Of a stretch of 64,000 bases of DNA, positions 1 to 64,000 are shown one piece after another. Each line of letters starts with the position of its first letter. The stretch's first letter is position 1. Source of the DNA: an uncultured Pelagibacteraceae bacterium (GTDB lineage: Bacteria > Pseudomonadota > Alphaproteobacteria > Pelagibacterales > Pelagibacteraceae); assembly GCA_902571135.1 (NCBI GenBank), contig CACGAU010000002.1, positions 1-64,000 of the forward strand, in the 5' to 3' direction. The notes beneath the pieces were generated by a model. The model had not been told where the DNA came from. It searched no databases and worked only from the letters and a program-made list of their open reading frames with translations. Both the position numbers and the translations under genes were made by a program.

Positions 1-4
1 ATTT

Positions 5-250
5 TCATTTGTTTAATATTTTATGTCTTTTATTTCTGTCATTTTTCAATTTATATTCATAAGACATAGCTTTAATTTTGTCCTTAAAATATCTTTTATA
101 AATTAATACCCATTTATATCCTCTTGTCGATTTAGCGCCTTTACCTAAATTGTGGTTATTTAATCTTTTAGTTAGATTATTTGTATAACCAACGTATGTT
201 TTGTGCTTAAATGGTTTGATAGTTTTTATTAAATATACGTAATAAGCCAT
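5..250 (-). CDS. GIY-YIG domain protein, UPF0213/YhbQ-like
   Basis: This small protein of 81 residues is essentially one GIY-YIG nuclease domain. The N-terminal strand reads YYVYLI, the second half of the signature reads YVGYTNNLTKR, and a GKGAKSTRG segment follows, which is typical of the UPF0213/YhbQ group. The family is predicted to cut or bind DNA, but the physiological substrate of these single-domain members is not settled. The length matches the family. It ends four bases from the window edge and is complete. It lies just beside tRNA-Glu on the same strand. Confidence 0.85.
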   Translation of the reverse strand: MAYYVYLIKTIKPFKHKTYVGYTNNLTKRLNNHNLGKGAKSTRGYKWVLIYKRYFKDKIKAMSYEYKLKNDRNKRHKILNK

Positions 251-253
251 AAA

Positions 254-328
254 TGGCGGTCCCTAGGGGAATCGAACCCCTCTTTCGAGGATGAAAACCA
301 CGTGTCCTAACCGATAGACGAAGGGACC
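254..328 (-). tRNA. tRNA-Glu (anticodon TTC)
   Basis: The reverse complement folds as a 75-nt cloverleaf. The acceptor stem starts GGTCCCT and pairs with AGGGACC, the anticodon loop has TTC, the T arm contains GGTTCGATTCC, and the CCA end is encoded. The 3' end sits four bases upstream of the GIY-YIG gene start. Confidence 0.97.
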
Positions 329-371
329 AGATGCTGCTTTTTATTGTAATTTATATAATTAATCAAGCTTA

Positions 372-1316
372 TCATAAAATATTTTGTTCTAGTTTTATTA
401 CTTTTTTTAAACCAGACGACTTATGAGTTACTAATGTTTCAGAAACAAATTGATCACCTTTTATCTTTATACCTGAAACTAAATCTCCTGAAGTAATGCC
501 TGTTGCACAAAAAATAGAATCACCAGAAACAATTTCTTTCAATTCATATTTTTTTGAAAAATCTTTTATACCCATTTTTTTTGCTCTATTTTTATCATCA
601 TTAGTTTCAAATAAAAACCTACCTTGAAAACTACAATCAAAAGCGTCTAAGGCGGTTGCCGCTAAAACTCCTTCTGGTCCTCCACCAGTTCCTAAAAATA
701 TATCTACATTATATTTATCATCTGTAACAAGTAATGCTCCGCATACATCACCATCAGTAATCAATTTTACATTTACATTTAAATCATTTAATTCTTTAAT
801 AATTTTATTATGTCTAGGCCTATCCATAATACATGCAGTTAAATTTTCTGGTTTTTTATTTAAATATTCACTCAAATTAAAAATATTTTTTTTTACAGAA
901 TAATCTAAATCAACAACATTTTTTTCATTTACCTTAGTTGAAATCTTTTCCATATAAGTCTCAGGTGCTTCAAATAAATTATTTTTTTCAGCAATAGCAA
1001 TAACAGATAGTGCTCCTGGTAAATTGTTGGCAGCAAAATTAGTTCCCTCTAAAGGATCGACTGCTATATCAAATTTTGGCCCATTATTTGTTCCGAGTTT
1101 TTCTCCAATATACAACATTGGAGCATCATCTAACTCACCCTCGCCTATAACTATCTGCCCTTGTATATCCATATTGTTTAAATTAGATCTCATTGAATCA
1201 ACAGCTGCTTTATCTGCTGCAATTTTATCTTTTTTTCCTACAAAATAGGAAGATGCTAATGCTGCTTTTGAAGTTACAATAGCAAATTGATCTACAAATT
1301 TTTTATTTATTGTCAT
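372..1316 (-). CDS. glpX: Fructose-1,6-bisphosphatase class II
   Basis: This enzyme hydrolyses fructose 1,6-bisphosphate to fructose 6-phosphate in gluconeogenesis. At 314 residues it has the normal GlpX length. Metal and phosphate binding motifs are visible: GEGELDDAP at about residues 58-66, DPLEGT at 87-92, and a TDGDVCGALL segment near residue 190. The ATG overlaps the stop codon of the upstream SbmA-like gene by one base, so the two are probably co-transcribed, although no functional link is obvious. The GlpX assignment is firm; sedoheptulose bisphosphatase side activity, known in some relatives, cannot be excluded. Confidence 0.95.
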   Translation of the reverse strand: MTINKKFVDQFAIVTSKAALASSYFVGKKDKIAADKAAVDSMRSNLNNMDIQGQIVIGEGELDDAPMLYIGEKLGTNNGPKFDIAVDPLEGTNFAANNLPGALSVIAIAEKNNLFEAPETYMEKISTKVNEKNVVDLDYSVKKNIFNLSEYLNKKPENLTACIMDRPRHNKIIKELNDLNVNVKLITDGDVCGALLVTDDKYNVDIFLGTGGGPEGVLAATALDAFDCSFQGRFLFETNDDKNRAKKMGIKDFSKKYELKEIVSGDSIFCATGITSGDLVSGIKIKGDQFVSETLVTHKSSGLKKVIKLEQNIL

Positions 1317-2308
1317 TAAATTTTTTCATCTACTAAATCTTCTTGTCTAATCCTAGATTCAAATTCTCTTAAACGTTTATAAACACTAGCAAGTTCTATT
1401 ATAGTTGGCCAAGCTTTTAATAGATATTGCATCGATCCTTCAACTCTTCCAAATGCTCTTATAATTTGCTGCATTACACCTAATGTAACTACACCAGCAA
1501 CAATAGCTGGGGCTAAAAAAACATAAGCCGATAAAACATTAGCTTGTAAATACGCAATTCGACCAATATTAAAATACAAATACCTTAAATAGCTTAAAAA
1601 ATGAATTTTACGGACATCATCGAATAATTCGTTTATAGTTTTTGGTCTTACACTACCATCATCTTCAGCAATAACTAATATTTTTCTATACGCAGCTTCT
1701 TGTTTTTGTAAATCATACTCGATGCCAACTAGTCTTAATATCAAACCAAGAACAATTAAAAATACAGTTCCTCCAATAGTCCAAATTAAAGCTCCAACTA
1801 TTAAACCATATTCCCATTCACCAAAAAAGAAAATTGGAATGCCTATACTTAAACCAAATAATATAGGAATAAATTGTATTAAAATCATAATAGACTCTAT
1901 TAAACTTGTGCCTAATCCTTCCATGATTCTTGTAAATTTAATTGTATCTTCTTGAACTCTTTGTGATGCACCTTCAATCTTACGTGCTTTGTCATAAACA
2001 GAGTGATACCACTCTACCATTGATGTTCTCCATCTAAATAAATAATGAGCTGTAAAGAAACTAATGGCCACATAAACAGCAATATACATTGCTGCTAATG
2101 AAATAAATGAAAATAAGCTGGCAAAATATTCTTCAATTGAAACTGCATTTGGTTCTGCAAGTGCTTTTTGAATCATGTCGTAAAAAACACCAAACCATTC
2201 GTTTATCTTTACATCTATCTCAACTTGAACCCAAAGAGATGATAGTATTATAAAAGAACCTAGCCAAGACCAAATAAACCAATGCTTTTCACTAAAAAAT
2301 CTAAACAT
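1316..2308 (-). CDS. SbmA/BacA-like inner membrane transporter
   Basis: The protein of 330 residues has several hydrophobic segments and matches the SbmA/BacA family in its N-terminal WSWLGSFIILSSLW region, its FRWRTSMVEWYH segment near residue 90 and the C-terminal RLREFESRI. The family forms ABC-type membrane domains without an ATPase domain. Members import peptides such as microcins, and BacA affects very-long-chain fatty acids in rhizobial lipid A. No ATP-binding cassette is fused or adjacent, as expected for the SbmA subgroup. The substrate is unknown here. It lies between the complex I subunit gene (3 bases away) and glpX (1-base overlap). Confidence 0.85.
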   Translation of the reverse strand: MFRFFSEKHWFIWSWLGSFIILSSLWVQVEIDVKINEWFGVFYDMIQKALAEPNAVSIEEYFASLFSFISLAAMYIAVYVAISFFTAHYLFRWRTSMVEWYHSVYDKARKIEGASQRVQEDTIKFTRIMEGLGTSLIESIMILIQFIPILFGLSIGIPIFFFGEWEYGLIVGALIWTIGGTVFLIVLGLILRLVGIEYDLQKQEAAYRKILVIAEDDGSVRPKTINELFDDVRKIHFLSYLRYLYFNIGRIAYLQANVLSAYVFLAPAIVAGVVTLGVMQQIIRAFGRVEGSMQYLLKAWPTIIELASVYKRLREFESRIRQEDLVDEKI

Positions 2309-2311
2309 TTT

Positions 2312-2593
2312 TTATTTAAGAAAATTATCTGCGTAAGACTTTTTAACAGTTTTTCTTTTTCTTGGTTCAATTAATTCAAAATCAATTTTTTTCTTTTTTG
2401 CATAATTGATAGCTAATTCTTTAGACGAAAATTCTAACTTAAGTTCTGTATATGTGTCAGATGAACTTTCCCAACCCATTAAAGGGTTAACTGTAGGATC
2501 CTTAGTTTTAAATTCTAAAATCCATTTATCATTTTTTGCTAAACCAGATTGCATTGGATTTTTATTGGGTATGTAAATAATTGCTTTTTTCAT
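2312..2593 (-). CDS. NADH:ubiquinone oxidoreductase 18 kDa-type subunit (NDUFS4 family)
   Basis: This accessory subunit of respiratory complex I is found in alphaproteobacteria and mitochondria. The 93-residue protein shows the family landmarks: MQSGLAKNDKWILEF at about residues 14-28, PLMGWESSSDT at 37-47 and the terminal KSYADNF at 85-91. It acts at the cytoplasmic/peripheral arm of the complex. The nuo core genes are not in this window, so the gene is unlinked. It lies directly beside tRNA-Pro on the same strand. Confidence 0.9.
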   Translation of the reverse strand: MKKAIIYIPNKNPMQSGLAKNDKWILEFKTKDPTVNPLMGWESSSDTYTELKLEFSSKELAINYAKKKKIDFELIEPRKRKTVKKSYADNFLK

Positions 2594-2598
2594 AAAGA

Positions 2599-2675
<77 letters not shown>

Positions 2676-2769
2676 ATCCGAGTACTAATACAGCAGTTAT
2701 TGATAATTTCAATGTATAAAGACACCAAAATTAAAAGAAATTTGATTAAAATCTGGTATATAACGAAGC

Positions 2770-3267
2770 ATGATAATTACTTGTCCAAATTGTAACAAGC
2801 AATTCAAAATTGATAATTCTTTAATACCAGATGAAGGTAGAGATTTACAATGTGGATCATGTAATCATATTTGGTTTTATAACATCCAAGAAGAAAATAA
2901 TGAAGTACTTGAGTTAAAACAGGAAATCATCAGTGAAGACATTGAATCAAAAGCTGAAAATAAAGAGGATAAAATAGAAGAAAAAAAACAACCAGAAGAA
3001 ATAATTAAAACTGAAATAAATAATAAAAAAAAAGAAAAAAATTCAGAAAAACAAAAAAATATAACTACACTTAAAAAAACAGAAAATAAGGGAAGTAAGT
3101 TTTTTTCTTATTTAATAGTATTTATTATATCTTTTGTAGCATTAATTATCTTGCTTGATACTCTAAAAACTCCACTAATTAATGTTTTTCCAGGATTAGA
3201 AATTATACTATTTAACCTTTTTGAAACATTGCAAGATATAAAACTATTTATTATAGACCTAATTTAA
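2770..3267 (+). CDS. MJ0042-type zinc-ribbon membrane protein
   Basis: The N-terminus is a zinc ribbon of the MJ0042/zinc_ribbon_5 type, with CPNC at residues 5-8 and CGSC at 28-31. A long, charged, lysine/glutamate-rich and probably disordered linker (about 40-110) follows, then one membrane helix at about 112-132 and a hydrophobic C-terminus. This layout is common in alphaproteobacteria. The role is unknown; a regulatory or scaffold function is often assumed. It is the first gene of a plus-strand run and precedes nhaA by 6 bases, so the two are probably co-transcribed. Confidence 0.75.
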   Translation: MIITCPNCNKQFKIDNSLIPDEGRDLQCGSCNHIWFYNIQEENNEVLELKQEIISEDIESKAENKEDKIEEKKQPEEIIKTEINNKKKEKNSEKQKNITTLKKTENKGSKFFSYLIVFIISFVALIILLDTLKTPLINVFPGLEIILFNLFETLQDIKLFIIDLI

Positions 3268-3273
3268 TTTTTT

Positions 3274-4455
3274 ATGATTAATTATATCTCTAAGCCTTTT
3301 AGATGGTTTTTTAAATTAGAAGCTGCAAGTGGACTTGTATTGTTGTTTGCTGCAATAATTGCATTATTTATAAGCAATTCTGGACTAGCAGATTTATATT
3401 TTGCTACTCTAAATAAATATTTATTTATAGGTATTAATAATTTTGGATTAAAATTATCAGTATTGCATTGGATCAATGATGCCTTGATGGCAATTTTCTT
3501 TTTCTTTGTTACTTTAGAAATTAAAAGAGAATTTTTACAAGGGGAGCTTTCAAATATTAAGCAAGCTTTATTACCAATAATTGCTGCTGTTGGAGGAATG
3601 TTAGTTCCAGCATTATTTTATGTTTTCATAAATTTAGGTGATAGTGAAACTTTAAATGGATGGGCTATTCCTTCAGCCACTGATATTGCTTTTTCTTTAG
3701 GAGTTTTATCTTTGCTAGGTAAAAGAGTTCCTTTATCATTAAAAGTGTTTTTAACAGCATTGGCTATAATAGATGATTTAGGAGCAATTGTAATTATTGC
3801 CCTATTCTACTCTGGAGATTTAAGTATTAAATACTTAACCTTAATGTTGTTAGCTTTCATTGTTTTATTATTAATTAACAAATTTAATATTAAAAAGTTT
3901 CTACCTTATTTGGTTGTAGGACTATTTCTCTGGGATTTTACGCATAACTCAGGAATACACGCTACTATTGCTGGTGTCTTGTTGGCTATGACAATTCCTC
4001 ATAGAAAAAAAGAAAAAGATTTTTCTTTATTAATAAAAATTGAACATGCAATTAGTCCATATGTTGCTTTTGGAATAATGCCAATATTCGCATTTGCAAA
4101 TGCTGGTGTATCTCTAGAAGGTTTATCATTTGCCTCATTACTGGATAAGGTTCCCCTGGGTATTGTACTAGGACTATTCCTTGGTAAACAATTAGGTGTT
4201 TTTGTCTTCTCATATGTGTCAATAAAATTGAAAGTGGCTCAAATGCCAAATGATACAAGTTGGTATAATTTTTATGGCGTAGGAGTTCTTACTGGGATTG
4301 GTTTCACAATGAGTTTATTTGTTGGAAATTTAGCTTTTGTAGAAAACATGCAGTATATGGATGGTGTAAAAATTGGCGTATTAACTGGATCGTTGTTGTC
4401 AACTCTATTTGGTTATTTTTTAATATTACTTACACCAAATAAACCCAATAAATGA
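3274..4455 (+). CDS. nhaA: Na+/H+ antiporter NhaA
   Basis: This inner-membrane antiporter exports sodium in exchange for protons, which suits a marine cell. The protein has 393 residues, the usual NhaA length, with about 12 hydrophobic segments. The ion-binding aspartate pair is present as IIDDLG (D167, D168), and the conserved ATDIAFSLGVL segment contains D137. The 3' end overlaps the following peroxidase gene by 4 bases (ATGA), implying translational coupling. Confidence 0.97.
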   Translation: MINYISKPFRWFFKLEAASGLVLLFAAIIALFISNSGLADLYFATLNKYLFIGINNFGLKLSVLHWINDALMAIFFFFVTLEIKREFLQGELSNIKQALLPIIAAVGGMLVPALFYVFINLGDSETLNGWAIPSATDIAFSLGVLSLLGKRVPLSLKVFLTALAIIDDLGAIVIIALFYSGDLSIKYLTLMLLAFIVLLLINKFNIKKFLPYLVVGLFLWDFTHNSGIHATIAGVLLAMTIPHRKKEKDFSLLIKIEHAISPYVAFGIMPIFAFANAGVSLEGLSFASLLDKVPLGIVLGLFLGKQLGVFVFSYVSIKLKVAQMPNDTSWYNFYGVGVLTGIGFTMSLFVGNLAFVENMQYMDGVKIGVLTGSLLSTLFGYFLILLTPNKPNK

Positions 4456-4994
4456 AAAAAGTAATATTTCTATTATCTATAATTATGTTTTTTTTTAAAA
4501 ATTCAGCAACTGCAAATTACGAAAAAAAAATTTATGATTTCACTATAGAGAGTATAACTGGAGAGACAATTAATTTTAAAGATTACAAAAATAAAGTTAT
4601 TTTAGTTGTAAATACAGCAAGTTATTGTGGATTTACAAAACAATATGATGAATTACAAGAATTGTGGGATTTATATAAAGAAAAAGGGTTAATTGTTCTT
4701 GGGGTTCCATCCAATTCGTTTAATCAAGAAAAAAATAATAATGCTGATATTAAAGAATTTTGTGAAGTAAATTTTAATATTAACTTTCCTCTTACAACAT
4801 TAACTGAGGTTAAAGGCAAAGATGCTCATGAACTTTTTAAATGGGCAAAAGAAAATCATGGTAAGTCGGCAGAACCTAAGTGGAATTTTCATAAAATTTT
4901 AATTAATAAAGAAGGTAAAGTTCAAGATACGTTTGCATCATTTACAAAACCAACTTCAAAAAAAATAATTAAAGCTATAGAAAATATATTATAA
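4452..4994 (+). CDS. Glutathione peroxidase family thiol peroxidase, exported
   Basis: This thiol-dependent peroxidase has 180 residues. An N-terminal hydrophobic stretch ending near residue 21 looks like a signal peptide, so periplasmic action is likely. The catalytic cysteine sits in NTASYCGFT (C59), where animal enzymes have selenocysteine. The Trp-Asn pair is in KWNFHKI (W144, N145). At the usual catalytic Gln position the sequence reads VPSNSF, so the Gln is replaced by Ser; substitutions here are common in bacterial members. The reductant may be thioredoxin rather than glutathione. The gene overlaps nhaA by 4 bases and converges on the next gene with a 6-base overlap. Confidence 0.9.
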   Translation: MKKVIFLLSIIMFFFKNSATANYEKKIYDFTIESITGETINFKDYKNKVILVVNTASYCGFTKQYDELQELWDLYKEKGLIVLGVPSNSFNQEKNNNADIKEFCEVNFNINFPLTTLTEVKGKDAHELFKWAKENHGKSAEPKWNFHKILINKEGKVQDTFASFTKPTSKKIIKAIENIL

Positions 4995-5768
4995 GTTTAT
5001 TGTTAAGCCATCATTTGCTGGAATAACATTTTTAGGCAACATTTTTTTGAGAACCTTATAATCTAATACTGGCGATAAATTTGTAAGAATAGCTTTTTTA
5101 GGCTTGAATTTCTTAATTATAGCGAGTGAAGATTCTAAATTAAAATGCGATGGATGATAATTATACCACAAGCAATCAATAATTAAATATTGAAGATTTT
5201 TAAAATATTTATGATCTTTGTTATAAATTTTACTTACATCACTAATATAAGCTAATTTTTTATTAATTATAAAGCAATTTGATTTTACTTTACCATGTTG
5301 AACCATAATTGATTGGATACCAATTTTTTTATTATTATTTTTAGTAAATATTTTTTTAGGTAATTTATTAAGTTTTAGTGTTGCAGGATATTCTTTTGAA
5401 TAGCTTTTAAATATATAAGAAAATGTAGAATTAAGATATTTAGAAGTATATTTATCAGCAAAAACATCTATTTGTTTTCTGCTGTTTATATAAAATGATC
5501 TCAAATCATTTATCCCATGGGTTTGATCACCATGCATATGAGAATATAATACTTTATTAATTTTCTTTATTTTATGTCTTAAAAGTTGTTGTCTTAGATC
5601 AGGGGACGTATCTATAAGAATGTTTTCATCTGAAGTTTTAATTAAAGCTGAGCATCTTGTTCTATAATTTTTTTTATTATTAGGATCACAATTACCAAAG
5701 AAACCATCTGGTCTTGGAACACCCATTGAACTACCACATCCTAAAATAACAAATTTCATTAATTTCAA
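4989..5768 (-). CDS. MBL-fold metallo-hydrolase (PhnP/COG1235-like)
   Basis: The protein of 259 residues belongs to the metallo-beta-lactamase superfamily. The metal-binding motif reads SHMHGDQTHG (H77, H79, D81, H84), and the N-terminus has the GCGSSMGVPRP loop typical of the COG1235 group, which includes PhnP phosphoribosyl cyclic phosphodiesterase. No phosphonate genes are nearby, so a different phosphodiester substrate is possible. The start overlaps the tatD stop by 4 bases. An alternative start nine bases further in (MKFVILGCG) is possible. In related genomes this gene commonly follows tatD. Confidence 0.85.
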   Translation of the reverse strand: MKLMKFVILGCGSSMGVPRPDGFFGNCDPNNKKNYRTRCSALIKTSDENILIDTSPDLRQQLLRHKIKKINKVLYSHMHGDQTHGINDLRSFYINSRKQIDVFADKYTSKYLNSTFSYIFKSYSKEYPATLKLNKLPKKIFTKNNNKKIGIQSIMVQHGKVKSNCFIINKKLAYISDVSKIYNKDHKYFKNLQYLIIDCLWYNYHPSHFNLESSLAIIKKFKPKKAILTNLSPVLDYKVLKKMLPKNVIPANDGLTINL

Positions 5769-6526
5769 TTAAAAAAAAGATTATTAAAGTTATCTGTGGT
5801 TTTTTTAACAAGATCTTCTTTAGATATATTTTTAATCTCAGCAAGTTTTGCAGCAGTGAAATCGATAAATGATGGTTCATTTTTTTTTCCTCTTTTAGGA
5901 ACAGGTGCTAAAAAAGGACTATCAGTCTCAATTAAGATATTATCCATTGGAATAGATTTGAACGTATCTTGTAAATTCAATGAGTTTTTAAAAGTAATGA
6001 TACCGCTTGCTGAAAAGAATGAATTTAAAGTCATTAGTTTTTCTGAGAATTCTTTAGACCCAGTAAAACAATGCATCAAAATTTTAAGGTTTTCATTTTT
6101 ATATTCATTTAAAATCTCAAAAGTTTCTTTTTCTGCATCTCTTGAATGAACAATTAATGGAATATTGGTTTTTATAGATGCATCTATATGTTCTTTAAAA
6201 CTTGCTATCTGTTTGTCTTTTTCACTATTATTGTAATAAAAATCTAACCCAGTTTCTCCAATTCCAATAATTTTTGAGTTTTCATTGAGACTTTCAATGA
6301 TCTGCTTTGAAGTGATAATATCTGTGGAACTTTCATGAGGATGAATGCCAATAGTACCATAGATCATCTCATCTTTATTAATTAAATCTTTTACTCTAGA
6401 AAAACTTTCAAACGAAGTTGAGATAGTAAGTAATTTTTCTATACCCACTTCTTTTGATCTTTGGATTACATTAGTCAAGTCACTTATTAATGGTTCATGA
6501 TCTAGATGACAGTGTGAATCAATCAT
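5765..6526 (-). CDS. tatD: TatD family DNase/metal-dependent hydrolase
   Basis: This TIM-barrel metal-dependent hydrolase of the TatD/YcfH group has 253 residues. Metal ligands are visible: HCH at residues 5-7, GIGETGLDFYY (glutamate), IVHSRDAE, HCFTGS and ETDSPFLAP (aspartate). Family members have 3'-5' exonuclease activity and have been linked to DNA repair. The gene overlaps metG by 8 bases and the downstream hydrolase by 4, placing it in the metG-holB-tmk run, an arrangement seen in many bacteria. Confidence 0.95.
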   Translation of the reverse strand: MIDSHCHLDHEPLISDLTNVIQRSKEVGIEKLLTISTSFESFSRVKDLINKDEMIYGTIGIHPHESSTDIITSKQIIESLNENSKIIGIGETGLDFYYNNSEKDKQIASFKEHIDASIKTNIPLIVHSRDAEKETFEILNEYKNENLKILMHCFTGSKEFSEKLMTLNSFFSASGIITFKNSLNLQDTFKSIPMDNILIETDSPFLAPVPKRGKKNEPSFIDFTAAKLAEIKNISKEDLVKKTTDNFNNLFFN

Positions 6527-8060
6527 TGTTTTTCTCTATTTTTTTAAAAAGTATGTCTATTTTATTAATATTATTACCTTTTGTTAAATACTCATTATTA
6601 GAAACTGAATCTAATTTTATATTTTTTTCTTCAATGTCAAAAATCTTTAATGCCTTTAAAGAAGATTCAGGAATAATTGGATATAGTAAAAAACTTATTT
6701 TTCTTACAATTTCTAAAGTAGTGTAAACAATAGTGTTTAATCTAATTATATCGTCTTTCTTTTTCCATGGTTCTTGATCATTAAAATATTTGTTAGCTTC
6801 AAAAAGAGAATTTACAATATAATCAATATAAAAATTGATATTTTGATTGTCAATTTGTGACCTAATATTATCTAAATTATCTTTATACTTATTTAGTATT
6901 AATAAATCCTCATTATTAAATTTAACTTCTAATGGAATTTTCCCATCACAATTTTTTATTGCAAATGCGGTTACACGCTGACATAAATTTCCATAATTAT
7001 TAGCTAGATCACTATTAATACAATCTTCTAGTCTTTCTTGAGATATATTTCCATCGTTGCCAAAAGAAACTTCTTTAATTAAATAGTATCTTAAAGGATC
7101 GAGACCATACTCTTTAATTATTTCAAGTGGATCAAGTATATTTCCTTTAGATTTAGACATTTTTTCTTCACCTGATAATATCCATCCATGGCCATAGACT
7201 CTCTTTGGTAAATCAATTTTTGCTGCTAATAAAAAAGCAGGCCAATAAACAGCATGGAATCTGAGTATATCTTTTCCAATTAAATGTATTGAGGCTGGCC
7301 AAAATTTTTTAAACAAATCATCATCTTTATAAGGATAATTTAATGCACTTAAATAATTCGTCAAAGCATCTAGCCAAACATATATTACGTGGTTTTTATT
7401 ATTTGGAACAGGTATACCCCATGAAAAACTTTTTCTGCTTACAGAAAGATCTTTAAGACCACTTTTTACAAAACTAATAACTTCATTTTTTCTAGATTGA
7501 GGAGAAATGAAATCTGGATTAGCTTCATAATATTCTAATAAAGGTTTTTCCCACTTTGAAAGTCTAAAAAAATAAGATTCTTCCTCAATCCATTCAACAG
7601 CAGATTTTGAAGATATAGCAATTTTTTTTCCATCTAATTCCTCAATTTCGTCTTCGTTATAAAAGGCTTCATCTGATACTGAATACCATCCAGAATAGTT
7701 TGATAAGTATATATCATCATTTTTCTCAAGTTCATTCCAAAGATGTTGAACTGTTTTTTTATGTCTAGCTTCTGTTGTTCTTATAAAATCAGTATTAGAT
7801 AAATTCAACGTATCCGAAAGATCTCTAAAGGTTTTACTAATTTGATCACAAAATGCTAGAGGCTCCTTCCCTGCTTTTTCCGCAGATCTTTGAATTTTTA
7901 ATCCATGTTCGTCTGTACCAGTAAGAAAATGAACCTGATAATCATCAATTATTTTAAATCTTGCAAAAAAATCTGCGATAATGCTTGAATATGCATGACC
8001 CATATGAGGCTTAGCTGAGGGGTAGTATATAGGCGTGGTAATATAAAAAGTCTTATCCAT
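6519..8060 (-). CDS. metG: Methionyl-tRNA synthetase
   Basis: This enzyme charges tRNA-Met with methionine in the cytoplasm. At 513 residues it is the short form, without a C-terminal tRNA-binding domain. The class I signatures are PHMGH (residues 18-22) and KMSKS near residue 299. I see no zinc-knuckle cysteine pairs in the connective region, so it resembles the zinc-free MetG type. It overlaps holB by 8 bases upstream and tatD by 8 bases downstream. Confidence 0.97.
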   Translation of the reverse strand: MDKTFYITTPIYYPSAKPHMGHAYSSIIADFFARFKIIDDYQVHFLTGTDEHGLKIQRSAEKAGKEPLAFCDQISKTFRDLSDTLNLSNTDFIRTTEARHKKTVQHLWNELEKNDDIYLSNYSGWYSVSDEAFYNEDEIEELDGKKIAISSKSAVEWIEEESYFFRLSKWEKPLLEYYEANPDFISPQSRKNEVISFVKSGLKDLSVSRKSFSWGIPVPNNKNHVIYVWLDALTNYLSALNYPYKDDDLFKKFWPASIHLIGKDILRFHAVYWPAFLLAAKIDLPKRVYGHGWILSGEEKMSKSKGNILDPLEIIKEYGLDPLRYYLIKEVSFGNDGNISQERLEDCINSDLANNYGNLCQRVTAFAIKNCDGKIPLEVKFNNEDLLILNKYKDNLDNIRSQIDNQNINFYIDYIVNSLFEANKYFNDQEPWKKKDDIIRLNTIVYTTLEIVRKISFLLYPIIPESSLKALKIFDIEEKNIKLDSVSNNEYLTKGNNINKIDILFKKIEKNND

Positions 8061-8982
8061 TTAATATTTTATCCTCAAATTCCATAAACAATGTTTCCTC
8101 ATCTAAATTATAAATTTTAGTGTTATTAATTTTTTCTAAAAAATAATGATATGACTTTAGTAAACTAATATTTTCACTAGATATATTATTTCTAAAATAA
8201 AGTTCAATAAAAGAATAAATGATTTCAGTTATAGATTTATCTTTTTTATAAATTTTATCTTTTATTATAGTTGTGAGGGTTGTATTTAAATCAAATTTAG
8301 CAAGGTCTAAGTCATATTCTTCAGATAACTTTATTAATTTAATTAATTTTCCAGGTGTTGTATAATAATCAAATAACTTATCATTGATAAAAGTATTTAT
8401 GTCATTGTTAAGTAATTGATTAACAATTCTAATAGACTGATCTTTTGTTAAAAAAACTTTGAAATTTAAACATCTGGATTTAAGAGTTGGTAGCACTCTT
8501 TTATTGTTATTAATCAAAATAAAATTTATATTTTCATTTGGTTCTTCTAAAATTTTTAACAAAGCATTAATGGAATTTAAGTTTAATAATTCAATATTAT
8601 CAATTAAAACAAACCTCTTTTTATTATTAAATGAGGATTTGTTTAGATTTATTATCAATTCCCTAATTTGATTTATGTCAATATTTTTTTTTTCTTCCAA
8701 GACATCAATTAAGTAAAAATTTGGGTTAGATTTATTTAGTATAAGTTTGTATGACTTATTATCTGGATTAATTTTATTATTTTCAAAGTCATATGGATGT
8801 TCTTCATTTTCCGATAATACAAGATTAATTAAATGATATGCTAATGTTGATTTTCCAATTCCTTTTTCACCTGATAAAAGAATCTTATTAGGCAAAGTAT
8901 CGTTTTTAGATAATTTATATAATTGATTAAAAATTTCTTTGTGCTCAAACAAATTTATTTGAGTTAGGGGATTTAAATTCAT
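8053..8982 (-). CDS. holB: DNA polymerase III delta-prime subunit
   Basis: This subunit of the clamp loader opens the beta clamp during replication. The 309-residue protein has an AAA+ Walker A motif, GEKGIGKS, at residues 38-45 and the segment FVLIDNIELLNLNSINALLKILEEP, quoted here only as landmarks FVLIDNIE and LLKILEEP. The C-terminal collar is divergent and lysine-rich. It overlaps tmk by 4 bases upstream. The tmk-holB-metG-tatD order is a widely conserved cluster, which supports the call. Confidence 0.92.
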   Translation of the reverse strand: MNLNPLTQINLFEHKEIFNQLYKLSKNDTLPNKILLSGEKGIGKSTLAYHLINLVLSENEEHPYDFENNKINPDNKSYKLILNKSNPNFYLIDVLEEKKNIDINQIRELIINLNKSSFNNKKRFVLIDNIELLNLNSINALLKILEEPNENINFILINNNKRVLPTLKSRCLNFKVFLTKDQSIRIVNQLLNNDINTFINDKLFDYYTTPGKLIKLIKLSEEYDLDLAKFDLNTTLTTIIKDKIYKKDKSITEIIYSFIELYFRNNISSENISLLKSYHYFLEKINNTKIYNLDEETLFMEFEDKILNG

Positions 8983-9596
8983 TTAATTAATTTTTTAATT
9001 TGATTTATTATTAAATCTTCATTTATTTTTATATCTAAATTAGAATCAATTATTTTGTATGATTTTTTATTTGATTTAGCTAATTTCAAAAAACCTTTTT
9101 GAACTTTATTATAAAAATTCATATTAAACTGATCATATCGATTGAGAGATTTTCTATTTTTTAATCTTTGAAATAGATTTTTTTTACTTACAACATTGAT
9201 GAAAGTAAAATTGACTTTAATGTTTTTTAATAGAAATTTATTTATGATATTTATAATGTTTAAATCAACACCCATACCATAATGCTGATATGCAATAGTT
9301 GAGTCTGTAAATCTATCGATCAAAATAATTTTTTTTTTGTATGATTTTTTTATAAGATTTATGTTTTCACTACGTGCTGCTAAATATAAAAGTAAATCAG
9401 TATATATGTTAAAATTAGATTTTTTATTTAAAATTAATTTCCTTATTTTTTCAGAGTTAAGACTTCCGCCTGGTTCTCTAATCTTTAAATAGTTAATTTT
9501 CTTTTTATCTAAATATTTAGATACTTTGTTTATATGATGACTTTTGCCACTACCCTCTATACCCTCAAAAACAATGATGGGTTTTTTAGACATCAC
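8979..9596 (-). CDS. tmk: Thymidylate kinase
   Basis: This kinase phosphorylates dTMP to dTDP for DNA synthesis. The 205-residue protein has a P-loop FEGIEGSGKS near residues 10-19, REPGG near residue 40 and the DRFTDSTIAYQHYG segment typical of Tmk. Its start overlaps dacA by 11 bases and its end overlaps holB by 4. Two adjacent ATGs (MMSKK) leave the exact start open by one codon. Confidence 0.95.
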   Translation of the reverse strand: MMSKKPIIVFEGIEGSGKSHHINKVSKYLDKKKINYLKIREPGGSLNSEKIRKLILNKKSNFNIYTDLLLYLAARSENINLIKKSYKKKIILIDRFTDSTIAYQHYGMGVDLNIINIINKFLLKNIKVNFTFINVVSKKNLFQRLKNRKSLNRYDQFNMNFYNKVQKGFLKLAKSNKKSYKIIDSNLDIKINEDLIINQIKKLIK

Positions 9597-10737
9597 CCCA
9601 AATTAAATAATTTATTGATTTTATTAATCTTGTAAAAAAATTAACTTTTTTAATTTCTTTAGATGAAAGTAAATCATACTCACCAACAAGTTCTTGATCA
9701 TAAACAACTCTTAGAGTGGCTATTTTTTGATCTTTTTCAATTGGTGCTTCGACTGGTCCGTCATACTTAACAACAACTTTTAAAAGTTTTTTTTTCGCTT
9801 TTTTGATTGTTTTGTAAATATCTTCTTTTGTATATGCTTCCACACTATTCTCTTTTCCCAACCAAACATCAATTTTGTGCAATGGTTTGTTGGCTTTAGC
9901 TATTTCAACAAGGTCATAGTTGGTAAGACCAAATGTAAGTAGTTTTGTGCTTTCTTTAGATCTAGCATTTTTTGAATTAAAGCCACTTCCAACAGCAATT
10001 AATCTTCTGCCATTTCTATCTATTGATGATGCTAAAGAATATTTTTCAACGGCTAAATAACCAGTTTTTATTCCATCTGCTCCAAGATTTTTATAAAGTA
10101 AAGGATTTCTATTTCCTTGTGTTATTGGATCACCTCCTGTCCTATCCCAGGTAAATTCTTTTTCAGCAAACATTTTGTAAAATTTAGGATGTTCTTTAAT
10201 TAAATATCTAGACATTTTTAAAATATCTCTAACAGTTGAATAATTGTCGGGGTCATTTATCCCTGATGAATTAGAAAAGTTTGTATTATCCATTCCTAAT
10301 TCTTTCGCTTTAGTTGTCATTAAAATTGCAAATTCTTCTTCAGTACCTGCTATACCTTCGGCTAATGCAATACATGCATCATTACCAGAGGCAACAATGA
10401 TACCTCTTAATAAATTTTCTACAGAGACCTGATCACCTACCATTATAAACATTGATGAATATCCAGATGTAGATAATCTCCAAGCTCTCTCTGATATTAT
10501 AAATTTTTCATCTAAACTAAGATCTCCTGATTTTATTAGATCAAAAGCTATTATTGCTGTCATTATTTTTGTCATAGAAGCAGGATAAATTGAAATATCC
10601 GGCTCTTTTTCATAGAGAATTTCTCCAGAATGATAATCTTGTAATATTGCGGTTCTAGCATTTACATCAAAATTAGCTTTTGAAATATTTACTAATGAAA
10701 AACTAAAAAAAATTACAATTAATAATATTCTAAACAT
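9586..10737 (-). CDS. dacA: D-alanyl-D-alanine carboxypeptidase (PBP5/6 type)
   Basis: This enzyme trims the terminal D-alanine from peptidoglycan pentapeptides in the periplasm. The 383-residue protein has a signal peptide (about residues 1-21) and the penicillin-binding signatures SMTK (S54, K57), SGN (117-119) and KTG (224-226). The C-terminal domain after about residue 275 fits the PBP5 stalk. The final segment FFTRLIKSINYLIWG may be the amphipathic membrane anchor. It overlaps the SPOR lipoprotein gene by 8 bases, and together with the transglycosylase upstream forms a wall-maintenance block. Confidence 0.95.
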   Translation of the reverse strand: MFRILLIVIFFSFSLVNISKANFDVNARTAILQDYHSGEILYEKEPDISIYPASMTKIMTAIIAFDLIKSGDLSLDEKFIISERAWRLSTSGYSSMFIMVGDQVSVENLLRGIIVASGNDACIALAEGIAGTEEEFAILMTTKAKELGMDNTNFSNSSGINDPDNYSTVRDILKMSRYLIKEHPKFYKMFAEKEFTWDRTGGDPITQGNRNPLLYKNLGADGIKTGYLAVEKYSLASSIDRNGRRLIAVGSGFNSKNARSKESTKLLTFGLTNYDLVEIAKANKPLHKIDVWLGKENSVEAYTKEDIYKTIKKAKKKLLKVVVKYDGPVEAPIEKDQKIATLRVVYDQELVGEYDLLSSKEIKKVNFFTRLIKSINYLIWGDV

Positions 10738-11491
10738 CTTTTAATATCTCTATATTTTCAAAATTTAATATTTTTATTTCATTAAATGACTTTTCTAGTT
10801 TTTTTATATCATTAAATGGACCCAATAATACCCTATATTTAGTTTTAGATAATTTCTTAATTGCAGACTTTTTTATATTTGTCTCATCTTTTATTCTATC
10901 GACCATATTTTCTGCTGAGTCTCTATAATAAAAATCTGCAATCTTTATTGAATATAAAAATTTATTTTTTTTTATTTTTATTACTTTTTCTTTATCTTTG
11001 CCTAAATTATCTATAGTAATTCCATCTACTGGTGCCTTTTCAGCTACTTTTTTCTCTTCATCAAAAGTCTTTGCTTTTTTAGCTACAAATGTTGAACTTT
11101 TTGAAATTAAAATAAGATCAATAAAAGGTTCTTTGGGATCAAGTGATAACTCTTCAGCAATACGTTGTGTAATTACAGAGTTGTAAAAAGATGAGAATTT
11201 AACATTATTAGAGATTACTTCAGCTATAATTGACTTATCATTAACAGGATTGGTAATTTTAACAAATGAATTTTTTTTAATTTTATTATGAAAAATTACA
11301 AGTGATCTATTATCTATTTTTTTAGATATTTTTTTTTCTTTTTTTAATTCGTCATTATAAATTAAAGCAAATCCAGTATTACTATACTTTTGATCACTAA
11401 TATAAACTATGTTTTTATTATTTTGATCAAATTGATTACATGCAGATAAAAAAAGCATAGAAACAATTAATACGAGTATTTTAAAGTTCAT
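10730..11491 (-). CDS. RlpA-like/SPOR-domain lipoprotein
   Basis: The N-terminus is a lipoprotein signal with lipobox LSAC (Cys at residue 18). The middle part (about 30-120) resembles a divergent RlpA double-psi beta-barrel, with VKITNPVNDKSIIAEV and a following SFYNSVITQRIAEEL. The C-terminal 75 residues look like a SPOR domain (FLYSIKIADFYYRDSAENM and YRVLLGPFND). RlpA proteins bind and cleave denuded peptidoglycan at the septum. The catalytic Asp/His of active RlpA are not obvious, so it may be structural. It lies between the MltB-like gene (11-base overlap) and dacA. Confidence 0.7.
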   Translation of the reverse strand: MNFKILVLIVSMLFLSACNQFDQNNKNIVYISDQKYSNTGFALIYNDELKKEKKISKKIDNRSLVIFHNKIKKNSFVKITNPVNDKSIIAEVISNNVKFSSFYNSVITQRIAEELSLDPKEPFIDLILISKSSTFVAKKAKTFDEEKKVAEKAPVDGITIDNLGKDKEKVIKIKKNKFLYSIKIADFYYRDSAENMVDRIKDETNIKKSAIKKLSKTKYRVLLGPFNDIKKLEKSFNEIKILNFENIEILKDV

Positions 11492-12482
11492 TTTTAAATT
11501 TATCTTTTAATGTACAAACAGCTAAAGCAAATCGCAATGATCTATTCCATTTTAATATTATTTCATAGTTATCAAATACGATATAAGCTGGATTTAAAGT
11601 TTCAGCATCAGGTATGATATCCTTATCTGGAGTTATAATGGCTACCTTTAAACTGTTGTACTTGTTATCTATTTGATCATTATTTTTAATAAATTTTCTA
11701 AAATATTTTAATTTTTTTTTATCATGAAGTTTTTTTGCAGAAATGTTCAAATATTTACTTGGTACATTCTCTGATAAATCAATTCTATAAAAACAAGGAC
11801 TCTCACTTTTCCAACCTATTTGATTTAAATAATTTGATGCTGAAGCATACGCATCGTTATTATTTTTTAAATCTATATATCCGTTGCCATCGTGGTCAAT
11901 TGCATAATTTTTCATTGTTGATGGCATAAATTGGAAGAAACCAAAAGCGCCTGCCCAAGATCCATATAATGTTTCATGATCTATTTGTTCATTATCTATT
12001 AATCGCAAAAGTGTTAATAATTCATTTGTAAAAAAATCTGATCTTCTTTTATCAAAACTTAAAGTTGCCAAAGATGATAAAATATCCATTTTACCAACAT
12101 ACGTTCCAAAATTAGTTTCTATTCCCATTAGAGCCAATAGTAACTCTCTCTCTATATTAAATTCATTTTCAACATTATTTATTAACGTTGAATTTTTTTC
12201 ATAGAATTTTTTTCCTAGCGAGACTTTTTTTGAAGATGTTCTTTTTGAAATATAAGTTTTAGTATCCTCATAAAATTCAGGTTGATACCTATCATATTTT
12301 ATTACATCTGATAAAAATTTAGTATCAGACATAACTCTATCAAACGTTTTTTCTGAAATATTGTTTTCTAAAGCTATTTTTTTAAAATTTAATTTCCAAT
12401 TTTCAAATTCTTTATTGATATCAGCAAATGAGAAATTAATAGAAATAAAAATAAAAAATAAAAAAAAATTAATTAGTTTCAT
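11481..12482 (-). CDS. Lytic murein transglycosylase, MltB-like
   Basis: The enzyme cleaves peptidoglycan glycan strands to form 1,6-anhydro ends. The 333-residue protein has a signal peptide of about 20 residues, the catalytic glutamate in MGIETNFG (E122), and the family landmarks GSWAGAFGFFQFMPST and DHDGNGYIDL. It is the SLT_2 (MltB/MltG-like COG2951) type without a C-terminal peptidoglycan-binding domain. The 14-base overlap with rarD and 11-base overlap with the lipoprotein gene suggest a single transcript. Confidence 0.92.
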   Translation of the reverse strand: MKLINFFLFFIFISINFSFADINKEFENWKLNFKKIALENNISEKTFDRVMSDTKFLSDVIKYDRYQPEFYEDTKTYISKRTSSKKVSLGKKFYEKNSTLINNVENEFNIERELLLALMGIETNFGTYVGKMDILSSLATLSFDKRRSDFFTNELLTLLRLIDNEQIDHETLYGSWAGAFGFFQFMPSTMKNYAIDHDGNGYIDLKNNNDAYASASNYLNQIGWKSESPCFYRIDLSENVPSKYLNISAKKLHDKKKLKYFRKFIKNNDQIDNKYNSLKVAIITPDKDIIPDAETLNPAYIVFDNYEIILKWNRSLRFALAVCTLKDKFKNEL

Positions 12483-13347
12483 GTAAATCCTTCAAATATA
12501 TAATTACAGCAATCCAAATAAAAATAAAACTAACTAATTTTGTTATTGAAAAAGGCTCGTTGTAATAAAAATAACCTAATAAAAACTGAAAAGTGGGAGT
12601 TATATAAAATATCATGCCAGTCGGTCCTAAACCACAGAGTTCAACGCCCCTAACATATAAAAATAAAGGTATGACAGTCATGGGTCCAGCAAGATAAATA
12701 AATAGCATCATCGATGGATCAGATAATTGAAAATCATTATATCCTTTGCTTGCTATCAAATAAAAAGCTAAAAGTGCAAATGGTAATATAAATAAACTCT
12801 CTATAAGAAGACCTACATCTGTATCAACATTAATTTTTTTTCTAACTAGATTGTAAAAACCCCAGCTTAAAGCAACTATTAAACCAACCCAAGGCAATGA
12901 TTTAATACTTACAATAATTAAAAAAAGGATTGATAGAATAACCAACAGAATTGAAAAGACTCTTTTTCTATTAAGTTTCTCTTTAAAAAAAAGATAACCA
13001 AGCATTACGCTTAAAATGGGCATAATAAAATAACCAAAACTAGCATCTATAATTCTATTTGTTGCTATAGCATATATCCACACACCCCAATTTATAAAAA
13101 TTAAAAAACCCGAGATAAATAAATAAAATAATTTGGATTTATTTTTTACAATTTTGAAAAAAATATTCCATTTAGAGAAAAAAAAAGTAGTCAAGATTAA
13201 AGTAAAAGCTGTCCACAAACATCTGTGAACTACTAATTCAATATGTCCAATATAAGCGATATATTTAAAATAAATTACACCAAAAAATCCCCACCAAAAA
13301 GATCCAAACCCAGCAAGTAATAAGCCTTTGTTAAATTCTTTATTCAT
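12469..13347 (-). CDS. rarD: RarD-type EamA transporter
   Basis: The 292-residue protein has about ten hydrophobic helices in two EamA repeats. RarD features are visible at the N-terminus (GFGSFWWGFFGVIYFKY), HRCLWTAF near residue 45, and GLGPTGMIFYITPTFQFLLG near the end. RarD is annotated as a chloramphenicol-sensitivity protein, but its natural substrate is unsettled. It is the first gene of the long minus-strand run 13347-4989; its upstream flank is the left end of the tRNA-Ser island. Confidence 0.88.
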   Translation of the reverse strand: MNKEFNKGLLLAGFGSFWWGFFGVIYFKYIAYIGHIELVVHRCLWTAFTLILTTFFFSKWNIFFKIVKNKSKLFYLFISGFLIFINWGVWIYAIATNRIIDASFGYFIMPILSVMLGYLFFKEKLNRKRVFSILLVILSILFLIIVSIKSLPWVGLIVALSWGFYNLVRKKINVDTDVGLLIESLFILPFALLAFYLIASKGYNDFQLSDPSMMLFIYLAGPMTVIPLFLYVRGVELCGLGPTGMIFYITPTFQFLLGYFYYNEPFSITKLVSFIFIWIAVIIYLKDLHETN

Positions 13348-13410
13348 AGGAACTCATGATGCTTGTAATTAATAAGTTTATTAGACTATTTTATGGTTGA
13401 ATTAAATAAT

Positions 13411-13416
13411 TATAAT
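13411..13416 (+). promoter_or_regulatory. -10 box of the left tRNA-Ser copy
   Basis: The hexamer TATAAT ends 17 bases before the tRNA-Ser 5' half. The same position before the intact tRNA (16534-16539) reads TATACT. The flanks (13394-13415 and 16517-16538) align without gaps but with several differences, so both copies carry a tRNA promoter. A convincing -35 box was not found. Confidence 0.5.
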
Positions 13417-13472
13417 TATAAAACCTTGCTCACGGAGAGATGGCTGAGCGGTTGAAAGCACCGGTCTTGAAA
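13416..13472 (+). repeat. Left 57-bp direct repeat (attL core)
   Basis: This block is identical to 16539-16595. It starts 18 bases before the tRNA-Ser 5' end, runs through the acceptor strand, D arm and anticodon stem, and stops in the anticodon loop at TTGAAA. Loss of identity in the anticodon loop is what tyrosine-recombinase crossover there would leave. Confidence 0.9.
13434..13472 (+). pseudogene. Orphan 5' half of tRNA-Ser(TGA)
   Basis: The first 39 nucleotides of tRNA-Ser, through the anticodon loop, are present with the -10 box, after which the sequence becomes unrelated (TACTAGGGATCCCC). It lacks the anticodon 3' stem, variable arm and T arm, so it cannot make a tRNA. It is the displaced 5' half left by island integration. 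Confidence 0.9.
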
Positions 13473-13589
13473 TACTAGGGATCCCCTACTCACCTTACGA
13501 CGTTTTACATACTTATTAGGTCATTACTAACTTTTTTAATTTTAGCTTTTACGAAAAACACATCATTCTTGGCTTGCCTAAGCTATCAA

Positions 13590-13611
13590 ACTTGTACGCC
13601 ACTTGTACGCA
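13590..13611 (+). repeat. Left pair of ACTTGTAC repeats (possible arm sites)
   Basis: ACTTGTAC occurs at 13590 and 13601, spaced 11 bp (one helical turn), about 118 bp inside the left core repeat. The 12-mer ACTTGTACGCCA (13590-13601) recurs exactly at the right end (16472-16483). The site lies downstream of the last island gene, which argues against it being only a promoter operator. Confidence 0.6.
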
Positions 13612-13623
13612 GAACTTTATTTA

Positions 13624-13956
13624 TTATGGTACTAAAGCATTTAATGTTGCAGTTAGCTTTATATCAAACTGAAGCAAGTCACCTAATTTTTTCATCTCTT
13701 TTAAGTTGTTTTGAACATCTATAAATTTATCTTTAGAAACTAAATTTTCTGCAACCAAAGATGCTAAAAGCATTCCCACTGGCATTTCGCTATTTGACTC
13801 ACCTAATTTAGCTAGAGATGGGAGTACTATGTTTACCAAGTCCTCCATTTGTTTTTTTAGAACTTTATCTTTTGATTTTACTTCATCAGGATCGTTAAAA
13901 TTTATGATGACGTAGTCATTGTAAAATTTGCTTATTTTATCTTTCTCGATGCTCAT
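13624..13956 (-). CDS. Hypothetical island protein (110 aa)
   Basis: I do not recognise this protein. It is 110 residues, mixed charge, and appears largely helical, with a hydrophobic central part (VNIVLPSLAKLG and PVGMLLASLVAENL) that is too short and too polar-flanked for a sure membrane segment. It is the last gene of the island operon; its ATG directly follows the TAA of the upstream gene. It has no signal peptide. A cytoplasmic role within the five-gene operon is inferred. Confidence 0.65.
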   Translation of the reverse strand: MSIEKDKISKFYNDYVIINFNDPDEVKSKDKVLKKQMEDLVNIVLPSLAKLGESNSEMPVGMLLASLVAENLVSKDKFIDVQNNLKEMKKLGDLLQFDIKLTATLNALVP

Positions 13957-14427
13957 TTACCACTTATCAAAATCTAGTATAGGATAATTATTAAACATTT
14001 TAGATAAGGCCTCAGTAGAAATAACTGTCCCACCTTTTTTAAATGACTCTTTACCTGCTGAAATAATCTTTAAACAAGTATTTTTATATTTTTCATAAAA
14101 TTTATCATTCTCATTAATTACAATTTCAGTTTGATTGTAAAGATGATTTGCAAAAGAGTTTATTTGATCTTCACTCAATTTAGATGCTGAACTTGAAGAG
14201 AGAATAAATTGTTTAAAGCAATTAATAAACCCATTTGAATATTGATTTTTTTCAAGCTGATTAGTTTCAAATGAGGCCTCAAAAATACCCCTAAAAAAAA
14301 ATGTTCTTACATTATAGAGTTTTTTTGCGTCAACATTCTCTAGCGTGTCTGAGAAAGAACGATAAAGGGAATCACAAACAGATACAGTAGGCTCTACATC
14401 TTCCCAAATTTTGTCTAATTTACTCAT
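13957..14427 (-). CDS. Hypothetical island protein (156 aa)
   Basis: I do not recognise this protein. It has 156 residues, no signal peptide or membrane helix, and a helical, acidic character with several aromatic residues. A serine-rich bend (ILSSSSASKLSEDQ) lies near residue 80, and the C-terminus is NYPILDFDKW. It overlaps the upstream 102-residue gene by 4 bases (ATGA) and abuts the downstream gene, so it is translated in the same operon. No catalytic motif is visible. Confidence 0.65.
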   Translation of the reverse strand: MSKLDKIWEDVEPTVSVCDSLYRSFSDTLENVDAKKLYNVRTFFFRGIFEASFETNQLEKNQYSNGFINCFKQFILSSSSASKLSEDQINSFANHLYNQTEIVINENDKFYEKYKNTCLKIISAGKESFKKGGTVISTEALSKMFNNYPILDFDKW

Positions 14428-14732
14428 TTTATAAGATTAATATTATTCTTTCTTCTTCTCTTAATCAATTCATCTACTTGAATCTTGATAAAGAGTTGTC
14501 TACCCATTTGAACAGCTTTAGCCTGTACTTCGCTTTTATGTTTAGTAGGTAATCTTTTTAAAGGTTTGCCTGGTGGATCATCATTTGCAAGAACATTATT
14601 AGCTGAATTAATCATACTTTGATCGACTATTCTTAATACTTCTTTCTTTTCATTAAAAGATAAGTTTTCAAGTATCTTAATTATACCGTTTCTTTCCTCT
14701 TGAGCTCTATAGTATTTATGATCTTCCGACAT
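14424..14732 (-). CDS. Hypothetical island protein (102 aa)
   Basis: I do not recognise this protein. It is 102 residues long; the N-terminal half is acidic and helical (SFNEKKEVLRIVDQSM) and the C-terminal half is strongly basic (KRLPTKHKSE, then VDELIKRRRKNNINLIK). The basic tail could bind nucleic acid, but no known fold is apparent. It overlaps the MORN gene by 17 bases and the next gene by 4 bases, so it is embedded in the operon. Confidence 0.65.
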   Translation of the reverse strand: MSEDHKYYRAQEERNGIIKILENLSFNEKKEVLRIVDQSMINSANNVLANDDPPGKPLKRLPTKHKSEVQAKAVQMGRQLFIKIQVDELIKRRRKNNINLIK

Positions 14733-15834
14733 TTTTAGGGTCCAATTTTTTTACAAAATCAACACCGAGACAACCATCTTTTTTATAATCCCACCATGCT
14801 TCACAATATTTTGTAAATTTCTTTTTTCCTTTTGGATCAAAATAAATAATAGTGATGTTAGAACGGATATGTCTAAAACCATCTTTAAAAATAACATCTT
14901 CAATTTGAATTACTTTATCACCTTTAGATCTTTTTATTGTGTCACCTAAATAATTACGTTCCTCTATCGTATCAGTTATTTTACCTCTGCCATGATATGA
15001 GTTATTTCTAAAATTTCCTTTATAAGAGTCGGTGTAGCCATAAGTATTTTTACTTGTTTTATTATCGAAAGGATCCATTGGTATCATATATTCACCCAAT
15101 CCATTTCTCATAAAGTTTTTAAAATTCCCAATATATTTATTGGCCAGTTGAGAATAATTATGTTGATACATGGTCCCTTTAACCATTTGATTATCTTTCC
15201 ACTGACCATCGTATTTGCCGCCATGACCAAATTCTAAATAAAAATTATATTTTTTTAAAAAGAGACCATAACCATGCATTTTTTTAAAATATTTCTTGTA
15301 GTTTTTTAATTGCTCTTTTCTGAAATCACTTTTTTCCCATACCTTTAAACCACCCATACTTGACATAAGGGCGAAATTTTCAGGCCAAATTAATTTACCT
15401 GAACCATCGTATTTTCCATTTTTGAAATTACCAATATAATATGCACCGTCATAGTAATTAAAAACACCTTTGCCATGAGGCTTTTTGTTTTTAATACCAC
15501 CTTTGTATGAGCCATAAGGAAATATTAAATTTTCTTTACCAGTTATAAATCCAAAGAACTTTTCATTTTTTATATTAAATAACTTTGAACTAACTGTTTT
15601 ATAATCTTGATAATCATATTTAATATTAAATTTTTGATATAATCTCTCTAATAAAGTTGGATCTTTTAATGTATCTGTGAATAGAGCCATTAATAATTCA
15701 TCTGATTTTACTTTTTGAATAGTTTTAGGCGAAGGATCCTTAAAGTACCATTGACCATCAGATGATCTTTGGTGTTTACATAATTTTCTAAATTTTTTTA
15801 GTTTTGTTAAGATAAGCTTATCTAAATCTGTCAT
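14716..15834 (-). CDS. MORN-repeat protein of the tRNA-Ser island
   Basis: The protein has 372 residues. After a charged helical N-terminus (1-95) come MORN-like repeats, with tyrosine-glycine cores at about residues 107-129 (YGSYKGGIKNKKPHGKG), 130-152 (YYIGNFKNGKYDGSGK), 205-225, 232-252 and 269-289 (YKGNFRNNSYHGRGK). An insert at about 153-204 splits the array. The C-terminal part (310-372) holds three residues of note: C344, the pair W347-W348, and C355. MORN repeats mediate lipid or protein contacts in eukaryotes and are scattered in bacteria with little known function. There is no signal peptide. It is the largest cargo gene and the only one with a recognised motif. Confidence 0.8.
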   Translation of the reverse strand: MTDLDKLILTKLKKFRKLCKHQRSSDGQWYFKDPSPKTIQKVKSDELLMALFTDTLKDPTLLERLYQKFNIKYDYQDYKTVSSKLFNIKNEKFFGFITGKENLIFPYGSYKGGIKNKKPHGKGVFNYYDGAYYIGNFKNGKYDGSGKLIWPENFALMSSMGGLKVWEKSDFRKEQLKNYKKYFKKMHGYGLFLKKYNFYLEFGHGGKYDGQWKDNQMVKGTMYQHNYSQLANKYIGNFKNFMRNGLGEYMIPMDPFDNKTSKNTYGYTDSYKGNFRNNSYHGRGKITDTIEERNYLGDTIKRSKGDKVIQIEDVIFKDGFRHIRSNITIIYFDPKGKKKFTKYCEAWWDYKKDGCLGVDFVKKLDPKNVGRS

Positions 15835-15844
15835 AGGTATTTAT

Positions 15845-16402
15845 TCATATCCTTTTTTTAATAGAAAACATCGTATCATAATTCTCTACTTCAGGACCTT
15901 CATACTCAAAATCATAAGAGTATACATCGTAGATACCATTATCCACTTTATATGTGAAAGAGTTATTCCATTCATTTTTTTGTGTCTTTTGATTTTTTAT
16001 GAGATGATGTTTATATCCTGTATCTACAAGTGCATTGAAACTAATTTTACCTGTTGTGATTTTAACATCGCCTGTTTTGGATGACTCATTGTCAATTTTT
16101 TTTATTAAATCATCTACTTTAATATGTTTAAGAGAATTTAAAGGAATATAGTAAAAATTCTTTGGTTTTTTCTTTTCTTTATCCTCTAAGTATACTCCAC
16201 ATAAAACTGTTCCAAAATCAGCGTCATGAGTAGAATAAATAGCAGTTAATTTTGTGTTCTTAATTTTACCTATATTTAAGAGATTTGTTGTTCCTTTTGA
16301 TATAATTTTAAGATTTGATGATTTATTTATTATTTCATCATCGCCAATTATCAAAAATTGATGTTGATGTATTGTCGATTTACTTAAAATAAATTTACTC
16401 AT
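15845..16402 (-). CDS. Hypothetical island protein (185 aa), first gene of operon
   Basis: I do not recognise this protein. It has 185 residues, no signal peptide or membrane helix, and alternating hydrophobic patterns that suggest a mostly beta fold (HQFLIIGDDEI, TKLTAIYST, GTVLCGVYLED, YDVYSYDFEYEG). It is the first gene of the island operon, 10 bases before the MORN gene. No ribosome binding site is obvious. The upstream region contains the right pair of ACTTGTAC repeats and -10-like TATATT on the minus strand at about 16450-16455. Confidence 0.65.
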   Translation of the reverse strand: MSKFILSKSTIHQHQFLIIGDDEIINKSSNLKIISKGTTNLLNIGKIKNTKLTAIYSTHDADFGTVLCGVYLEDKEKKKPKNFYYIPLNSLKHIKVDDLIKKIDNESSKTGDVKITTGKISFNALVDTGYKHHLIKNQKTQKNEWNNSFTYKVDNGIYDVYSYDFEYEGPEVENYDTMFSIKKRI

Positions 16403-16460
16403 TTGTGTGAACTTTTAATTCATTTAAAACTAAATATTTCATGTAGGAGAATATAGGATA

Positions 16461-16483
16461 ACTTGTACAAGACTTGTACGCCA
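16461..16483 (+). repeat. Right pair of ACTTGTAC repeats (possible arm sites or operator)
   Basis: ACTTGTAC occurs at 16461 and 16472, spaced 11 bp and in the same orientation as the left pair. It sits about 60 bp upstream of the first island gene and about 56 bp inside the right core repeat. Read on the minus strand it overlaps the place of a -35 box for the island operon, so it could also be an operator. Confidence 0.6.
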
Positions 16484-16538
16484 GGCAAAATTTTTAAAAA
16501 AAAAAGCTCTGTTTTTTAGTTGAATTTTAATAATATAC

Positions 16539-16595
16539 TTATAAAACCTTGCTCACGGAGAGATGGCTGAGCGGTTGAAAGCACCGGTCTTGAAA
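16539..16595 (+). repeat. Right 57-bp direct repeat (attR core)
   Basis: This is an exact copy of 13416-13472, here forming the leader and 5' half of the intact tRNA-Ser. After position 16595 the sequence continues into the 3' half of the tRNA, while the left copy diverges. Confidence 0.9.
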
Positions 16596-16646
16596 ACCGG
16601 CAAAGGGGCAACTCTTTCCTGGGTTCGAATCCCAGTCTCTCCGCCA
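16557..16646 (+). tRNA. tRNA-Ser (anticodon TGA)
   Basis: This 90-nt class II tRNA has acceptor GGAGAGA pairing with TCTCTCC, anticodon stem CCGGT/ACCGG with loop CTTGAAA (anticodon TGA), a long variable arm, a T arm with GGGTTCGAATCCC and an encoded CCA. A -10-like TATACT lies at 16534-16539. The promoter and 5' half are the part duplicated by the island. The last A of CCA touches the stop codon of the convergent sdhE gene. Confidence 0.97.
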
Positions 16647-16910
16647 TCATTTTTGTGTATAGTTAAAATTTTTATATAAGAAATTGATATTATTATTTTC
16701 AAATTCAAAATCAGTTTTAAAACCATTGTAAAAATTATACAAATTAGTGTCATCAATATTCAGTAGTTTTTCTAAATCAAGAAGATCATTTTCATTTAAA
16801 TTATTTATATATTTTTTTGTAAATGCACCCAAAAGATTATCCATTTCTTTTGTGCCTCTATAATTAGATCGGTAAATAATTTTTTTTTTTAATTCATCTA
16901 TATTGATCAT
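16647..16910 (-). CDS. sdhE: SdhE-family flavinylation factor
   Basis: This 87-residue protein is of the SdhE/YgfY/Sdh5 family (antitoxin CptB in older annotation). It helps attach FAD covalently to the succinate dehydrogenase flavoprotein. The family signature RGTKEMDNLLGAF (residues 18-30) contains the RGxxE motif, and later LLDLEKLLNIDD and LYNFYNG match the fold. It is divergent from recG with a 25-base gap, an arrangement common in alphaproteobacteria. Its stop codon begins immediately after the tRNA-Ser CCA on the other strand. Confidence 0.92.
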   Translation of the reverse strand: MINIDELKKKIIYRSNYRGTKEMDNLLGAFTKKYINNLNENDLLDLEKLLNIDDTNLYNFYNGFKTDFEFENNNINFLYKNFNYTQK

Positions 16911-16935
16911 AATAATTAGAATATATTATTAGTTA

Positions 16936-18987
16936 ATGAATAATAAAACAAATTATGAATATTTATTGTCAGATTTAAGTTCTTTAAAAGGTGTAGGAAC
17001 TAAAACAAAAAATTTATTAAAAAAGAAAAATATTAATAATTTATTTGATTTACTATGGAAACTTCCAAAATCTTATACAGATAGAAGCTTGTCATCAAAA
17101 ATAAAAGATCTAAAAATTGGTGAAATACAAACAGTAACTATAGTTCCGCAAAAGTATAATTTCCCACGAATAAGAAAATTACCTAACAGAGTTTTATGTA
17201 AAGATGAGACAGGGGAAATAGATTGTGTTTTTTTTAATAGTTATGAAGGATATATTAAAAAAATACTACCTTTGGGAAAAGAAGTTACTATTAGTGGTAA
17301 AATAGGACATTTTAGAAATAAATATCAAATTACAAATCCAAAATACATTTCTGAGGATTCGACTTTAATTAAACAAGTTCATAATAATTACTCTTTAACC
17401 GATGGGGTTTCTGAAAAAATATATAATAAAATTTTAAGTCAAATTATCAGTAAATTACCTGAGTTAAATGAATGGCATTCTCAAAATATTATGGCGAAAT
17501 TTCAAAATTTAAGCTGGAATAAATCAATTAAAGAACTACATAAACCAGAAAATATTGGAAAATATAAATCAAATTTTTATCAAAGACTTGCTTATGATGA
17601 AATATTTTCAACATTTCTAGTTAATTCAGAAATAAGAAAAAAAATAAAAAGAATTAAAAAAAAAAATAAAATAATAAATATAAGTAAACAAAATTCTTTA
17701 ATAAAAAATTTAAACTTTTCATTAACAAATGACCAAATTAAATCCTTAAATGAAATTAATAAAGATTTGAGTTCGTCCAACAAAATGTTTAGACTTTTAC
17801 AGGGGGATGTTGGAAGTGGAAAAACAATCGTCTCTTTATTAGCTGCAATAAATACTATCAATTCTGGTTTCCAAGTTGCAATTATGGCACCTACAGAAAT
17901 TCTTGCGAAGCAACATTATAATCTGGCAAAAAATATATTTCCTAAAAATATTAATTTAGAGTTGATTTCAGGAAAGTCAGAATACAGGATAAAAAAAGAG
18001 ATACTTAAAAATTTGGAAAATAATAAAATTGATATTATTTTTGGAACACACGCAATTTTTCAAAAAAAAGTTATATTTAAAAAATTGGGATTAATAATTA
18101 TAGATGAACAGCATAAATTTGGTGTAAACCAGAGAAAGAGGCTATCAGATAAAGGTGGAGTAGATTGCGATGTTCTTTTAATGACAGCAACACCAATACC
18201 AAGAACGTTAACAATGACTATTTATGGTGATATGGATATTTCTATAATTCGAGAAAAACCAAAAAATAGAAAACCAATTAAAACTTACAGTAAATTAGAA
18301 GAAAAAATTGATGATGTTTTAAAATTTATAAATAAAGAAATTAAATTAGGTAATCAGATTTTTTGGGTATGTCCTTTAATTGAGGAATCAAAAAAATTAG
18401 ATCATTCTTCTGCTATAATAAAATTTGAATATTTAAAAAAAAAATTTCCTAACCAAGTTTCTTTACTTCATGGCAAAACTGATTTAGATGAAAAAAATGT
18501 AATACTTAAAAATTTTTTGAATAATAAATTCAAGATTCTAGTTTCAACAACTATAATTGAAGTAGGAATTGATTTTCCCAACGCAAACGTAATAGTAATA
18601 GAAAATGCAAATAAATTTGGACTTTCTCAACTTCATCAATTAAGGGGTAGAGTTGGTCGTGGTGATAAGGACTCCACTTGTATTCTTATGTTTAAATCTA
18701 ATTTAAGCGATAATGCAAAAAAAAGAATTAAAATTTTAAAAGATTCAAATGATGGTTTTTTTATATCTGAAGAAGACATGAAATTAAGAGGTTTTGGAGA
18801 TATCTTGGGTTTTAAGCAGAGTGGAATTAAAAATTTTAAATTAGCAGATCCGATACATAATAGTGATCTTTTTTTATTAGCTGAAAAGGAAATGAAAAGA
18901 ATAGAAAAATCGAATGAAGATATAGGAAAATTTAAACCTTTGATAAAGTTATATGATAGAGCTGATATAATAAATGATATCGCCTAA
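16936..18987 (+). CDS. recG: ATP-dependent DNA helicase RecG
   Basis: This helicase remodels stalled replication forks and Holliday junctions. The 683-residue protein has an N-terminal wedge/OB domain, a Walker A GDVGSGKT near residue 290, DEQHKFGVNQR (DEQH motif II) near 390, TATPIPRTL (motif III), and the C-terminal LRGRVGRGDKDS motif VI region with the TRG-like FKLADPIHNSDLF tail. The length is typical. It converges on the DUF502 gene with a 4-base overlap. Confidence 0.97.
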   Translation: MNNKTNYEYLLSDLSSLKGVGTKTKNLLKKKNINNLFDLLWKLPKSYTDRSLSSKIKDLKIGEIQTVTIVPQKYNFPRIRKLPNRVLCKDETGEIDCVFFNSYEGYIKKILPLGKEVTISGKIGHFRNKYQITNPKYISEDSTLIKQVHNNYSLTDGVSEKIYNKILSQIISKLPELNEWHSQNIMAKFQNLSWNKSIKELHKPENIGKYKSNFYQRLAYDEIFSTFLVNSEIRKKIKRIKKKNKIINISKQNSLIKNLNFSLTNDQIKSLNEINKDLSSSNKMFRLLQGDVGSGKTIVSLLAAINTINSGFQVAIMAPTEILAKQHYNLAKNIFPKNINLELISGKSEYRIKKEILKNLENNKIDIIFGTHAIFQKKVIFKKLGLIIIDEQHKFGVNQRKRLSDKGGVDCDVLLMTATPIPRTLTMTIYGDMDISIIREKPKNRKPIKTYSKLEEKIDDVLKFINKEIKLGNQIFWVCPLIEESKKLDHSSAIIKFEYLKKKFPNQVSLLHGKTDLDEKNVILKNFLNNKFKILVSTTIIEVGIDFPNANVIVIENANKFGLSQLHQLRGRVGRGDKDSTCILMFKSNLSDNAKKRIKILKDSNDGFFISEEDMKLRGFGDILGFKQSGIKNFKLADPIHNSDLFLLAEKEMKRIEKSNEDIGKFKPLIKLYDRADIINDIA

Positions 18988-19601
18988 GATTTTTTTGTTG
19001 AGGTGCCCGCTGATACTATAAACTTAGAAGCTTCTTCAAAAGACATGTTTAGATAAATAACATCTTCTACTGGGAACATTAATAAGAAACCACTTGTTGG
19101 GTTTGGTGTGGTTGGCACAAAAACATTAATTAAATTTTTTCCTGTTTTTTCTGCCATCTCACCTTTATTTTCTTTTGTAGCAAATCCAACAGCCCAAACT
19201 CCTTTTCTAGGATATTCAATCAATACAACACTCTTTTTACCATCATCTTTTTTAGAAAAAGTTTCTGTCATTTGAACAATTGCTGAATAAACAGTTCTTA
19301 AAAAAGGAATTCTTTTAAACAAATCATCAATTAATTTGAGAATTCTTCTTCCAAAAAATGAAAGAGAAAGGCCACCAACAATAGTGATAAGTAAAATAGA
19401 AATTACAATTTCAACCCCTGGAATATTAAACGGTAAATAACTATTCGGATTTATATTTTTGGGAATTAAATTAGATGATATCCCTATTAAAATTTTAGTT
19501 AAATATAGTGTAAATCCTATAGGAATTAAAACAACAACACCTGTAATAAAATAATTTCTTAATGTTAAAGAAAAAGATTTTTTTGAAGCTTTTTTTGACA
19601 T
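18984..19601 (-). CDS. DUF502 family membrane protein
   Basis: The 205-residue protein has two membrane helices near the N-terminus (about 13-35 and 55-80) and a soluble C-terminal domain with the family signature FVPTTPNPTSGFLLMFP. DUF502 proteins are widespread in proteobacteria and plants, where related LIKE-COV proteins act in trafficking; the bacterial role is unknown. The gene converges on recG and is preceded on the same strand by a possible 25-residue peptide gene. Confidence 0.9.
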   Translation of the reverse strand: MSKKASKKSFSLTLRNYFITGVVVLIPIGFTLYLTKILIGISSNLIPKNINPNSYLPFNIPGVEIVISILLITIVGGLSLSFFGRRILKLIDDLFKRIPFLRTVYSAIVQMTETFSKKDDGKKSVVLIEYPRKGVWAVGFATKENKGEMAEKTGKNLINVFVPTTPNPTSGFLLMFPVEDVIYLNMSFEEASKFIVSAGTSTKKS

Positions 19602-19610
19602 ATTTTTAAT

Positions 19611-19688
19611 TTAACTATAGCTAGCGTAGACAACAAAAACAATTGCAATGATAAATAATACAATTAAAATTTTGTTATTAAGATTCAT
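19611..19688 (-). CDS. Possible small membrane peptide (25 aa)
   Basis: An ATG at 19688 opens a 25-codon frame ending at TAA (19611-19613). The product starts MNLNNK, then has an unbroken hydrophobic helix of about 15 residues (ILIVLFIIAIVFVVYA) and ends SYS. It fills almost the whole gap between the DUF502 gene and the divergent peptidase gene. No clear ribosome binding site is seen. Its shape, N-in charge and tight fit suggest a real small membrane protein, but AT-rich chance frames can look similar. Confidence 0.4.
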   Translation of the reverse strand: MNLNNKILIVLFIIAIVFVVYASYS

Positions 19689-19718
19689 ATAGAATATTAA
19701 TATCAATAATAAGTAGAT

Positions 19719-20540
19719 ATGGATAGAAGAAAATTTTTGACTTATGTAGGTTGCGGATGTGGAAGCATCATTTTACATTCATGCGCATCAGCACCAATTA
19801 CTGATAGAAAACAATTAAAAATAATTCCAGAAGCAAAATTAAATGCTCAAGCTGCTCAAATATATGAAAAAGTAAAAGAAAAAGAAAAGATGAGTGATGA
19901 TGTTAAAAAATTAAACGAAATAAAAGAAATTGGAAAAAGAATGGAAGACTCGATAAGTGAATATTTTTATAGAGCTAATTTGAATGATCCAACGGCAAAT
20001 TTTGAATGGGAGTATATTTTAATTGATAACAAAAAAGTTAGGAATGCATGGTGTATGCCTGGTGGTAAAATAGCTGTTTATACTGGTATTCTTGATGTTA
20101 CAAAAAATACAAATGGTTTAGCAGCAGTTATGGGTCATGAGGTAGCTCATGCAGTTGCAAAACATTCTGTGGAAAGAGCTAGTCGAGGAGTATTACTAAA
20201 TACAGGTGCACGAATAATTGATATAGCAAGTGGTGGCGTGCTATCAGAAATTAACAGAACAACAGGGATGGACACTGTTGGTTTGCTAGCTCAACTTGGA
20301 ATAATGAATCCTTTTAATAGAAAACAAGAAAGTGAAGCTGACTATCTTGGTATGATTTTTTCATCACTTTCCGGCTATGATATTAGAGAAACAGTAAAAA
20401 TTTGGGAAAGAATGAAAGAAATTAATAAAGGGAAAGAACCACCGCAATTTATGAGCACTCATCCATCTTCTGATACAAGGATCAAACAATTGAATGAATG
20501 GATGAACGAAGTAATTTTGGATTATCCACCAATAGTTTAA
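19719..20540 (+). CDS. M48-family metallopeptidase, lipoprotein
   Basis: This zinc metallopeptidase of the LoiP/BepA-like M48 group is expected in the periplasm or outer membrane. The 273-residue protein has HEVAHAVAKH (H140, E141, H144) and the third-ligand helix ESEADYLG (about 204-211). The N-terminus has twin arginines (MDRRKF), a short hydrophobic part and a lipobox-like HSCAS at residue 22, so Tat-dependent lipoprotein export is possible. It lies alone on the plus strand, and the tRNA-Lys on the opposite strand follows 15 bases on. Confidence 0.9.
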   Translation: MDRRKFLTYVGCGCGSIILHSCASAPITDRKQLKIIPEAKLNAQAAQIYEKVKEKEKMSDDVKKLNEIKEIGKRMEDSISEYFYRANLNDPTANFEWEYILIDNKKVRNAWCMPGGKIAVYTGILDVTKNTNGLAAVMGHEVAHAVAKHSVERASRGVLLNTGARIIDIASGGVLSEINRTTGMDTVGLLAQLGIMNPFNRKQESEADYLGMIFSSLSGYDIRETVKIWERMKEINKGKEPPQFMSTHPSSDTRIKQLNEWMNEVILDYPPIV

Positions 20541-20555
20541 AGATAATAAAATAAG

Positions 20556-20631
<76 letters not shown>

Positions 20632-20715
20632 CCAAATTATTCAAATTGAATAGTTGTTATATACAGAATTATTATTTTTTTTCAAATGTCAATTTTAACT
20701 AAATCTATGCACGTT

Positions 20716-21828
20716 CTACAACTTATCAATGTATTTATCGTGAAATTGATCAAAAGTACCGTCATTAATATTTTTTCTGATCAAAGCCATCAATTGTTGA
20801 TAAAAATTAATGTTATGTAGAGTGAGCAACATTGAAGCAAGAATTTCATTAGTATTAAATAAGTGATTCAAGTAGTTTTTTGAATATTTATTTAAATTAA
20901 GACTTTCACAATCTGGATCTAAAGGCGTATTGTCATTTTGATATTTATTATTTTTAATATTAATTCTACCATTCCAAGTAAATGCTAAACCTGTTCGTCC
21001 TGATCTGGTTGGCAAAACACAATCAAACATATCTATACCCCTTTTGACAGCACCTAAAATATCTGATGGTGTTCCAACACCCATTAAATAATGTGGTTTT
21101 TCAATAGGTAAATATTGTTTTATATCATCTAAAACGCCAAACATTTCATTTTGCGTTTCTCCTACTGCTAACCCACCTACAGCATACCCATCAAAACCAA
21201 TTTTAATTAATTCTTGCATTGATTTTAATCTTAAATTTTTAAAAAGGCCTCCCTGGATAATGCCAAATAAAGCTTTATGAGGATTATTTCCAAAAGCTTT
21301 TTTAGATCTTTCAGCCCAATTAAGTGAAAGATCCATAGATTTTTTAATAACATCATAATCATTAGTTTTTTTTGGGCACTCATCCATAATCATTACTATG
21401 TCAGAATTTAAACCCAGCTGTATTCTGATGCTCTCCTCAGGACTTAAATAAAATTTTTTACCGTCAACATGAGAATTGAATATGGCACCCTTTTCTCTAT
21501 CTATCTTATTCAATTTTGAAAGAGACATTACTTGAAAACCACCAGAGTCAGTTAATATAGGTAAATCACAATTCATAAAATTATGAAGTCCACCAGCGGA
21601 TTGAATTCTTTCAACACCTGGCCGTATCATTAAATGATAAGTATTAGAAAGTATTATTTCAGAACCTGTTTTTTTAATATCATCTATTGTGCAAGCTTTT
21701 ACAGTTGCTTGTGTTCCAACAGGCATAAAAGCTGGAGTTTGTATATTACCACGATGCGTCTCAATTAAACCACACCTAGCAAATTTATCTTTTTTTAAAA
21801 CGTTAAAGGCAAATTTTTTTAATGCCAT
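20716..21828 (-). CDS. tgt: Queuine/preQ1 tRNA-guanine transglycosylase
   Basis: The enzyme exchanges guanine 34 of GUN-anticodon tRNAs for preQ1 in queuosine synthesis. The 370-residue protein has TDSGGFQVMSL (93-103, general acid region) and the nucleophile aspartate in MFDCVLPTR (D269). The zinc site is unusual: where other bacterial Tgt have C-x-C-x-x-C followed by a distant His, this one reads C307-E-S309-L-N-L312, keeping only one cysteine plus H338. All other motifs are intact, so it is probably active with an altered structural site. It heads toward tRNA-Lys and follows the cyclophilin gene by 8 bases. Confidence 0.95.
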   Translation of the reverse strand: MALKKFAFNVLKKDKFARCGLIETHRGNIQTPAFMPVGTQATVKACTIDDIKKTGSEIILSNTYHLMIRPGVERIQSAGGLHNFMNCDLPILTDSGGFQVMSLSKLNKIDREKGAIFNSHVDGKKFYLSPEESIRIQLGLNSDIVMIMDECPKKTNDYDVIKKSMDLSLNWAERSKKAFGNNPHKALFGIIQGGLFKNLRLKSMQELIKIGFDGYAVGGLAVGETQNEMFGVLDDIKQYLPIEKPHYLMGVGTPSDILGAVKRGIDMFDCVLPTRSGRTGLAFTWNGRINIKNNKYQNDNTPLDPDCESLNLNKYSKNYLNHLFNTNEILASMLLTLHNINFYQQLMALIRKNINDGTFDQFHDKYIDKL

Positions 21829-21836
21829 TAAAAAAT

Positions 21837-22397
21837 TTATTGAGATTTGAAACTAATAATCTTATCTGGATCAGTTACAGCGCCGTTATTGTTTTGATCG
21901 CCTCTTTTTATTTTATCAACAAATTCCATTCCCTCGATCACTTTTCCAAAAACTGTATATTGACGATCTAAAAAAGGAGCTGGCTGAAAACAAATAAAAA
22001 ATTGACTATTTGCACTATTTGGATCTTGAGCTCTCGCCATTGACAAAGTTCCTCTATCATGTGGTAAACTATTGAATTCTTGCTCTAAGTCAGGAAAATC
22101 TGATCCACCCATTCCAGCTCTTCTGAGATCAAATTCTTTTGATTCTGAATTTCCAAATTTAACATCACCTGTTTGAGCCATAAATCCATCTATAACTCTG
22201 TGAAAAACAACGTTATCGTATTTACCACTATTTGCTAATTCCTTAATTCTTTTAACATGATTTGGCGCAACATCCTCAAACAATTCAATTTTTACGTCAC
22301 CATCTTTTAATTTTAATATCATTATATTCTCCTCAGCTATTGATTGATTAGTAATAAAAAAAAGCAAAATAAGTATTTTAATAAAAATTTTATTCAT
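21837..22397 (-). CDS. Peptidyl-prolyl cis-trans isomerase, cyclophilin type, exported
   Basis: This cyclophilin speeds proline isomerisation in protein folding. The 186-residue protein has a signal peptide (about 1-21), so it acts in the periplasm. Cyclophilin motifs are clear: FHRVIDGFMAQTGD, the NSANSQFFICF core and YTVFGKVIEGM. It overlaps coaD by 8 bases and precedes tgt by 8 bases in one minus-strand run. Confidence 0.95.
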   Translation of the reverse strand: MNKIFIKILILLFFITNQSIAEENIMILKLKDGDVKIELFEDVAPNHVKRIKELANSGKYDNVVFHRVIDGFMAQTGDVKFGNSESKEFDLRRAGMGGSDFPDLEQEFNSLPHDRGTLSMARAQDPNSANSQFFICFQPAPFLDRQYTVFGKVIEGMEFVDKIKRGDQNNNGAVTDPDKIISFKSQ

Positions 22398-22884
22398 ATT
22401 TCTCTTTTAAAGACTTGATCGTACTTTTGGTAGTAAATTTTTTAATATCACCTTTTAATTTAACAATCTCTTTTACAAATCTAGATGAAATAATTTGATT
22501 TTCTACATCAGACATTAAAAAAATTGTTTCAATATTTTGGTTCAATTTTCTATTCATACCAGCTAATTGAAATTCATATTCAAAATCAGATACAGCTCTC
22601 AGTCCTCTTAAAATAATGTTTGATTTGTATTTTTTACATAAATCAGTAGTTAAAGAGCCAAAAGATACTACTTTTATTTTTTTCCTATTTAACTTTAGAT
22701 CTTTAAATAAAGCTTTATTTACTATTTCTATTCTTTCATCAGAACTAAATAAATAACCTTTGTTACTTTCGTCTGAGACACCTACTACTATCTTATCAAA
22801 CAATTTTAATGATTTTTTTATTACATCTATATGTCCAAAAGTAATTGGATCAAATGTTCCAGGATAAATTGCTATTTTATTCAT
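22390..22884 (-). CDS. coaD: Phosphopantetheine adenylyltransferase
   Basis: This enzyme joins 4'-phosphopantetheine and ATP to form dephospho-CoA. The 164-residue protein has the nucleotidyltransferase motif TFDPITFGH (9-17), the RGLRAVSDFEYE segment and ISSRFVKEI near residue 130. The length is standard. Its start shares one base with the gyrA stop, and it overlaps the cyclophilin gene by 8 bases. Confidence 0.97.
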   Translation of the reverse strand: MNKIAIYPGTFDPITFGHIDVIKKSLKLFDKIVVGVSDESNKGYLFSSDERIEIVNKALFKDLKLNRKKIKVVSFGSLTTDLCKKYKSNIILRGLRAVSDFEYEFQLAGMNRKLNQNIETIFLMSDVENQIISSRFVKEIVKLKGDIKKFTTKSTIKSLKEKYE

Positions 22885-25463
22885 TAAATTAAATTATCAT
22901 CAATTTTAATTGCCGAAACAACTTTTTCTTCTCCTGATAACTTAATTATCCTAACACCTTGGGTATTTCTGCCTGCGGTTCTAATTTCTTTAACCGCAAC
23001 TCTTATAACCCTACCTTTATTTGTAGAAATTAAAATTTCATCACCTTCAAAAACAGGAAAGGATGAAGTAATATTCCCATTTCTTGGTGAATTTACTATT
23101 CCTATAATGCCTTTTCCTCCTCTGTTAGTAACTCTGTAATCCGTATGTGAGGTCTTTTTACCATAACCATTCTCACTTATTGATAAAACAAATTTCTCTC
23201 TTGCTTTTAATTCAGATTTTTCATCTTTTGATTTTTTTCCGTTTTTATTAATTTTATCGTTATCAATAACTGATAAAGACACTATTTGATCATTTGATGC
23301 TAACTCTATTCCTTTAATTCCCTTAGAAGATCTGCCTTTAAAAACTCTGAGTTTCTTAGCTTCAAATCTAATACATTTTCCAAATCTTGTGCTTAAAATT
23401 ACATCTTGATCATCTTTACAAATTTTAACACCTACAATTTTATCATTATTATCTAATTTCATTGCAATTTTTCCAGATGTATTAATCGATGAAAAATCTT
23501 CTAAACTATTTTTTCTTACTTTTCCTTGTGCTGTAGCAAAAATTATTTGATAATTTTTTAAGTCTGTTTCTTCTTCAGGCATTGGCATAATTGAGCTTAT
23601 AGCTTGGTGGCTTTTTAAGGGTAAAATATTAAATAAAGACTTCCCTTTTGACGATGATGAGCCCTCTGGTATTTTCCATGCTTTAATCTTATAAACTAAA
23701 CCCTCTGTAGAAAAGAAGAGAACTGAAGTATGAGTATTTACTGATAGTGTTTGAACAACAGAGTCTTGATCTCTAGTTGTTATACCTGATTTTCCCTTGC
23801 CACCTCTTTTTTGTTTTTTAACTCCATCTAAAGAACCTCTTTTTATGTATCCTTGTAATGTAACTGTAATTATTACTGATTGTTTTTGGATAGTTTCCTC
23901 AATATCGTAATTTAATACAGCATCTATAATTTGAGTTCTTCTTGGTATCGCAAATTTCTCTTTGATATTTTTTAGCTCTTCGCTGATTACTTTTAAAAGT
24001 TCTTTTTTTGATGAAATAATCTTTTTATATTTAGTAATTAATTCAGCTAATTTTTTAATTTCAACTTCGATCTCATTTATTCCCAAAGCAGTTAATTTCT
24101 GAAGTCTTAATTCTAATATAGCTAAAACTTGTGGTTCAGATAAAGAATAAAGGTTTTTACTTTTTTTTCCCTCTACTAAAGAAATTAATTTTTGTGATTT
24201 ATTTATTTTCCATTTAATTTTTAAAATTGACATTTTAGCATCATCAGGGGTTTTGGATGATCTAATAATTTTTATTATTTTATCTAGGTTTTCAACTGAC
24301 ACTGATAATCCGATTAATATATGTGCTCGTTCTTCAGCTTTTTGAAGATCAAATTTAGTTTTCTTAATAACTACATCTTCTCTAAAAGTTAAAAAATTGG
24401 ATAAAAAATCTTTTAACGTACACGTTTGCGGTTTTCCCTCAACAATAGCTAAAGTATTAAAACCAAAAGAACTTTCTATTTGAGTGTTTTTATATAATTG
24501 TCTCTTTATAGTTTCTGGTTCTATACCGTTTCTTAAATCTATTGCTACTCTAATACCTTCTCTGTTTGACTCGTCTCGAATATCTCTTATACCTTCTATC
24601 TTTTTTTCTCTTACTAACTGAGCAATCCTTTCGTTTAAAACGGATTTGTTAACTTGATACGGTATTGAAGTTATTACCAGTCTTTCACGGCCATTTTTTT
24701 GTTGTTCAATTGAGATTTCACCTCTTATCTTAAAGGATCCTCTTCCATTGTTATACCCTTGTTTAATTATATCTTTGCCTATAATTACACCACCAGTTGG
24801 AAAATCTGGACCAGGTATATGTTTCATTAACTCTCTGATTTTAATATCTTTATTATCTATTAAGGCCAAAGTACCGTCAATAATTTCACCTAAATTGTGA
24901 GGAGGTATACTTGTTGCCATACCAACAGCGATACCACCGGCTCCATTTACTAATAAATTTGGAAACTGTGCTGGTAAAACACTAGGTTCTTTCTCAGTTT
25001 CATCATAATTGCTTTTGAAAGTAATTGTATTTTTTTCAATATCATCAATCAGAAATTGAGAAACTTTCGACAAACGAGTTTCGGTATATCTCATAGCTGC
25101 AGCAGGATCACCATCTATAGAACCAAAATTTCCTTGGCCTTGAATTAAAGGAAGGCTCATAGAGAAATCTTGCACCATTCTAACTAACGCATCATAAACA
25201 GACTGATCACCATGAGGGTGATATTTACCAATAACATCTCCAACTATTCTTGCAGATTTTCTAAATTGTTTAGACCAATCATATCCACCTTTGTACATTG
25301 CATATAAAATTCTTCTATGAACGGGTTTTAACCCGTCTCTTACATCTGGAAGTGCACGACTTACAATTACACTCATTGCATAAGAAAGATATGATGAACT
25401 CATCTCATCATGCATTGAGATTAATTTTATATTTTTATCTTTAAACTCTTCAGTATTTTTCAT
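22884..25463 (-). CDS. gyrA: DNA gyrase subunit A
   Basis: This subunit breaks and rejoins DNA during negative supercoiling. The 859-residue protein has the catalytic tyrosine in AMRYTETRL (Y126) and a C-terminal beta-pinwheel (from about 520) with the GyrA-box-like stretch [10 protein letters not shown] near residue 560. In the quinolone-determining region the sequence is [11 protein letters not shown], so Gln87 occupies the place of E. coli Ser83. A lysine-rich insert (about 725-745) interrupts the C-terminal domain. It sits 5 bases from ssb. Confidence 0.97.
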
Positions 25464-25468
25464 AGAAA

Positions 25469-25918
25469 TTAAAATGGAATTTCATCATCCATATCTGACA
25501 CTTGTGAAGAATCCTCAATGTTATTTTGTTGAGTTGTGTCATTTTGAATTCCACCGCCTGAATTACCTCCACCCAACATTGTCAGTGAAGAATTATATCC
25601 TTGTATAACTATTTCAGTAGAATATTTATCTTGTCCCGATTGTTCATCTTTCCATTTTCTTGTCGTAAGTTGTCCCTCTATATAAACTTGTGCACCTTTT
25701 TTTAAATATTGTTGAACAACATTTACTAAACCTTCGTTAAATACAACTACACGGTGCCACTCTGTTTTTTCTTTTCTTTCACCAGTGTTTTTATCTTTCC
25801 AGGATTGACTTGTTGCAAGGCTTAATCTAGCTACACTTTTGCCATTTACCATTTGTTTAATTTCAGGATCTGCGCCCAAACGACCAATTAATAATACTTT
25901 ATTTAAACTTCCAGCCAT
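25469..25918 (-). CDS. ssb: Single-stranded DNA-binding protein
   Basis: The 149-residue protein has an N-terminal OB fold (about 1-110; [24 protein letters not shown]), a glycine/asparagine/glutamine-rich linker and the acidic protein-interaction tip DMDDEIPF. It coats single-stranded DNA in replication and repair. It is divergent from uvrA, with an 88-bp intergenic region that probably holds both promoters, and it precedes gyrA by 5 bases. Confidence 0.97.
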
Positions 25919-26006
25919 AATATTTAATAATTGTTAAATTAGTTAATTAGAATTATATCACAATTCTTCTGAATATTAATTTTATTAACTCAAAGCAACT
26001 AAAATT

Positions 26007-28859
26007 ATGATGAAAAAGATAGTTATTAAGGGCGCTAAAGAACATAATTTGAAGAATGTTACTGTAGAGATTCCAAAAGACAAATTTGTGGTCATAACGG
26101 GTCTATCGGGGTCAGGAAAATCATCTTTAGCATTTGATACTATATACGCAGAAGGTCAGAGAAGATATGTAGAAAGCTTATCTGCCTATGCACGTCAATT
26201 TTTAGATAAAATGAAAAAACCAAATGTTGATTTAATTGAGGGATTAAGTCCAGCTATAGCAATAGAACAAAAAAATACTTCAAAAAACCCAAGATCTACT
26301 GTTGCAACTGTAACAGAAATTTATGATTACATGAGGGTATTATATGCTAGAGCAGGAATCCCCTACTCACCATTTACAGGTAAACCAATAACCTCACAAA
26401 CAATTACACAAATAGTAGATTTAGTTAAAAAATTACCAAAAAAATCAACAATATATATTTATGCTCCAGTGGTAAGAGGTCGTAAAGGTGAGTATAAAAA
26501 AGATATTTTAAGTTACAAAAGAAGAGGTTTTAGAAAAATTAAAATTGATAATATTTTATATGATATAGAAAAATCACCCAATCTAGATAAAAAACTTAAA
26601 CATGATATTTCAGTCTTAGTAGATAGAATAGTTTTAAATTCAAAACTTGGCAACAGGTTAGCTGAAAGTATTGAAACCGCGGTAAATTTGGCTAACGGTT
26701 TAGTGTTTGTTGAATATGAAGATGAAACACTTCCTCAAAAATTTAGAAAAATTGAAAAATTAATTTACTCTACAAAGTTTGCATGCCCTGAAAGTGGTTT
26801 TACAATTGAGGAAATTGAGCCAAGACTTTTTTCATTTAACAGCCCCTATGGAGCTTGCGAAGAGTGTGAGGGAATTGGAATGAAATTAAATGTTGATCCA
26901 AATTTAGTTGTTCCTGATGAAAGAAAAAGTTTAGCTGATGGAGCAATCGAACCTTGGTCAAAATCAACTACACTATATTATGCTCAAACCTTAGCATCTT
27001 TAGCAAAACATTATGGTTTTTCTTTAGATGAAAAATGGAAAAAATTACCAAAAAAAATTAAAGATATTATTCTTTATGGCTCTGATGAAGATGAAATTAA
27101 ATTTAATTATGATGATGGATACGAGAAGTATTCATACAAAAAAACTTTTGAAGGTGTAATTAATAATCTTGAACGAAGATTTTTAGAGTCTGATAGCGAA
27201 TGGAAAAGAGAAGCCATTGCTGAATATCAATCGGATACTGCCTGTGAAGCATGTAATGGTGATAGATTAAAAGAAGAAGCATTATGTGTAAAAATCAATG
27301 ATCTTAATATTAGTGAGGTAACAAAAAAATCTATTTTGGATGCAGCAGAATGGTTTAAAAATTTAGAAAATAACCTTGATAAAAGACAATTTAAAATTGC
27401 TGAACATGTTTTAAAAGAAATCAACGAAAGATTAAATTTTCTACTTAATGTAGGTTTAGACTATTTAACACTTTCTAGAGAGTCTGGAACTTTATCAGGG
27501 GGTGAAGCTCAAAGAATAAGATTAGCATCACAAATTGGATCTGGTTTAACAGGTGTATTATATGTTTTAGATGAACCATCAATTGGATTACATCAAAAAG
27601 ATAATGTTAAGCTTATTAATGCATTAAAAAGATTAAGAGATCTTGGTAATACTGTTATTGTTGTTGAGCATGACACTGAGACTATGGAAAATGCAGATCA
27701 TATTATTGATCTTGGCCCTGAAGCCGGGAGTAATGGTGGTGAGATAACAGCACAAGGATCATACGAAGAAATTAAAAAAGATAAAAATAGTATTACCGGA
27801 CAGTATCTTGCTAATAAAAAAACAATTGATATTCCTAAAACACGACGTTTAGCTAAAAATGGAAGATTTGTTGAAATCAATGGTGCAAGTGGAAATAATT
27901 TAAATAATGTAAATCTTAAAATTCCAACTGGAACATTTACTTGTGTTACTGGTGTGTCGGGTAGTGGTAAATCTACCTTAATATTACAGACACTATTTCA
28001 TGCTTTAAATTTAACTTTAAATAATAAAGCAAGAAAAGCACCTAAATCATTTAAAGGTTATAAAGGTGTAGAATTAATAGATAAAATAATTGATATTGAC
28101 CAGTCTCCTATTGGTAGAACACCAAGATCAAATCCAGCGACATATACCGGTGCCTTTGGGCCTATTAGAGATTGGTTTACAAGCCTGCCAGAGTCTAAAA
28201 CAAGAGGATATAAACCAGGAAGGTTTTCATTTAACGTTAAAGGCGGTAGATGTGAAGCTTGTGAGGGTGATGGCGTAATTACATATGAAATGCATTTTTT
28301 ACCTGATGTTTATATACAGTGTGATGAATGTAAGGGTACCAGGTACAATAGAGAAACCTTAGAAATTAAATTTAAAGGTAAAAGTATTGCTGATGTTTTG
28401 GATATGTCAGTTGATGAAGGATGTGAGTATTTTGAAAATATATCTAATATAAAAACAAAATTATTAACTCTCAAAAAAGTTGGATTGGGCTATATAAAAA
28501 TTGGTCAGCAGGCAACTACATTATCAGGAGGTGAAGCACAACGAATTAAGCTAGCAAAAGAACTTTCAAAAAGATCAACGGGAAGAACGATGTATATCTT
28601 AGATGAACCAACCACAGGTTTACATCAACATGATATTAAAAAACTTTTAGAGATACTTCATACATTTGTAAAACTTGGGAATACAGTAGTTGTCATTGAA
28701 CATAATCTTGATGTTATTAAAACAGCCGACTACATTGTAGATATGGGCCCTGAAGGTGGTGTAAAGGGTGGTAATATTGTCGCCGAAGGAAAACCTGAAG
28801 AAGTATGCAAGGTTAAAGAGAGTTATACTGGTCAATTTTTAAAACCGCTTTTAACTTAG
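26007..28859 (+). CDS. uvrA: Excinuclease ABC subunit A
   Basis: This is the damage-recognition ATPase of nucleotide excision repair. The 950-residue protein has two ABC modules, each with a P-loop (GLSGSGKSS near residue 33, GVSGSGKST near 650) and an LSGGEAQRI signature, and zinc-binding CxxC pairs including CEACNGDRL and CEACEGDGV...CDECKGTRY. The first zinc module reads CPES where E. coli has CxxC, which is usual in alphaproteobacteria. Two successive ATGs leave the start open by one codon. Confidence 0.97.
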
Positions 28860-28909
28860 ATTTAACAACTTAAAAATATTCAAAAATTAGTGTATAGTTA
28901 TAAAGAATC

Positions 28910-29512
28910 ATGAGCAGTTTATTGACATCATTATCAAAAACAGTCCACGCATCACTTGCGTTAGCAATTATTTTGTTTTTAGGATTGTTTTATTTAAACG
29001 ATGGAATTGCTTTTGATACGCTATTCTGGAGCTGGTTATTTAGATACATACATGTAATTGTTGCAATTATGTGGATTGGATTATTGTGGTATTTCAATTT
29101 TGTTCAAATTCCAAATATGGGAAAAATTCCAGATGAACAAAAACCAGCTATTGGTAAAGTAATAGCGCCAGCTGCATTATTTTACTTTAGATGGGCTGCT
29201 GCATTAACTGTTCTTTCAGGTTTAATTCTTGCTCTTCTTAATGGATATCTTCATGATGCAATGACTTTAAGCATTGGTTCGGGTGTTCCAAAACATACTG
29301 CAATTGGAATTGGAATGTGGTTAGGAATTATAATGGCATTTAATGTGTGGTTTGTGATTTGGCCAAATCAAAAAAGAGCTTTAGGAATAGTTGAGAGTGA
29401 TCCAGATACAAAAGCTAAATCAGCTAAAACTGCAATGCTATTCTCAAGAACAAATACTTTGTTATCTTTACCTATGCTACTTTCAATGGTAGCTGCACAA
29501 AATATATTTTAA
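28910..29512 (+). CDS. PuuD-like urate hydroxylase membrane domain protein
   Basis: The 200-residue protein has about five hydrophobic segments and matches the PuuD/DUF989 membrane domain: FRYIHVIVAIMWIGLLWYFNF, AALFYFRWAAALTVLSG and FVIWPNQKRALG. In PuuD this domain is fused to a cytochrome c domain and oxidises urate; stand-alone copies like this one have no cytochrome part, and purine catabolism genes are not nearby. A membrane redox role is likely, but the substrate is open. It converges with secF, one base apart. Confidence 0.75.
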   Translation: MSSLLTSLSKTVHASLALAIILFLGLFYLNDGIAFDTLFWSWLFRYIHVIVAIMWIGLLWYFNFVQIPNMGKIPDEQKPAIGKVIAPAALFYFRWAAALTVLSGLILALLNGYLHDAMTLSIGSGVPKHTAIGIGMWLGIIMAFNVWFVIWPNQKRALGIVESDPDTKAKSAKTAMLFSRTNTLLSLPMLLSMVAAQNIF

Positions 29513-29513
29513 T

Positions 29514-30404
29514 TTATTTTTGATCGTCTTCTCTAAGAACAGTTTTTTGAGAAACTCTTAGTCTAACTAAAACAGTGTTAGCAATATAAATTGAAGAATA
29601 AGTTCCAAAAACTACACCAAGTATCATTGCTAATGAAAATCCTTTTAATATTTCTCCGCCAAAAAAATAAATTGCTAATAAAGCAAGTAGAGTAGTTGCA
29701 GAAGTTATTATAGTTCTTGATAATGTTTCGTTGATTGAAATATTTGTTAATTCAAAAATTTTTATATCAGAATATTTTCTTAAATTTTCACGCACACGGT
29801 CAAAAATAACCACAGTATCATTCATAGAATATCCAACAATTGTTAACACAGCTGCTATAATTGATAAATTAATTTCTAAACTAAATAATGAAAAAACTCC
29901 TAAAGTTACAATTACATCATGGAACAAAGCTAGAATAGCGCCCAAACTAAATTGCCATTCAAATCTTATCCAAATATAAATTAACATTAATGCTAGAGAC
30001 AAAGATATTGCTATAACCCCTGATTTTAGTAATTCAGCGCTTACCTTTGGCCCAACATTCTCTACCCTTCTAAAATCATAGTTATTTCCAAAAGATTTAT
30101 CTAAATTAGTCTTAATTTCTTCAATAATATTTTTTTTATTATCTTTATTTTCAAATTTTACTAAAAAATCTGTATCATTGCCAAATTTCTTCACTGAGAC
30201 ATCTCCTAAATCCATTTGATTAAATCTATCTCTTAATGAACTTACATTTATTTTAGAATCTGAAGCTCTTAATTCAATTAAAGTACCACCTTTAAAATCT
30301 ATACCAAAATTAAGCCCTTTAAATATTAACAGTAGTAATGAAACAACAATTAAAACTGATGAAAGTAAATTAAAGTGATTATAATATTTATTAAAAGCAA
30401 TCAT
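29514..30404 (-). CDS. secF: Protein translocase subunit SecF
   Basis: SecF works with SecD to drive late steps of Sec-dependent export using the proton motive force. The 296-residue protein has six membrane helices and the landmarks NFGIDFKGGTLIEL near residue 31 and GYSMNDTVVIFDRVRENLR near residue 190. It starts at the last base of secD, with a shared base, so the pair is translationally coupled. Confidence 0.97.
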   Translation of the reverse strand: MIAFNKYYNHFNLLSSVLIVVSLLLLIFKGLNFGIDFKGGTLIELRASDSKINVSSLRDRFNQMDLGDVSVKKFGNDTDFLVKFENKDNKKNIIEEIKTNLDKSFGNNYDFRRVENVGPKVSAELLKSGVIAISLSLALMLIYIWIRFEWQFSLGAILALFHDVIVTLGVFSLFSLEINLSIIAAVLTIVGYSMNDTVVIFDRVRENLRKYSDIKIFELTNISINETLSRTIITSATTLLALLAIYFFGGEILKGFSLAMILGVVFGTYSSIYIANTVLVRLRVSQKTVLREDDQK

Positions 30405-31957
30405 TAGATTAATTTTTCCTTATCTTTATTTCTTGATACATAAATACTAGTGAACAATCTTGCTATGAAATAGACTGAAAATAGTGTTGTGAATATTCCA
30501 ACTCCTAAGGTTACAGCAAAACCTTTGACTGGACCTGAGCCCATAAAAAACAAAATAATTGCAGCTAATAATGTGGTAATATTGGCATCTAAAATTGCTG
30601 TTCTTGATTTTGTATAACCTCCATCAAAAGCTAAAATATTATTAGTCTCATCTTTTAGCTCTTCTTTAATCCTCTCAAAAATTAAAACATTTGCATCAAC
30701 TGCCATACCTACAGTTAGGATAATTCCCGCAATGCCAGGTAATGTTAAAGTAGCTTCAAACAAAGTTAAAACACCTAAAAGAATAAACAAATTAACTATT
30801 AGTGTTACATTGGTAATTAATCCGAAAATTTTATATTTTACGAACATAAAAATTATGACCAACATAAAACCTATTGCCAAAGCAATCATACCTGCATTAA
30901 TTGAGTCTTGTCCAAGATCGGGTCCAACCGTTCTTTCTTCAATTATTTCTAATGGTGCTGGCAATGCTCCTGATCTTAATAATAAAGCTAGATCAGTTGC
31001 TGTTTGAAAAGTAAAGCCACCACTTATCTGACCAGAACCACTAGCAATCGTATCTCTAACTACAGGTGCACTAATAATTTTACCATCTAAAACAATTGCT
31101 AATTGTTTTCCAATACCAGTTGATGTTGCCTTACCAAATCTCTTTGCACCTACTCTATCTAAAGTAAATGAAACAATTGTTTGGTTGGCTTGAGTGTCCA
31201 TTTTTGGTTGAGCATCAAGTAAGTTTTCACCACTGATTATAATTCTTTTACTAACTGTGGCTTCTTCTAAGCCATTTTCAAATTTTAACTTTTCAACACC
31301 AAAACGATCATTTTCATCATTTGTTACAAAACGAAAAGTAAGGTTTGCAGTTTTACCAAGCAGTGATTTAATTCTCATTGGATCATCTAATCCAGGAAGC
31401 TCTACTAAAATTCTGTTATTTCCTCTTTTAAGTATGTTGGGTTCATTAGTTCCAACCTCATCTACCCTTCTTCTAACTATTTCTATAGCTTGATCTTGTG
31501 AAGAAGTTTTAAGTTTAATTAAACCCTGTCTTGAAAAATTAACTTTTAAATTTAACCCTGTATCTTCAATTTCTAACTGATGTGATTTAAATCTTGGGTA
31601 ATAAGGGTTAAGGTCACTATTTTCGTCCTGAAAAACATCTAAGACAGATTGCTTATCATTATTTGTTACATTAAAAAAAATGTTCTGATTATCTATTTTA
31701 ATATTGTTAATTTTAATATTTTTTTCTTTGAAGTAATTTCTAATTGTTGTTGTTAGGTTTTGTAATTTTTGTTCAATTACAGGTTCATTATCAATTTCAA
31801 GTAATAGATATGATCCACCCTGAAGGTCCAATCCTAGATTAATTTTTTTATCAAAAAAATCATCATCAAATTTAAAAAGATTTGATGAAGCAATTAAAAT
31901 AAATAAAACTGAAAAAAGAGTTATAAATAAAATTCTTAACTTAGAGAAATAAAGCAC
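30404..31957 (-). CDS. secD: Protein translocase subunit SecD
   Basis: This large-periplasmic-loop partner of SecF has 517 residues, with a first membrane helix (about 7-27), LGLDLQGGSYLLLEID near residue 42, the P1 head domain, and a C-terminal six-helix block with VGMAVDANVLIFERIKEEL. It follows yajC by 14 bases; yajC-secD-secF is the standard order. Confidence 0.97.
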   Translation of the reverse strand: MLYFSKLRILFITLFSVLFILIASSNLFKFDDDFFDKKINLGLDLQGGSYLLLEIDNEPVIEQKLQNLTTTIRNYFKEKNIKINNIKIDNQNIFFNVTNNDKQSVLDVFQDENSDLNPYYPRFKSHQLEIEDTGLNLKVNFSRQGLIKLKTSSQDQAIEIVRRRVDEVGTNEPNILKRGNNRILVELPGLDDPMRIKSLLGKTANLTFRFVTNDENDRFGVEKLKFENGLEEATVSKRIIISGENLLDAQPKMDTQANQTIVSFTLDRVGAKRFGKATSTGIGKQLAIVLDGKIISAPVVRDTIASGSGQISGGFTFQTATDLALLLRSGALPAPLEIIEERTVGPDLGQDSINAGMIALAIGFMLVIIFMFVKYKIFGLITNVTLIVNLFILLGVLTLFEATLTLPGIAGIILTVGMAVDANVLIFERIKEELKDETNNILAFDGGYTKSRTAILDANITTLLAAIILFFMGSGPVKGFAVTLGVGIFTTLFSVYFIARLFTSIYVSRNKDKEKLI

Positions 31958-31971
31958 TTAACTAAAAATAA

Positions 31972-32265
31972 TTATTTTTTAACTTCTTGAGTATTTGTAT
32001 TAACAAGACTTTGAATACCAGTTGATTTAACTATCTCAACTTTTACGTTTTCAGCAATTTCTACTTCAACTTTATCGTTGTCTATAAGTCTCTCCACTGT
32101 ACCTGTAATTCCACCAGAAGTAACAACCTTGTCACCTCTCTTAAGACTTTCAACCATTGCTTTGTGCTCTTTAACTTTTTTTTGCTGTGGTCTGATTAAG
32201 AAAAAATAAAAAATAACAAAAATTAAAATTAACGGTATAAATTGTCCTATTCCTGAGCCTTCCAT
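31972..32265 (-). CDS. yajC: Sec translocon accessory protein YajC
   Basis: The 97-residue protein has one membrane helix (about 8-27) containing FYFFLIRPQQKK, followed by GDKVVTSGGITGTV, both classic YajC features. It associates with SecDF. A clear AGGAG ribosome binding site lies 4 bases before the ATG (minus strand), stronger than in most genes here. Confidence 0.95.
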   Translation of the reverse strand: MEGSGIGQFIPLILIFVIFYFFLIRPQQKKVKEHKAMVESLKRGDKVVTSGGITGTVERLIDNDKVEVEIAENVKVEIVKSTGIQSLVNTNTQEVKK

Positions 32266-32320
32266 AAATCTCCTTATAAATTATGTGAATACTTATACCA
32301 TCTATGTAATTAAAACAACT

Positions 32321-33580
32321 TTATTTAGCTGAAATCAATTCCAAATTATTCATATACGGTCGCAGTACCTTAGGAACAACAATCGAACCATCTTTTTGTT
32401 GATAGTTTTCTAGCACAGCAATTAAAGTTCTTCCCACAGCTAAACCACTTCCATTTAATGTTCCAACAAAAACAGTTTCCTTGTTTTTATTTTTATATCT
32501 TGATTTCATTCTTTGTGCCTGAAATGTTGAACAAGAAGAGCATGAAGATATTTCACGATACTTGTTTTCTGATGGTAACCAAACTTCAATATCATAAGTT
32601 TTTTCTGCACTAAAACCCATATCACCTGAACATAAAATTACTTTTCTATAAGGTAACTCTAGCTTATCAAGAATATCTGTTGCGCAGTTTGTCATTCTCT
32701 CTAATTCTTCTAAGCAATTTTCTTTTTCTACAACACTAACCATCTCAACCTTGTAAAATTGATGTTGTCTAATCATTCCCTTGGTATCTTTTCCATAACT
32801 ACCGGCTTCTTTTCTAAAACATGGGGTTGAGGCAACAAATCTCATTGGTAAATCTTTTTGGTCTACAATTTTATCTTTAACAATGTTTGTTAAAATTACT
32901 TCAGCAGTTGGAATTAAAAATTTTCTATCAGATCCTTCATCAAATTTTATTTCAAATTGATCGTTTTCAAATTTTGGTAATTGGCCTGTTCCATACATTG
33001 TATTATCAGAGGCAATTAATGGAGGTGAAATCTCTTGGTAGTCATTTTGAACAATATGAGTATCTAGCATAAAGTTAGATAAAGCTCGTTCTAGTAATGC
33101 TAACTCTTTTTTAACAAATACAAATCTTGATCCAGTTGTTTTAGTTGCAAGATCAAAATCAAGCATACCTAAATTTTCTCCAAGTTCGTAGTGAGATTTG
33201 GGTTTAAAATCAAATTCAGGAACTTTACCTGCTTTTAAAAGTTCTACATTATCATTTTCATCTTTTCCATTCGGAACATCCTGATGAGGTATGTTGGGTA
33301 TACTTGATAAAATGTTATCTAATTCAGTTTTAGTATTTTTTTGTTGCTCAGCGATCTTTTCTAATTCAGTAGAGATTTCTTTAGATTTTTTGAATAAACT
33401 TTCATCTTTAGATTTTGAAATATCTTTTTTTTCTTTTTCTAAATTTTCTTTCTTTTGAATTAAATCTCTATTTAATTCATCAAGCTTTTTTAAATTATTA
33501 AAATCAATTTTAACTGAACGCTTTTCAAGATCTTTTTCAAATTTTGAATAGTCTTTTCTAATTTCTTTTAAATTATGCAT
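32321..33580 (-). CDS. serS: Seryl-tRNA synthetase
   Basis: The enzyme charges tRNA-Ser, including the island-hosting tRNA-Ser(TGA). The 419-residue class II enzyme has the N-terminal coiled-coil arm (about 27-100, Lys/Glu-rich) and catalytic motifs TAEVILTN, CFRKEAGSYGKDTKGMIRQHQF (motif 2 region, given as CFRKEAGSYG and RQHQF) and LNGSGLAVGRTLIAVLENYQ. It overlaps tatC by 8 bases. Confidence 0.97.
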   Translation of the reverse strand: MHNLKEIRKDYSKFEKDLEKRSVKIDFNNLKKLDELNRDLIQKKENLEKEKKDISKSKDESLFKKSKEISTELEKIAEQQKNTKTELDNILSSIPNIPHQDVPNGKDENDNVELLKAGKVPEFDFKPKSHYELGENLGMLDFDLATKTTGSRFVFVKKELALLERALSNFMLDTHIVQNDYQEISPPLIASDNTMYGTGQLPKFENDQFEIKFDEGSDRKFLIPTAEVILTNIVKDKIVDQKDLPMRFVASTPCFRKEAGSYGKDTKGMIRQHQFYKVEMVSVVEKENCLEELERMTNCATDILDKLELPYRKVILCSGDMGFSAEKTYDIEVWLPSENKYREISSCSSCSTFQAQRMKSRYKNKNKETVFVGTLNGSGLAVGRTLIAVLENYQQKDGSIVVPKVLRPYMNNLELISAK

Positions 33581-34343
33581 CAGTCTTTTCTAAATTTTTG
33601 TTTTCTATAAATTTTACTGAAAATATTGATAATTCATATAAAATTAATAAAGGAATAGCTAAACCTATTTGAGTTATTGGATCTGGTGGTGTAAGCAATG
33701 CAGCAGCAGCAAATATAATTACTACAACATACTTTCTTCTTTCTTTTAGAAATTGACTGTCAACAACACCTATTCTTGCTAACAAACTTAAGACTATAGG
33801 TAGTTGGAAACTTATTCCAAATGCGAAAATTAACTTCATAACAAGTGACAAATATTCATTTACTTTGGCTTCTAATTGAATTGGTAAACTTGTAGACATC
33901 CCTGTACTTTCAAATGATAAAAAGAATTTAATAGCTAAAGGCATTATCAAATAATAAACTAGCATACCTCCCAAAAAGAAAAGAATTGGTGTTAAGATAA
34001 GGTATGGAAGTATAGCAACTTTTTCATGTTTATATAATCCCGGTGCAATAAATTTCCATATTTGCATTAGAATAAATGGACAGGTCACAAAAAAAGCTGT
34101 GAAAAAAGATACCTTAATATACGTTAAAAAAGTTTCCTGTAAGGCCGTAAAAATAAGCCTTCTATCAGATCCATCATCTTTGACAGCTTGAGCAAATGGA
34201 TCAACTAAAAAACCGTAGATATGTTCTGCAAATATATAACAAATAACAAAAAAGATTATTAGAAATATAAAACTATGTATTAATCTTTTTCTTAGTTCTG
34301 TTAGATGGCTAACAAATCCACCTTCATTTTCTTCATTGCTCAT
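33573..34343 (-). CDS. tatC: Twin-arginine translocase subunit TatC
   Basis: TatC is the core receptor of the Tat pathway, which exports folded proteins with twin-arginine signals. The 256-residue protein has six membrane helices and the family motif SHLTELRKRLIHS at residues 12-24. It overlaps tatB by 11 bases and serS by 8. Confidence 0.96.
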   Translation of the reverse strand: MSNEENEGGFVSHLTELRKRLIHSFIFLIIFFVICYIFAEHIYGFLVDPFAQAVKDDGSDRRLIFTALQETFLTYIKVSFFTAFFVTCPFILMQIWKFIAPGLYKHEKVAILPYLILTPILFFLGGMLVYYLIMPLAIKFFLSFESTGMSTSLPIQLEAKVNEYLSLVMKLIFAFGISFQLPIVLSLLARIGVVDSQFLKERRKYVVVIIFAAAALLTPPDPITQIGLAIPLLILYELSIFSVKFIENKNLEKTDA

Positions 34344-34554
34344 CTTTTTTAGTTTCTTTTTTTATTTCATTATCAATTTTTTCTTCATCAATTTCTAAAT
34401 TAGAAACCTCATTTTGAATGTTGCTCACATATCTTTTTGCAGTCCCTATCCAAGAACCTGCTTTCTTTAACATGATTGGAAAATCTTTAGGACCAAGAAC
34501 AACAATTGCTATACCAACAACAATTAATATCTCAAACCAACCAATAGTAGGCAT
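34333..34554 (-). CDS. tatB: Twin-arginine translocase subunit TatB
   Basis: The 73-residue protein starts MPTIGWFEILIVVGIAIVVLGP, quoted here in part (IGWFEILIVVG, LGPKDFP), giving one membrane helix and then an amphipathic helix. The LGP motif with the glutamate in the helix fits TatB. It is short compared with the 170 residues of E. coli TatB, with only a brief charged tail. It lies between tatA (5 bases) and tatC (overlap). Confidence 0.9.
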   Translation of the reverse strand: MPTIGWFEILIVVGIAIVVLGPKDFPIMLKKAGSWIGTAKRYVSNIQNEVSNLEIDEEKIDNEIKKETKKDEQ

Positions 34555-34559
34555 GTGAT

Positions 34560-34760
34560 TTAATCTTTGTTTTCTGAGTCTTTATTTTCGTCGGATATAT
34601 TTTTTGGCTCTGTATCGTCAGTAACATCTGACGCCATTCCTTTTTTGAAACTTTTAATACCTTTAGCTACATCACCCATCAGACTAGAGATTTTACCTCG
34701 TCCAAATAATAAGACTACTAATATAACTACGATTGCTATTTGCCAAATTCCTATGCTCAT
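34560..34760 (-). CDS. tatA: Twin-arginine translocase subunit TatA
   Basis: The 66-residue protein has an N-terminal membrane helix ([19 protein letters not shown]) and the amphipathic helix with [14 protein letters not shown], which identify TatA. TatA oligomers form the transport path. It precedes tatB and tatC, completing the Tat set. Confidence 0.94.
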
Positions 34761-34807
34761 GAAAAACTTATAACCTTTTTATGCTTAATTTAAAAGTTAC
34801 TTTTTTG

Positions 34808-35509
34808 TTAATCTTTCTCTTCTGTATCAAGAGTGCTGTTTAACATCTCGTCAATATTAGAATAAATATCCTCTTTTTTTTCTTCTTGTTTTTCTTTGTA
34901 AAATTTTCCAGTTCCAAAAATTGCATTATCAACACTAGAACTGTCAATTAATCCAGCAGCACCTAATTCATCAATTGTTGGTAAATCAGATAATTTTTGA
35001 AGATTAAAATGACTTAAAAATTCATCAGTTGTAACATATTGAATTGGTCTACCTGGTACATCTTTACGACCTCCTGGTTTCACCCAGTTGAGTTCCATCA
35101 ATATTTCAAGAGTATTCGTTCCAAATGCAACACCTCTTATCTCCTCAATCTCAGCTCTAGTAACAGGTTGGTGATAAACGATTATTGCTAAAGTCTCCAC
35201 AGCAGCTCTAGAAAGTTTCTTTTCTACTGTCTTCTCTTGTGACATAATATTAGATAAGTTAGGTGAAGTTCTAAACGACCACTTATCTTTAATACAAACT
35301 AAATTAATACCATGTTGAGAGTATTCTTGTTGTAACTTCTCTAATGATTTTGCAACACTACCCTTCTTAGTAATTTTGCTTTCAATTGTATCAATATCTA
35401 ATGGTTCTGCAGCAGCAAAAATAACTGCTTCAATTTCTTTTTCTAAATCAGTTAACTTAGATGGAAATTTTACAATATTATCTTTTGTAATCTTTTCTTT
35501 TTTAATCAT
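34808..35509 (-). CDS. scpB: Segregation and condensation protein B
   Basis: ScpB is a winged-helix subunit of the SMC-ScpAB condensin. The 233-residue protein has EIEAVIFAAAEPL near residue 25, LSRAAVETLAIIVYHQPVTRAEIEEIRG (landmarks AAVETLAIIVYHQP and RAEIEEIRG) and WVKPGGRKDVPGRP. The C-terminal 45 residues are acidic and variable. It overlaps scpA by 8 bases. Confidence 0.95.
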   Translation of the reverse strand: MIKKEKITKDNIVKFPSKLTDLEKEIEAVIFAAAEPLDIDTIESKITKKGSVAKSLEKLQQEYSQHGINLVCIKDKWSFRTSPNLSNIMSQEKTVEKKLSRAAVETLAIIVYHQPVTRAEIEEIRGVAFGTNTLEILMELNWVKPGGRKDVPGRPIQYVTTDEFLSHFNLQKLSDLPTIDELGAAGLIDSSSVDNAIFGTGKFYKEKQEEKKEDIYSNIDEMLNSTLDTEEKD

Positions 35510-36245
35510 TATTTTCCTTCACATAAATATCATCAAATAACTTATCTTGTTTCATAGTTAAATTTCCTTCTTTAACTAATTCTAACGATCCAGCAAATAT
35601 CCCTGCTTTACCCGTACGTTTATATTTTGAATTACTTTTAAAATTTTGAGGAATTAAATCATCTAATTTCTTCCAATCAATTAATTTACCGAAAAATTCT
35701 CTAATTGTTTTAATTCCATCTTCTGTAGTAAATACAGGTAATTTAGGAATATTCATTTTTTGAAAGTCCTTGGTCATAATAATTGTTGAATACGACTTGA
35801 GAAGCTCAAATAAACTTAAATTATATTCTGTGCTATAAATGGATCTTATATTTCCTTTCATTCCTCTTGATCGAATTTCTCTTCCTAATCTTTTTCTTTT
35901 TAACATTTGTTCAGAAAGCAATCTTATCAATTCTAGTTTTTTAAGTTGTAATTTTAATTTTTCAGCAACTTCTTGAACTTTAAATTCTTCTTCTGGTGTT
36001 CCTGGAAGTAATAATTTAGATTTTAAATAAGCTAACCAAGTTGCCATTAATAAATATTCTGACGCAATTTCTAAATTTAAATCTTTTTCTTTTGTAATAT
36101 AATCGTGAAACTGATCTGCCAACTTTGTAATTGATATCTCTTCAAGATCTACCTTTTGAGCTTTGGCTAAATCTAAAAGGACATCTAGAGGGCCATTATA
36201 ATTATTAATATCAACATTAAATAATGCAGAATCAGAAATAGTCAT
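35502..36245 (-). CDS. scpA: Segregation and condensation protein A
   Basis: ScpA is the kleisin subunit bridging SMC heads. The 247-residue protein has YNGPLDVLLDLAKAQKVDL (16-34) and YLLMATWLAYLKSKLLLP (about 64-81), both typical. It follows nagZ by 9 bases and couples to scpB. The nagZ-scpA-scpB-tatABC-serS order is characteristic of alphaproteobacteria. Confidence 0.95.
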   Translation of the reverse strand: MTISDSALFNVDINNYNGPLDVLLDLAKAQKVDLEEISITKLADQFHDYITKEKDLNLEIASEYLLMATWLAYLKSKLLLPGTPEEEFKVQEVAEKLKLQLKKLELIRLLSEQMLKRKRLGREIRSRGMKGNIRSIYSTEYNLSLFELLKSYSTIIMTKDFQKMNIPKLPVFTTEDGIKTIREFFGKLIDWKKLDDLIPQNFKSNSKYKRTGKAGIFAGSLELVKEGNLTMKQDKLFDDIYVKENND

Positions 36246-36254
36246 GCTCAGATA

Positions 36255-37205
36255 TTAACTTAAAATTTTATAAAATAGCGATGTTTTTTTTATGATAAAA
36301 TTACTAACCTTTGGTGAATTATCACCAACTACCTTCATTTCAGACATTTTGCCATTACAATGAAGAGCAATATTACAACCTGCACTAAATGTTTTAATAG
36401 TATTAGTTTTTAAATCATCTTTTAAACTTTTCATTGATAAATCATCTGAAATTAAAATGTTTTTAAAGCCAATTTTTTTTCTAATTAAATTTATAATTTT
36501 TTTAGAGTGTGTAGCTGTATTTAATCTATCAATGCTTCGATATATTACATGTGCTGTCATTGCAAAATAGCTTTGTTTTTTCTTGAATGGAAAAAAATCA
36601 TTTTTATTCAAATAATTTAAGTTTTTGGTAACTGTAGGAGTAAATTTATGACTATCTACTTTAGCTAATCCATGCCCTGGTATGTGTTTCATCACAGTAC
36701 CAATGGAATTTTCATGAAAATAATCAATACAAATATCTCCAATTTTAGAGATATTTTTTTTATTTTTTGAAAAAGACCTATCACCAATAATGTTGCTGGC
36801 TCCTCTAACTCGAAGATCTAAAACAGGAACAGTATTTATATTAACACCAATTGATTTAAGCAAATACGAAGTTTTATCGATAAATAATTTATAAATAATA
36901 TTAAATTTTTTCTTATCTTTTGAGAATAAATTACCAAAATATTCAGAAGACAAATTATCAAATGAAATAATTTTACTTAGTCGATTTACTCGTCCACCTT
37001 CTTGATCAATTAATATTGGGTATTTTTTGTCTTTAAATATCTTTTTTATTTTATCAGTTAATTTTTTAGTTTGTTCAATTGAATTTATGTTTCTTGAAAA
37101 TAAAATAACTCCCCATGGTTTATATTTCCTTAAAAAAGTAATCTCTTTCTTTGATAATATTGATGATTTTAAACCAACAATAAAAGCTCTTCTATTCTTA
37201 ATCAT
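36255..37205 (-). CDS. nagZ: Beta-N-acetylhexosaminidase, GH3 (NagZ)
   Basis: This cytoplasmic enzyme removes N-acetylglucosamine from muropeptides in peptidoglycan recycling. The 316-residue protein has LIDQEGGRVNRL (substrate-binding region near residue 65), the KHIPGHG motif near residue 180 with its loop His (the acid/base Asp-His pair), and LISDDLSMKSL with the nucleophile Asp near 255. The start overlaps the preceding small gene by 8 bases. Confidence 0.93.
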   Translation of the reverse strand: MIKNRRAFIVGLKSSILSKKEITFLRKYKPWGVILFSRNINSIEQTKKLTDKIKKIFKDKKYPILIDQEGGRVNRLSKIISFDNLSSEYFGNLFSKDKKKFNIIYKLFIDKTSYLLKSIGVNINTVPVLDLRVRGASNIIGDRSFSKNKKNISKIGDICIDYFHENSIGTVMKHIPGHGLAKVDSHKFTPTVTKNLNYLNKNDFFPFKKKQSYFAMTAHVIYRSIDRLNTATHSKKIINLIRKKIGFKNILISDDLSMKSLKDDLKTNTIKTFSAGCNIALHCNGKMSEMKVVGDNSPKVSNFIIKKTSLFYKILS

Positions 37206-37458
37206 TTTCTAAAAGTTTCCAAAAATTAAACTTTTTTTTCTTTTTTTTGTTTGTTTGCTTAACGTACTCTATTACATTTTGTGTATTGTTTTCCAAAACA
37301 GGTAAATTTTTTGAATATAGTTTAATTTTTTCATCGTTATTTTTATAAGATCTGTATGATTTCTTCTTATTTTCATCTGAAAAGTAATATCTACCAGTCA
37401 AAAAAATAAATAAGGCAATTACAACAATAAAGATTAAATACTTAATTTCTTTTAGCAT
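37198..37458 (-). CDS. Small membrane-anchored basic protein in the argS-nagZ gap
   Basis: I do not recognise this 86-residue protein by sequence. It has one N-terminal membrane helix (about 6-24, YLIFIVVIALFIFLTG) and a strongly basic tail with a KKKKKKF run near the end. In other alphaproteobacteria a SPOR-domain protein often lies between argS and nagZ. This could be a truncated or reduced remnant keeping only the membrane anchor and linker, but no SPOR domain is visible. It shares one base with argS and overlaps nagZ by 8. Confidence 0.7.
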   Translation of the reverse strand: MLKEIKYLIFIVVIALFIFLTGRYYFSDENKKKSYRSYKNNDEKIKLYSKNLPVLENNTQNVIEYVKQTNKKKKKKFNFWKLLEND

Positions 37459-39191
37459 TACATTTTATCTGGTGATTCTACACCAACTATATCCATTCCT
37501 GATTTTACAACGTTAGATATTGCTTTTAAAAAAATTAATTTATCTGGTGAAACTATTTTTTGATCATTAATAAACCTTTTTTCTGGGTTTTGTTTACCAA
37601 GATTCCAATACGAATGGAATTCTGAAGCAAGATCATATAAATAAACAGGTATTCTATGTGGTTCTAATTTTGAACTAGCTGCATCGATACATTTAGGCCA
37701 TTCTGAAATCTTTTTTAAAATTTTGATCTCATCATTTGAGTATTCGAAACTAAAATCATCTAATTTAATATTTGAATTTAAGTCTTTGCCAATATGTCTA
37801 AAGACAGATGAAATTCTGGCATAACAATATTGAACGTAATATAACGGATTATCTTTTGATTTTTCTTTTACAGCATCAAAATCAAAATCTAATTCTACAT
37901 CACTACTTCTGTTGAGCATGATAAACCTAGTTGCATCTTTTCCAACTTCTTCAATTAAATCATCAACCGTAATGTAGTCACCTCTTCTTTTAGACATCTT
38001 AAATGGTTTGTTATCTTTAATTAATTTTACAAGCTGACTAATTTTACAAATCAATTTATCTTTTTTTCCTGATAATGCTTCAACTGAGGATGAAATTCTT
38101 TTGATGTAACCAGCATGATCTGCGCCAAGAATATTTATTAAATAATCAAATTTACGATCTACTTTATTTTTATGATAAGCAACATCACTTGCAAAATAAG
38201 TCCATGTTCCATCTGACTTTTGTAATGCTCTATCTTTATCGTCACCAAAATCAGTAGATTTAAAAAGTAACTGTTCTCTTTCTACCCAGTTTTTATCATC
38301 TTCTCCAGCTGGAGCTTTAATTTTTCCTTTGTATACAAATTTATTCTTTTCTAAAAATTTTATTACACTCTCTACTTCTTTATTTAAAACAATACTTTTT
38401 TCACTAACGAAATTATCGTGGTTAATTCCTAAACTCTTAAGGTTCTTTTTAATTAAAAGCAGCGCCTGTTCTATAGATAAAGCTGTTAAATTTTCGCTTA
38501 TTTGATCATAATTATCAAAATTTAGATCTGAATTTTCTGAAACTATATTTTTTGCAAAATCGACTAAATAATCTCCTGGATACAAATCAGGATTATCTTG
38601 TGGAAAAGTTTCGTTAAACTTTACTTCTCTAATTCTAAAATATACAGATTTTGTAAAATTTATAATTTGATTACCATAATCATTTACATAATACTCTTTT
38701 GTAACTTTATGCTTATTAAATATTAACACATTAGATATGACATCACCTAAAATAGCTCCTCTACAGTGACCAACATGCAAAGGTCCTGTAGGATTAGCTG
38801 ATACGAATTCAACTAAGTAATTATTTTTTTTCTCTTTCTCATTAATTCCAAATGTTTCAGCGTTATCAATAATTTCTTTAATAAAGTTTGACCAAAAAGA
38901 TGGCTTAAATTTAATATTTATGAAACCAGGTTTGGCAACGGATATATTGTCTATTTGATCATCGCTATTTTTAATTTCTGGTGCAAGTTTTTCTGCCAAT
39001 TCTATTGGAGAAGTTTTGTTTAGTTTGGATAAAACCATTGCAACATTAGTTGAAATATCACAATCAAATTTTGGAGGTGGTATTTCCGCATTAATACCAT
39101 TTAAACTTTCTGGAACGATAAGTTGATTTTTTTTACTAAGCTCAACAATAATTGATTTTATTTTATCTAAATATAATTCAAAAATATTCAT
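37458..39191 (-). CDS. argS: Arginyl-tRNA synthetase
   Basis: The enzyme charges tRNA-Arg. The 577-residue class I enzyme has the HIGH-type motif in SANPTGPLHVGHCRG near residue 131, the KMSKR-like KPFKMSKRRGDYI near residue 400, and the C-terminal anticodon-binding DALR domain with VQYCYARISS. It overlaps dgt by 4 bases upstream. Confidence 0.97.
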   Translation of the reverse strand: MNIFELYLDKIKSIIVELSKKNQLIVPESLNGINAEIPPPKFDCDISTNVAMVLSKLNKTSPIELAEKLAPEIKNSDDQIDNISVAKPGFINIKFKPSFWSNFIKEIIDNAETFGINEKEKKNNYLVEFVSANPTGPLHVGHCRGAILGDVISNVLIFNKHKVTKEYYVNDYGNQIINFTKSVYFRIREVKFNETFPQDNPDLYPGDYLVDFAKNIVSENSDLNFDNYDQISENLTALSIEQALLLIKKNLKSLGINHDNFVSEKSIVLNKEVESVIKFLEKNKFVYKGKIKAPAGEDDKNWVEREQLLFKSTDFGDDKDRALQKSDGTWTYFASDVAYHKNKVDRKFDYLINILGADHAGYIKRISSSVEALSGKKDKLICKISQLVKLIKDNKPFKMSKRRGDYITVDDLIEEVGKDATRFIMLNRSSDVELDFDFDAVKEKSKDNPLYYVQYCYARISSVFRHIGKDLNSNIKLDDFSFEYSNDEIKILKKISEWPKCIDAASSKLEPHRIPVYLYDLASEFHSYWNLGKQNPEKRFINDQKIVSPDKLIFLKAISNVVKSGMDIVGVESPDKM

Positions 39192-40306
39192 TTATTATCG
39201 TTATAAAGGTTAATTGCGTATCTATCCGTCATACCAGATATAAAATCTGAAATAGCTCTATATTTGTCTTTAGTCAATTGCTCTTTAGTAAGAAATTTTC
39301 TTGGATTTGATTTAATTATTTTAAATAATTTCTTAATTATCATTTTGCCTCTTTGATTCTTATTAAGTACCGATTTATTGTCATACATTCTATGTCTTAA
39401 AAATGATCTGATTTCTTGCTCTGAATTTTCTATTTTATCTGAAAAAGAAACTATTAATTGATTTGATTTTGACACATCTTTTAATGACTTAATTTTAAAT
39501 TTTTTAATATTTTTTTCTGTATTACTTAGTAAATCTCTAATCATGATATCTATTGAGTCTCTGATGATTTGATAAATAGCAATTTTATAATTTTTTTTAT
39601 TAATTTTATTTTTATATTTTTGATAAATGTCTTTAAAAAATTCTAATTCAACTAATTCCTCAAGTTTAAATAAGTTTGCTTTAATTCCATCCTGAATATC
39701 ATGATTATTATAGGCAATATCATCTGATATTGCTGATATTTGAGCTTCTAATGATGGATAAGTATTAAATTTAATTTTATTTTTGAAAACTTTTAAACCA
39801 ATTAGTTTATTGATCATGCTTAGATCATCTACTGGTCCATTATGTTTTAAAAGTCCTTCTAAGGTCTCAAGGGTTAAATTTAATCCAGCAAATTTAAAAT
39901 ATTTATTCTCTAAAAACATTACTATTCTTAGTGTCTGAAGATTGTGATCAAAGCCACCATAATTTTGCATACATTCATCTAAAGCATCCTCTCCTGCATG
40001 GCCAAATGGAGTATGACCCAAATCATGAGCAAGACTTAAGGTTTCAGCTAAATCTTCATTTAATTTTAGATATTTTGCAATTGATCTTGCTATTTGAGCA
40101 ACTTCAATTGAATGAGTAATTCTTGTTCTAAAATGATCCCCTTCTGTGTTAACAAATACTTGGGTTTTATGCTTTAATCTTCTAAATGATGCGCTGTGAA
40201 TTATACGATCTCTGTCGCGTTGAAAAGGAGATCTATATTTTGAATTAGCTTCTTTATTAAGTCTGCCTTTACTTTTAAATACTCCTAACAAAGTGTCTTT
40301 TTTCAT
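39188..40306 (-). CDS. dgt: dGTPase-like HD-domain deoxynucleoside triphosphohydrolase
   Basis: The enzyme hydrolyses dNTPs (dGTP in E. coli) to the nucleoside and triphosphate. The 372-residue protein has PFQRDRDRIIHSASFRRL near the start, RITHSIEVAQIARS, and the HD motif AHDLGHTPFGHAG near residues 93-105, followed by DDIAYNNHDIQDG. It belongs to the shorter alphaproteobacterial dgt group. It is the first gene of the run leading through argS to yajC, and is divergent from the erpA-like gene with a 50-bp gap. Confidence 0.93.
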   Translation of the reverse strand: MKKDTLLGVFKSKGRLNKEANSKYRSPFQRDRDRIIHSASFRRLKHKTQVFVNTEGDHFRTRITHSIEVAQIARSIAKYLKLNEDLAETLSLAHDLGHTPFGHAGEDALDECMQNYGGFDHNLQTLRIVMFLENKYFKFAGLNLTLETLEGLLKHNGPVDDLSMINKLIGLKVFKNKIKFNTYPSLEAQISAISDDIAYNNHDIQDGIKANLFKLEELVELEFFKDIYQKYKNKINKKNYKIAIYQIIRDSIDIMIRDLLSNTEKNIKKFKIKSLKDVSKSNQLIVSFSDKIENSEQEIRSFLRHRMYDNKSVLNKNQRGKMIIKKLFKIIKSNPRKFLTKEQLTKDKYRAISDFISGMTDRYAINLYNDNK

Positions 40307-40356
40307 CCTTTAATTTAAATAATTAAGTATTATATTAGTAATATCAGTGTTCAAAC

Positions 40357-40674
40357 ATGATTAAAGAAATTAAATTTACGGATAAAGCGTTAAAACAAAT
40401 AGATAATTTATTGTCAAAAAAAGACAAAGGATCATTCTTTAGAATCGCTATCAAAGGTGGAGGATGTTCTGGTTTTCAATATGAATTTACATTTGATAAA
40501 TCAAAACAAGCTGATGATTTAAATTATCAAAATATTTTAATTGATAAAACTTCAGCTGATTTGCTTAAAGGATCTGAAGTTGATTATGTGTCTGAACTTA
40601 TAGGTGAACAATTCAAAATTTCTAATCCGCAAACCAAATCTTCATGTGGTTGTGGAGTGTCTTTCTCACTTTAA
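40357..40674 (+). CDS. A-type iron-sulfur carrier (ErpA/IscA family)
   Basis: This Fe-S cluster carrier has 105 residues. The three cluster-binding cysteines are in GGGCSGFQYEF (C near residue 37) and SSCGCGVSF (near 99-101). In alphaproteobacteria the copy beside dgt/xth is usually called ErpA, which delivers clusters to apoproteins. It overlaps the xthA start by one base (TAATG). Confidence 0.92.
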   Translation: MIKEIKFTDKALKQIDNLLSKKDKGSFFRIAIKGGGCSGFQYEFTFDKSKQADDLNYQNILIDKTSADLLKGSEVDYVSELIGEQFKISNPQTKSSCGCGVSFSL

Positions 40675-41450
40675 TGCTCATTTCATCTTGGAATGTAAAC
40701 TCGGTAAGAGCAAGAATTGAAAATATCAAAAGCTATTTATTAAAATATAAACCTGATATTTTAATGATGCAGGAAATCAAAACTGAAGATGTAAATTTTC
40801 CATATGATGATTTTTCATCAATGGACTACGAAAGTCATGTATTTGGTCAAAAAAGTTATAATGGTGTAGCAATTATATCTAAAAATAAATTAAAAAATGT
40901 CAAAACAGATTTAATTAAGGATAAGTTAAAACAATCAAGAATAATTTCAGCTGAATTTGAACATAAGAAAAAAAATATACAATTAATAAATATTTACACC
41001 CCTAATGGTAATCCTGTAGATACTGAAAAATATGATTATAAAAAAGATTGGCTTGATCAATTAATAAAGCAATTAAAAACTTTATCTAAAAAAAATTCAA
41101 ATATTATTTTAGCTGGTGATTTCAATATTATCCCTTCAGCAGAAGATGTTTATAATGTTAAAAGTTTCGAAGACGACGCATTATACCGACTTGAAATAAG
41201 AAAAAAATTTAGAGAAATGATTAATCTTGGTTTTAATGACGTCTACAGACATTTTTATGAAGATAAAGAAGGATATACATTTTGGGATTATATGAGAGGT
41301 GCATGGCAAAAAAATAACGGTATGAGGATTGATCATTTTTTAGTTTCAAATTCTATAATTGATCAAATTAAAGATATTAATATTAATAAAGATCCACGTG
41401 GAAGAGAAAAGCCTTCTGATCACACACCAATTGAGATTAATTTAGCTTAG
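40674..41450 (+). CDS. xthA: Exodeoxyribonuclease III / AP endonuclease
   Basis: The enzyme incises DNA at abasic sites and degrades DNA 3'-5'. The call starts at the ATG at 40674, giving 258 residues beginning MLISSWNVNSVRAR, which matches the family N-terminus; a start 30 bases upstream would add residues inside the ErpA reading region. Motifs: MQEIKTED (catalytic Glu), AGDFNIIP, and SDHTPI (catalytic His) near the end. It converges on the next gene with a 9-base overlap. Confidence 0.95.
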   Translation: MLISSWNVNSVRARIENIKSYLLKYKPDILMMQEIKTEDVNFPYDDFSSMDYESHVFGQKSYNGVAIISKNKLKNVKTDLIKDKLKQSRIISAEFEHKKKNIQLINIYTPNGNPVDTEKYDYKKDWLDQLIKQLKTLSKKNSNIILAGDFNIIPSAEDVYNVKSFEDDALYRLEIRKKFREMINLGFNDVYRHFYEDKEGYTFWDYMRGAWQKNNGMRIDHFLVSNSIIDQIKDININKDPRGREKPSDHTPIEINLA

Positions 41451-42440
41451 AGATTTAATTTTATTTACTAATTCTTCGTTAATATTTCTTGGACCAGTAT
41501 CCATTCTATTCTTGTGACGTCTTTCTCCAGGTAATCTTACTTCACCCATTGATTTCATTTTTTCAAAAAATTCCTCAGCATGTTTTTGCCAATTAGTACC
41601 TGAAGTTTTATCTGGGTTAATGGCTAGTATGAATTCACCACCACTTGGAGGACCGCCGTCATTATTATCTTTGGCAGCAGTTTCAAAACTAAAATTATCT
41701 CCAACTAATGCGCCTGCCATTAATTCTACCATCATTGCAATTGCAGATCCTTTGTAACCACCAAAAGGTAATAAAACTCCACCATCAGCAATTTCCCCTG
41801 GATCAGTTGTTTCTTTACCATCTTTGGTCAAACCAGTTCCAAGTGGAACTTTATGCCCTTCTCTTTTAGCAACTTGAACTTCTCCCATAGCCATAGATGC
41901 TGTTGCCATATCATAAACAACAGGAGTTTTACCAGGTCTTGGCCAAGCAAATGAAATTGGGTTCGTTCCAAATAATGGTTTTATTGCTCCTGCAGGTGCA
42001 ACAGCAGGTTTGTAAGATGTACATGCAAATGCAACCAAACCATCTTCAGCTAACTTTTCTGTTTCAGGCCACATAGCAGCCATATGATGTGAATTATTTA
42101 TTGCTAACACAGCTACACCATTTTCTTTTGCAGCTTTAGCTAATTCAGGCAATCCTTTATTTAAAACAACAGGTGCTAAACAATTATTTCCTTCAACTTT
42201 AATTACTGATGGAGATATTTTTTTTACTTCGGGTTTCCCTTTACCATTTATCTTTCCACCTTTAAGTCCAGTCACGTAAGCTGGTAATCTAAATAGACCA
42301 TGTGATACAGAACCATCTCTTTCAGCATTTCTAATTAGGCCAGATAAAATTGATGCTGTTTCCTCATCACAACCATTTGCCAAAAGTGTTTTTTTAGCTA
42401 GTTCAAATATTTCGTCTAAATTTAAAGATACAGTGCTCAT
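41442..42440 (-). CDS. Ldh2-family (malate/lactate/ketimine) NAD(P)H-dependent oxidoreductase
   Basis: The 332-residue protein belongs to the COG2055 malate/L-lactate dehydrogenase family, which is unrelated to classical MDH. Landmarks are ERDGSVSHGLFRLPAY near residue 55, NNSHHMAAMW near 115, and LLPFGGYKGSAIAMMVELMAG near 225. Members include malate and ureidoglycolate dehydrogenases and delta-1-piperideine-2-carboxylate/pyrroline-2-carboxylate reductases; the sequence resembles the last group, but the substrate cannot be fixed by eye. It follows zur, with the zur stop sharing one base with its start. Confidence 0.85.
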   Translation of the reverse strand: MSTVSLNLDEIFELAKKTLLANGCDEETASILSGLIRNAERDGSVSHGLFRLPAYVTGLKGGKINGKGKPEVKKISPSVIKVEGNNCLAPVVLNKGLPELAKAAKENGVAVLAINNSHHMAAMWPETEKLAEDGLVAFACTSYKPAVAPAGAIKPLFGTNPISFAWPRPGKTPVVYDMATASMAMGEVQVAKREGHKVPLGTGLTKDGKETTDPGEIADGGVLLPFGGYKGSAIAMMVELMAGALVGDNFSFETAAKDNNDGGPPSGGEFILAINPDKTSGTNWQKHAEEFFEKMKSMGEVRLPGERRHKNRMDTGPRNINEELVNKIKSLS

Positions 42441-42838
42441 TATTTTGATTTACATTTTTTACATAAACCAAAAAATTCTAAATTATACTTGCTATATTTC
42501 ATTCCAGAGTCATCTGAAAAATTAGATAAATATTTTGAAAGTTTTGAATTACTTATTTCAGATACATTTTCGCAACTTTCACAAATTGAAAAAGCTGTTG
42601 CTTTTGAAACCTGACAACTTGAATTTTGACAAGCTATAAAAGCATTTCTACTTTCAATCTTATGAATTTTTCCAATTTCAACCAACTTATCTAAAGCTCT
42701 GTAAACTTGTAGTGGTGCTTTTATTCCCTTTTTTTGGACATTAAATAAAATTGAATAAGCTTTCATAGGTCCACCAGATTTATCAATAAGATCAAAAATG
42801 ATTTTTTGATTTTTGGAAAGGTTATGTTCTTTTTGCAT
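42440..42838 (-). CDS. zur: Zinc uptake regulator, Fur family (Zur)
   Basis: This 132-residue Fur-family repressor has an N-terminal winged helix (KAYSILFNVQKKGIKAPLQVYRAL, landmarks AYSIL and APLQVYRAL) and a C-terminal metal-binding part with many cysteines: CQNSSC near residue 69, CESC near 86 and a terminal CKKCKSK. Its place next to znuB-znuC and a palindromic operator makes Zur more likely than Fur. It probably represses znuA and znuCB when zinc is sufficient. It follows znuB by 24 bases. Confidence 0.9.
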   Translation of the reverse strand: MQKEHNLSKNQKIIFDLIDKSGGPMKAYSILFNVQKKGIKAPLQVYRALDKLVEIGKIHKIESRNAFIACQNSSCQVSKATAFSICESCENVSEISNSKLSKYLSNFSDDSGMKYSKYNLEFFGLCKKCKSK

Positions 42839-42862
42839 CTTTAAATTCTTATCAATTAGTTA

Positions 42863-43666
42863 TCAGTTTTTCAATTTAATCGATTGTTTAATGTTAAGTA
42901 AAGATAATATAAATAAAATCAAAGAAGCCATTATAATTGAAGGCCCAGATGATGTATTAAATTCTAGAGATGAAAATAGTCCTAATAATACTGACAACAA
43001 TCCACCAATTATTGAAAATAACACCATCTTTTGAGGGCTATCAGAAATATTTCTAGCCATCGCAGCTGGAATAATAAGCATACCTGTGATCAATAATAGC
43101 CCTACCATTTTAATTGATATGGCTATTACAGCAGCCATAAGAATTGTAAAAATAGCTTTTGCTCTATCAGGGTTTAACCCCTCTGCTTCTGCTAATTCGT
43201 AATTAACTGTAGATGCAAACAATGGTTTCCAAATTAATTTTAGAACTAATAAAATTACTGCCCCACCAGTCCAGATGATTAATAAATCATCAGTTGTCAC
43301 AGCCAATATATCACCAAACAAAAGTCCCATAATATCAAAACGAATAAAGGTTAAAAAACCTATTACTACTAATCCAACAGCTAAAGAAGAGTGAGCTAAT
43401 AGACCAAGCAAAGCATCACCAGGTAAATTAGTTTTCTTCTGTAATTGAATTAAAATTAAAGCAATTAAAGATGAAATAATAAATACTGAAAGAGCAATAT
43501 TTAATTCAAACGAGTAAGCCAAAGTAACACCTAGTAGAGCTGAGTGAGCTAATGTATCACCAAAGTAAGATAATCTTCTCCAAACAACAAAACAACCAAG
43601 AGGCCCAGTTACTAGAGCTATACCTAGGCCTGCAATTAGTGCTCTTATAAAAAAATCATCAAACAT
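42863..43666 (-). CDS. znuB: Zinc ABC transporter permease
   Basis: This is the membrane domain of the ZnuABC zinc importer. The 267-residue protein has about eight hydrophobic helices and family landmarks GPLGCFVVWRRLSYFGDTLAHSALLG (parts GCFVVWRRLSYFGDTLAH) near residue 22 and the C-terminal LLITGMLIIPAAMAR. It follows znuC by one base, and zur follows it, giving a znuCB-zur transcript. Confidence 0.94.
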   Translation of the reverse strand: MFDDFFIRALIAGLGIALVTGPLGCFVVWRRLSYFGDTLAHSALLGVTLAYSFELNIALSVFIISSLIALILIQLQKKTNLPGDALLGLLAHSSLAVGLVVIGFLTFIRFDIMGLLFGDILAVTTDDLLIIWTGGAVILLVLKLIWKPLFASTVNYELAEAEGLNPDRAKAIFTILMAAVIAISIKMVGLLLITGMLIIPAAMARNISDSPQKMVLFSIIGGLLSVLLGLFSSLEFNTSSGPSIIMASLILFILSLLNIKQSIKLKN

Positions 43667-43667
43667 A

Positions 43668-44414
43668 TTAATTTTTCTTTATTTCACCTTTGTCTGAATG
43701 AACGTGATCATGTTTATGTTCATATACAGAAAGAATTTGAGATGCCTGTTCACCAAATAAGGTTTTGTATTCATTGTTTTTAGCAACATCCATTGGTGAT
43801 CCAGAGCAACATACGTGACCATTTAAACAAACCACATGATCAGTTGCGGTCATAACAGTATGTAGATCATGAGAGATTAATAGAATTCCACAATTTAGTG
43901 TATCAGAAATTCTTTTTATTAATTCATACAAAGCAATCTCACCAGTATAATCAACTCCTTGAACGGGTTCATCAAGAACTAATAATTCAGGTTTTTTTGA
44001 AATAGCTCTTGCAATTAAAACCCTTTGAAATTCACCACCTGATAAATTTCCTAAATTTTTATTCTTAAGATGGATAACGCCTGTTAATGTAAGTGCTTCA
44101 TCAATTGCCTCATCTTTAATATTTTCAGTTAGAAGCATAAAATCATAAACTCTTAAAGGTAAGGTCCAATCAATAGATATTTTTTGAGGAACATATCCAA
44201 CTTTATTTGTGTATTTCTCAACACTTCCTTCGATGTTTTTGTAAATTCCCAATGCAATTTTTGCGGTAGTACTTTTTCCAGATCCATTAGGTCCAATAAG
44301 GGTAACGATTTTTCCCTTTTCAACAGTTAATGAAACGCCTTCCACTAGCCATTTATCATTTTGTTTAAAACCAGCGTTATTTAATTTTACTAATGTACTA
44401 TTTTCTGAGCTCAT
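43668..44414 (-). CDS. znuC: Zinc ABC transporter ATP-binding protein
   Basis: This ATPase of the zinc importer has 248 residues, a Walker A GPNGSGKSTT near residue 38, signature LSGGEFQRV, and Walker B LLVLDEP. The C-terminal tail is histidine-rich (YEHKHDHVHSDKGE), which may sense or bind metal. It is divergent from znuA across a 71-bp operator region. Confidence 0.94.
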   Translation of the reverse strand: MSSENSTLVKLNNAGFKQNDKWLVEGVSLTVEKGKIVTLIGPNGSGKSTTAKIALGIYKNIEGSVEKYTNKVGYVPQKISIDWTLPLRVYDFMLLTENIKDEAIDEALTLTGVIHLKNKNLGNLSGGEFQRVLIARAISKKPELLVLDEPVQGVDYTGEIALYELIKRISDTLNCGILLISHDLHTVMTATDHVVCLNGHVCCSGSPMDVAKNNEYKTLFGEQASQILSVYEHKHDHVHSDKGEIKKN

Positions 44415-44432
44415 ATATTGCTTGACTTATAA

Positions 44433-44465
44433 ATGTTATATTATTACATAACGTTATATTATAAC
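44433..44465. promoter_or_regulatory. Zur operator between znuC and znuA
   Basis: The 71-bp divergent region contains the perfect palindrome GTTATATTATAAC (44453-44465) and, just left of it, the near-palindrome ATGTTATATTATTACAT (44433-44449). These match the AT-rich palindromic style of alphaproteobacterial Zur/Fur boxes. They overlap plausible -10 regions for both directions, so one regulator could repress both transcripts. Confidence 0.7.
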
Positions 44466-44485
44466 AACCAATTAAATTACTTATT

Positions 44486-45616
44486 ATGAAAAATATTAAA
44501 AAAATACCACTTATATTCTCAATATTATCAATTCTAACATTCTTTACACCAGCAAATGCTGAAATAAAAGTAGTTGCTTCTATTAAACCAATTCATTCAT
44601 TAGCTAGTTACTTAATGGATGGTATTGCTAAACCTGATTTAATAGTTGATGGATATGCTTCTCCACATGGATTTGCAATGAAACCTTCGCACGCAAAAAT
44701 GCTTCAAAATGCAGATCTAATATTCTGGGTTGGTGAAGATTTAGAGAGTTTTTTAGAAAAACCATTGAATTCAATTGCTAAGAAAGCAGAAAAAATTGAA
44801 TTAATGGAAACTAAAGGATTACAGGTATTAAAATTTAGAGAGAGAAATATTTTTGACGAACATGATCATGATGATCACGGACATGACGATCATGGGAAAA
44901 AAGAAGATGATCACGACGATCATGGACATGATGACCACGGTAAAAAGGAAGATGATCACGACCATGACGATCATGGAAAAAAAGAAGATGACCATGACCA
45001 TGATGACCACGATAAAAAGGAAGATGATCACGACCACGATCATGACGATCATGGTAAAAAAGAGGATGATCATGACGACCACGGACATGACGATCATGAT
45101 GGACATGCGCATGGTGAATTTGATCCACACATTTGGTTGGACCCAATTAATGCAAAAGCTATGTTAAATGAAATGGCAGAACATTTAATTGAAAATGATC
45201 CTAAAAATGAAGCTAAATATAAAAGTAATTTAGCAAAAGTTTTACAAGAAATCGATAAACTTACAATTGATGTAATGACTGATTTAAGTAGCAGTGTTGC
45301 TTCAATTGTATTCCATGATGCTTATCAGTATTTTGAGAAAAGATTTAATGTAAATATATTAGGTGCTTTTACTGTTAATACAGATGTAATGCCTGGAGCA
45401 GAACAACTAGCAGAAATCAGAGAGATAATTGAACACGATAAAGTTGCTTGTGTATTTTCTGAACCTCAATTTAACCCCGATATCATTAAAGCGGTTGCAA
45501 AAGACATGAATATTAAAACTGGTGTAGTTGATCCATTAGGAGCGACTTTAAACCCAGGAAAAGACTTATATTTCAATTTAATTAGAAATATGTCTGCATC
45601 TTTCAAAGGTTGTTAA
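44486..45616 (+). CDS. znuA: Zinc ABC transporter substrate-binding protein
   Basis: This periplasmic zinc-binding protein has 376 residues. It has a signal peptide (about 1-25), a conserved N-lobe with the first metal ligand in SPHGFAMKPSH (His near residue 60), and a very long Asp/His-rich loop (about residues 126-211) built from repeats of HDDHGKKED type. The loop precedes the second ligand region FDPHIWLDP, and later FHDAYQYF holds the third. Such loops are typical of ZnuA and probably capture zinc, but this one is long and clearly repeat-expanded. The C-terminus ends FKGC. Confidence 0.95.
   Translation: MKNIKKIPLIFSILSILTFFTPANAEIKVVASIKPIHSLASYLMDGIAKPDLIVDGYASPHGFAMKPSHAKMLQNADLIFWVGEDLESFLEKPLNSIAKKAEKIELMETKGLQVLKFRERNIFDEHDHDDHGHDDHGKKEDDHDDHGHDDHGKKEDDHDHDDHGKKEDDHDHDDHDKKEDDHDHDHDDHGKKEDDHDDHGHDDHDGHAHGEFDPHIWLDPINAKAMLNEMAEHLIENDPKNEAKYKSNLAKVLQEIDKLTIDVMTDLSSSVASIVFHDAYQYFEKRFNVNILGAFTVNTDVMPGAEQLAEIREIIEHDKVACVFSEPQFNPDIIKAVAKDMNIKTGVVDPLGATLNPGKDLYFNLIRNMSASFKGC
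44862..45113 (+). repeat. Tandem Asp/His-coding repeats in znuA
   Basis: Degenerate tandem units of roughly 30-45 bp (core GATGATCACGACGATCATGG with AAAAAGGAAGAT spacers) encode HDDHGKKEDDHD-like blocks. In-frame units vary in number and order, which suggests slippage-driven expansion. The repeat also makes spurious open frames on both strands. Confidence 0.85.
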
Positions 45617-45628
45617 TTAAAAATTAGG

Positions 45629-45663
45629 TTTAATCCGGGAATTTTTTTAAATTCTCGGATTAA
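45629..45663 (+). terminator. Hairpin after znuA
   Basis: TTAATCCGGGAATTT is followed by a short T loop and AAATTCTCGGATTAA, a 15-bp stem with one G-T pair, 12 bases after the znuA stop. A clean T tract does not follow, so it may end transcription weakly or protect the 3' end. Confidence 0.55.
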
Positions 45664-45748
45664 CAAATAATTATTACTTTTATTTAATCTCACAAAAAGC
45701 ATTGTATTTATTTTAAAGAAGATTTATTTTCTTTCATAATCTGACTTT

Positions 45749-46630
45749 ATGAATGACTTAAATTTATTTAAAAAAAATGGCTTTCTTGTTAAAGAAAATC
45801 TAATTTCTCAAACAAAGATAAATAAAATTAATAAAATTGTTAATGAAGTAATTTCAAAAGAAAAAAAAAGAAAAAAAGGTAATGGTACAAATGGAACTCA
45901 GTCCTATGATAATTACCATTTTGTCTACAATTCAGGCTCTTCTAAAAATAAAGAAATTTTAAGACTAAATAATCCTCAGAACAGGCATAAAGTTTTCTAT
46001 GAATTATCTAGAGATAAAAGAATTATATCCATAGCTAAAAAACTATTAGGTGGAACAGTAAGATTTCATCTTGGTAAATTAAATTTTAAACTACCAAATA
46101 AAAAAAAAGGCAGTGAAATTGGATGGCATCAAGATTGGGCTTTTTACCCACATACCAATGATGATTTGATCACAGTTGGTATATATTTAGATGATTGCGA
46201 TGAAAAAAATGGGCCACTTAAAATAATAAAGAATTCACACAAAAAGAAATTGTACAGCCACCACAGTAAAGAAAATTATTTTGTTGGAAAAATAGATACT
46301 AAGAAAAATAAAATAGGAACTAAAGATAGTGTTTCTATAACTGGAAAAGCTGGAACAGTAGTATTTTTTCATTGTAGATCAGTTCATGGCTCTGGACACA
46401 ATCAAATGAATAACTCAAGACCCTTAATTTTATTTGGATATAGAGCTTGTGACGCGTGGCCATTAATTAATGATGGGAACCCTCATCCTGAGGTTGATTT
46501 AGATAATTATGATAAAAATATCATTGTAGGAAATAAATCAATAAAACCAAGATTGACTAAAGTTCCAACCATTATCCCACTGCCTAAGAAGAAACATTAT
46601 GTTTCTATCTACGAACTTCAAAAAAATTAG
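45749..46630 (+). CDS. Phytanoyl-CoA dioxygenase (PhyH) family protein
   Basis: This Fe(II)/2-oxoglutarate-dependent oxygenase has 293 residues. The iron-binding facial triad is visible as GWHQDWAF (H and D, near residue 130) and the distal His in HCRSVHGSG, followed by an Arg in NSRPLILFGYRA that would bind 2-oxoglutarate. Marine PhyH proteins act on many small molecules; the substrate here is not evident. It stands alone between the zinc and phosphate loci and converges on phoB with an 8-base gap. Confidence 0.88.
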   Translation: MNDLNLFKKNGFLVKENLISQTKINKINKIVNEVISKEKKRKKGNGTNGTQSYDNYHFVYNSGSSKNKEILRLNNPQNRHKVFYELSRDKRIISIAKKLLGGTVRFHLGKLNFKLPNKKKGSEIGWHQDWAFYPHTNDDLITVGIYLDDCDEKNGPLKIIKNSHKKKLYSHHSKENYFVGKIDTKKNKIGTKDSVSITGKAGTVVFFHCRSVHGSGHNQMNNSRPLILFGYRACDAWPLINDGNPHPEVDLDNYDKNIIVGNKSIKPRLTKVPTIIPLPKKKHYVSIYELQKN

Positions 46631-46638
46631 ATTAAATT

Positions 46639-47319
46639 TTAAATTAGAGAATAACCAGAGGATCTTACAGTCCTTATAAGTTCTTTTTTATTTTGAATAT
46701 TAATTGATTTTCTTAATCTTCTGATATGAACATCAATAGTTCTGCTTTCAACATTTATATTGTTGGGCCAAACATTTTCTAAAATCTGATCTCTAGAATA
46801 AACTCTCTTTGGATTTACCAAAAAAAATTCTAGTAACCTAAATTCTGTTGGTCCAAGTTGTATTTCTTTTTTATCTCTGTAAACTCTTTTTTCAATCCTA
46901 TCTAAAACTAAATCTTCAAACTCTAAATTATCAGATACAGTGTTAGGGTTAGATCTTCTTAAAACAGCTTTAATTCTTGCCATAAGCTCATTAAAACTAA
47001 ATGGTTTAGTTAAATAATCATCAACACCGCTATCTAAACCTTTTATTTTATCTTCCTCTTCGCCTTTAGCGGTTAACATAATTACAGGTAAATTTTTGAT
47101 ACTGGTGTCTTTTCTAATATTTTTACAAATTTCAATACCAGAGAGATCAGGCAACATCCAATCTAATAAAAGTAAATCTGGCTGAAATTTTTTTAATTCT
47201 TTTAAGCCATCATTACCATTTACTGATGATGAAACTATAAAACCATTTTTTTCTAGATTATGTTGAACTAATTGAATTATTGAAGGTTCGTCCTCAATAA
47301 TAAATATTTTGCCATTCAT
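46639..47319 (-). CDS. phoB: Phosphate regulon response regulator PhoB
   Basis: PhoB activates phosphate-starvation genes. The 226-residue protein has a receiver domain with phospho-acceptor D53 (LLLDWMLPD), the KPF lysine motif in DDYLTKPF, and an OmpR-type winged helix ending with SRTIDVHIRRLRKSI. It is the last gene of the pst run, one base after phoU. The partner kinase phoR lies 5 kb upstream, on the other side of the pst genes. Confidence 0.95.
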   Translation of the reverse strand: MNGKIFIIEDEPSIIQLVQHNLEKNGFIVSSSVNGNDGLKELKKFQPDLLLLDWMLPDLSGIEICKNIRKDTSIKNLPVIMLTAKGEEEDKIKGLDSGVDDYLTKPFSFNELMARIKAVLRRSNPNTVSDNLEFEDLVLDRIEKRVYRDKKEIQLGPTEFRLLEFFLVNPKRVYSRDQILENVWPNNINVESRTIDVHIRRLRKSINIQNKKELIRTVRSSGYSLI

Positions 47320-47320
47320 T

Positions 47321-48013
47321 TTATTGCTGAATAACTTTTCCTTTAGGTCTGCTTCCTTTTAAATATTCACCTTTTATTAAATAACATATTGACTCAGCAA
47401 TATTTGTTATATGATCACCTGCTCTTTCAAGATTTTTTGTTGCAAAAATTAAATGTGTTGAAAAGTCTAAATTCTTTTTATCTTTAGAAAGAAAATCAAT
47501 TACACTTTCCATGGCAATATAAGTAAGGTCATCCACTTGCTCGTCTTTTTCCCATACTTCTTTTGCTTTATCATAATTTTTATTAACATAACTATCGAGT
47601 ACATCATTTAACTGCTTTATAACTAAATCACCTAGTCTTTTTAAATTACCTAAAAGTTCCTCAGGTAAATCTAATGGAAGTGGCTTAACTTTTTTTGCAT
47701 TACTTTTAGATAAATCTCCAATTCTTTCCAAATCTTGAGATATTTTTAATGAACTAATTGTTTCTCTTAAATCAATTGCCATTGGTGCTCTCTTTACCAG
47801 CAAAGTCATTATTTGCGTATCAATTTTAGATCTAAATTTATTAATTTCATCATCACTTTTAATAATTTTATCAATAGAATCTTTATCTACTTTTATAACT
47901 GCGTCCATAGAGTCGACCAATTGTGACTCAGTTAAACTTCCCATTTTTATGACAGAGTCAATTAAGTATCTTAATTCTTCTTCATAAGATTTTACTGTAT
48001 GTTCATTACTCAT
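47321..48013 (-). CDS. phoU: Phosphate signalling protein PhoU
   Basis: PhoU links the Pst transporter to PhoR and dampens the Pho response. The 230-residue helical protein has two PhoU repeats, with landmarks ELRYLIDSVIKMGSLTESQL near the start, DLERIGDLSKSNAKKV (first E/DxxxD metal site) and NLERAGDHITNIAESI (second). It lies 3 bases after pstB and 1 base before phoB. Confidence 0.96.
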   Translation of the reverse strand: MSNEHTVKSYEEELRYLIDSVIKMGSLTESQLVDSMDAVIKVDKDSIDKIIKSDDEINKFRSKIDTQIMTLLVKRAPMAIDLRETISSLKISQDLERIGDLSKSNAKKVKPLPLDLPEELLGNLKRLGDLVIKQLNDVLDSYVNKNYDKAKEVWEKDEQVDDLTYIAMESVIDFLSKDKKNLDFSTHLIFATKNLERAGDHITNIAESICYLIKGEYLKGSRPKGKVIQQ

Positions 48014-48016
48014 AAT

Positions 48017-48787
48017 TTATCCAAATCTACCTGTAATATAGTCTTGTGTCATTTTATTGTCAGGATTTTTAAAAATTTTCTCTGTTTTGCCTACTTCGAT
48101 TAATTTTCCTAGGTGAAAAAACCCTGTTTTCTGTGAAACTCTAACTGCTTGTGCCATTGAATGAGTCACAATTACTATAGTGTAGGTTTTTTTAAGCTCA
48201 TCTATTAATTCCTCAATTTTTGCTGTTGCTATCGGGTCTAAAGCTGAACAAGGTTCATCCATCAATATAACCTCAGGATTTACAGAAATTGCCCTTGCAA
48301 TACAAAGACGTTGTTGTTGACCTCCTGATAAGCCTGTACCTGGCTCATCAAGTCTATCTTTAACTTCTTCCCACAATGCAGCTTTCTTTAAACTATTTTC
48401 CACGATTTCATCTAATTCACTTTTAGTTTCACCTTTTCCATGAATTTTTGGACCATAAGAAATATTATCATATATACTTTTTGGAAATGGGTTTGGTTTT
48501 TGAAAAACCATTCCTACTCTCTCTCTTAAAGATACTACATCTAAATTTTTATCATTGATTTCAACACCATCTATCTCAATATTTCCAGATACTTTACAAA
48601 TATCAATTACATCATTCATTCGGTTAATACATCTGATGAAAGTAGATTTTCCACATCCGGATGGCCCAATTAAAGCTGTAACTTCTTTTTCGTTTAAATC
48701 TAAATTCACGTCAAACAAAGCTTGTTTTTCTCCATAATAAACGTTTAGATTTTTAGATTTTATTTTTACATTATTCATTAGTTCCAT
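48017..48787 (-). CDS. pstB: Phosphate ABC transporter ATP-binding protein
   Basis: This ATPase powers phosphate import. The 256-residue protein has Walker [11 protein letters not shown] near residue 41, the PstB-specific RCINRMND, signature [10 protein letters not shown] and Walker [14 protein letters not shown]. It overlaps pstA by 10 bases. Confidence 0.97.
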
Positions 48788-50040
48788 CTTTTCTCAAATT
48801 TTTGTCTTAAGTATACTGCTAAAAAATTCATTACAATCAAAAAACTTAATAACATCATAATAGTGGCTGATGTTTTTTCAACAAACCCTCTCTCAGCAGA
48901 CTCTGACCATAAATAGACTTGTACGGGTAAAGATGAAGAAGGATCAATTGGTGTTGATGGAATATCAACAACAAAAGCCACCATTCCTATCAAAATTAAT
49001 GGAGCTGTTTCTCCTAATGCTTGTGCTAATCCAATAATAGTTCCTGACAAAGTACCAGGTAAAGCTAAAGGAACTACATGATGAAATACAGATTGAAATT
49101 TTGATGCACCTACTGCTAACGCACCTTCTCTTATTGATGGCGGCACCGCCTTCAAAGAAGCCCTACAAGGAATTATTATTCTAGGTAAAGTCATAAGCGC
49201 CAAAGTAATACCAGCTACTAGAGGAGTAGATCTTGGTAATTGAATTGTAGCTAGAAGTATTTGAAGAGCCAATAAACCATAAACAATTGAAGGTACAGCA
49301 GCCAAGTTATTAATATTTATTTCTATGAAATCAGTGATTTTATTTTTAGGTGCAAATTCCTCTAAGTAGATCGAAGCTAATACTGCTACTGGAAATGCCA
49401 ATAATAGACAAATTAAAATACTATAGAAAGAACCTACAAGGGCACCACCTATACCAGCTATTTCTGGATCTCTTGAATCTCCATTTTTAAAAAAGTAATT
49501 ATTAAAATTTTTATTGATTGTTTTATTTTCTACTAAGGCATCGTAAATTTCTAACTGGAAATTGGAAATTCTTCTTCTGTCTTCAGGTAAATCTCTTGGA
49601 TAATTTCCCTTATGTAATTGATCAATGTCATCTGAGGCTGTGATTTCTAAATTAATTTTTTTACCGATTAAATTTTTATTTTTTAAAAAAGCTTTTTTTA
49701 TTTCAATTTCAGCATCAGTTGTAAAAAGTTCTATAAGCGCATCTTCTTCATCCATGTTTTTTGCTGGATATACCTTTAGCAAACTTTCTATCGTAATATC
49801 AAAAAAGTCAGCCTCTAATATTTCTTCTTCGGATACCCCAGGTTCCAATTCAAGAAGATCTTTATCATAGAAAACCTCAACATTTATTGCTGTTTTCATA
49901 AATGCAGAACTACCTTTAGAAAAAATGTTATGGACTAAAATCAAAACAAATAACAAAGCAAAAAAAATTGATGCTAGACCATAAAACCTAAATCTTTTTT
50001 CTGCATTATGTCTTTTCTTTAATCTTTGTTCTTTAGTCAT
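48778..50040 (-). CDS. pstA: Phosphate ABC transporter permease PstA
   Basis: This is the inner-membrane permease. The call starts at the ATG at 50040 ([10 protein letters not shown], 420 residues), which overlaps pstC by 8 bases; an ATG at 50076 would enlarge the overlap to 44 bases. An N-terminal helix (about 20-42) is followed by a long periplasmic insert (about 45-185) as in the DUF3333-containing alphaproteobacterial PstA, then the permease core with [15 protein letters not shown], the EAA-type loop. Confidence 0.93.
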
Positions 50041-51436
50041 ACTTTTCTCGATATTTTTTAACAGCTCTTTGAGCAATGTAATTCAAAATTAAGGTTGCAA
50101 TAAATAATGTTAACCCTAGAGCAAATGCAGATTGTGTTTTAGGGCTATCAAACTCTTGGTCACCAACTAAAATCATAACTATTTGAGTTGTGATTGTTGT
50201 GGTTGACTCAAGAGGATTTATAGTAAGGTTTGCAGCTAGACCCGCAGCCATCACAACGATCATAGTTTCACCTATTGCTCTTGAGACTGCTAAAAGAATA
50301 GAACCTATTATTCCTGGTAAAGCTGCAGGTATAACTACTTTTTTAATTGTTTCAGATTTTGTAGCTCCAATTGCATATGAACCATCTCTAAGTGATTGAG
50401 GGACAGAATTAATTACATCATCTGATAAAGATGAGACATACGGTATGATCATTATACCCATTATCAATCCTGCTGCCAAAGCACTTTCTGATGAAACTGT
50501 TAAACCAAAATTTTCTCCAATTTGTCTAAAAAAAGGTCCAACTGTTAAAGCTGCAAAAAAACCATAAACAACAGTTGGTATACCTGCTAAAATTTCGATT
50601 ATTGGTTTTGAAATCCTTCTAATTTTTAATGAGGCGTATTCTGCCATATAAATTCCTGAAAAAAGTCCAATTGGAACTGCAACTAACATTGCTATGAATG
50701 CAATAAAAGTTGTTCCAGCAATTAAAGGAATAAAACCAAAAGCATCCTTTAATTCTTCAAATTCTGCTGCAGTAATTGAAGAGGCATCTCTTACAAAAGC
50801 TCTTTGTGGGCTCCAATTTGTTCCAAATAAATAATCAAAAATATTAATTACAGAAAAAAATTTAATACTTTCAAATAATAATGAAAAAATTATTCCTAGT
50901 GTTGTTAAAATTGCAATAAGAGATGATACAAACAATAAGCCTTTTAATATGATTTCTACATCATCTCTTGCTTTATTATTTTTGTTAATTTTTTTTAAGG
51001 AATAAATTACCGATACTATTACTATAGCAAAAATTAGTACAACTTTTGAATTTGTAAAAAGATTAATAAATTTTGCATAAGCAAGTGCGCTTTCTCTTAA
51101 AATACTGTCAATATCACCAAAATAAGTTCCCAAATGAATAGCTTTGATTTTTTCATAAATTAAATTAGCTTCATTTTTGTCATTAAAAATAGCTCCTTGA
51201 TTTGCTGCAGTTTCAATTATTATTGATTTAATTATTACAGGCTCAAATAATGACCATATTAATAAAAAAACTAGAGAGGGAATTGAACACCATAAAACAA
51301 GGTAATATCCATAAAATTTAGGTAATGCATTTAATTTAATATTTTTTTCGATTGCAATACTTTTAGTTTTTGACCTTCCATAAAAAAATAATGATAGAGA
51401 AAATATTGTTATTAAAAATATTAGAACGAAGTTCAT
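50033..51436 (-). CDS. pstC: Phosphate ABC transporter permease PstC
   Basis: The 467-residue inner-membrane permease has an extended N-terminal part (about 1-200) with four hydrophobic helices, followed by the conserved permease core with IPTVVYGFFAAL and SLRDGSYAIGATKSETI. A Pho-box-like repeat lies upstream and a transcription terminator separates it from pstS, so it can be expressed from its own promoter. Confidence 0.94.
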   Translation of the reverse strand: MNFVLIFLITIFSLSLFFYGRSKTKSIAIEKNIKLNALPKFYGYYLVLWCSIPSLVFLLIWSLFEPVIIKSIIIETAANQGAIFNDKNEANLIYEKIKAIHLGTYFGDIDSILRESALAYAKFINLFTNSKVVLIFAIVIVSVIYSLKKINKNNKARDDVEIILKGLLFVSSLIAILTTLGIIFSLLFESIKFFSVINIFDYLFGTNWSPQRAFVRDASSITAAEFEELKDAFGFIPLIAGTTFIAFIAMLVAVPIGLFSGIYMAEYASLKIRRISKPIIEILAGIPTVVYGFFAALTVGPFFRQIGENFGLTVSSESALAAGLIMGIMIIPYVSSLSDDVINSVPQSLRDGSYAIGATKSETIKKVVIPAALPGIIGSILLAVSRAIGETMIVVMAAGLAANLTINPLESTTTITTQIVMILVGDQEFDSPKTQSAFALGLTLFIATLILNYIAQRAVKKYREKYD

Positions 51437-51460
51437 TCGAGGTTTCTATAACTTTTAAAT

Positions 51461-51477
51461 GTTACATTTTTGTTACA
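51461..51477 (-). promoter_or_regulatory. Pho box upstream of pstC
   Basis: Read on the minus strand the site is TGTAACAAAAATGTAAC, two TGTAAC half-sites spaced 11 bp, the spacing of PhoB-bound direct repeats. It ends about 25 bases before the pstC ATG, so the leader would be short. Confidence 0.7.
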
Positions 51478-51503
51478 AACTAACTCTGAAATTGAAATTA
51501 AAT

Positions 51504-51530
51504 AAAAGGCCAGTATTTACTGGCCTTTTA
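51504..51530 (-). terminator. Intrinsic terminator after pstS
   Basis: AAAAGGCCAGT pairs with ACTGGCCTTTT around a 4-base loop, followed on the minus strand by a TTTTATTT tail. It is a strong intrinsic terminator or attenuator, 19-45 bases after the pstS stop, and could work in both directions. Confidence 0.85.
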
Positions 51531-51548
51531 TTGGGGATAAGTTTAAAT

Positions 51549-52568
51549 TTATTTGATACTTATTGTGTTTAAATCTAAAGCAGCTGTTCTTGTTACTTGG
51601 TATTCTTCAGATGCTAGAGGGACTAATCCTATTTTCGCTAAGTAACCTCTGTTACTCATAGCTTTTTTTGAAGTGAACTCTTTTAAAAATTCCTGAATGC
51701 CAGGAATTACACCTATGTGAGCCTTTTTAACATAAAAAAACAAAGGTCTTGCTATCGGATAAGAGTAATCTTGAATACCTTCTAAAGATGGTTGAACTCC
51801 TTCAACAGAGGATGCTTTAACCTTGTCTTTATTAGCAACTAGATAACTATAACCAAAAAAACCAAAAGCATCAGGGTTAGATGTAAGTTTTTGTACAATT
51901 AAAGTATCATTTTCACCTGCTTCAACAGCGTAACCGTCTTCTCTAATTTTAGCGCATTCTTTTTTAGCTTTATCACCAAATAAAGATTTAGCAGTTTTTG
52001 TACATCCTTTAACCATTACAAGAGAATTCCATGCATCTCTAGTACCAGAAGTTGGAGGAGCAACTAAAATTTCAATTTTTTTATTTGGAAGACTTGCATC
52101 TATGTCACTCCATTTTTTGTATGGATTTTCAACAAGTTTGCCATCAACATCAACTTTAGCAGCCAAAGCTCTCCACAATTGCTCTTTTGTAAAATCTGCA
52201 TCTGGAGCACTAACAGCATGTGCAAATGAAATTCCATCATTGCCTACTACAATTTCAATAATTTCGGAAACTCCATTTTTTTCACATAAAGTTTTTTCCT
52301 TAGGTTTAATTGCTCTTGAAGCATTAGTAATATCTGGATGATTAGCACCAACTCCAGCACAGAATAATTTCATTCCACCACCAGTTCCTGTACTTTCAAT
52401 AACTGGTGTTTTGAATTTTCCACTTTTACCAAACTTTTCTGCAACTACTGTTGCATAAGGGTAAACAGTTGATGACCCCACTATTTTGATTTGATCTCTT
52501 GAGTAACTTGATGTCGTAATACCAATTACTAAAAGAAAGCCTATAAATATACTTGTTAATTTATTCAT
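51549..52568 (-). CDS. pstS: Phosphate ABC transporter substrate-binding protein
   Basis: PstS binds phosphate in the periplasm. An AGGAG ribosome binding site lies 4 bases before the ATG at 52568, which decides this start (MNKLTSIF, 339 residues) over the ATG 21 bases upstream. The signal peptide ends near residue 23. Phosphate-loop landmarks are KIVGSSTVYPYATVVAEKF, STGTGGGMKLFCAG and APPTSGTRDAWNSLV. It resembles the SphX-like marine PstS. A Pho box precedes it and a terminator follows, so it can be made in excess over the permeases. Confidence 0.95.
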   Translation of the reverse strand: MNKLTSIFIGFLLVIGITTSSYSRDQIKIVGSSTVYPYATVVAEKFGKSGKFKTPVIESTGTGGGMKLFCAGVGANHPDITNASRAIKPKEKTLCEKNGVSEIIEIVVGNDGISFAHAVSAPDADFTKEQLWRALAAKVDVDGKLVENPYKKWSDIDASLPNKKIEILVAPPTSGTRDAWNSLVMVKGCTKTAKSLFGDKAKKECAKIREDGYAVEAGENDTLIVQKLTSNPDAFGFFGYSYLVANKDKVKASSVEGVQPSLEGIQDYSYPIARPLFFYVKKAHIGVIPGIQEFLKEFTSKKAMSNRGYLAKIGLVPLASEEYQVTRTAALDLNTISIK

Positions 52569-52636
52569 ATTTCTCCTTGTTAAATTCATAATGCCAAACT
52601 AAATAATTCTGATTCTTTAATACTTTATTAAAGGAA

Positions 52637-52655
52637 GGTTAAACTTTTGTTACAA
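52637..52655 (-). promoter_or_regulatory. Pho box upstream of pstS
   Basis: On the minus strand the site reads TTGTAACAAAAGTTTAACC: a TGTAAC half-site and a degenerate TTTAAC half-site, again spaced 11 bp. It resembles the site before pstC. A -10-like AT-rich stretch follows at about 52620-52630. Confidence 0.65.
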
Positions 52656-52675
52656 CGACTAACTTTTTAGTTGAA

Positions 52676-53833
52676 TTACAAAGGATTAAATTTGATATCT
52701 ATTGTAGTTCCTTCATTTTCAACACTATTAATATCCATTTCTGCTCTATGTTGTGAGACTAAATGTTTTACAATAGCTAAACCAAGACCCGTACCACCTA
52801 CACTTCGGCTTTTGCTTGGATCAACAGTAAAAAATCTCTCAGTGATTCTATGTATAGATTCTTTTGGAATACCTATTCCCTGATCTGCTACTGAAACAGT
52901 ATTAAACTCACCATCTTTTTTAGCAGTGATTGTAATTTCTTTATTTTTATCACTGTATTTGATTGAATTATCGATAAGATTAGTAAAAATTTCTATTAAT
53001 TTATCTCTATCACCAATTATTTTAAAATTATCAATTTTGTTAAATTTAATACTAATATTATTTTTACTAATTATTTTTTCATAAGTTTTAATAACATAAT
53101 CAATCAGTTCTATAAGATCTATTTCATGTGTTGGTCGAATATGTTCCTGTAATTCAATTTTAGATAATGATAATAAATCTCTGATTAAATTTTCCATTCT
53201 CTCAGATTGAGAGCTCATTACTGGCAATAAATTAGTTACTTCCGAATTCTTTTTTAAATCTGAATTATTTTCAAATGTTTCAAGTCCCATTTTAATGGAT
53301 TGTAGAGGTGTTCTTAGCTCATGTGATACGTTAGCCACAAAATCAGATTTTAATTGTTGGAATTTATGAAATTCAGTTAAATCCCTTATAAATAACACAC
53401 AACATATTTCATCAAAAAATAGATTATTCTTATCAAGGTAAATTGTTATATTTAATCTTTGAACAGCTTGATTTCTAATTTCAATTTCAAGATCTGAAAT
53501 ATTGTTACCCTCAAATGATTTATCAATTGAACTTAAAAGATCAGGGTTTCTTAAAAAGCCGCTTATATTCTCTTCTAGTTTTATCTGAAATAATTTATTA
53601 GCAGAATTGTTGCTAAAAAGAATTTTCTTACCTTTGTCTAAAATTATTATTCCTTCAGGAATATAATTTAATAAATCATAAATATTTTTTCTATAGTCTT
53701 TATTTTCTACAACTTTAATTTGATCATTATTATCTTTAGTTTCAGTTTTAATACCTAAAACTTTTTCTTTTTTTAATAATAGATAAGTAAGAAGAACAAT
53801 TATTACTAATAAAATTATTGTTAATAACTCCAT
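52676..53833 (-). CDS. phoR: Phosphate regulon sensor histidine kinase PhoR
   Basis: This kinase phosphorylates PhoB when phosphate is low. The 385-residue protein has an N-terminal membrane helix (1-20), a PAS domain (about 50-150), the HisKA motif HELRTPLQ (H171) and an HATPase domain with DNSIKYSDKN, DQGIGIPKE and GGTGLGLAIV. It shares one base with manC upstream and ends 21 bases before the pstS Pho box, so it is probably made from an upstream, phosphate-independent promoter. Confidence 0.94.
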   Translation of the reverse strand: MELLTIILLVIIVLLTYLLLKKEKVLGIKTETKDNNDQIKVVENKDYRKNIYDLLNYIPEGIIILDKGKKILFSNNSANKLFQIKLEENISGFLRNPDLLSSIDKSFEGNNISDLEIEIRNQAVQRLNITIYLDKNNLFFDEICCVLFIRDLTEFHKFQQLKSDFVANVSHELRTPLQSIKMGLETFENNSDLKKNSEVTNLLPVMSSQSERMENLIRDLLSLSKIELQEHIRPTHEIDLIELIDYVIKTYEKIISKNNISIKFNKIDNFKIIGDRDKLIEIFTNLIDNSIKYSDKNKEITITAKKDGEFNTVSVADQGIGIPKESIHRITERFFTVDPSKSRSVGGTGLGLAIVKHLVSQHRAEMDINSVENEGTTIDIKFNPL

Positions 53834-55038
53834 TACTTCACTCTACCATATACATCTTGATATCTTACAATATCGCTTTCCTTCAAAATTGAGCCAACTT
53901 GAGCTTCAACAATTTTAACAGGTTTTTTTCCTGGATTTTGAACTCTATGAATAGCCTCTAACGGAATGAATATATGTTCACCAGGTTTTTTAATTATAAT
54001 ATCTTTATTAAGAGTTATTTTAGCATTTCCTTGGGTCACCAACCAATGTTCGGCTCGGTGATGGTGTTTTTGTAAACTTAGTATTCCTTTTGGTTTTACA
54101 TACAGTTCTTTTATTAAAAACTCTTTTCCTTCAAATAGATTGGTGTATCTGCCCCATGGACGGTAATAGACATTTTTTTTCTTAATATATTTGTTTTTAT
54201 TTTTGTCATACATCTTCAAAATTTCTTTCCAACTACCAAGATCCGACCAAGGAATATCTAGTTTGATAGCGTTAATTTGTTTAGTTTTTTCTAGAATTGC
54301 ATAATCAAAAGATTTAGCGGTTGCTTTTATAAATGACGCTTTATTTAAGTAATAAGTATTAGCTTTATATTTTGCTTTATTAACTGCATTTACACAATTT
54401 CTGTAAGTTTTAGGCTGATATTTTTTAAAGTTATTAATAATGGAATCTTTTCTAAGATAAAACATTCCAGAATTCCAATAGCCTTTATTTTTTATAATTT
54501 GTTTTGCTTTAGCTTCTTTAGGTTTTTCAATAAATCTTGTTACTTTATTGATATTACCTTTAATTTTTTTTGTTAAAAAATAACCATAATCACTCGTTGG
54601 AGATTTAGGTTTAATTCCAAAAACAAATATATTTTCTTCATTAAGGTTTAATTTATTTTTATTTATCGCCTTATTAAAAATACTCATCTTTTCAATCAAA
54701 TGATCTGCTGTAAAAAACATTAAGGGCTGATTATCTGGAATATCTTTAATTAAAGCAGTGCTTAATATAGCTGGTGCAGTGTTTCTTTTAGCTGGCTCTA
54801 CAACAATTTTATATTTGTTTATTTTATTTTTTCTTAAATGCTGTTTTACTTTGCTTAAATATTTCTTATTTGTACTAATAATTGGAGAGTCATAAATTGA
54901 TGCTTTTGTTCTCTCAAGTGTTTTTCCAAGCAAAGTCCAATTACCAAAATCAATAAACTGTTTTGCTTGATGATTTTTAGAATTTGGCCAAAGTCGAGTT
55001 CCAGCACCTCCACATAAAATAACTGGACGAATTTTCAT
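53833..55038 (-). CDS. manC: Mannose-1-phosphate guanylyltransferase / mannose-6-phosphate isomerase
   Basis: The enzyme makes GDP-mannose for surface polysaccharide. The 401-residue protein has the nucleotidyltransferase motif LCGGAGTRLWP (8-18) and KQFIDFG, FTADHLIE, and a C-terminal cupin with RPWGRYTNLFEG and LQKHHHRAEHWLVTQG, the isomerase part. It is somewhat shorter than the usual 460-480 residues. It shares single bases with ilvD and phoR; no other polysaccharide gene is nearby. Confidence 0.92.
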   Translation of the reverse strand: MKIRPVILCGGAGTRLWPNSKNHQAKQFIDFGNWTLLGKTLERTKASIYDSPIISTNKKYLSKVKQHLRKNKINKYKIVVEPAKRNTAPAILSTALIKDIPDNQPLMFFTADHLIEKMSIFNKAINKNKLNLNEENIFVFGIKPKSPTSDYGYFLTKKIKGNINKVTRFIEKPKEAKAKQIIKNKGYWNSGMFYLRKDSIINNFKKYQPKTYRNCVNAVNKAKYKANTYYLNKASFIKATAKSFDYAILEKTKQINAIKLDIPWSDLGSWKEILKMYDKNKNKYIKKKNVYYRPWGRYTNLFEGKEFLIKELYVKPKGILSLQKHHHRAEHWLVTQGNAKITLNKDIIIKKPGEHIFIPLEAIHRVQNPGKKPVKIVEAQVGSILKESDIVRYQDVYGRVK

Positions 55039-56756
55039 TAAATTTCTGAATAATCCTTAACTTCTTTTTTCTTGCCTGGATGAGTTGGCGCTCCTAAATA
55101 TGCAGGTCCAACTGTTTGTGCATATTTCCATAAAGTACCTGATCCAAAATCTGATTTTCTAGCCTTCCATTTTCTTTTTCTTGCAGCTAATTCTTTTTTA
55201 GAAAGTCTTACATTGATTGTTCCTTTTTTGGCATCTATATCGATGATATCTCCTGTACGTAAAAGGCCTATAGGACCCCCTAGAGCGGCCTCAGGGCCCA
55301 CGTGACCCACACAAAAGCCTCTTGTGGCTCCAGAGAACCTACCGTCTGTAATAAGGGCTACTTTCTCCCCTTTTCCCTGTCCGTAGATTGCACCAGTTGT
55401 CGATAACATTTCTCTCATCCCTGGACCTCCTACTGGTCCTTCGTATCTAATTATAATTACATCACCATCGTTATACTTTCTGCTTTGAACAGCTTTCATT
55501 GCACTTTCCTCATTATCAAAGCATCTTGCTTTACCGGTAAATTGTAATTTTTTAAGTCCAGCAACTTTAACAATTGCACCTTCTGGTGCTAAGTTTCCTT
55601 TTAACCCAACAACACCTCCTGTTGGTGATAATGGATTTTTATAAGATCTCATTACTTTTTGTTTTGGATTAAATTTAATTCCTTTTAAATTTTCCTTCAT
55701 TGTTTTTCCAGTAACAGTCATGCAATCACCATGAATATACCCACCTTCATACAAAGTTTTTAATAACATTGGAACACCACCTGCTAACCACATATCTTTT
55801 GCAACATACTTTCCACCTGGTTTTAAATCTGCAAGATACGGAGTTTTTTTAAAAATTTTAGCTACATCCATTAAATCAAATTTAATTCCTGCTTCGTTTG
55901 CAATAGCAGGTAAATGTAATCCTGCATTTGTAGATCCACCAGTTGCAGCAACAATCGTTGCAGCATTTTCTAAAGCTTTTCTTGTAACAATATCTCTTGG
56001 TTTAATTCCTTTTTTTAAAAGGTTCATAACCATTTTACCACTAGCTTTTGCGTATTTATCTCTTTCTTCATAAGGAGCCGGTGTTCCAGCTGAATAAGGA
56101 AGTGCTAATCCAATAGCTTCAGATACGCATGCCATTGTATTTGCAGTAAATTGACCTCCACAAGCACCTGCACTTGGACAAGCAACTAATTCTAATTTTC
56201 TAAGTTCTGCAGCTGACATTTGACCAGATGAATGTTTTCCAACAGCTTCAAATACATCTACCACGGTTACGTCTTTACCTTTGTATCTTCCTGGAAGAAT
56301 TGAACCACCATATATAAATACACTTGGTACATTTAATCTAACCATAGACATCATTAGACCTGGTAAAGATTTATCACATCCTGCAATCCCTACTAATGCA
56401 TCATAACAATGGCCTCTTACAGTAAGTTCAGCAGAATCTGCTATTACTTCTCTAGATATCAATGAAGACTTCATTCCCTCATGGCCCATCGCAATACCGT
56501 CTGTTACAGTGATTGTACAAAATTCTCTTGGAGTTCCACCATTAGCTCTAACTCCTTTTTTAACTGATTGAGCTTGTCTCATTAGGGCAATGTTGCAAGG
56601 AGCTGCCTCATTCCATGTAGAAACAACGCCAACAAAGGGTTTTGCTACATCTTTCTCAGTTTCTCCCATAGCATAATAAAACGATCTATGTGGAGCTCTA
56701 TCTGCACCTAATGATGTATGTCTGCTTGGAAGTTTCTTTTTGTTAAATTTAGCCAT
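55038..56756 (-). CDS. ilvD: Dihydroxy-acid dehydratase
   Basis: This Fe-S enzyme acts in the last shared step of valine and isoleucine synthesis, forming 2-keto acids. The 572-residue protein has [16 protein letters not shown] (cluster Cys), [30 protein letters not shown] and [16 protein letters not shown]. It shares one base with valS upstream and one with manC downstream. Pairing with valS may be coincidental, though both concern valine. Confidence 0.97.
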
Positions 56757-59383
56757 TATATACCCTTTATTGTTACTGATATTTTCTCAATATCATTCTT
56801 TAGATTATTATAATTATTTTTTTCTTGTTCAACAATCTCTTTTGGAGCACGGTCAACAAAACTCTTATTCTCTAATCTTTGAGATATTTTATTCATCTCT
56901 TGCTCTAATCTACTTTGTTTGTTTGTTAAATTTTCCTTTATTAATTTTAAATCAACATCTTTATCAAAATAAATCTTAAACAAATCACCAGAAACAACCA
57001 TTGTCGCAGCTGGTTTGTCTAAATCTTTATCTAATATGCTGTTTATTCTTCCTAGTTTTTTTAGAATAATTTCATTTGTATTAATAAAATCTTTTTGATT
57101 TTTATTAATATTGCTTATTGATACATCAATAAATGAACCTGGGCTTACATTTAGCTCATTTTTAAATGATCTAATCTCTGAAATAATGTTGATTATATTT
57201 TCAACTTGTTCAGTACTGCTATCTCTATTCATTTCACCTGATAACCAGTTTTTAAGCATCAAATAATCACTACCGTTGTTATCAAATTTATTTTTAAGCC
57301 AAATTTCTTCAGTAACAAAAGGAATAAAAGGATGCAGCAAAATCAATATTTGTTTGAATACAAAAGATGATACTTTTTTAACCTCTGCTTTAGCTTTTTC
57401 ATCTTCTGAAAAGAGTATTGTTTTAGATAATTCTAAGTACCAATCACAATACGAATGCCATGCAAATTGATAAGCATTTTTAGCAGCTTCATCAAATCTA
57501 TAATCCTCAAGGTTTTTTTCTATCTTATTTTTAGTTTCAACAAGTTCTGAATAAATCCATTTGTTAATATTTACATTTAAACTAGGAACTTTATCTATAT
57601 CTTTAAAATCACATTCATTAGTGATTAAAAAATTATTTGCATTCCATAATTTATTTAAAAAATTTCTATAACCTTTAACTCTATCCTCAGAAAGCTTAAC
57701 ATCTGTACCTGGGGAGGCCATAGATAACAAAGTAAATCTAAGTGCATCTGCGCTATATTTTTCAATTAAATCTAAAGGATCAATTACATTACCTTTAGAC
57801 TTAGACATCTTTTGTCCCTTCTCATCTCTAACCAATGCATGAACGTAAATATCTTTAAATGGTTCTTTATTTAAAAATTCAGTACCAAACATAATCATTC
57901 TAGCTACCCAAAAAAATATAATGTCAAATCCTGTAACTAATACTGATGTTGGGTAAAATTTATCTACATATTTATTATCGTCAGGCCAACCAAGTGTAGC
58001 AAAAGGCCATAAGCCAGATGAGAACCAGGTGTCTAAAACATCTGGATCACGATTTAATTCAACATCTTTACCATAATGTTTTTTGGCTTGTTGTTTTGCA
58101 TCATCTTCATTTTCAGCAACAAAAATTTTTTCATCAGGGCCATACCAAGCAGGTATTTGATGTCCCCACCAAAGCTGTCTTGAAATACACCAAGGCTCTA
58201 TATTGTTCATCCACTGGAAATAAGTTTTTGACCAATTTTCAGGAAAGAAATTTGTCTTCTTTGAATTTACAACTTCTTTAGCTTTAACTGATAATTTACC
58301 AGCATCAGCAAACCATTGCTCTGTTAAGAAAGGTTCAATTATTGAATTAGATCTATCTCCATAAGGAACTTTGTTTTTAATATTCTCTTCTTTTACAAAA
58401 AAATCTTTTTCTTTAAGTTCTTTTAAAATTCTTTTTCTAGCTTCAAACCTATCTAGACCTATAAAATGTTGAGGAGCATTTTCATTTATCTTACCTGCTT
58501 CGGTAAAAATATTTATTATTTCAAGATTATTTCTTTGACCAACATCATAGTCATTAAAATCATGTGCAGGAGTTATTTTTAATGCTCCTGTACCTTGCTC
58601 AGGATCAGCATAGTCGTCTTCAATGATTTTTATTTTTCTTCCTACAATTGGAATAGTAACTGTTTTTCCAACAAAGGATTTAAATCTTTCATCTTTTGGA
58701 TTTACAGCTATAGCTGTATCACCAAGCATAGTTTCCGGTCTTGTTGTTGCAATTGTAATAAATTCTTCAGTCCCATCTATTGGATATCTGATGTAATAAA
58801 TTTTCGAATTTACCTCTCTTTGATCCACCTCTAAATCTGAAATGGCTGTTTTTAAAACTGTATCCCAGTTAACTAATTTCTTATCTTTATAGATTAGACC
58901 TTTGTTATAAAGATCTACAAAAACCTTAATTACTGATTTGGATAAATTATCATCCATAGTGAAGGCATTTCTGGACCAATCACAAGAGCAACCAAGTTTT
59001 TTTAATTGGTTAATTATTATATCTCCATATTGCTCTTTCCATTCCCAAACTTTTTCAATGAATTTTTCTCTACCAATTTCATTTTTATCAATTTTTTCAG
59101 AGGTTAATTTTTTCTCTACTAATGCTTGTGTAGCAATACCAGCATGGTCTGTACCTGGTTGCCATAAAGTTTCAAAATTATTCATCCTATGATAACGAAC
59201 TAATAAATCTTGAATAGAATTGTTAAGCGCATGCCCCATATGCAAACTACCTGTTACATTTGGTGGTGGTATAACAATTGAGAATTTTTTTGAATTTTCT
59301 TTAGGTTTAAAAAGACCATTTTTTTCCCAATAAGAATAAATTCTATTTTCTACATCAGAATGTATATATTTATCGCTACTCAT
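56756..59383 (-). CDS. valS: Valyl-tRNA synthetase
   Basis: The enzyme charges tRNA-Val. The 875-residue class I enzyme has [16 protein letters not shown] (HIGH motif near residue 48), an editing domain with [30 protein letters not shown] near residue 525, and the C-terminal coiled coil (about 800-875) typical of ValS. It is the first gene of the run valS-ilvD-manC-phoR. The 124 bases upstream, shared with divergent tRNA-Cys, probably hold its promoter. Confidence 0.97.
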
Positions 59384-59507
59384 TGATGTTAAAGTTTATA
59401 ATTTAATAATCTAAATTAACAATAATCAATTTGGATCGTTATTTAATAGACTAATAGAAAAAATTTAATATAAAAAGGCATCTGTAGCTATTAGCTAAAA
59501 ATAAGAT

Positions 59508-59581
59508 GGCAACGTGGCGGAATGGTTACGCAGAGGATTGCAAATCCTTGTATCCCGGTTCGATTCCGGGCGTTGCCTCCA
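59508..59581 (+). tRNA. tRNA-Cys (anticodon GCA)
   Basis: This is a 74-nt cloverleaf: acceptor GGCAACG pairing with CGTTGCC, anticodon loop TTGCAAA (GCA), T arm GGTTCGATTCC and encoded CCA. It precedes tRNA-Asn by 50 bases on the same strand. Confidence 0.97.
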
Positions 59582-59631
59582 AAAAAAATCTTGTTTTAGT
59601 TACAAAAAAAAGTAAGTTTGCTTTTTTACAT

Positions 59632-59707
59632 TCCTCGGTAGCTCAGTTGGTAGAGCAGTTGACTGTTAATCAATTGGTCGCAGGTTCGAGTCCTGCCCGA
59701 GGAGCCA
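59632..59707 (+). tRNA. tRNA-Asn (anticodon GTT)
   Basis: This is a 76-nt cloverleaf: acceptor TCCTCGG pairing with CCGAGGA, anticodon loop CTGTTAA (GTT), T arm GGTTCGAGTCC and encoded CCA. Its GTT anticodon makes it a substrate for Tgt. Confidence 0.97.
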
Positions 59708-59774
59708 AAAAATCTAATTTATAAAATAGATTATCTCTTAAATAAAAATCTAGGGTCTTATATTAAAAATTTAA

Positions 59775-60146
59775 TTAAACTGCTTTTGAAATTCCTGAAC
59801 CTGAAATTTGTAAAGATTTATTAAATTTTAATTTTTGATCAGCATTAAGTTCTGAATATAATTTTACTAAAAAATTATAATTAACATTCATGTGACCTTC
59901 TTGTGATTTTTCTAGATTTACTAAATATTCTGAAAAATCTTCAAAGAAATAATTAATTGGCACTTTTAAATAATTTGAAAGTTGAAGTAATCTTATCGAA
60001 CTTACACCGTTAGTTCCTTTTTCGTATTTTTGGATTTGTTGAAATGTTACATTGATTGCTTTTGCTACTTTAGTCTGTGTTAAACCTAAAGCTAATCTTC
60101 TTAGCTTAAGCTTGTTGCCTAAGTGTTTATTGAAATTATCTTCCAT
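59775..60146 (-). CDS. XRE-family transcriptional regulator
   Basis: The 123-residue protein has a Cro/C1-type helix-turn-helix (about residues 9-65): LGNKLKLRRLALGLTQTKVA, then FQQIQKYEKGTNGVSS and LLQLSNYLKVPINYFFED. The C-terminal 50 residues are helical and probably used for dimerisation. This type of short XRE regulator, with the VTFQQIQKYEKG recognition helix, is common as a single copy in alphaproteobacteria; targets are unknown. The 189 bases upstream are AT-rich, with long A/T tracts and no other gene seen. Confidence 0.88.
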   Translation of the reverse strand: MEDNFNKHLGNKLKLRRLALGLTQTKVAKAINVTFQQIQKYEKGTNGVSSIRLLQLSNYLKVPINYFFEDFSEYLVNLEKSQEGHMNVNYNFLVKLYSELNADQKLKFNKSLQISGSGISKAV

Positions 60147-60335
60147 TAAGACCCCTCTTAATTAAATTTTATAAATACTATTGAACCTATTTATTAATGT
60201 TACTGCAATAAAAAAATTTTTTTTTTTTATAAAAAATTTAAAATAATTAAAATACTGTCAAGCATTAGTTGAATGCAAAATGAACATATTTCGATTGATT
60301 TAATCTAAATTTATTGCTTTAAAATTATATATTTT

Positions 60336-61070
60336 TTATAGTATTTGACTTAAAAACAGCTTAGTTCTATCGCTCTTTGGATTAGCAAAAAACTCTTTTG
60401 TATCAGCTTTTTCTACTATCATTCCTTCATCCATAAAGATCATTTTATCAGCAACTTCCTTGGCAAAACCCATCTCATGTGTAACAACTATCATTGTCAT
60501 ACCTTGGTTTGCTAAATTTACCATTACGTCTAAAACTTCTTTAATCATTTCTGGATCAAGAGCTGATGTTGGTTCATCAAACAACATAATTTTTGGCTCC
60601 ATACAGAGAGCTCTAGCTATAGCAACCCTTTGTTGTTGACCACCTGATAATTGACCTGGAAATTTTTGTGCTTGATCAAGAATTTGAACTCTTTCTAGAT
60701 GCTTTAAAGCTAATTCTTCTGCTTCTTTTTTTGGCATTTTTTTTACCCAAATTGGTGCAAGTGTACAATTATCGACAATTGATAAATGAGGGAATAAATT
60801 AAACTGTTGGAATACCATTCCAACTTCTGCTCTAATTTGTTCAATATTTTTTGTATCTTCCGTTAAAGTGTTTCCATCAACAATAATGTCACCTTGTTGA
60901 TGTTCTTCTAATCTATTGATACACCTAATTAATGTAGATTTACCTGATCCTGATGGACCACAAACAACGATTTTTTCTTTTGGTTTAACCTCAAGATTAA
61001 TATCTTTTAAAACTTGAAAATCACCAAACCATTTATTTACATTTTTTATTTGAATAATACTGTCAGACAT
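60336..61070 (-). CDS. aapP: General L-amino acid ABC transporter ATP-binding protein
   Basis: The 244-residue ATPase has Walker [10 protein letters not shown] near residue 38, [16 protein letters not shown], and Walker [17 protein letters not shown], in the polar amino acid (GlnQ/AapP) class. It lies 3 bases after aapM and closes the operon aapJ-Q-M-P, so it powers the same importer. Confidence 0.93.
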
Positions 61071-61073
61071 AAT

Positions 61074-62516
61074 TTATCGCTCTGTTTTATATTTCTGTTC
61101 TAGATTATAGCTATACTTACTCATTGCATAACAAATAATCCAGAAAATTATTGCAGCAAATACATAGCCTTCCATTGCAAAGCCTAACCATTTAGGATTA
61201 GTTTTTGCTAAATTTAACATTCCTACTATTTCCAATAAGCCAACCACAAATATTAGAGGAGTATCTTTAACTAAAGCTAAAAACGTATTAGCAATTCCTG
61301 GTATTACCAATTTTAAAGCTTGTGGAAGAATTACAAAAATGTGCATTCGCCAATAACCCATTCCAAGTGATTTTGCAGCCTCGTATTGGCCACGTGGTAA
61401 TGCTTGTAAACCACCTCTAATAACTTCAGCAACATAAGCAGCTTCGAATAATGAAATAGCTATTATGCATCTAACTAATTTATCTATAAAAAAATCTGAA
61501 GGTAAAAACATTGGAAACATCACAGCTGACATGAACAACACTGTAATTAAAGGAACACCTCTCCAAAATTCTATAAATCCAATTGATATGTATCTAATTA
61601 AAGGAAAATCAGATCTTCTACCTAGTGCAAATGCCATTCCAATAGGAAAACAGAAAATTAAACAGAAAAATGAAATTATAAATGTAAGTGACAATCCACC
61701 CCAAGCTCCAGTTTCAACCCAATTTAATCCATCAAGTTTACCTAGTTCAATTAATTCATCATAAAAAATAAAATATTTAAGAGCTATGTAGAGAGTTATT
61801 GGAACAAAAATAAAATAATAAAATTTAAACCTGCCTGGAATAAAGAAACCAATTATTATTGAAATTACCGCTGCTATTATTCCGTAAGAAAAGTCAAAAA
61901 ATACAGGGCCACCTGATATAAAAAAGAAAATAAATAGAAATGCAATAAATGGATAAATTACAACGTAATATAGAGTTAAATATTTTTTAAATTTTTCTGT
62001 AGCAAAATATCCAACAGATCCTAAAAGAGCTAACGCTATAAAAGATAAGTTTATTCTCCATTGCTCAGCATTAGGATACATTCCATACATAAATCTTCTA
62101 AACCAAACTTTAATATAGGTCCAACAAGCTCCTCCACCAGAACACACATCTTTACTATCTCCGGCAAAACTTGCATCAATTACAAACCAGCTTAAAATTG
62201 GTGGTGTTGCCTTAATAACTATAAAAATAATTAATAAGGATAAAATTGCATTAAAATTATTTGTATTAATATTTTTATTTACTTGATCTAAAAACTTATA
62301 ACCACTGTGTTCAATTCTTATAAAATGCAGACCTATAAATCCTAATATTATTGGAATTATAAAGCTTAATGATGCAGGTAAAAATCCAGTGATATTTAAA
62401 CTAAAAAATGAATTAAGAAATACATCAATAACACTAATAACAAATAAAAATGAACCTAAATACAAAAAGGTATTTAAATTTTCCTTATCTGGTTTTAAAA
62501 AATTAATTTTTGACAT
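61074..62516 (-). CDS. aapM: General L-amino acid ABC transporter permease AapM
   Basis: The 480-residue inner-membrane protein has a long N-terminal part with about six extra helices, then the HisM-type permease core with FIEFWRGVPLITVLFM, FEAAYVAEVIRGGLQALPRGQ and the EAA loop AAKSLGMGYWRMH. The size and position match AapM of the Aap system. It follows aapQ directly (0-base gap). Confidence 0.92.
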   Translation of the reverse strand: MSKINFLKPDKENLNTFLYLGSFLFVISVIDVFLNSFFSLNITGFLPASLSFIIPIILGFIGLHFIRIEHSGYKFLDQVNKNINTNNFNAILSLLIIFIVIKATPPILSWFVIDASFAGDSKDVCSGGGACWTYIKVWFRRFMYGMYPNAEQWRINLSFIALALLGSVGYFATEKFKKYLTLYYVVIYPFIAFLFIFFFISGGPVFFDFSYGIIAAVISIIIGFFIPGRFKFYYFIFVPITLYIALKYFIFYDELIELGKLDGLNWVETGAWGGLSLTFIISFFCLIFCFPIGMAFALGRRSDFPLIRYISIGFIEFWRGVPLITVLFMSAVMFPMFLPSDFFIDKLVRCIIAISLFEAAYVAEVIRGGLQALPRGQYEAAKSLGMGYWRMHIFVILPQALKLVIPGIANTFLALVKDTPLIFVVGLLEIVGMLNLAKTNPKWLGFAMEGYVFAAIIFWIICYAMSKYSYNLEQKYKTER

Positions 62517-63668
62517 TTATTTTTCCTTAATCGCAATTTTTTTGTTGTACCAATTCATAAGAATTGAAATTGATACACTTAAACTTAAATAAGTAAGCAT
62601 TGTTATTGAAACTATTTCAATTGCTTTACCAGTTTGCATCAATGCTGTCCCCGCAAAAACTAGTACTAAATCAGGATAAGCAATAGCAGCAGCTAATGAT
62701 GAATTTTTTGTTAAATTTAAATATTGGTTAGTTGTTGGTGGAATAATAATTCTTAATGCTTGTGGCATTACTACTAATTTTAAAACTTGATTAGGATTTA
62801 ACCCAATCGATGCAGCAGCTTCTTTTTGACCTTTACCTACACCTTGTATTCCTGCTCTAACACATTCAGCAATGAAAGTTGCTGTATATAAAGCTAATGA
62901 TAAAGTTAAAGCGATTAATTCAGGTGGTAAACTTACACCACCTTCGTATATGAATGAGGTTGTTGCTAATTGTTTTAGTTTTGGAATTTCAAAAGATAAG
63001 CTTACACCTCCTATTAAAAAGCTTAACAAAGGTAATATAAAGATTAATCCTACAGATATCCAAAAAACTGGTAATTGTTTACCTTGTGTTTCTTGAACTT
63101 TTCTTGCATGAATTCTTATTACAACTATCGCTACAATTGCTGCAATTATTGAATATAAAAATACATTAAGATTTTCCCAAATAAATGCTGGAACATATAA
63201 ACCTTTAATCGTTAAGAAAAAAACACCTAACATTGCATCTGCATCTTGAGGTAATGGTAGCGCTCTTAAAGCAGCGAAATACCAAAAAAATATTTGTAAA
63301 AGCAATGGTATGTTTCTGAAAAATTCTACATAAAAAGCTGCGAACTGATTTATTAAATAATTTGGCGAGAGTCTTGCAACACCAACTATTACACCTAAAA
63401 TTGTTGCAAAAATAATCCCAATTACAGAAACCAAAATAGTATTAAGTAAACCAACTAAATAAGCTCTAAAATACGAATGTGATCCATCATATTCAATAAG
63501 TGAAAACTGTACATCAAATGAAGATTCTTGAGAAAGAAAACCATATCCAAAATCAATACCTCTATTCTCCATATTGATTTGAGCGTTGTATGTAAAAAAT
63601 CCAAAAACTAATACTACAACTAAAACGGTAATTAATTGGGGAATGATTTTTTGTAATTTCAGGTCCAT
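62517..63668 (-). CDS. aapQ: General L-amino acid ABC transporter permease AapQ
   Basis: The 383-residue inner-membrane permease has an N-terminal helix, a split permease core with VEFFRNIPLLLQIFFWYF, TATFIAECVRAGIQGVGKGQ and the EAA loop EAAASIGLNPNQVLK, and extra helices in the middle as expected for AapQ. It is separated from aapJ by a 63-bp gap holding a terminator-like hairpin, so permease levels may be set below those of the binding protein. Confidence 0.92.
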   Translation of the reverse strand: MDLKLQKIIPQLITVLVVVLVFGFFTYNAQINMENRGIDFGYGFLSQESSFDVQFSLIEYDGSHSYFRAYLVGLLNTILVSVIGIIFATILGVIVGVARLSPNYLINQFAAFYVEFFRNIPLLLQIFFWYFAALRALPLPQDADAMLGVFFLTIKGLYVPAFIWENLNVFLYSIIAAIVAIVVIRIHARKVQETQGKQLPVFWISVGLIFILPLLSFLIGGVSLSFEIPKLKQLATTSFIYEGGVSLPPELIALTLSLALYTATFIAECVRAGIQGVGKGQKEAAASIGLNPNQVLKLVVMPQALRIIIPPTTNQYLNLTKNSSLAAAIAYPDLVLVFAGTALMQTGKAIEIVSITMLTYLSLSVSISILMNWYNKKIAIKEK

Positions 63669-63683
63669 TTGAACGCTTATAAA

Positions 63684-63713
63684 AAAAAGGGCTAGAAAAA
63701 TCTAGCCCTTTTT
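63684..63713 (-). terminator. Intrinsic terminator/attenuator between aapJ and aapQ
   Basis: AAAAAGGGCTAGA pairs with TCTAGCCCTTTTT around an AAAA loop; on the minus strand it ends in a T run. It lies 19 bases after the aapJ stop and 16 bases before the aapQ start, placing it as an attenuator within the operon. Confidence 0.85.
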
Positions 63714-63731
63714 AATTAGTTAAATATGCAA

Positions 63732-64000
63732 TTATCTTGCAGGTGGTACGTAAAGAATTCCACCTTTAGTCCATAATTCATTTGGACCTCTGTCAGGTAA
63801 AATTCCAGTGTCAGCTATATTTCTTTTGTAGCTTTCACCATAGTTACCAACTTGCTTGATAATTCTTAAGCTCCACTCATTGTCTAGACCAAAAGCAGCA
63901 CCTAATTCACCTTCAGCACCAACTAATCTTTTTACAGCTGGGTTGTCTGAAGTTTTCATTGAGTCTGCGTTAGCAGAAGTAATTCCGTACTCTTCTGCTT
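63732..64000 (-). CDS. aapJ: General L-amino acid ABC transporter substrate-binding protein (3' part)
   Basis: Only the C-terminal part is in the window. The frame is open from the right edge; the first visible codons give AEEYGITSANADSMKTSDNP, which continues the known AapJ C-terminus. Landmarks are DNPAVKRLVGAEGELGAAFG, LRIIKQVGNYGES and the terminal GGILYVPPAR. The methionine at 63959 is internal, not the start. It binds amino acids in the periplasm for AapQMP and is probably the first and most expressed gene of the operon. Confidence 0.92.
   Translation of the reverse strand, partial: AEEYGITSANADSMKTSDNPAVKRLVGAEGELGAAFGLDNEWSLRIIKQVGNYGESYKRNIADTGILPDRGPNELWTKGGILYVPPAR

Follow-up and report, generated by a model that had tools for sequence, protein, structure and literature searches.

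Integrase-less gene cassettes in tRNA genes of SAR11

How can a DNA segment that encodes no recombinase come to lie precisely within a tRNA gene? The question is raised by a 3.1-kb insert found in an uncultured Pelagibacteraceae bacterium (assembly GCA_902571135.1, contig CACGAU010000002.1), in the 64,000-nucleotide stretch analysed here, positions 1 to 64,000 of the contig, which is called the window. In the initial annotation, the insert was described as an integrase-less island flanked by 57-bp direct repeats in the 5' half of tRNA-Ser(TGA), and was interpreted as a non-autonomous integrative element or phage satellite mobilised in trans. Genomes are denoted below by G, elements by e, and other contigs or loci by L.

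The insert and its ends

The observation is confirmed. The repeats at 13416-13472 and 16539-16595, both on the plus strand, are identical at 57 of 57 positions and lie 3123 bp apart. The left copy is the native leader and 5' half of tRNA-Ser(TGA), cut off after the anticodon loop (attL side), and the flank on its left continues as in G320, a relative having an empty site. The right copy is an element-borne leader and 5' half (attR side), and restores the intact tRNA-Ser(TGA), identified by ARAGORN at 16557-16646 (+). The shared block ends at the last base of the anticodon loop (CTTGAAA). Only these two places were found when the window's own genome was searched with 105 bp from the left copy. 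The sdhE gene (16647-16910, Pfam Sdh5, E 1.5e-16) begins at the base following the tRNA. An intact tRNA and a displaced fragment thus mark the ends, as in tRNA-integrated genomic islands.

Five ORFs, all on the minus strand, are found between the repeats. The first (13624-13956, 110 aa) has no significant Pfam, PHROGs or PADLOC match, but has a homologue in element e42 of G411. The second (13957-14427, 156 aa) has only a weak PHROGs match (E 0.019). The third (14424-14732, 102 aa) belongs to a family of unknown function found by blastp clustering in five elements (e0, e13, e22, e42, e49). The fourth (14716-15834, 372 aa) is a MORN-repeat protein, the only one of the five with a significant Pfam match (E 9.6e-14), and has a homologue in e42. 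The fifth (15845-16402, 185 aa) is unknown, and has homologues in e42 and e49. The best PADLOC match of the five proteins has E 0.023, and a defence role is therefore not supported. A phage origin of the cargo was rejected, as no relative of the MORN protein was found in viral contigs or phage records. No PF00589 protein, and no relative of the divergent integrase described below, was found in the assembled genome, which is 87% complete.

A feature overlooked in the initial annotation is the presence of tandem 11-bp repeats just inside both ends, denoted here arm-type repeats. On the left, ACTTGTACGCC and ACTTGTACGCA are found at 13590-13611 (+); on the right, ACTTGTACAAG and ACTTGTACGCC are found at 16461-16482 (+). 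The sequence ACTTGTACG occurs 4 times in the window against 0.11 expected; three of the four are in these repeats, the fourth (48917) is elsewhere. The 117 nt at 13473-13589, between core and left repeats, form a conserved left end: in 36 left ends having the repeats at offset 148, stacked without gaps, the mean share of the majority base is 0.86. The segment 16483-16556 (+) is the element-borne leader of the tRNA gene. The right-end consensus over 29 elements is GTTGAAtTT..TATACTTATAAAACCTTGCTcAC, and the leader differs in several elements from the native leader kept at the left end. The segment is presumably a promoter region, but promoter activity was not assayed, and the hexamer spacing judged by eye is not convincing, so that no claim is made. 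The 57-bp repeat is larger than the crossover region, which is an amendment to the initial annotation. In eleven of 41 elements the identical block is 23 bp or less, and in one array, in G411, it is reduced to GTCTTGAAA, corresponding in the window to 16587-16595 (+) in the anticodon loop. This smallest shared segment is the inferred crossover region, and its last base is the right limit of identity in 37 of the 41 elements.

Many cassettes at one tRNA

The initial annotation would have been contradicted had all related genomes carried these genes at the same place without the repeat, or had the repeat been a simple tandem tRNA duplication lacking empty-site strains. Neither holds. The site is empty in G320, is occupied by another cassette in G192, and by an array including an integrase-bearing element in G405, a close relative. 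The 1-kb flanks of the three are 94-95% (left) and 87-92% (right) identical to those of the window, although the occupants differ. A tRNA duplication or an assembly artefact could be suspected because many of the genomes are single-cell assemblies. This reading is refuted, as the same architecture recurs in dozens of genomes, at two tRNAs and in arrays, and an empty-site relative exists.

Forty-one two-ended insertions, ranging from 0.25 to 9.0 kb and in some instances in tandem, were found at tRNA-Ser(TGA) in SAR11 genomes. Profiles of eight divergent integrases and of 30 SAR11 PF00589 proteins both detect an integrase only in e45, the element of G405, among 52 elements or left ends, some of them incomplete. 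One OCS116 hit (L122), lacking arm repeats, was left out of the element counts. Of the other 51 left ends, 47 have recognised repeats, which in 46 start 145-149 nt from GGCTGAG (looked for within 120-185 nt). Of the four remaining, L109, L130 and L136 are cut short and repeat other elements, since their starts agree with L166, L035 and L168, respectively (the 39 bases present in L109 also fit others, and the extent of the contig decided), and L134 is imperfect. Genome G677 is taken to be G405. Right repeats start at -103 to -105 from GGCTGAG in the 40 two-ended elements in which they were recognised, e47 being the exception.

Repeats match between the ends of an element but differ between elements, as arm-type integrase sites would. 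Arm 8-mers are identical at both ends in 37 of 40 elements, and in 34 of 36 distinct integrase-less elements, against a mean of 4.69 and a maximum of 14 in 20,000 shufflings. A 14.7-kb insertion in G405 has different alleles at its two ends; it is not included in the 40 pairs, because its ends lie on two loci. Cargo genes are oriented mostly in one way: 91 of 98 mechanically called ORFs of at least 90 aa face against the tRNA, and 72 of 75 when repeat copies of one cassette and incomplete elements are left out. Restriction, caspase or NB-ARC genes were found in at least fifteen of 47 cassettes, in one (e17) by homology; not every ORF was scanned, and the family lists used comprised up to 25 entries. 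Some of the swappable genes of the cassettes are likely anti-virus.

The cassettes may alternatively be immobile deletion remnants of once autonomous elements, kept for their genes and shuffled by homologous recombination through the flanks. These would resemble CIMEs, which have attL and attR but no recombination genes. In favour of this view, no excised circle of a cargo-only cassette was seen, one 251-bp element is just two ends, the composite insertion of G405 has unlike ends, and integrase-less e1 and integrase-bearing e45 share the first ~45 bases of the left end. However, left repeats are 11 nt apart in cargo-only elements and 25 nt apart in three integrase-bearing elements, so that most cassettes are not simple deletions. 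Moreover, ends are conserved and allele-matched, and gene orientation is kept, over many unrelated cargoes, and arrays hold members with different alleles. The hypothesis is regarded as unlikely, though exchange of cassettes by homologous recombination through the flanks could also occur.

Integrase-bearing elements

Element e45 is inserted at the same tRNA as the window element. Satellite-like elements of this kind encode an integrase, a primase, a PDDEXK/RusA-like nuclease and small proteins. Several relatives of e45 are inserted at tRNA-Leu(TAA), also in the 5' half, as found for the G182, G248 and G509 elements; the sites of L184, L200 and L201 were not identified. Seven complete integrase-less elements at tRNA-Leu(TAA) have the same geometry. 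Residues R365, K408, R498, H521 and Y531 are invariant in the eight integrases, all of which have PHROG integrase matches, while the first His of the HxxR motif is not conserved. An AlphaFold model of the L199 integrase had a mean pLDDT of 37 and was not used, and a sequence search of the PDB gave no credible match. Searches of viral contigs or phage records with the single sequence of the e45 primase or integrase gave nothing. In contrast, a four-sequence alignment identified three related viral-collection contigs of ~8.9 kb. These have terminal repeats, and are therefore probably circles; one carries attP of tRNA-Leu(TAA). Packaging by a helper phage, which defines a phage satellite, was not measured here, and the presence of the three relatives in the viral collection is only indirect evidence.

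Three integrase-bearing elements share repeat alleles (ACTTGAGACA, ACCAGCACA and ACTAGAAAC) with integrase-less cassettes. None was found with the window's allele, ACTTGTAC. The repeat pair is carried by 13 of 394 genus genomes. Besides the window and G182, whose integrase element has other repeats, the other 11 were searched with four integrases, and none holds one. In viral contigs, a search for the exact pair gave no hits and a looser one gave 14, none near a tRNA-Ser or tRNA-Leu half or a related integrase. Integrase-bearing elements are rare, being found in 4 of 397 family genomes, and in 10 of 379 genus genomes, 4 of these being weak hits and one in fragments. In two integrase-bearing elements, other than the three with the 25-nt spacing, no left pair was recognised.

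The integrase could in principle be supplied mainly by temperate pelagiphages. The rarity of the small satellite-like elements, and the lack of one with the window's allele, speak for this. A search of viral contigs for the 5' half of tRNA-Ser gave 19 hits: 16 have an intact tRNA-Ser, and three belong to a phage-like lineage with its own 425-aa integrase near the tRNA half, which also speaks for this view. However, no repeat pair was seen beside the tRNA half in that lineage, one strand having been searched. A distant search of phage records gave 527 records; 30 of the 40 listed are annotated tRNA-Ser genes, and 487 were not inspected. A search for viral attP by junction pattern gave 16 contigs, none with the junction; 15 share one phage gene and one (L148) is unrelated. 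Of eleven other SAR11 PF00589 integrase loci of about 3.5 kb, 8 lie beside other tRNAs and 3 beside none, and no such pairs were found. A main role of pelagiphages is held to be quite improbable. Even less probable is mobilisation by the host Xer recombinase, as for dif-using phages (IMEX). A PF00589 match, mostly a single protein of about 310-325 aa, is found in 302 of 397 family genomes, and lies 16-20 kb from this tRNA in, for example, G003, G017 and G078. However, allele-matched repeat pairs at both ends would have no role for one invariant Xer, and an integrase-bearing element uses the same site.

Proposed mobilisation in trans and related systems

The interpretation given in the initial annotation is supported, with two amendments: the crossover region is smaller than 57 bp, and the likely carrier of the integrase is a small satellite-like element. 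The explanation favoured, with good though not full confidence, is that the island is a non-autonomous, cargo-only integrative cassette. Its excised form would carry attP, made of right arm repeats, tRNA leader and 5' half, a crossover in the anticodon loop, the conserved left end and left arm repeats. In this view, a tyrosine integrase supplied in trans would bind arm repeats and core, and insert the circle at the anticodon loop of tRNA-Ser(TGA); the leader and 5' half of the element would then rebuild the tRNA gene with the native 3' half. The integrase would come from satellite-like elements that use the same or another tRNA and carry the same arm-repeat allele, and the payload would be a swappable host or anti-phage gene set. 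The analysis directly documents precise insertion and the empty site, many different cassettes at one site, tandem arrays, near-fixed end geometry, matched arm alleles, an integrase-bearing element at the same site in a close relative, alleles common to elements with and without integrase, and contigs of integrase-bearing elements with terminal repeats. That the repeats are the arm sites of the integrase, that the enzyme acts in trans, that the contigs are excised circles, and that the five genes of the insert help the host is inferred; movement itself was not observed. A broader view, possible but somewhat less likely than not, is that SAR11 populations run a shared, integron-like cassette economy at tRNA 5' halves. 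Integrase-less cassettes, many of them anti-phage, would carry allele-matched arm repeats acting as barcodes for particular satellite integrases, gather in tandem arrays beside one tRNA, and be swapped whenever a satellite with the matching integrase passes through.

Several known systems may be compared. Use of the 5' half of a tRNA is unusual, as noted in the initial annotation: 159 of 3919 islands in Islander have a 5' fragment (PMC4383910). In these islands too, restored tRNA and displaced fragment mark the ends. Islander, however, requires a PF00589 integrase and at least 2 kb, and the integrase-less cassettes, including the window element, would fail its integrase filter. Tycheposons (Hackl et al. 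2023, Cell), which encode a deep-branching tyrosine recombinase, share tRNA insertion, a divergent tyrosine recombinase, cargo-bearing and satellite-like forms and marine hosts. The window element encodes no recombinase, and cargo-only cassettes with allele-matched repeats were not found in the account of tycheposons in PMC10872708. Elements e45 and relatives, where the site is identified, are integrated at tRNA genes; their divergent integrase is missed by PF00589, but hit by PHROG_1 and weakly by a profile of SAR11 PF00589 proteins. As no tycheposon sequence was compared, these data do not assign the enzyme to the deep-branching recombinases.

PICMI satellites (PMC10803314) resemble e45 in having an integrase, and possibly in AlpA, for which e45 has a weak AlpA-like HTH, and in the primase, for which e45 has a DUF5906 match, but the host of e45 is SAR11. 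Neither PF00589 nor a serine recombinase model, one of which is expected of PICMI, was found among Pfam matches up to E 0.1 of ten e45 proteins, and a Xer-like protein alone was detected in G405. The AlpA-like match (HTH_17, E 0.012, against PF05930/PF12728 in PICMI) is under the cut-off; DUF5906 (E 1.4e-9) is above it, but DUF3987 was not among the matches; no Fis regulator was identified in the 10 of 14 e45 ORFs scanned. None of the three traits thus settles whether e45 is PICMI-like. CALIN integron cassette arrays and MITEs (PMC11389934) are also non-autonomous units moved by an enzyme encoded elsewhere. Arrays are found in SAR11 too, with genes mostly in one orientation, but the target is a tRNA 5' half and the ends have arm-type repeats; attC sites and transposase ends were not looked for. 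No description of integrase-less SAR11 tRNA cassettes was found in the literature listings searched, which is no proof of absence, as Hackl 2023 and Williams 2002 were not covered.

SAR11 is among the most abundant groups on Earth, and has small genomes and few recognised mobile elements. If the reading is right, part of its gene turnover, defence genes included, runs through cassettes of about 1-4 kb that an island finder such as Islander discards for lack of a PF00589 integrase, and many also for length. The allele-matched repeats make mobilisation in trans directly testable. They also suggest that integrase arm specificity can change while the target tRNA stays fixed, and that one repeat allele can serve two tRNAs.

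Structure and occupancy of the tRNA-Ser(TGA) site

Two identical 57-bp copies of the tRNA-Ser(TGA) leader and 5' half are found 3123 bp apart in the window. The right copy belongs to the intact tRNA gene located at 16557-16646. Five ORFs lie between the two copies, all on the minus strand, and of these only the 372-aa MORN protein is recognizable. A PF00589 search of the assembled genome gave no hits. The repeats, the five genes and the lack of a recombinase noticed in the initial annotation are thus confirmed. The Xer-like gene found 16-20 kb from this tRNA in relatives such as G003, G017 and G078 may fall beyond the contig start, since the window begins at base 1 of its contig, C2. Most of the SAR11 genomes listed in a search of 397 genomes feature a single PF00589 protein of about 310-325 aa, and hence perhaps one Xer rather than XerC plus XerD. 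Relatives of the site come from Pelagibacteraceae (SAR11) records.

Comparison with related genomes lacking the island had been suggested in advance as a check on its mobility, and an empty site was found. Genome G320 has the same tRNA with no insert, and its left and right 1-kb flanks are 94.4% and 92.2% identical to those of the window. Genome G192 (94.9% and 86.9%) hosts at this site a 3.2-kb cassette with glycosyltransferase, phosphoesterase and diacylglycerol-kinase matches. Genome G405 (94.8% and 92.3%) hosts an array that includes an integrase element. One site has thus four states among close relatives.

The 5'-half pattern, allowing up to 3 mismatches, matched 269 of 397 family genomes. 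Six of these, including that of the window, had two copies on one strand, and G178 had copies on two contigs. A search of GTDB contigs with the junction pattern gave 43 stretches, 42 from SAR11 and one from OCS116. In the latter (locus L122), copies of a tRNA-Ser 5' half are found 2.6 kb apart, along with a 711-aa ORF, but arm repeats are missing. With the additional regions retrieved, the catalogue included 52 left ends, 42 of which with both ends. Leaving out OCS116, 41 two-ended elements range from 251 to 9006 bp, with a median of 2145 bp. The smallest, found in genome G410 (locus L138), consists only of two ends with ACTTGAGACAA repeats, and has no ORF of 60 aa or more. Tandem arrays occur in G409 (two), G411 (two) and G398 (three).

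Matched end repeats and the inferred crossover region

Two 11-bp direct repeats lie inside the ends of the elements. They were looked for within 120-185 nt on the left, and in the last 130 nt on the right. On the left, they were recognized in 47 of 51 ends, and start 145-149 nt from GGCTGAG in 46, and at 137 nt in one. On the right, they were recognized in 40 of 41 ends, and start at -103 to -105 in all 40. The first 8 bases agree between the two ends in 37 of 40 elements. In each of the three exceptions, one of the two second repeats still matches. After removing duplicates and the integrase-bearing element, agreement was found in 34 of 36 elements, against a mean of 4.69 and a maximum of 14 in 20,000 shuffles. 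A 14.7-kb insertion in G405 with different end alleles looks like a fusion of two elements, and is outside that count. Binding is not shown, but arm-type sites of some tyrosine integrases look like two tandem repeats about one helical turn apart on each side of a core.

The two copies of the tRNA segment agree up to the last base of the anticodon loop in 37 of 41 elements; the other four are followed by, or are, further left ends. In contrast, the left limit varies. In eleven elements the shared block is 23 bp or less, and the smallest is GTCTTGAAA. In several elements the left copy keeps a leader that differs from the one brought by the element at the right. So the element replaces the leader and the 5' half, and leaves the 3' half, and sdhE beside it, native.

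A phage-like lineage in viral contigs (L053, L064, L070) has a tRNA-Ser 5' half that diverges just after the anticodon stem begins, with a 425-aa tyrosine integrase near it in L064, and is a separate case of 5'-half use. In genome G156 (L231, 6898 and 8145) a 56-bp repeat of the 3' part of tRNA-Leu(TAA) is found beside 5'-half elements, and both halves of one tRNA appear to be used. In G006 the 5' half of a tRNA-Met (CAT) is duplicated (L185, 9793 and 14456) around a 141-aa fragment of the divergent integrase described below and unrelated genes. The same genome features a 48-bp duplication of a tRNA-Cys 5' part (L186, 3335 and 6093), in which both copies are called as tRNA-Cys genes. A 54-bp repeat of part of tRNA-Thr was found in G440 (L229, 11368 and 12608).

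Integrase-bearing relatives and shared repeat alleles

A search for elements with an integrase at tRNA-Ser(TGA), also proposed beforehand, identified element e45 in G405 (locus L162, 9.0 kb). It encodes a 558-aa protein with a PHROG integrase match (E 6.5e-15), a primase (AEP-TOTE, DUF5906; PHROG primase E 2.1e-30), a RusA-like nuclease (PHROG E 1.6e-11) and a weak HTH_17. Among 52 elements or left ends, some of which incomplete, a profile of eight such integrases finds one in e45 alone, and so does a profile of 30 SAR11 PF00589 proteins (E 1.3e-7). Relatives were found in 4 of 397 family genomes and in 10 of 379 genus genomes, four of these being weak and one in fragments. Those in G182, G248 and G509 are located in the 5' half of tRNA-Leu(TAA). 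R365, K408, R498, H521 and Y531 are invariant in eight integrases. Their catalytic roles are inferred, and the first His of HxxR is not conserved. In three integrase-bearing elements (L162, L182, L203) the left repeats are 25 nt apart; in L162 they flank the integrase start codon, which suggests that the integrase controls its own gene. Viral contigs L199, L200 and L201 have terminal direct repeats of 99, 81 and 98 bp, and unit lengths of 8914, 8922 and 8885 bp, respectively. No tRNA half was identified in L200 and L201, while L199 bears the tRNA-Leu(TAA) 5' half with right arm repeats.

Repeat alleles are shared by elements with and without integrase. ACTTGAGACA is found on e45 and on the integrase-less elements e10, e16, e18 and e37. 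ACCAGCACA is found on the G509 integrase element and on integrase-less element B of G182, ACTAGAAAC on the G248 integrase element and on e20, e40 and e50. The repeats of the integrase elements of G182 and L199 were not found on a cassette. The ACTTGTAC pair of the window occurs in 13 of 394 genus genomes, against none for the reversed pattern, at tRNA-Ser(TGA) and tRNA-Leu(TAA), but no integrase element bearing it was found in the genomes and viral contigs searched. At tRNA-Leu(TAA), seven complete integrase-less elements, identified in G182, G516, G463, G440 and G156, feature left repeats at +126/127 and right repeats at -102/-103. First repeats agree between the ends in six, and differ by one base in the seventh.

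Cargo genes and probable mode of mobilization

In integrase-less elements, 91 of 98 mechanically called ORFs of at least 90 aa face against the tRNA, 72 of 75 when repeat copies and incomplete elements are left out. Matches include type IIG, type III and Mrr/ResIII restriction, SNF2/PLD helicase, caspases, NB-ARC, trypsin-like, HNH, DUF4379, MORN and lipid or sugar genes. By our tally, 15 of 47 distinct integrase-less elements or left ends have a restriction, caspase or NB-ARC gene. The genes of the window have no defence match, so a defence role for them is by association only. An integrase-less element at tRNA-Leu(TAA) in G182 (L183, 690-6242) carries tandem pseudopilin-like genes with a near-identical N-terminus (KAFTLIELLVVVAIIGILAAVG...). 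Repeats in L227, L229 and L232 suggest the same, as if pilin variants were cargo.

Islander reports 159 of 3919 islands with a 5' fragment, and filters on a PF00589 integrase and a length of 2 kb (PMC4383910). According to the PICMI paper, excision of known satellites requires satellite-encoded integrases (PMC10803314). Related work includes a hitcher review (PMC11389934), Methylophilaceae tycheposons (PMC10872708), marine gene-transfer rates (PMC12416821) and the Charybdis preprint (PMC12324425). In the initial annotation the island was interpreted as a non-autonomous integrative element or phage satellite mobilized in trans, and this inference is supported and extended by the present data. 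Binding of the integrase to the arms, its action in trans and packaging are all inferred. The likeliest mechanism is trans-mobilization by satellite-borne integrases through matched repeats.
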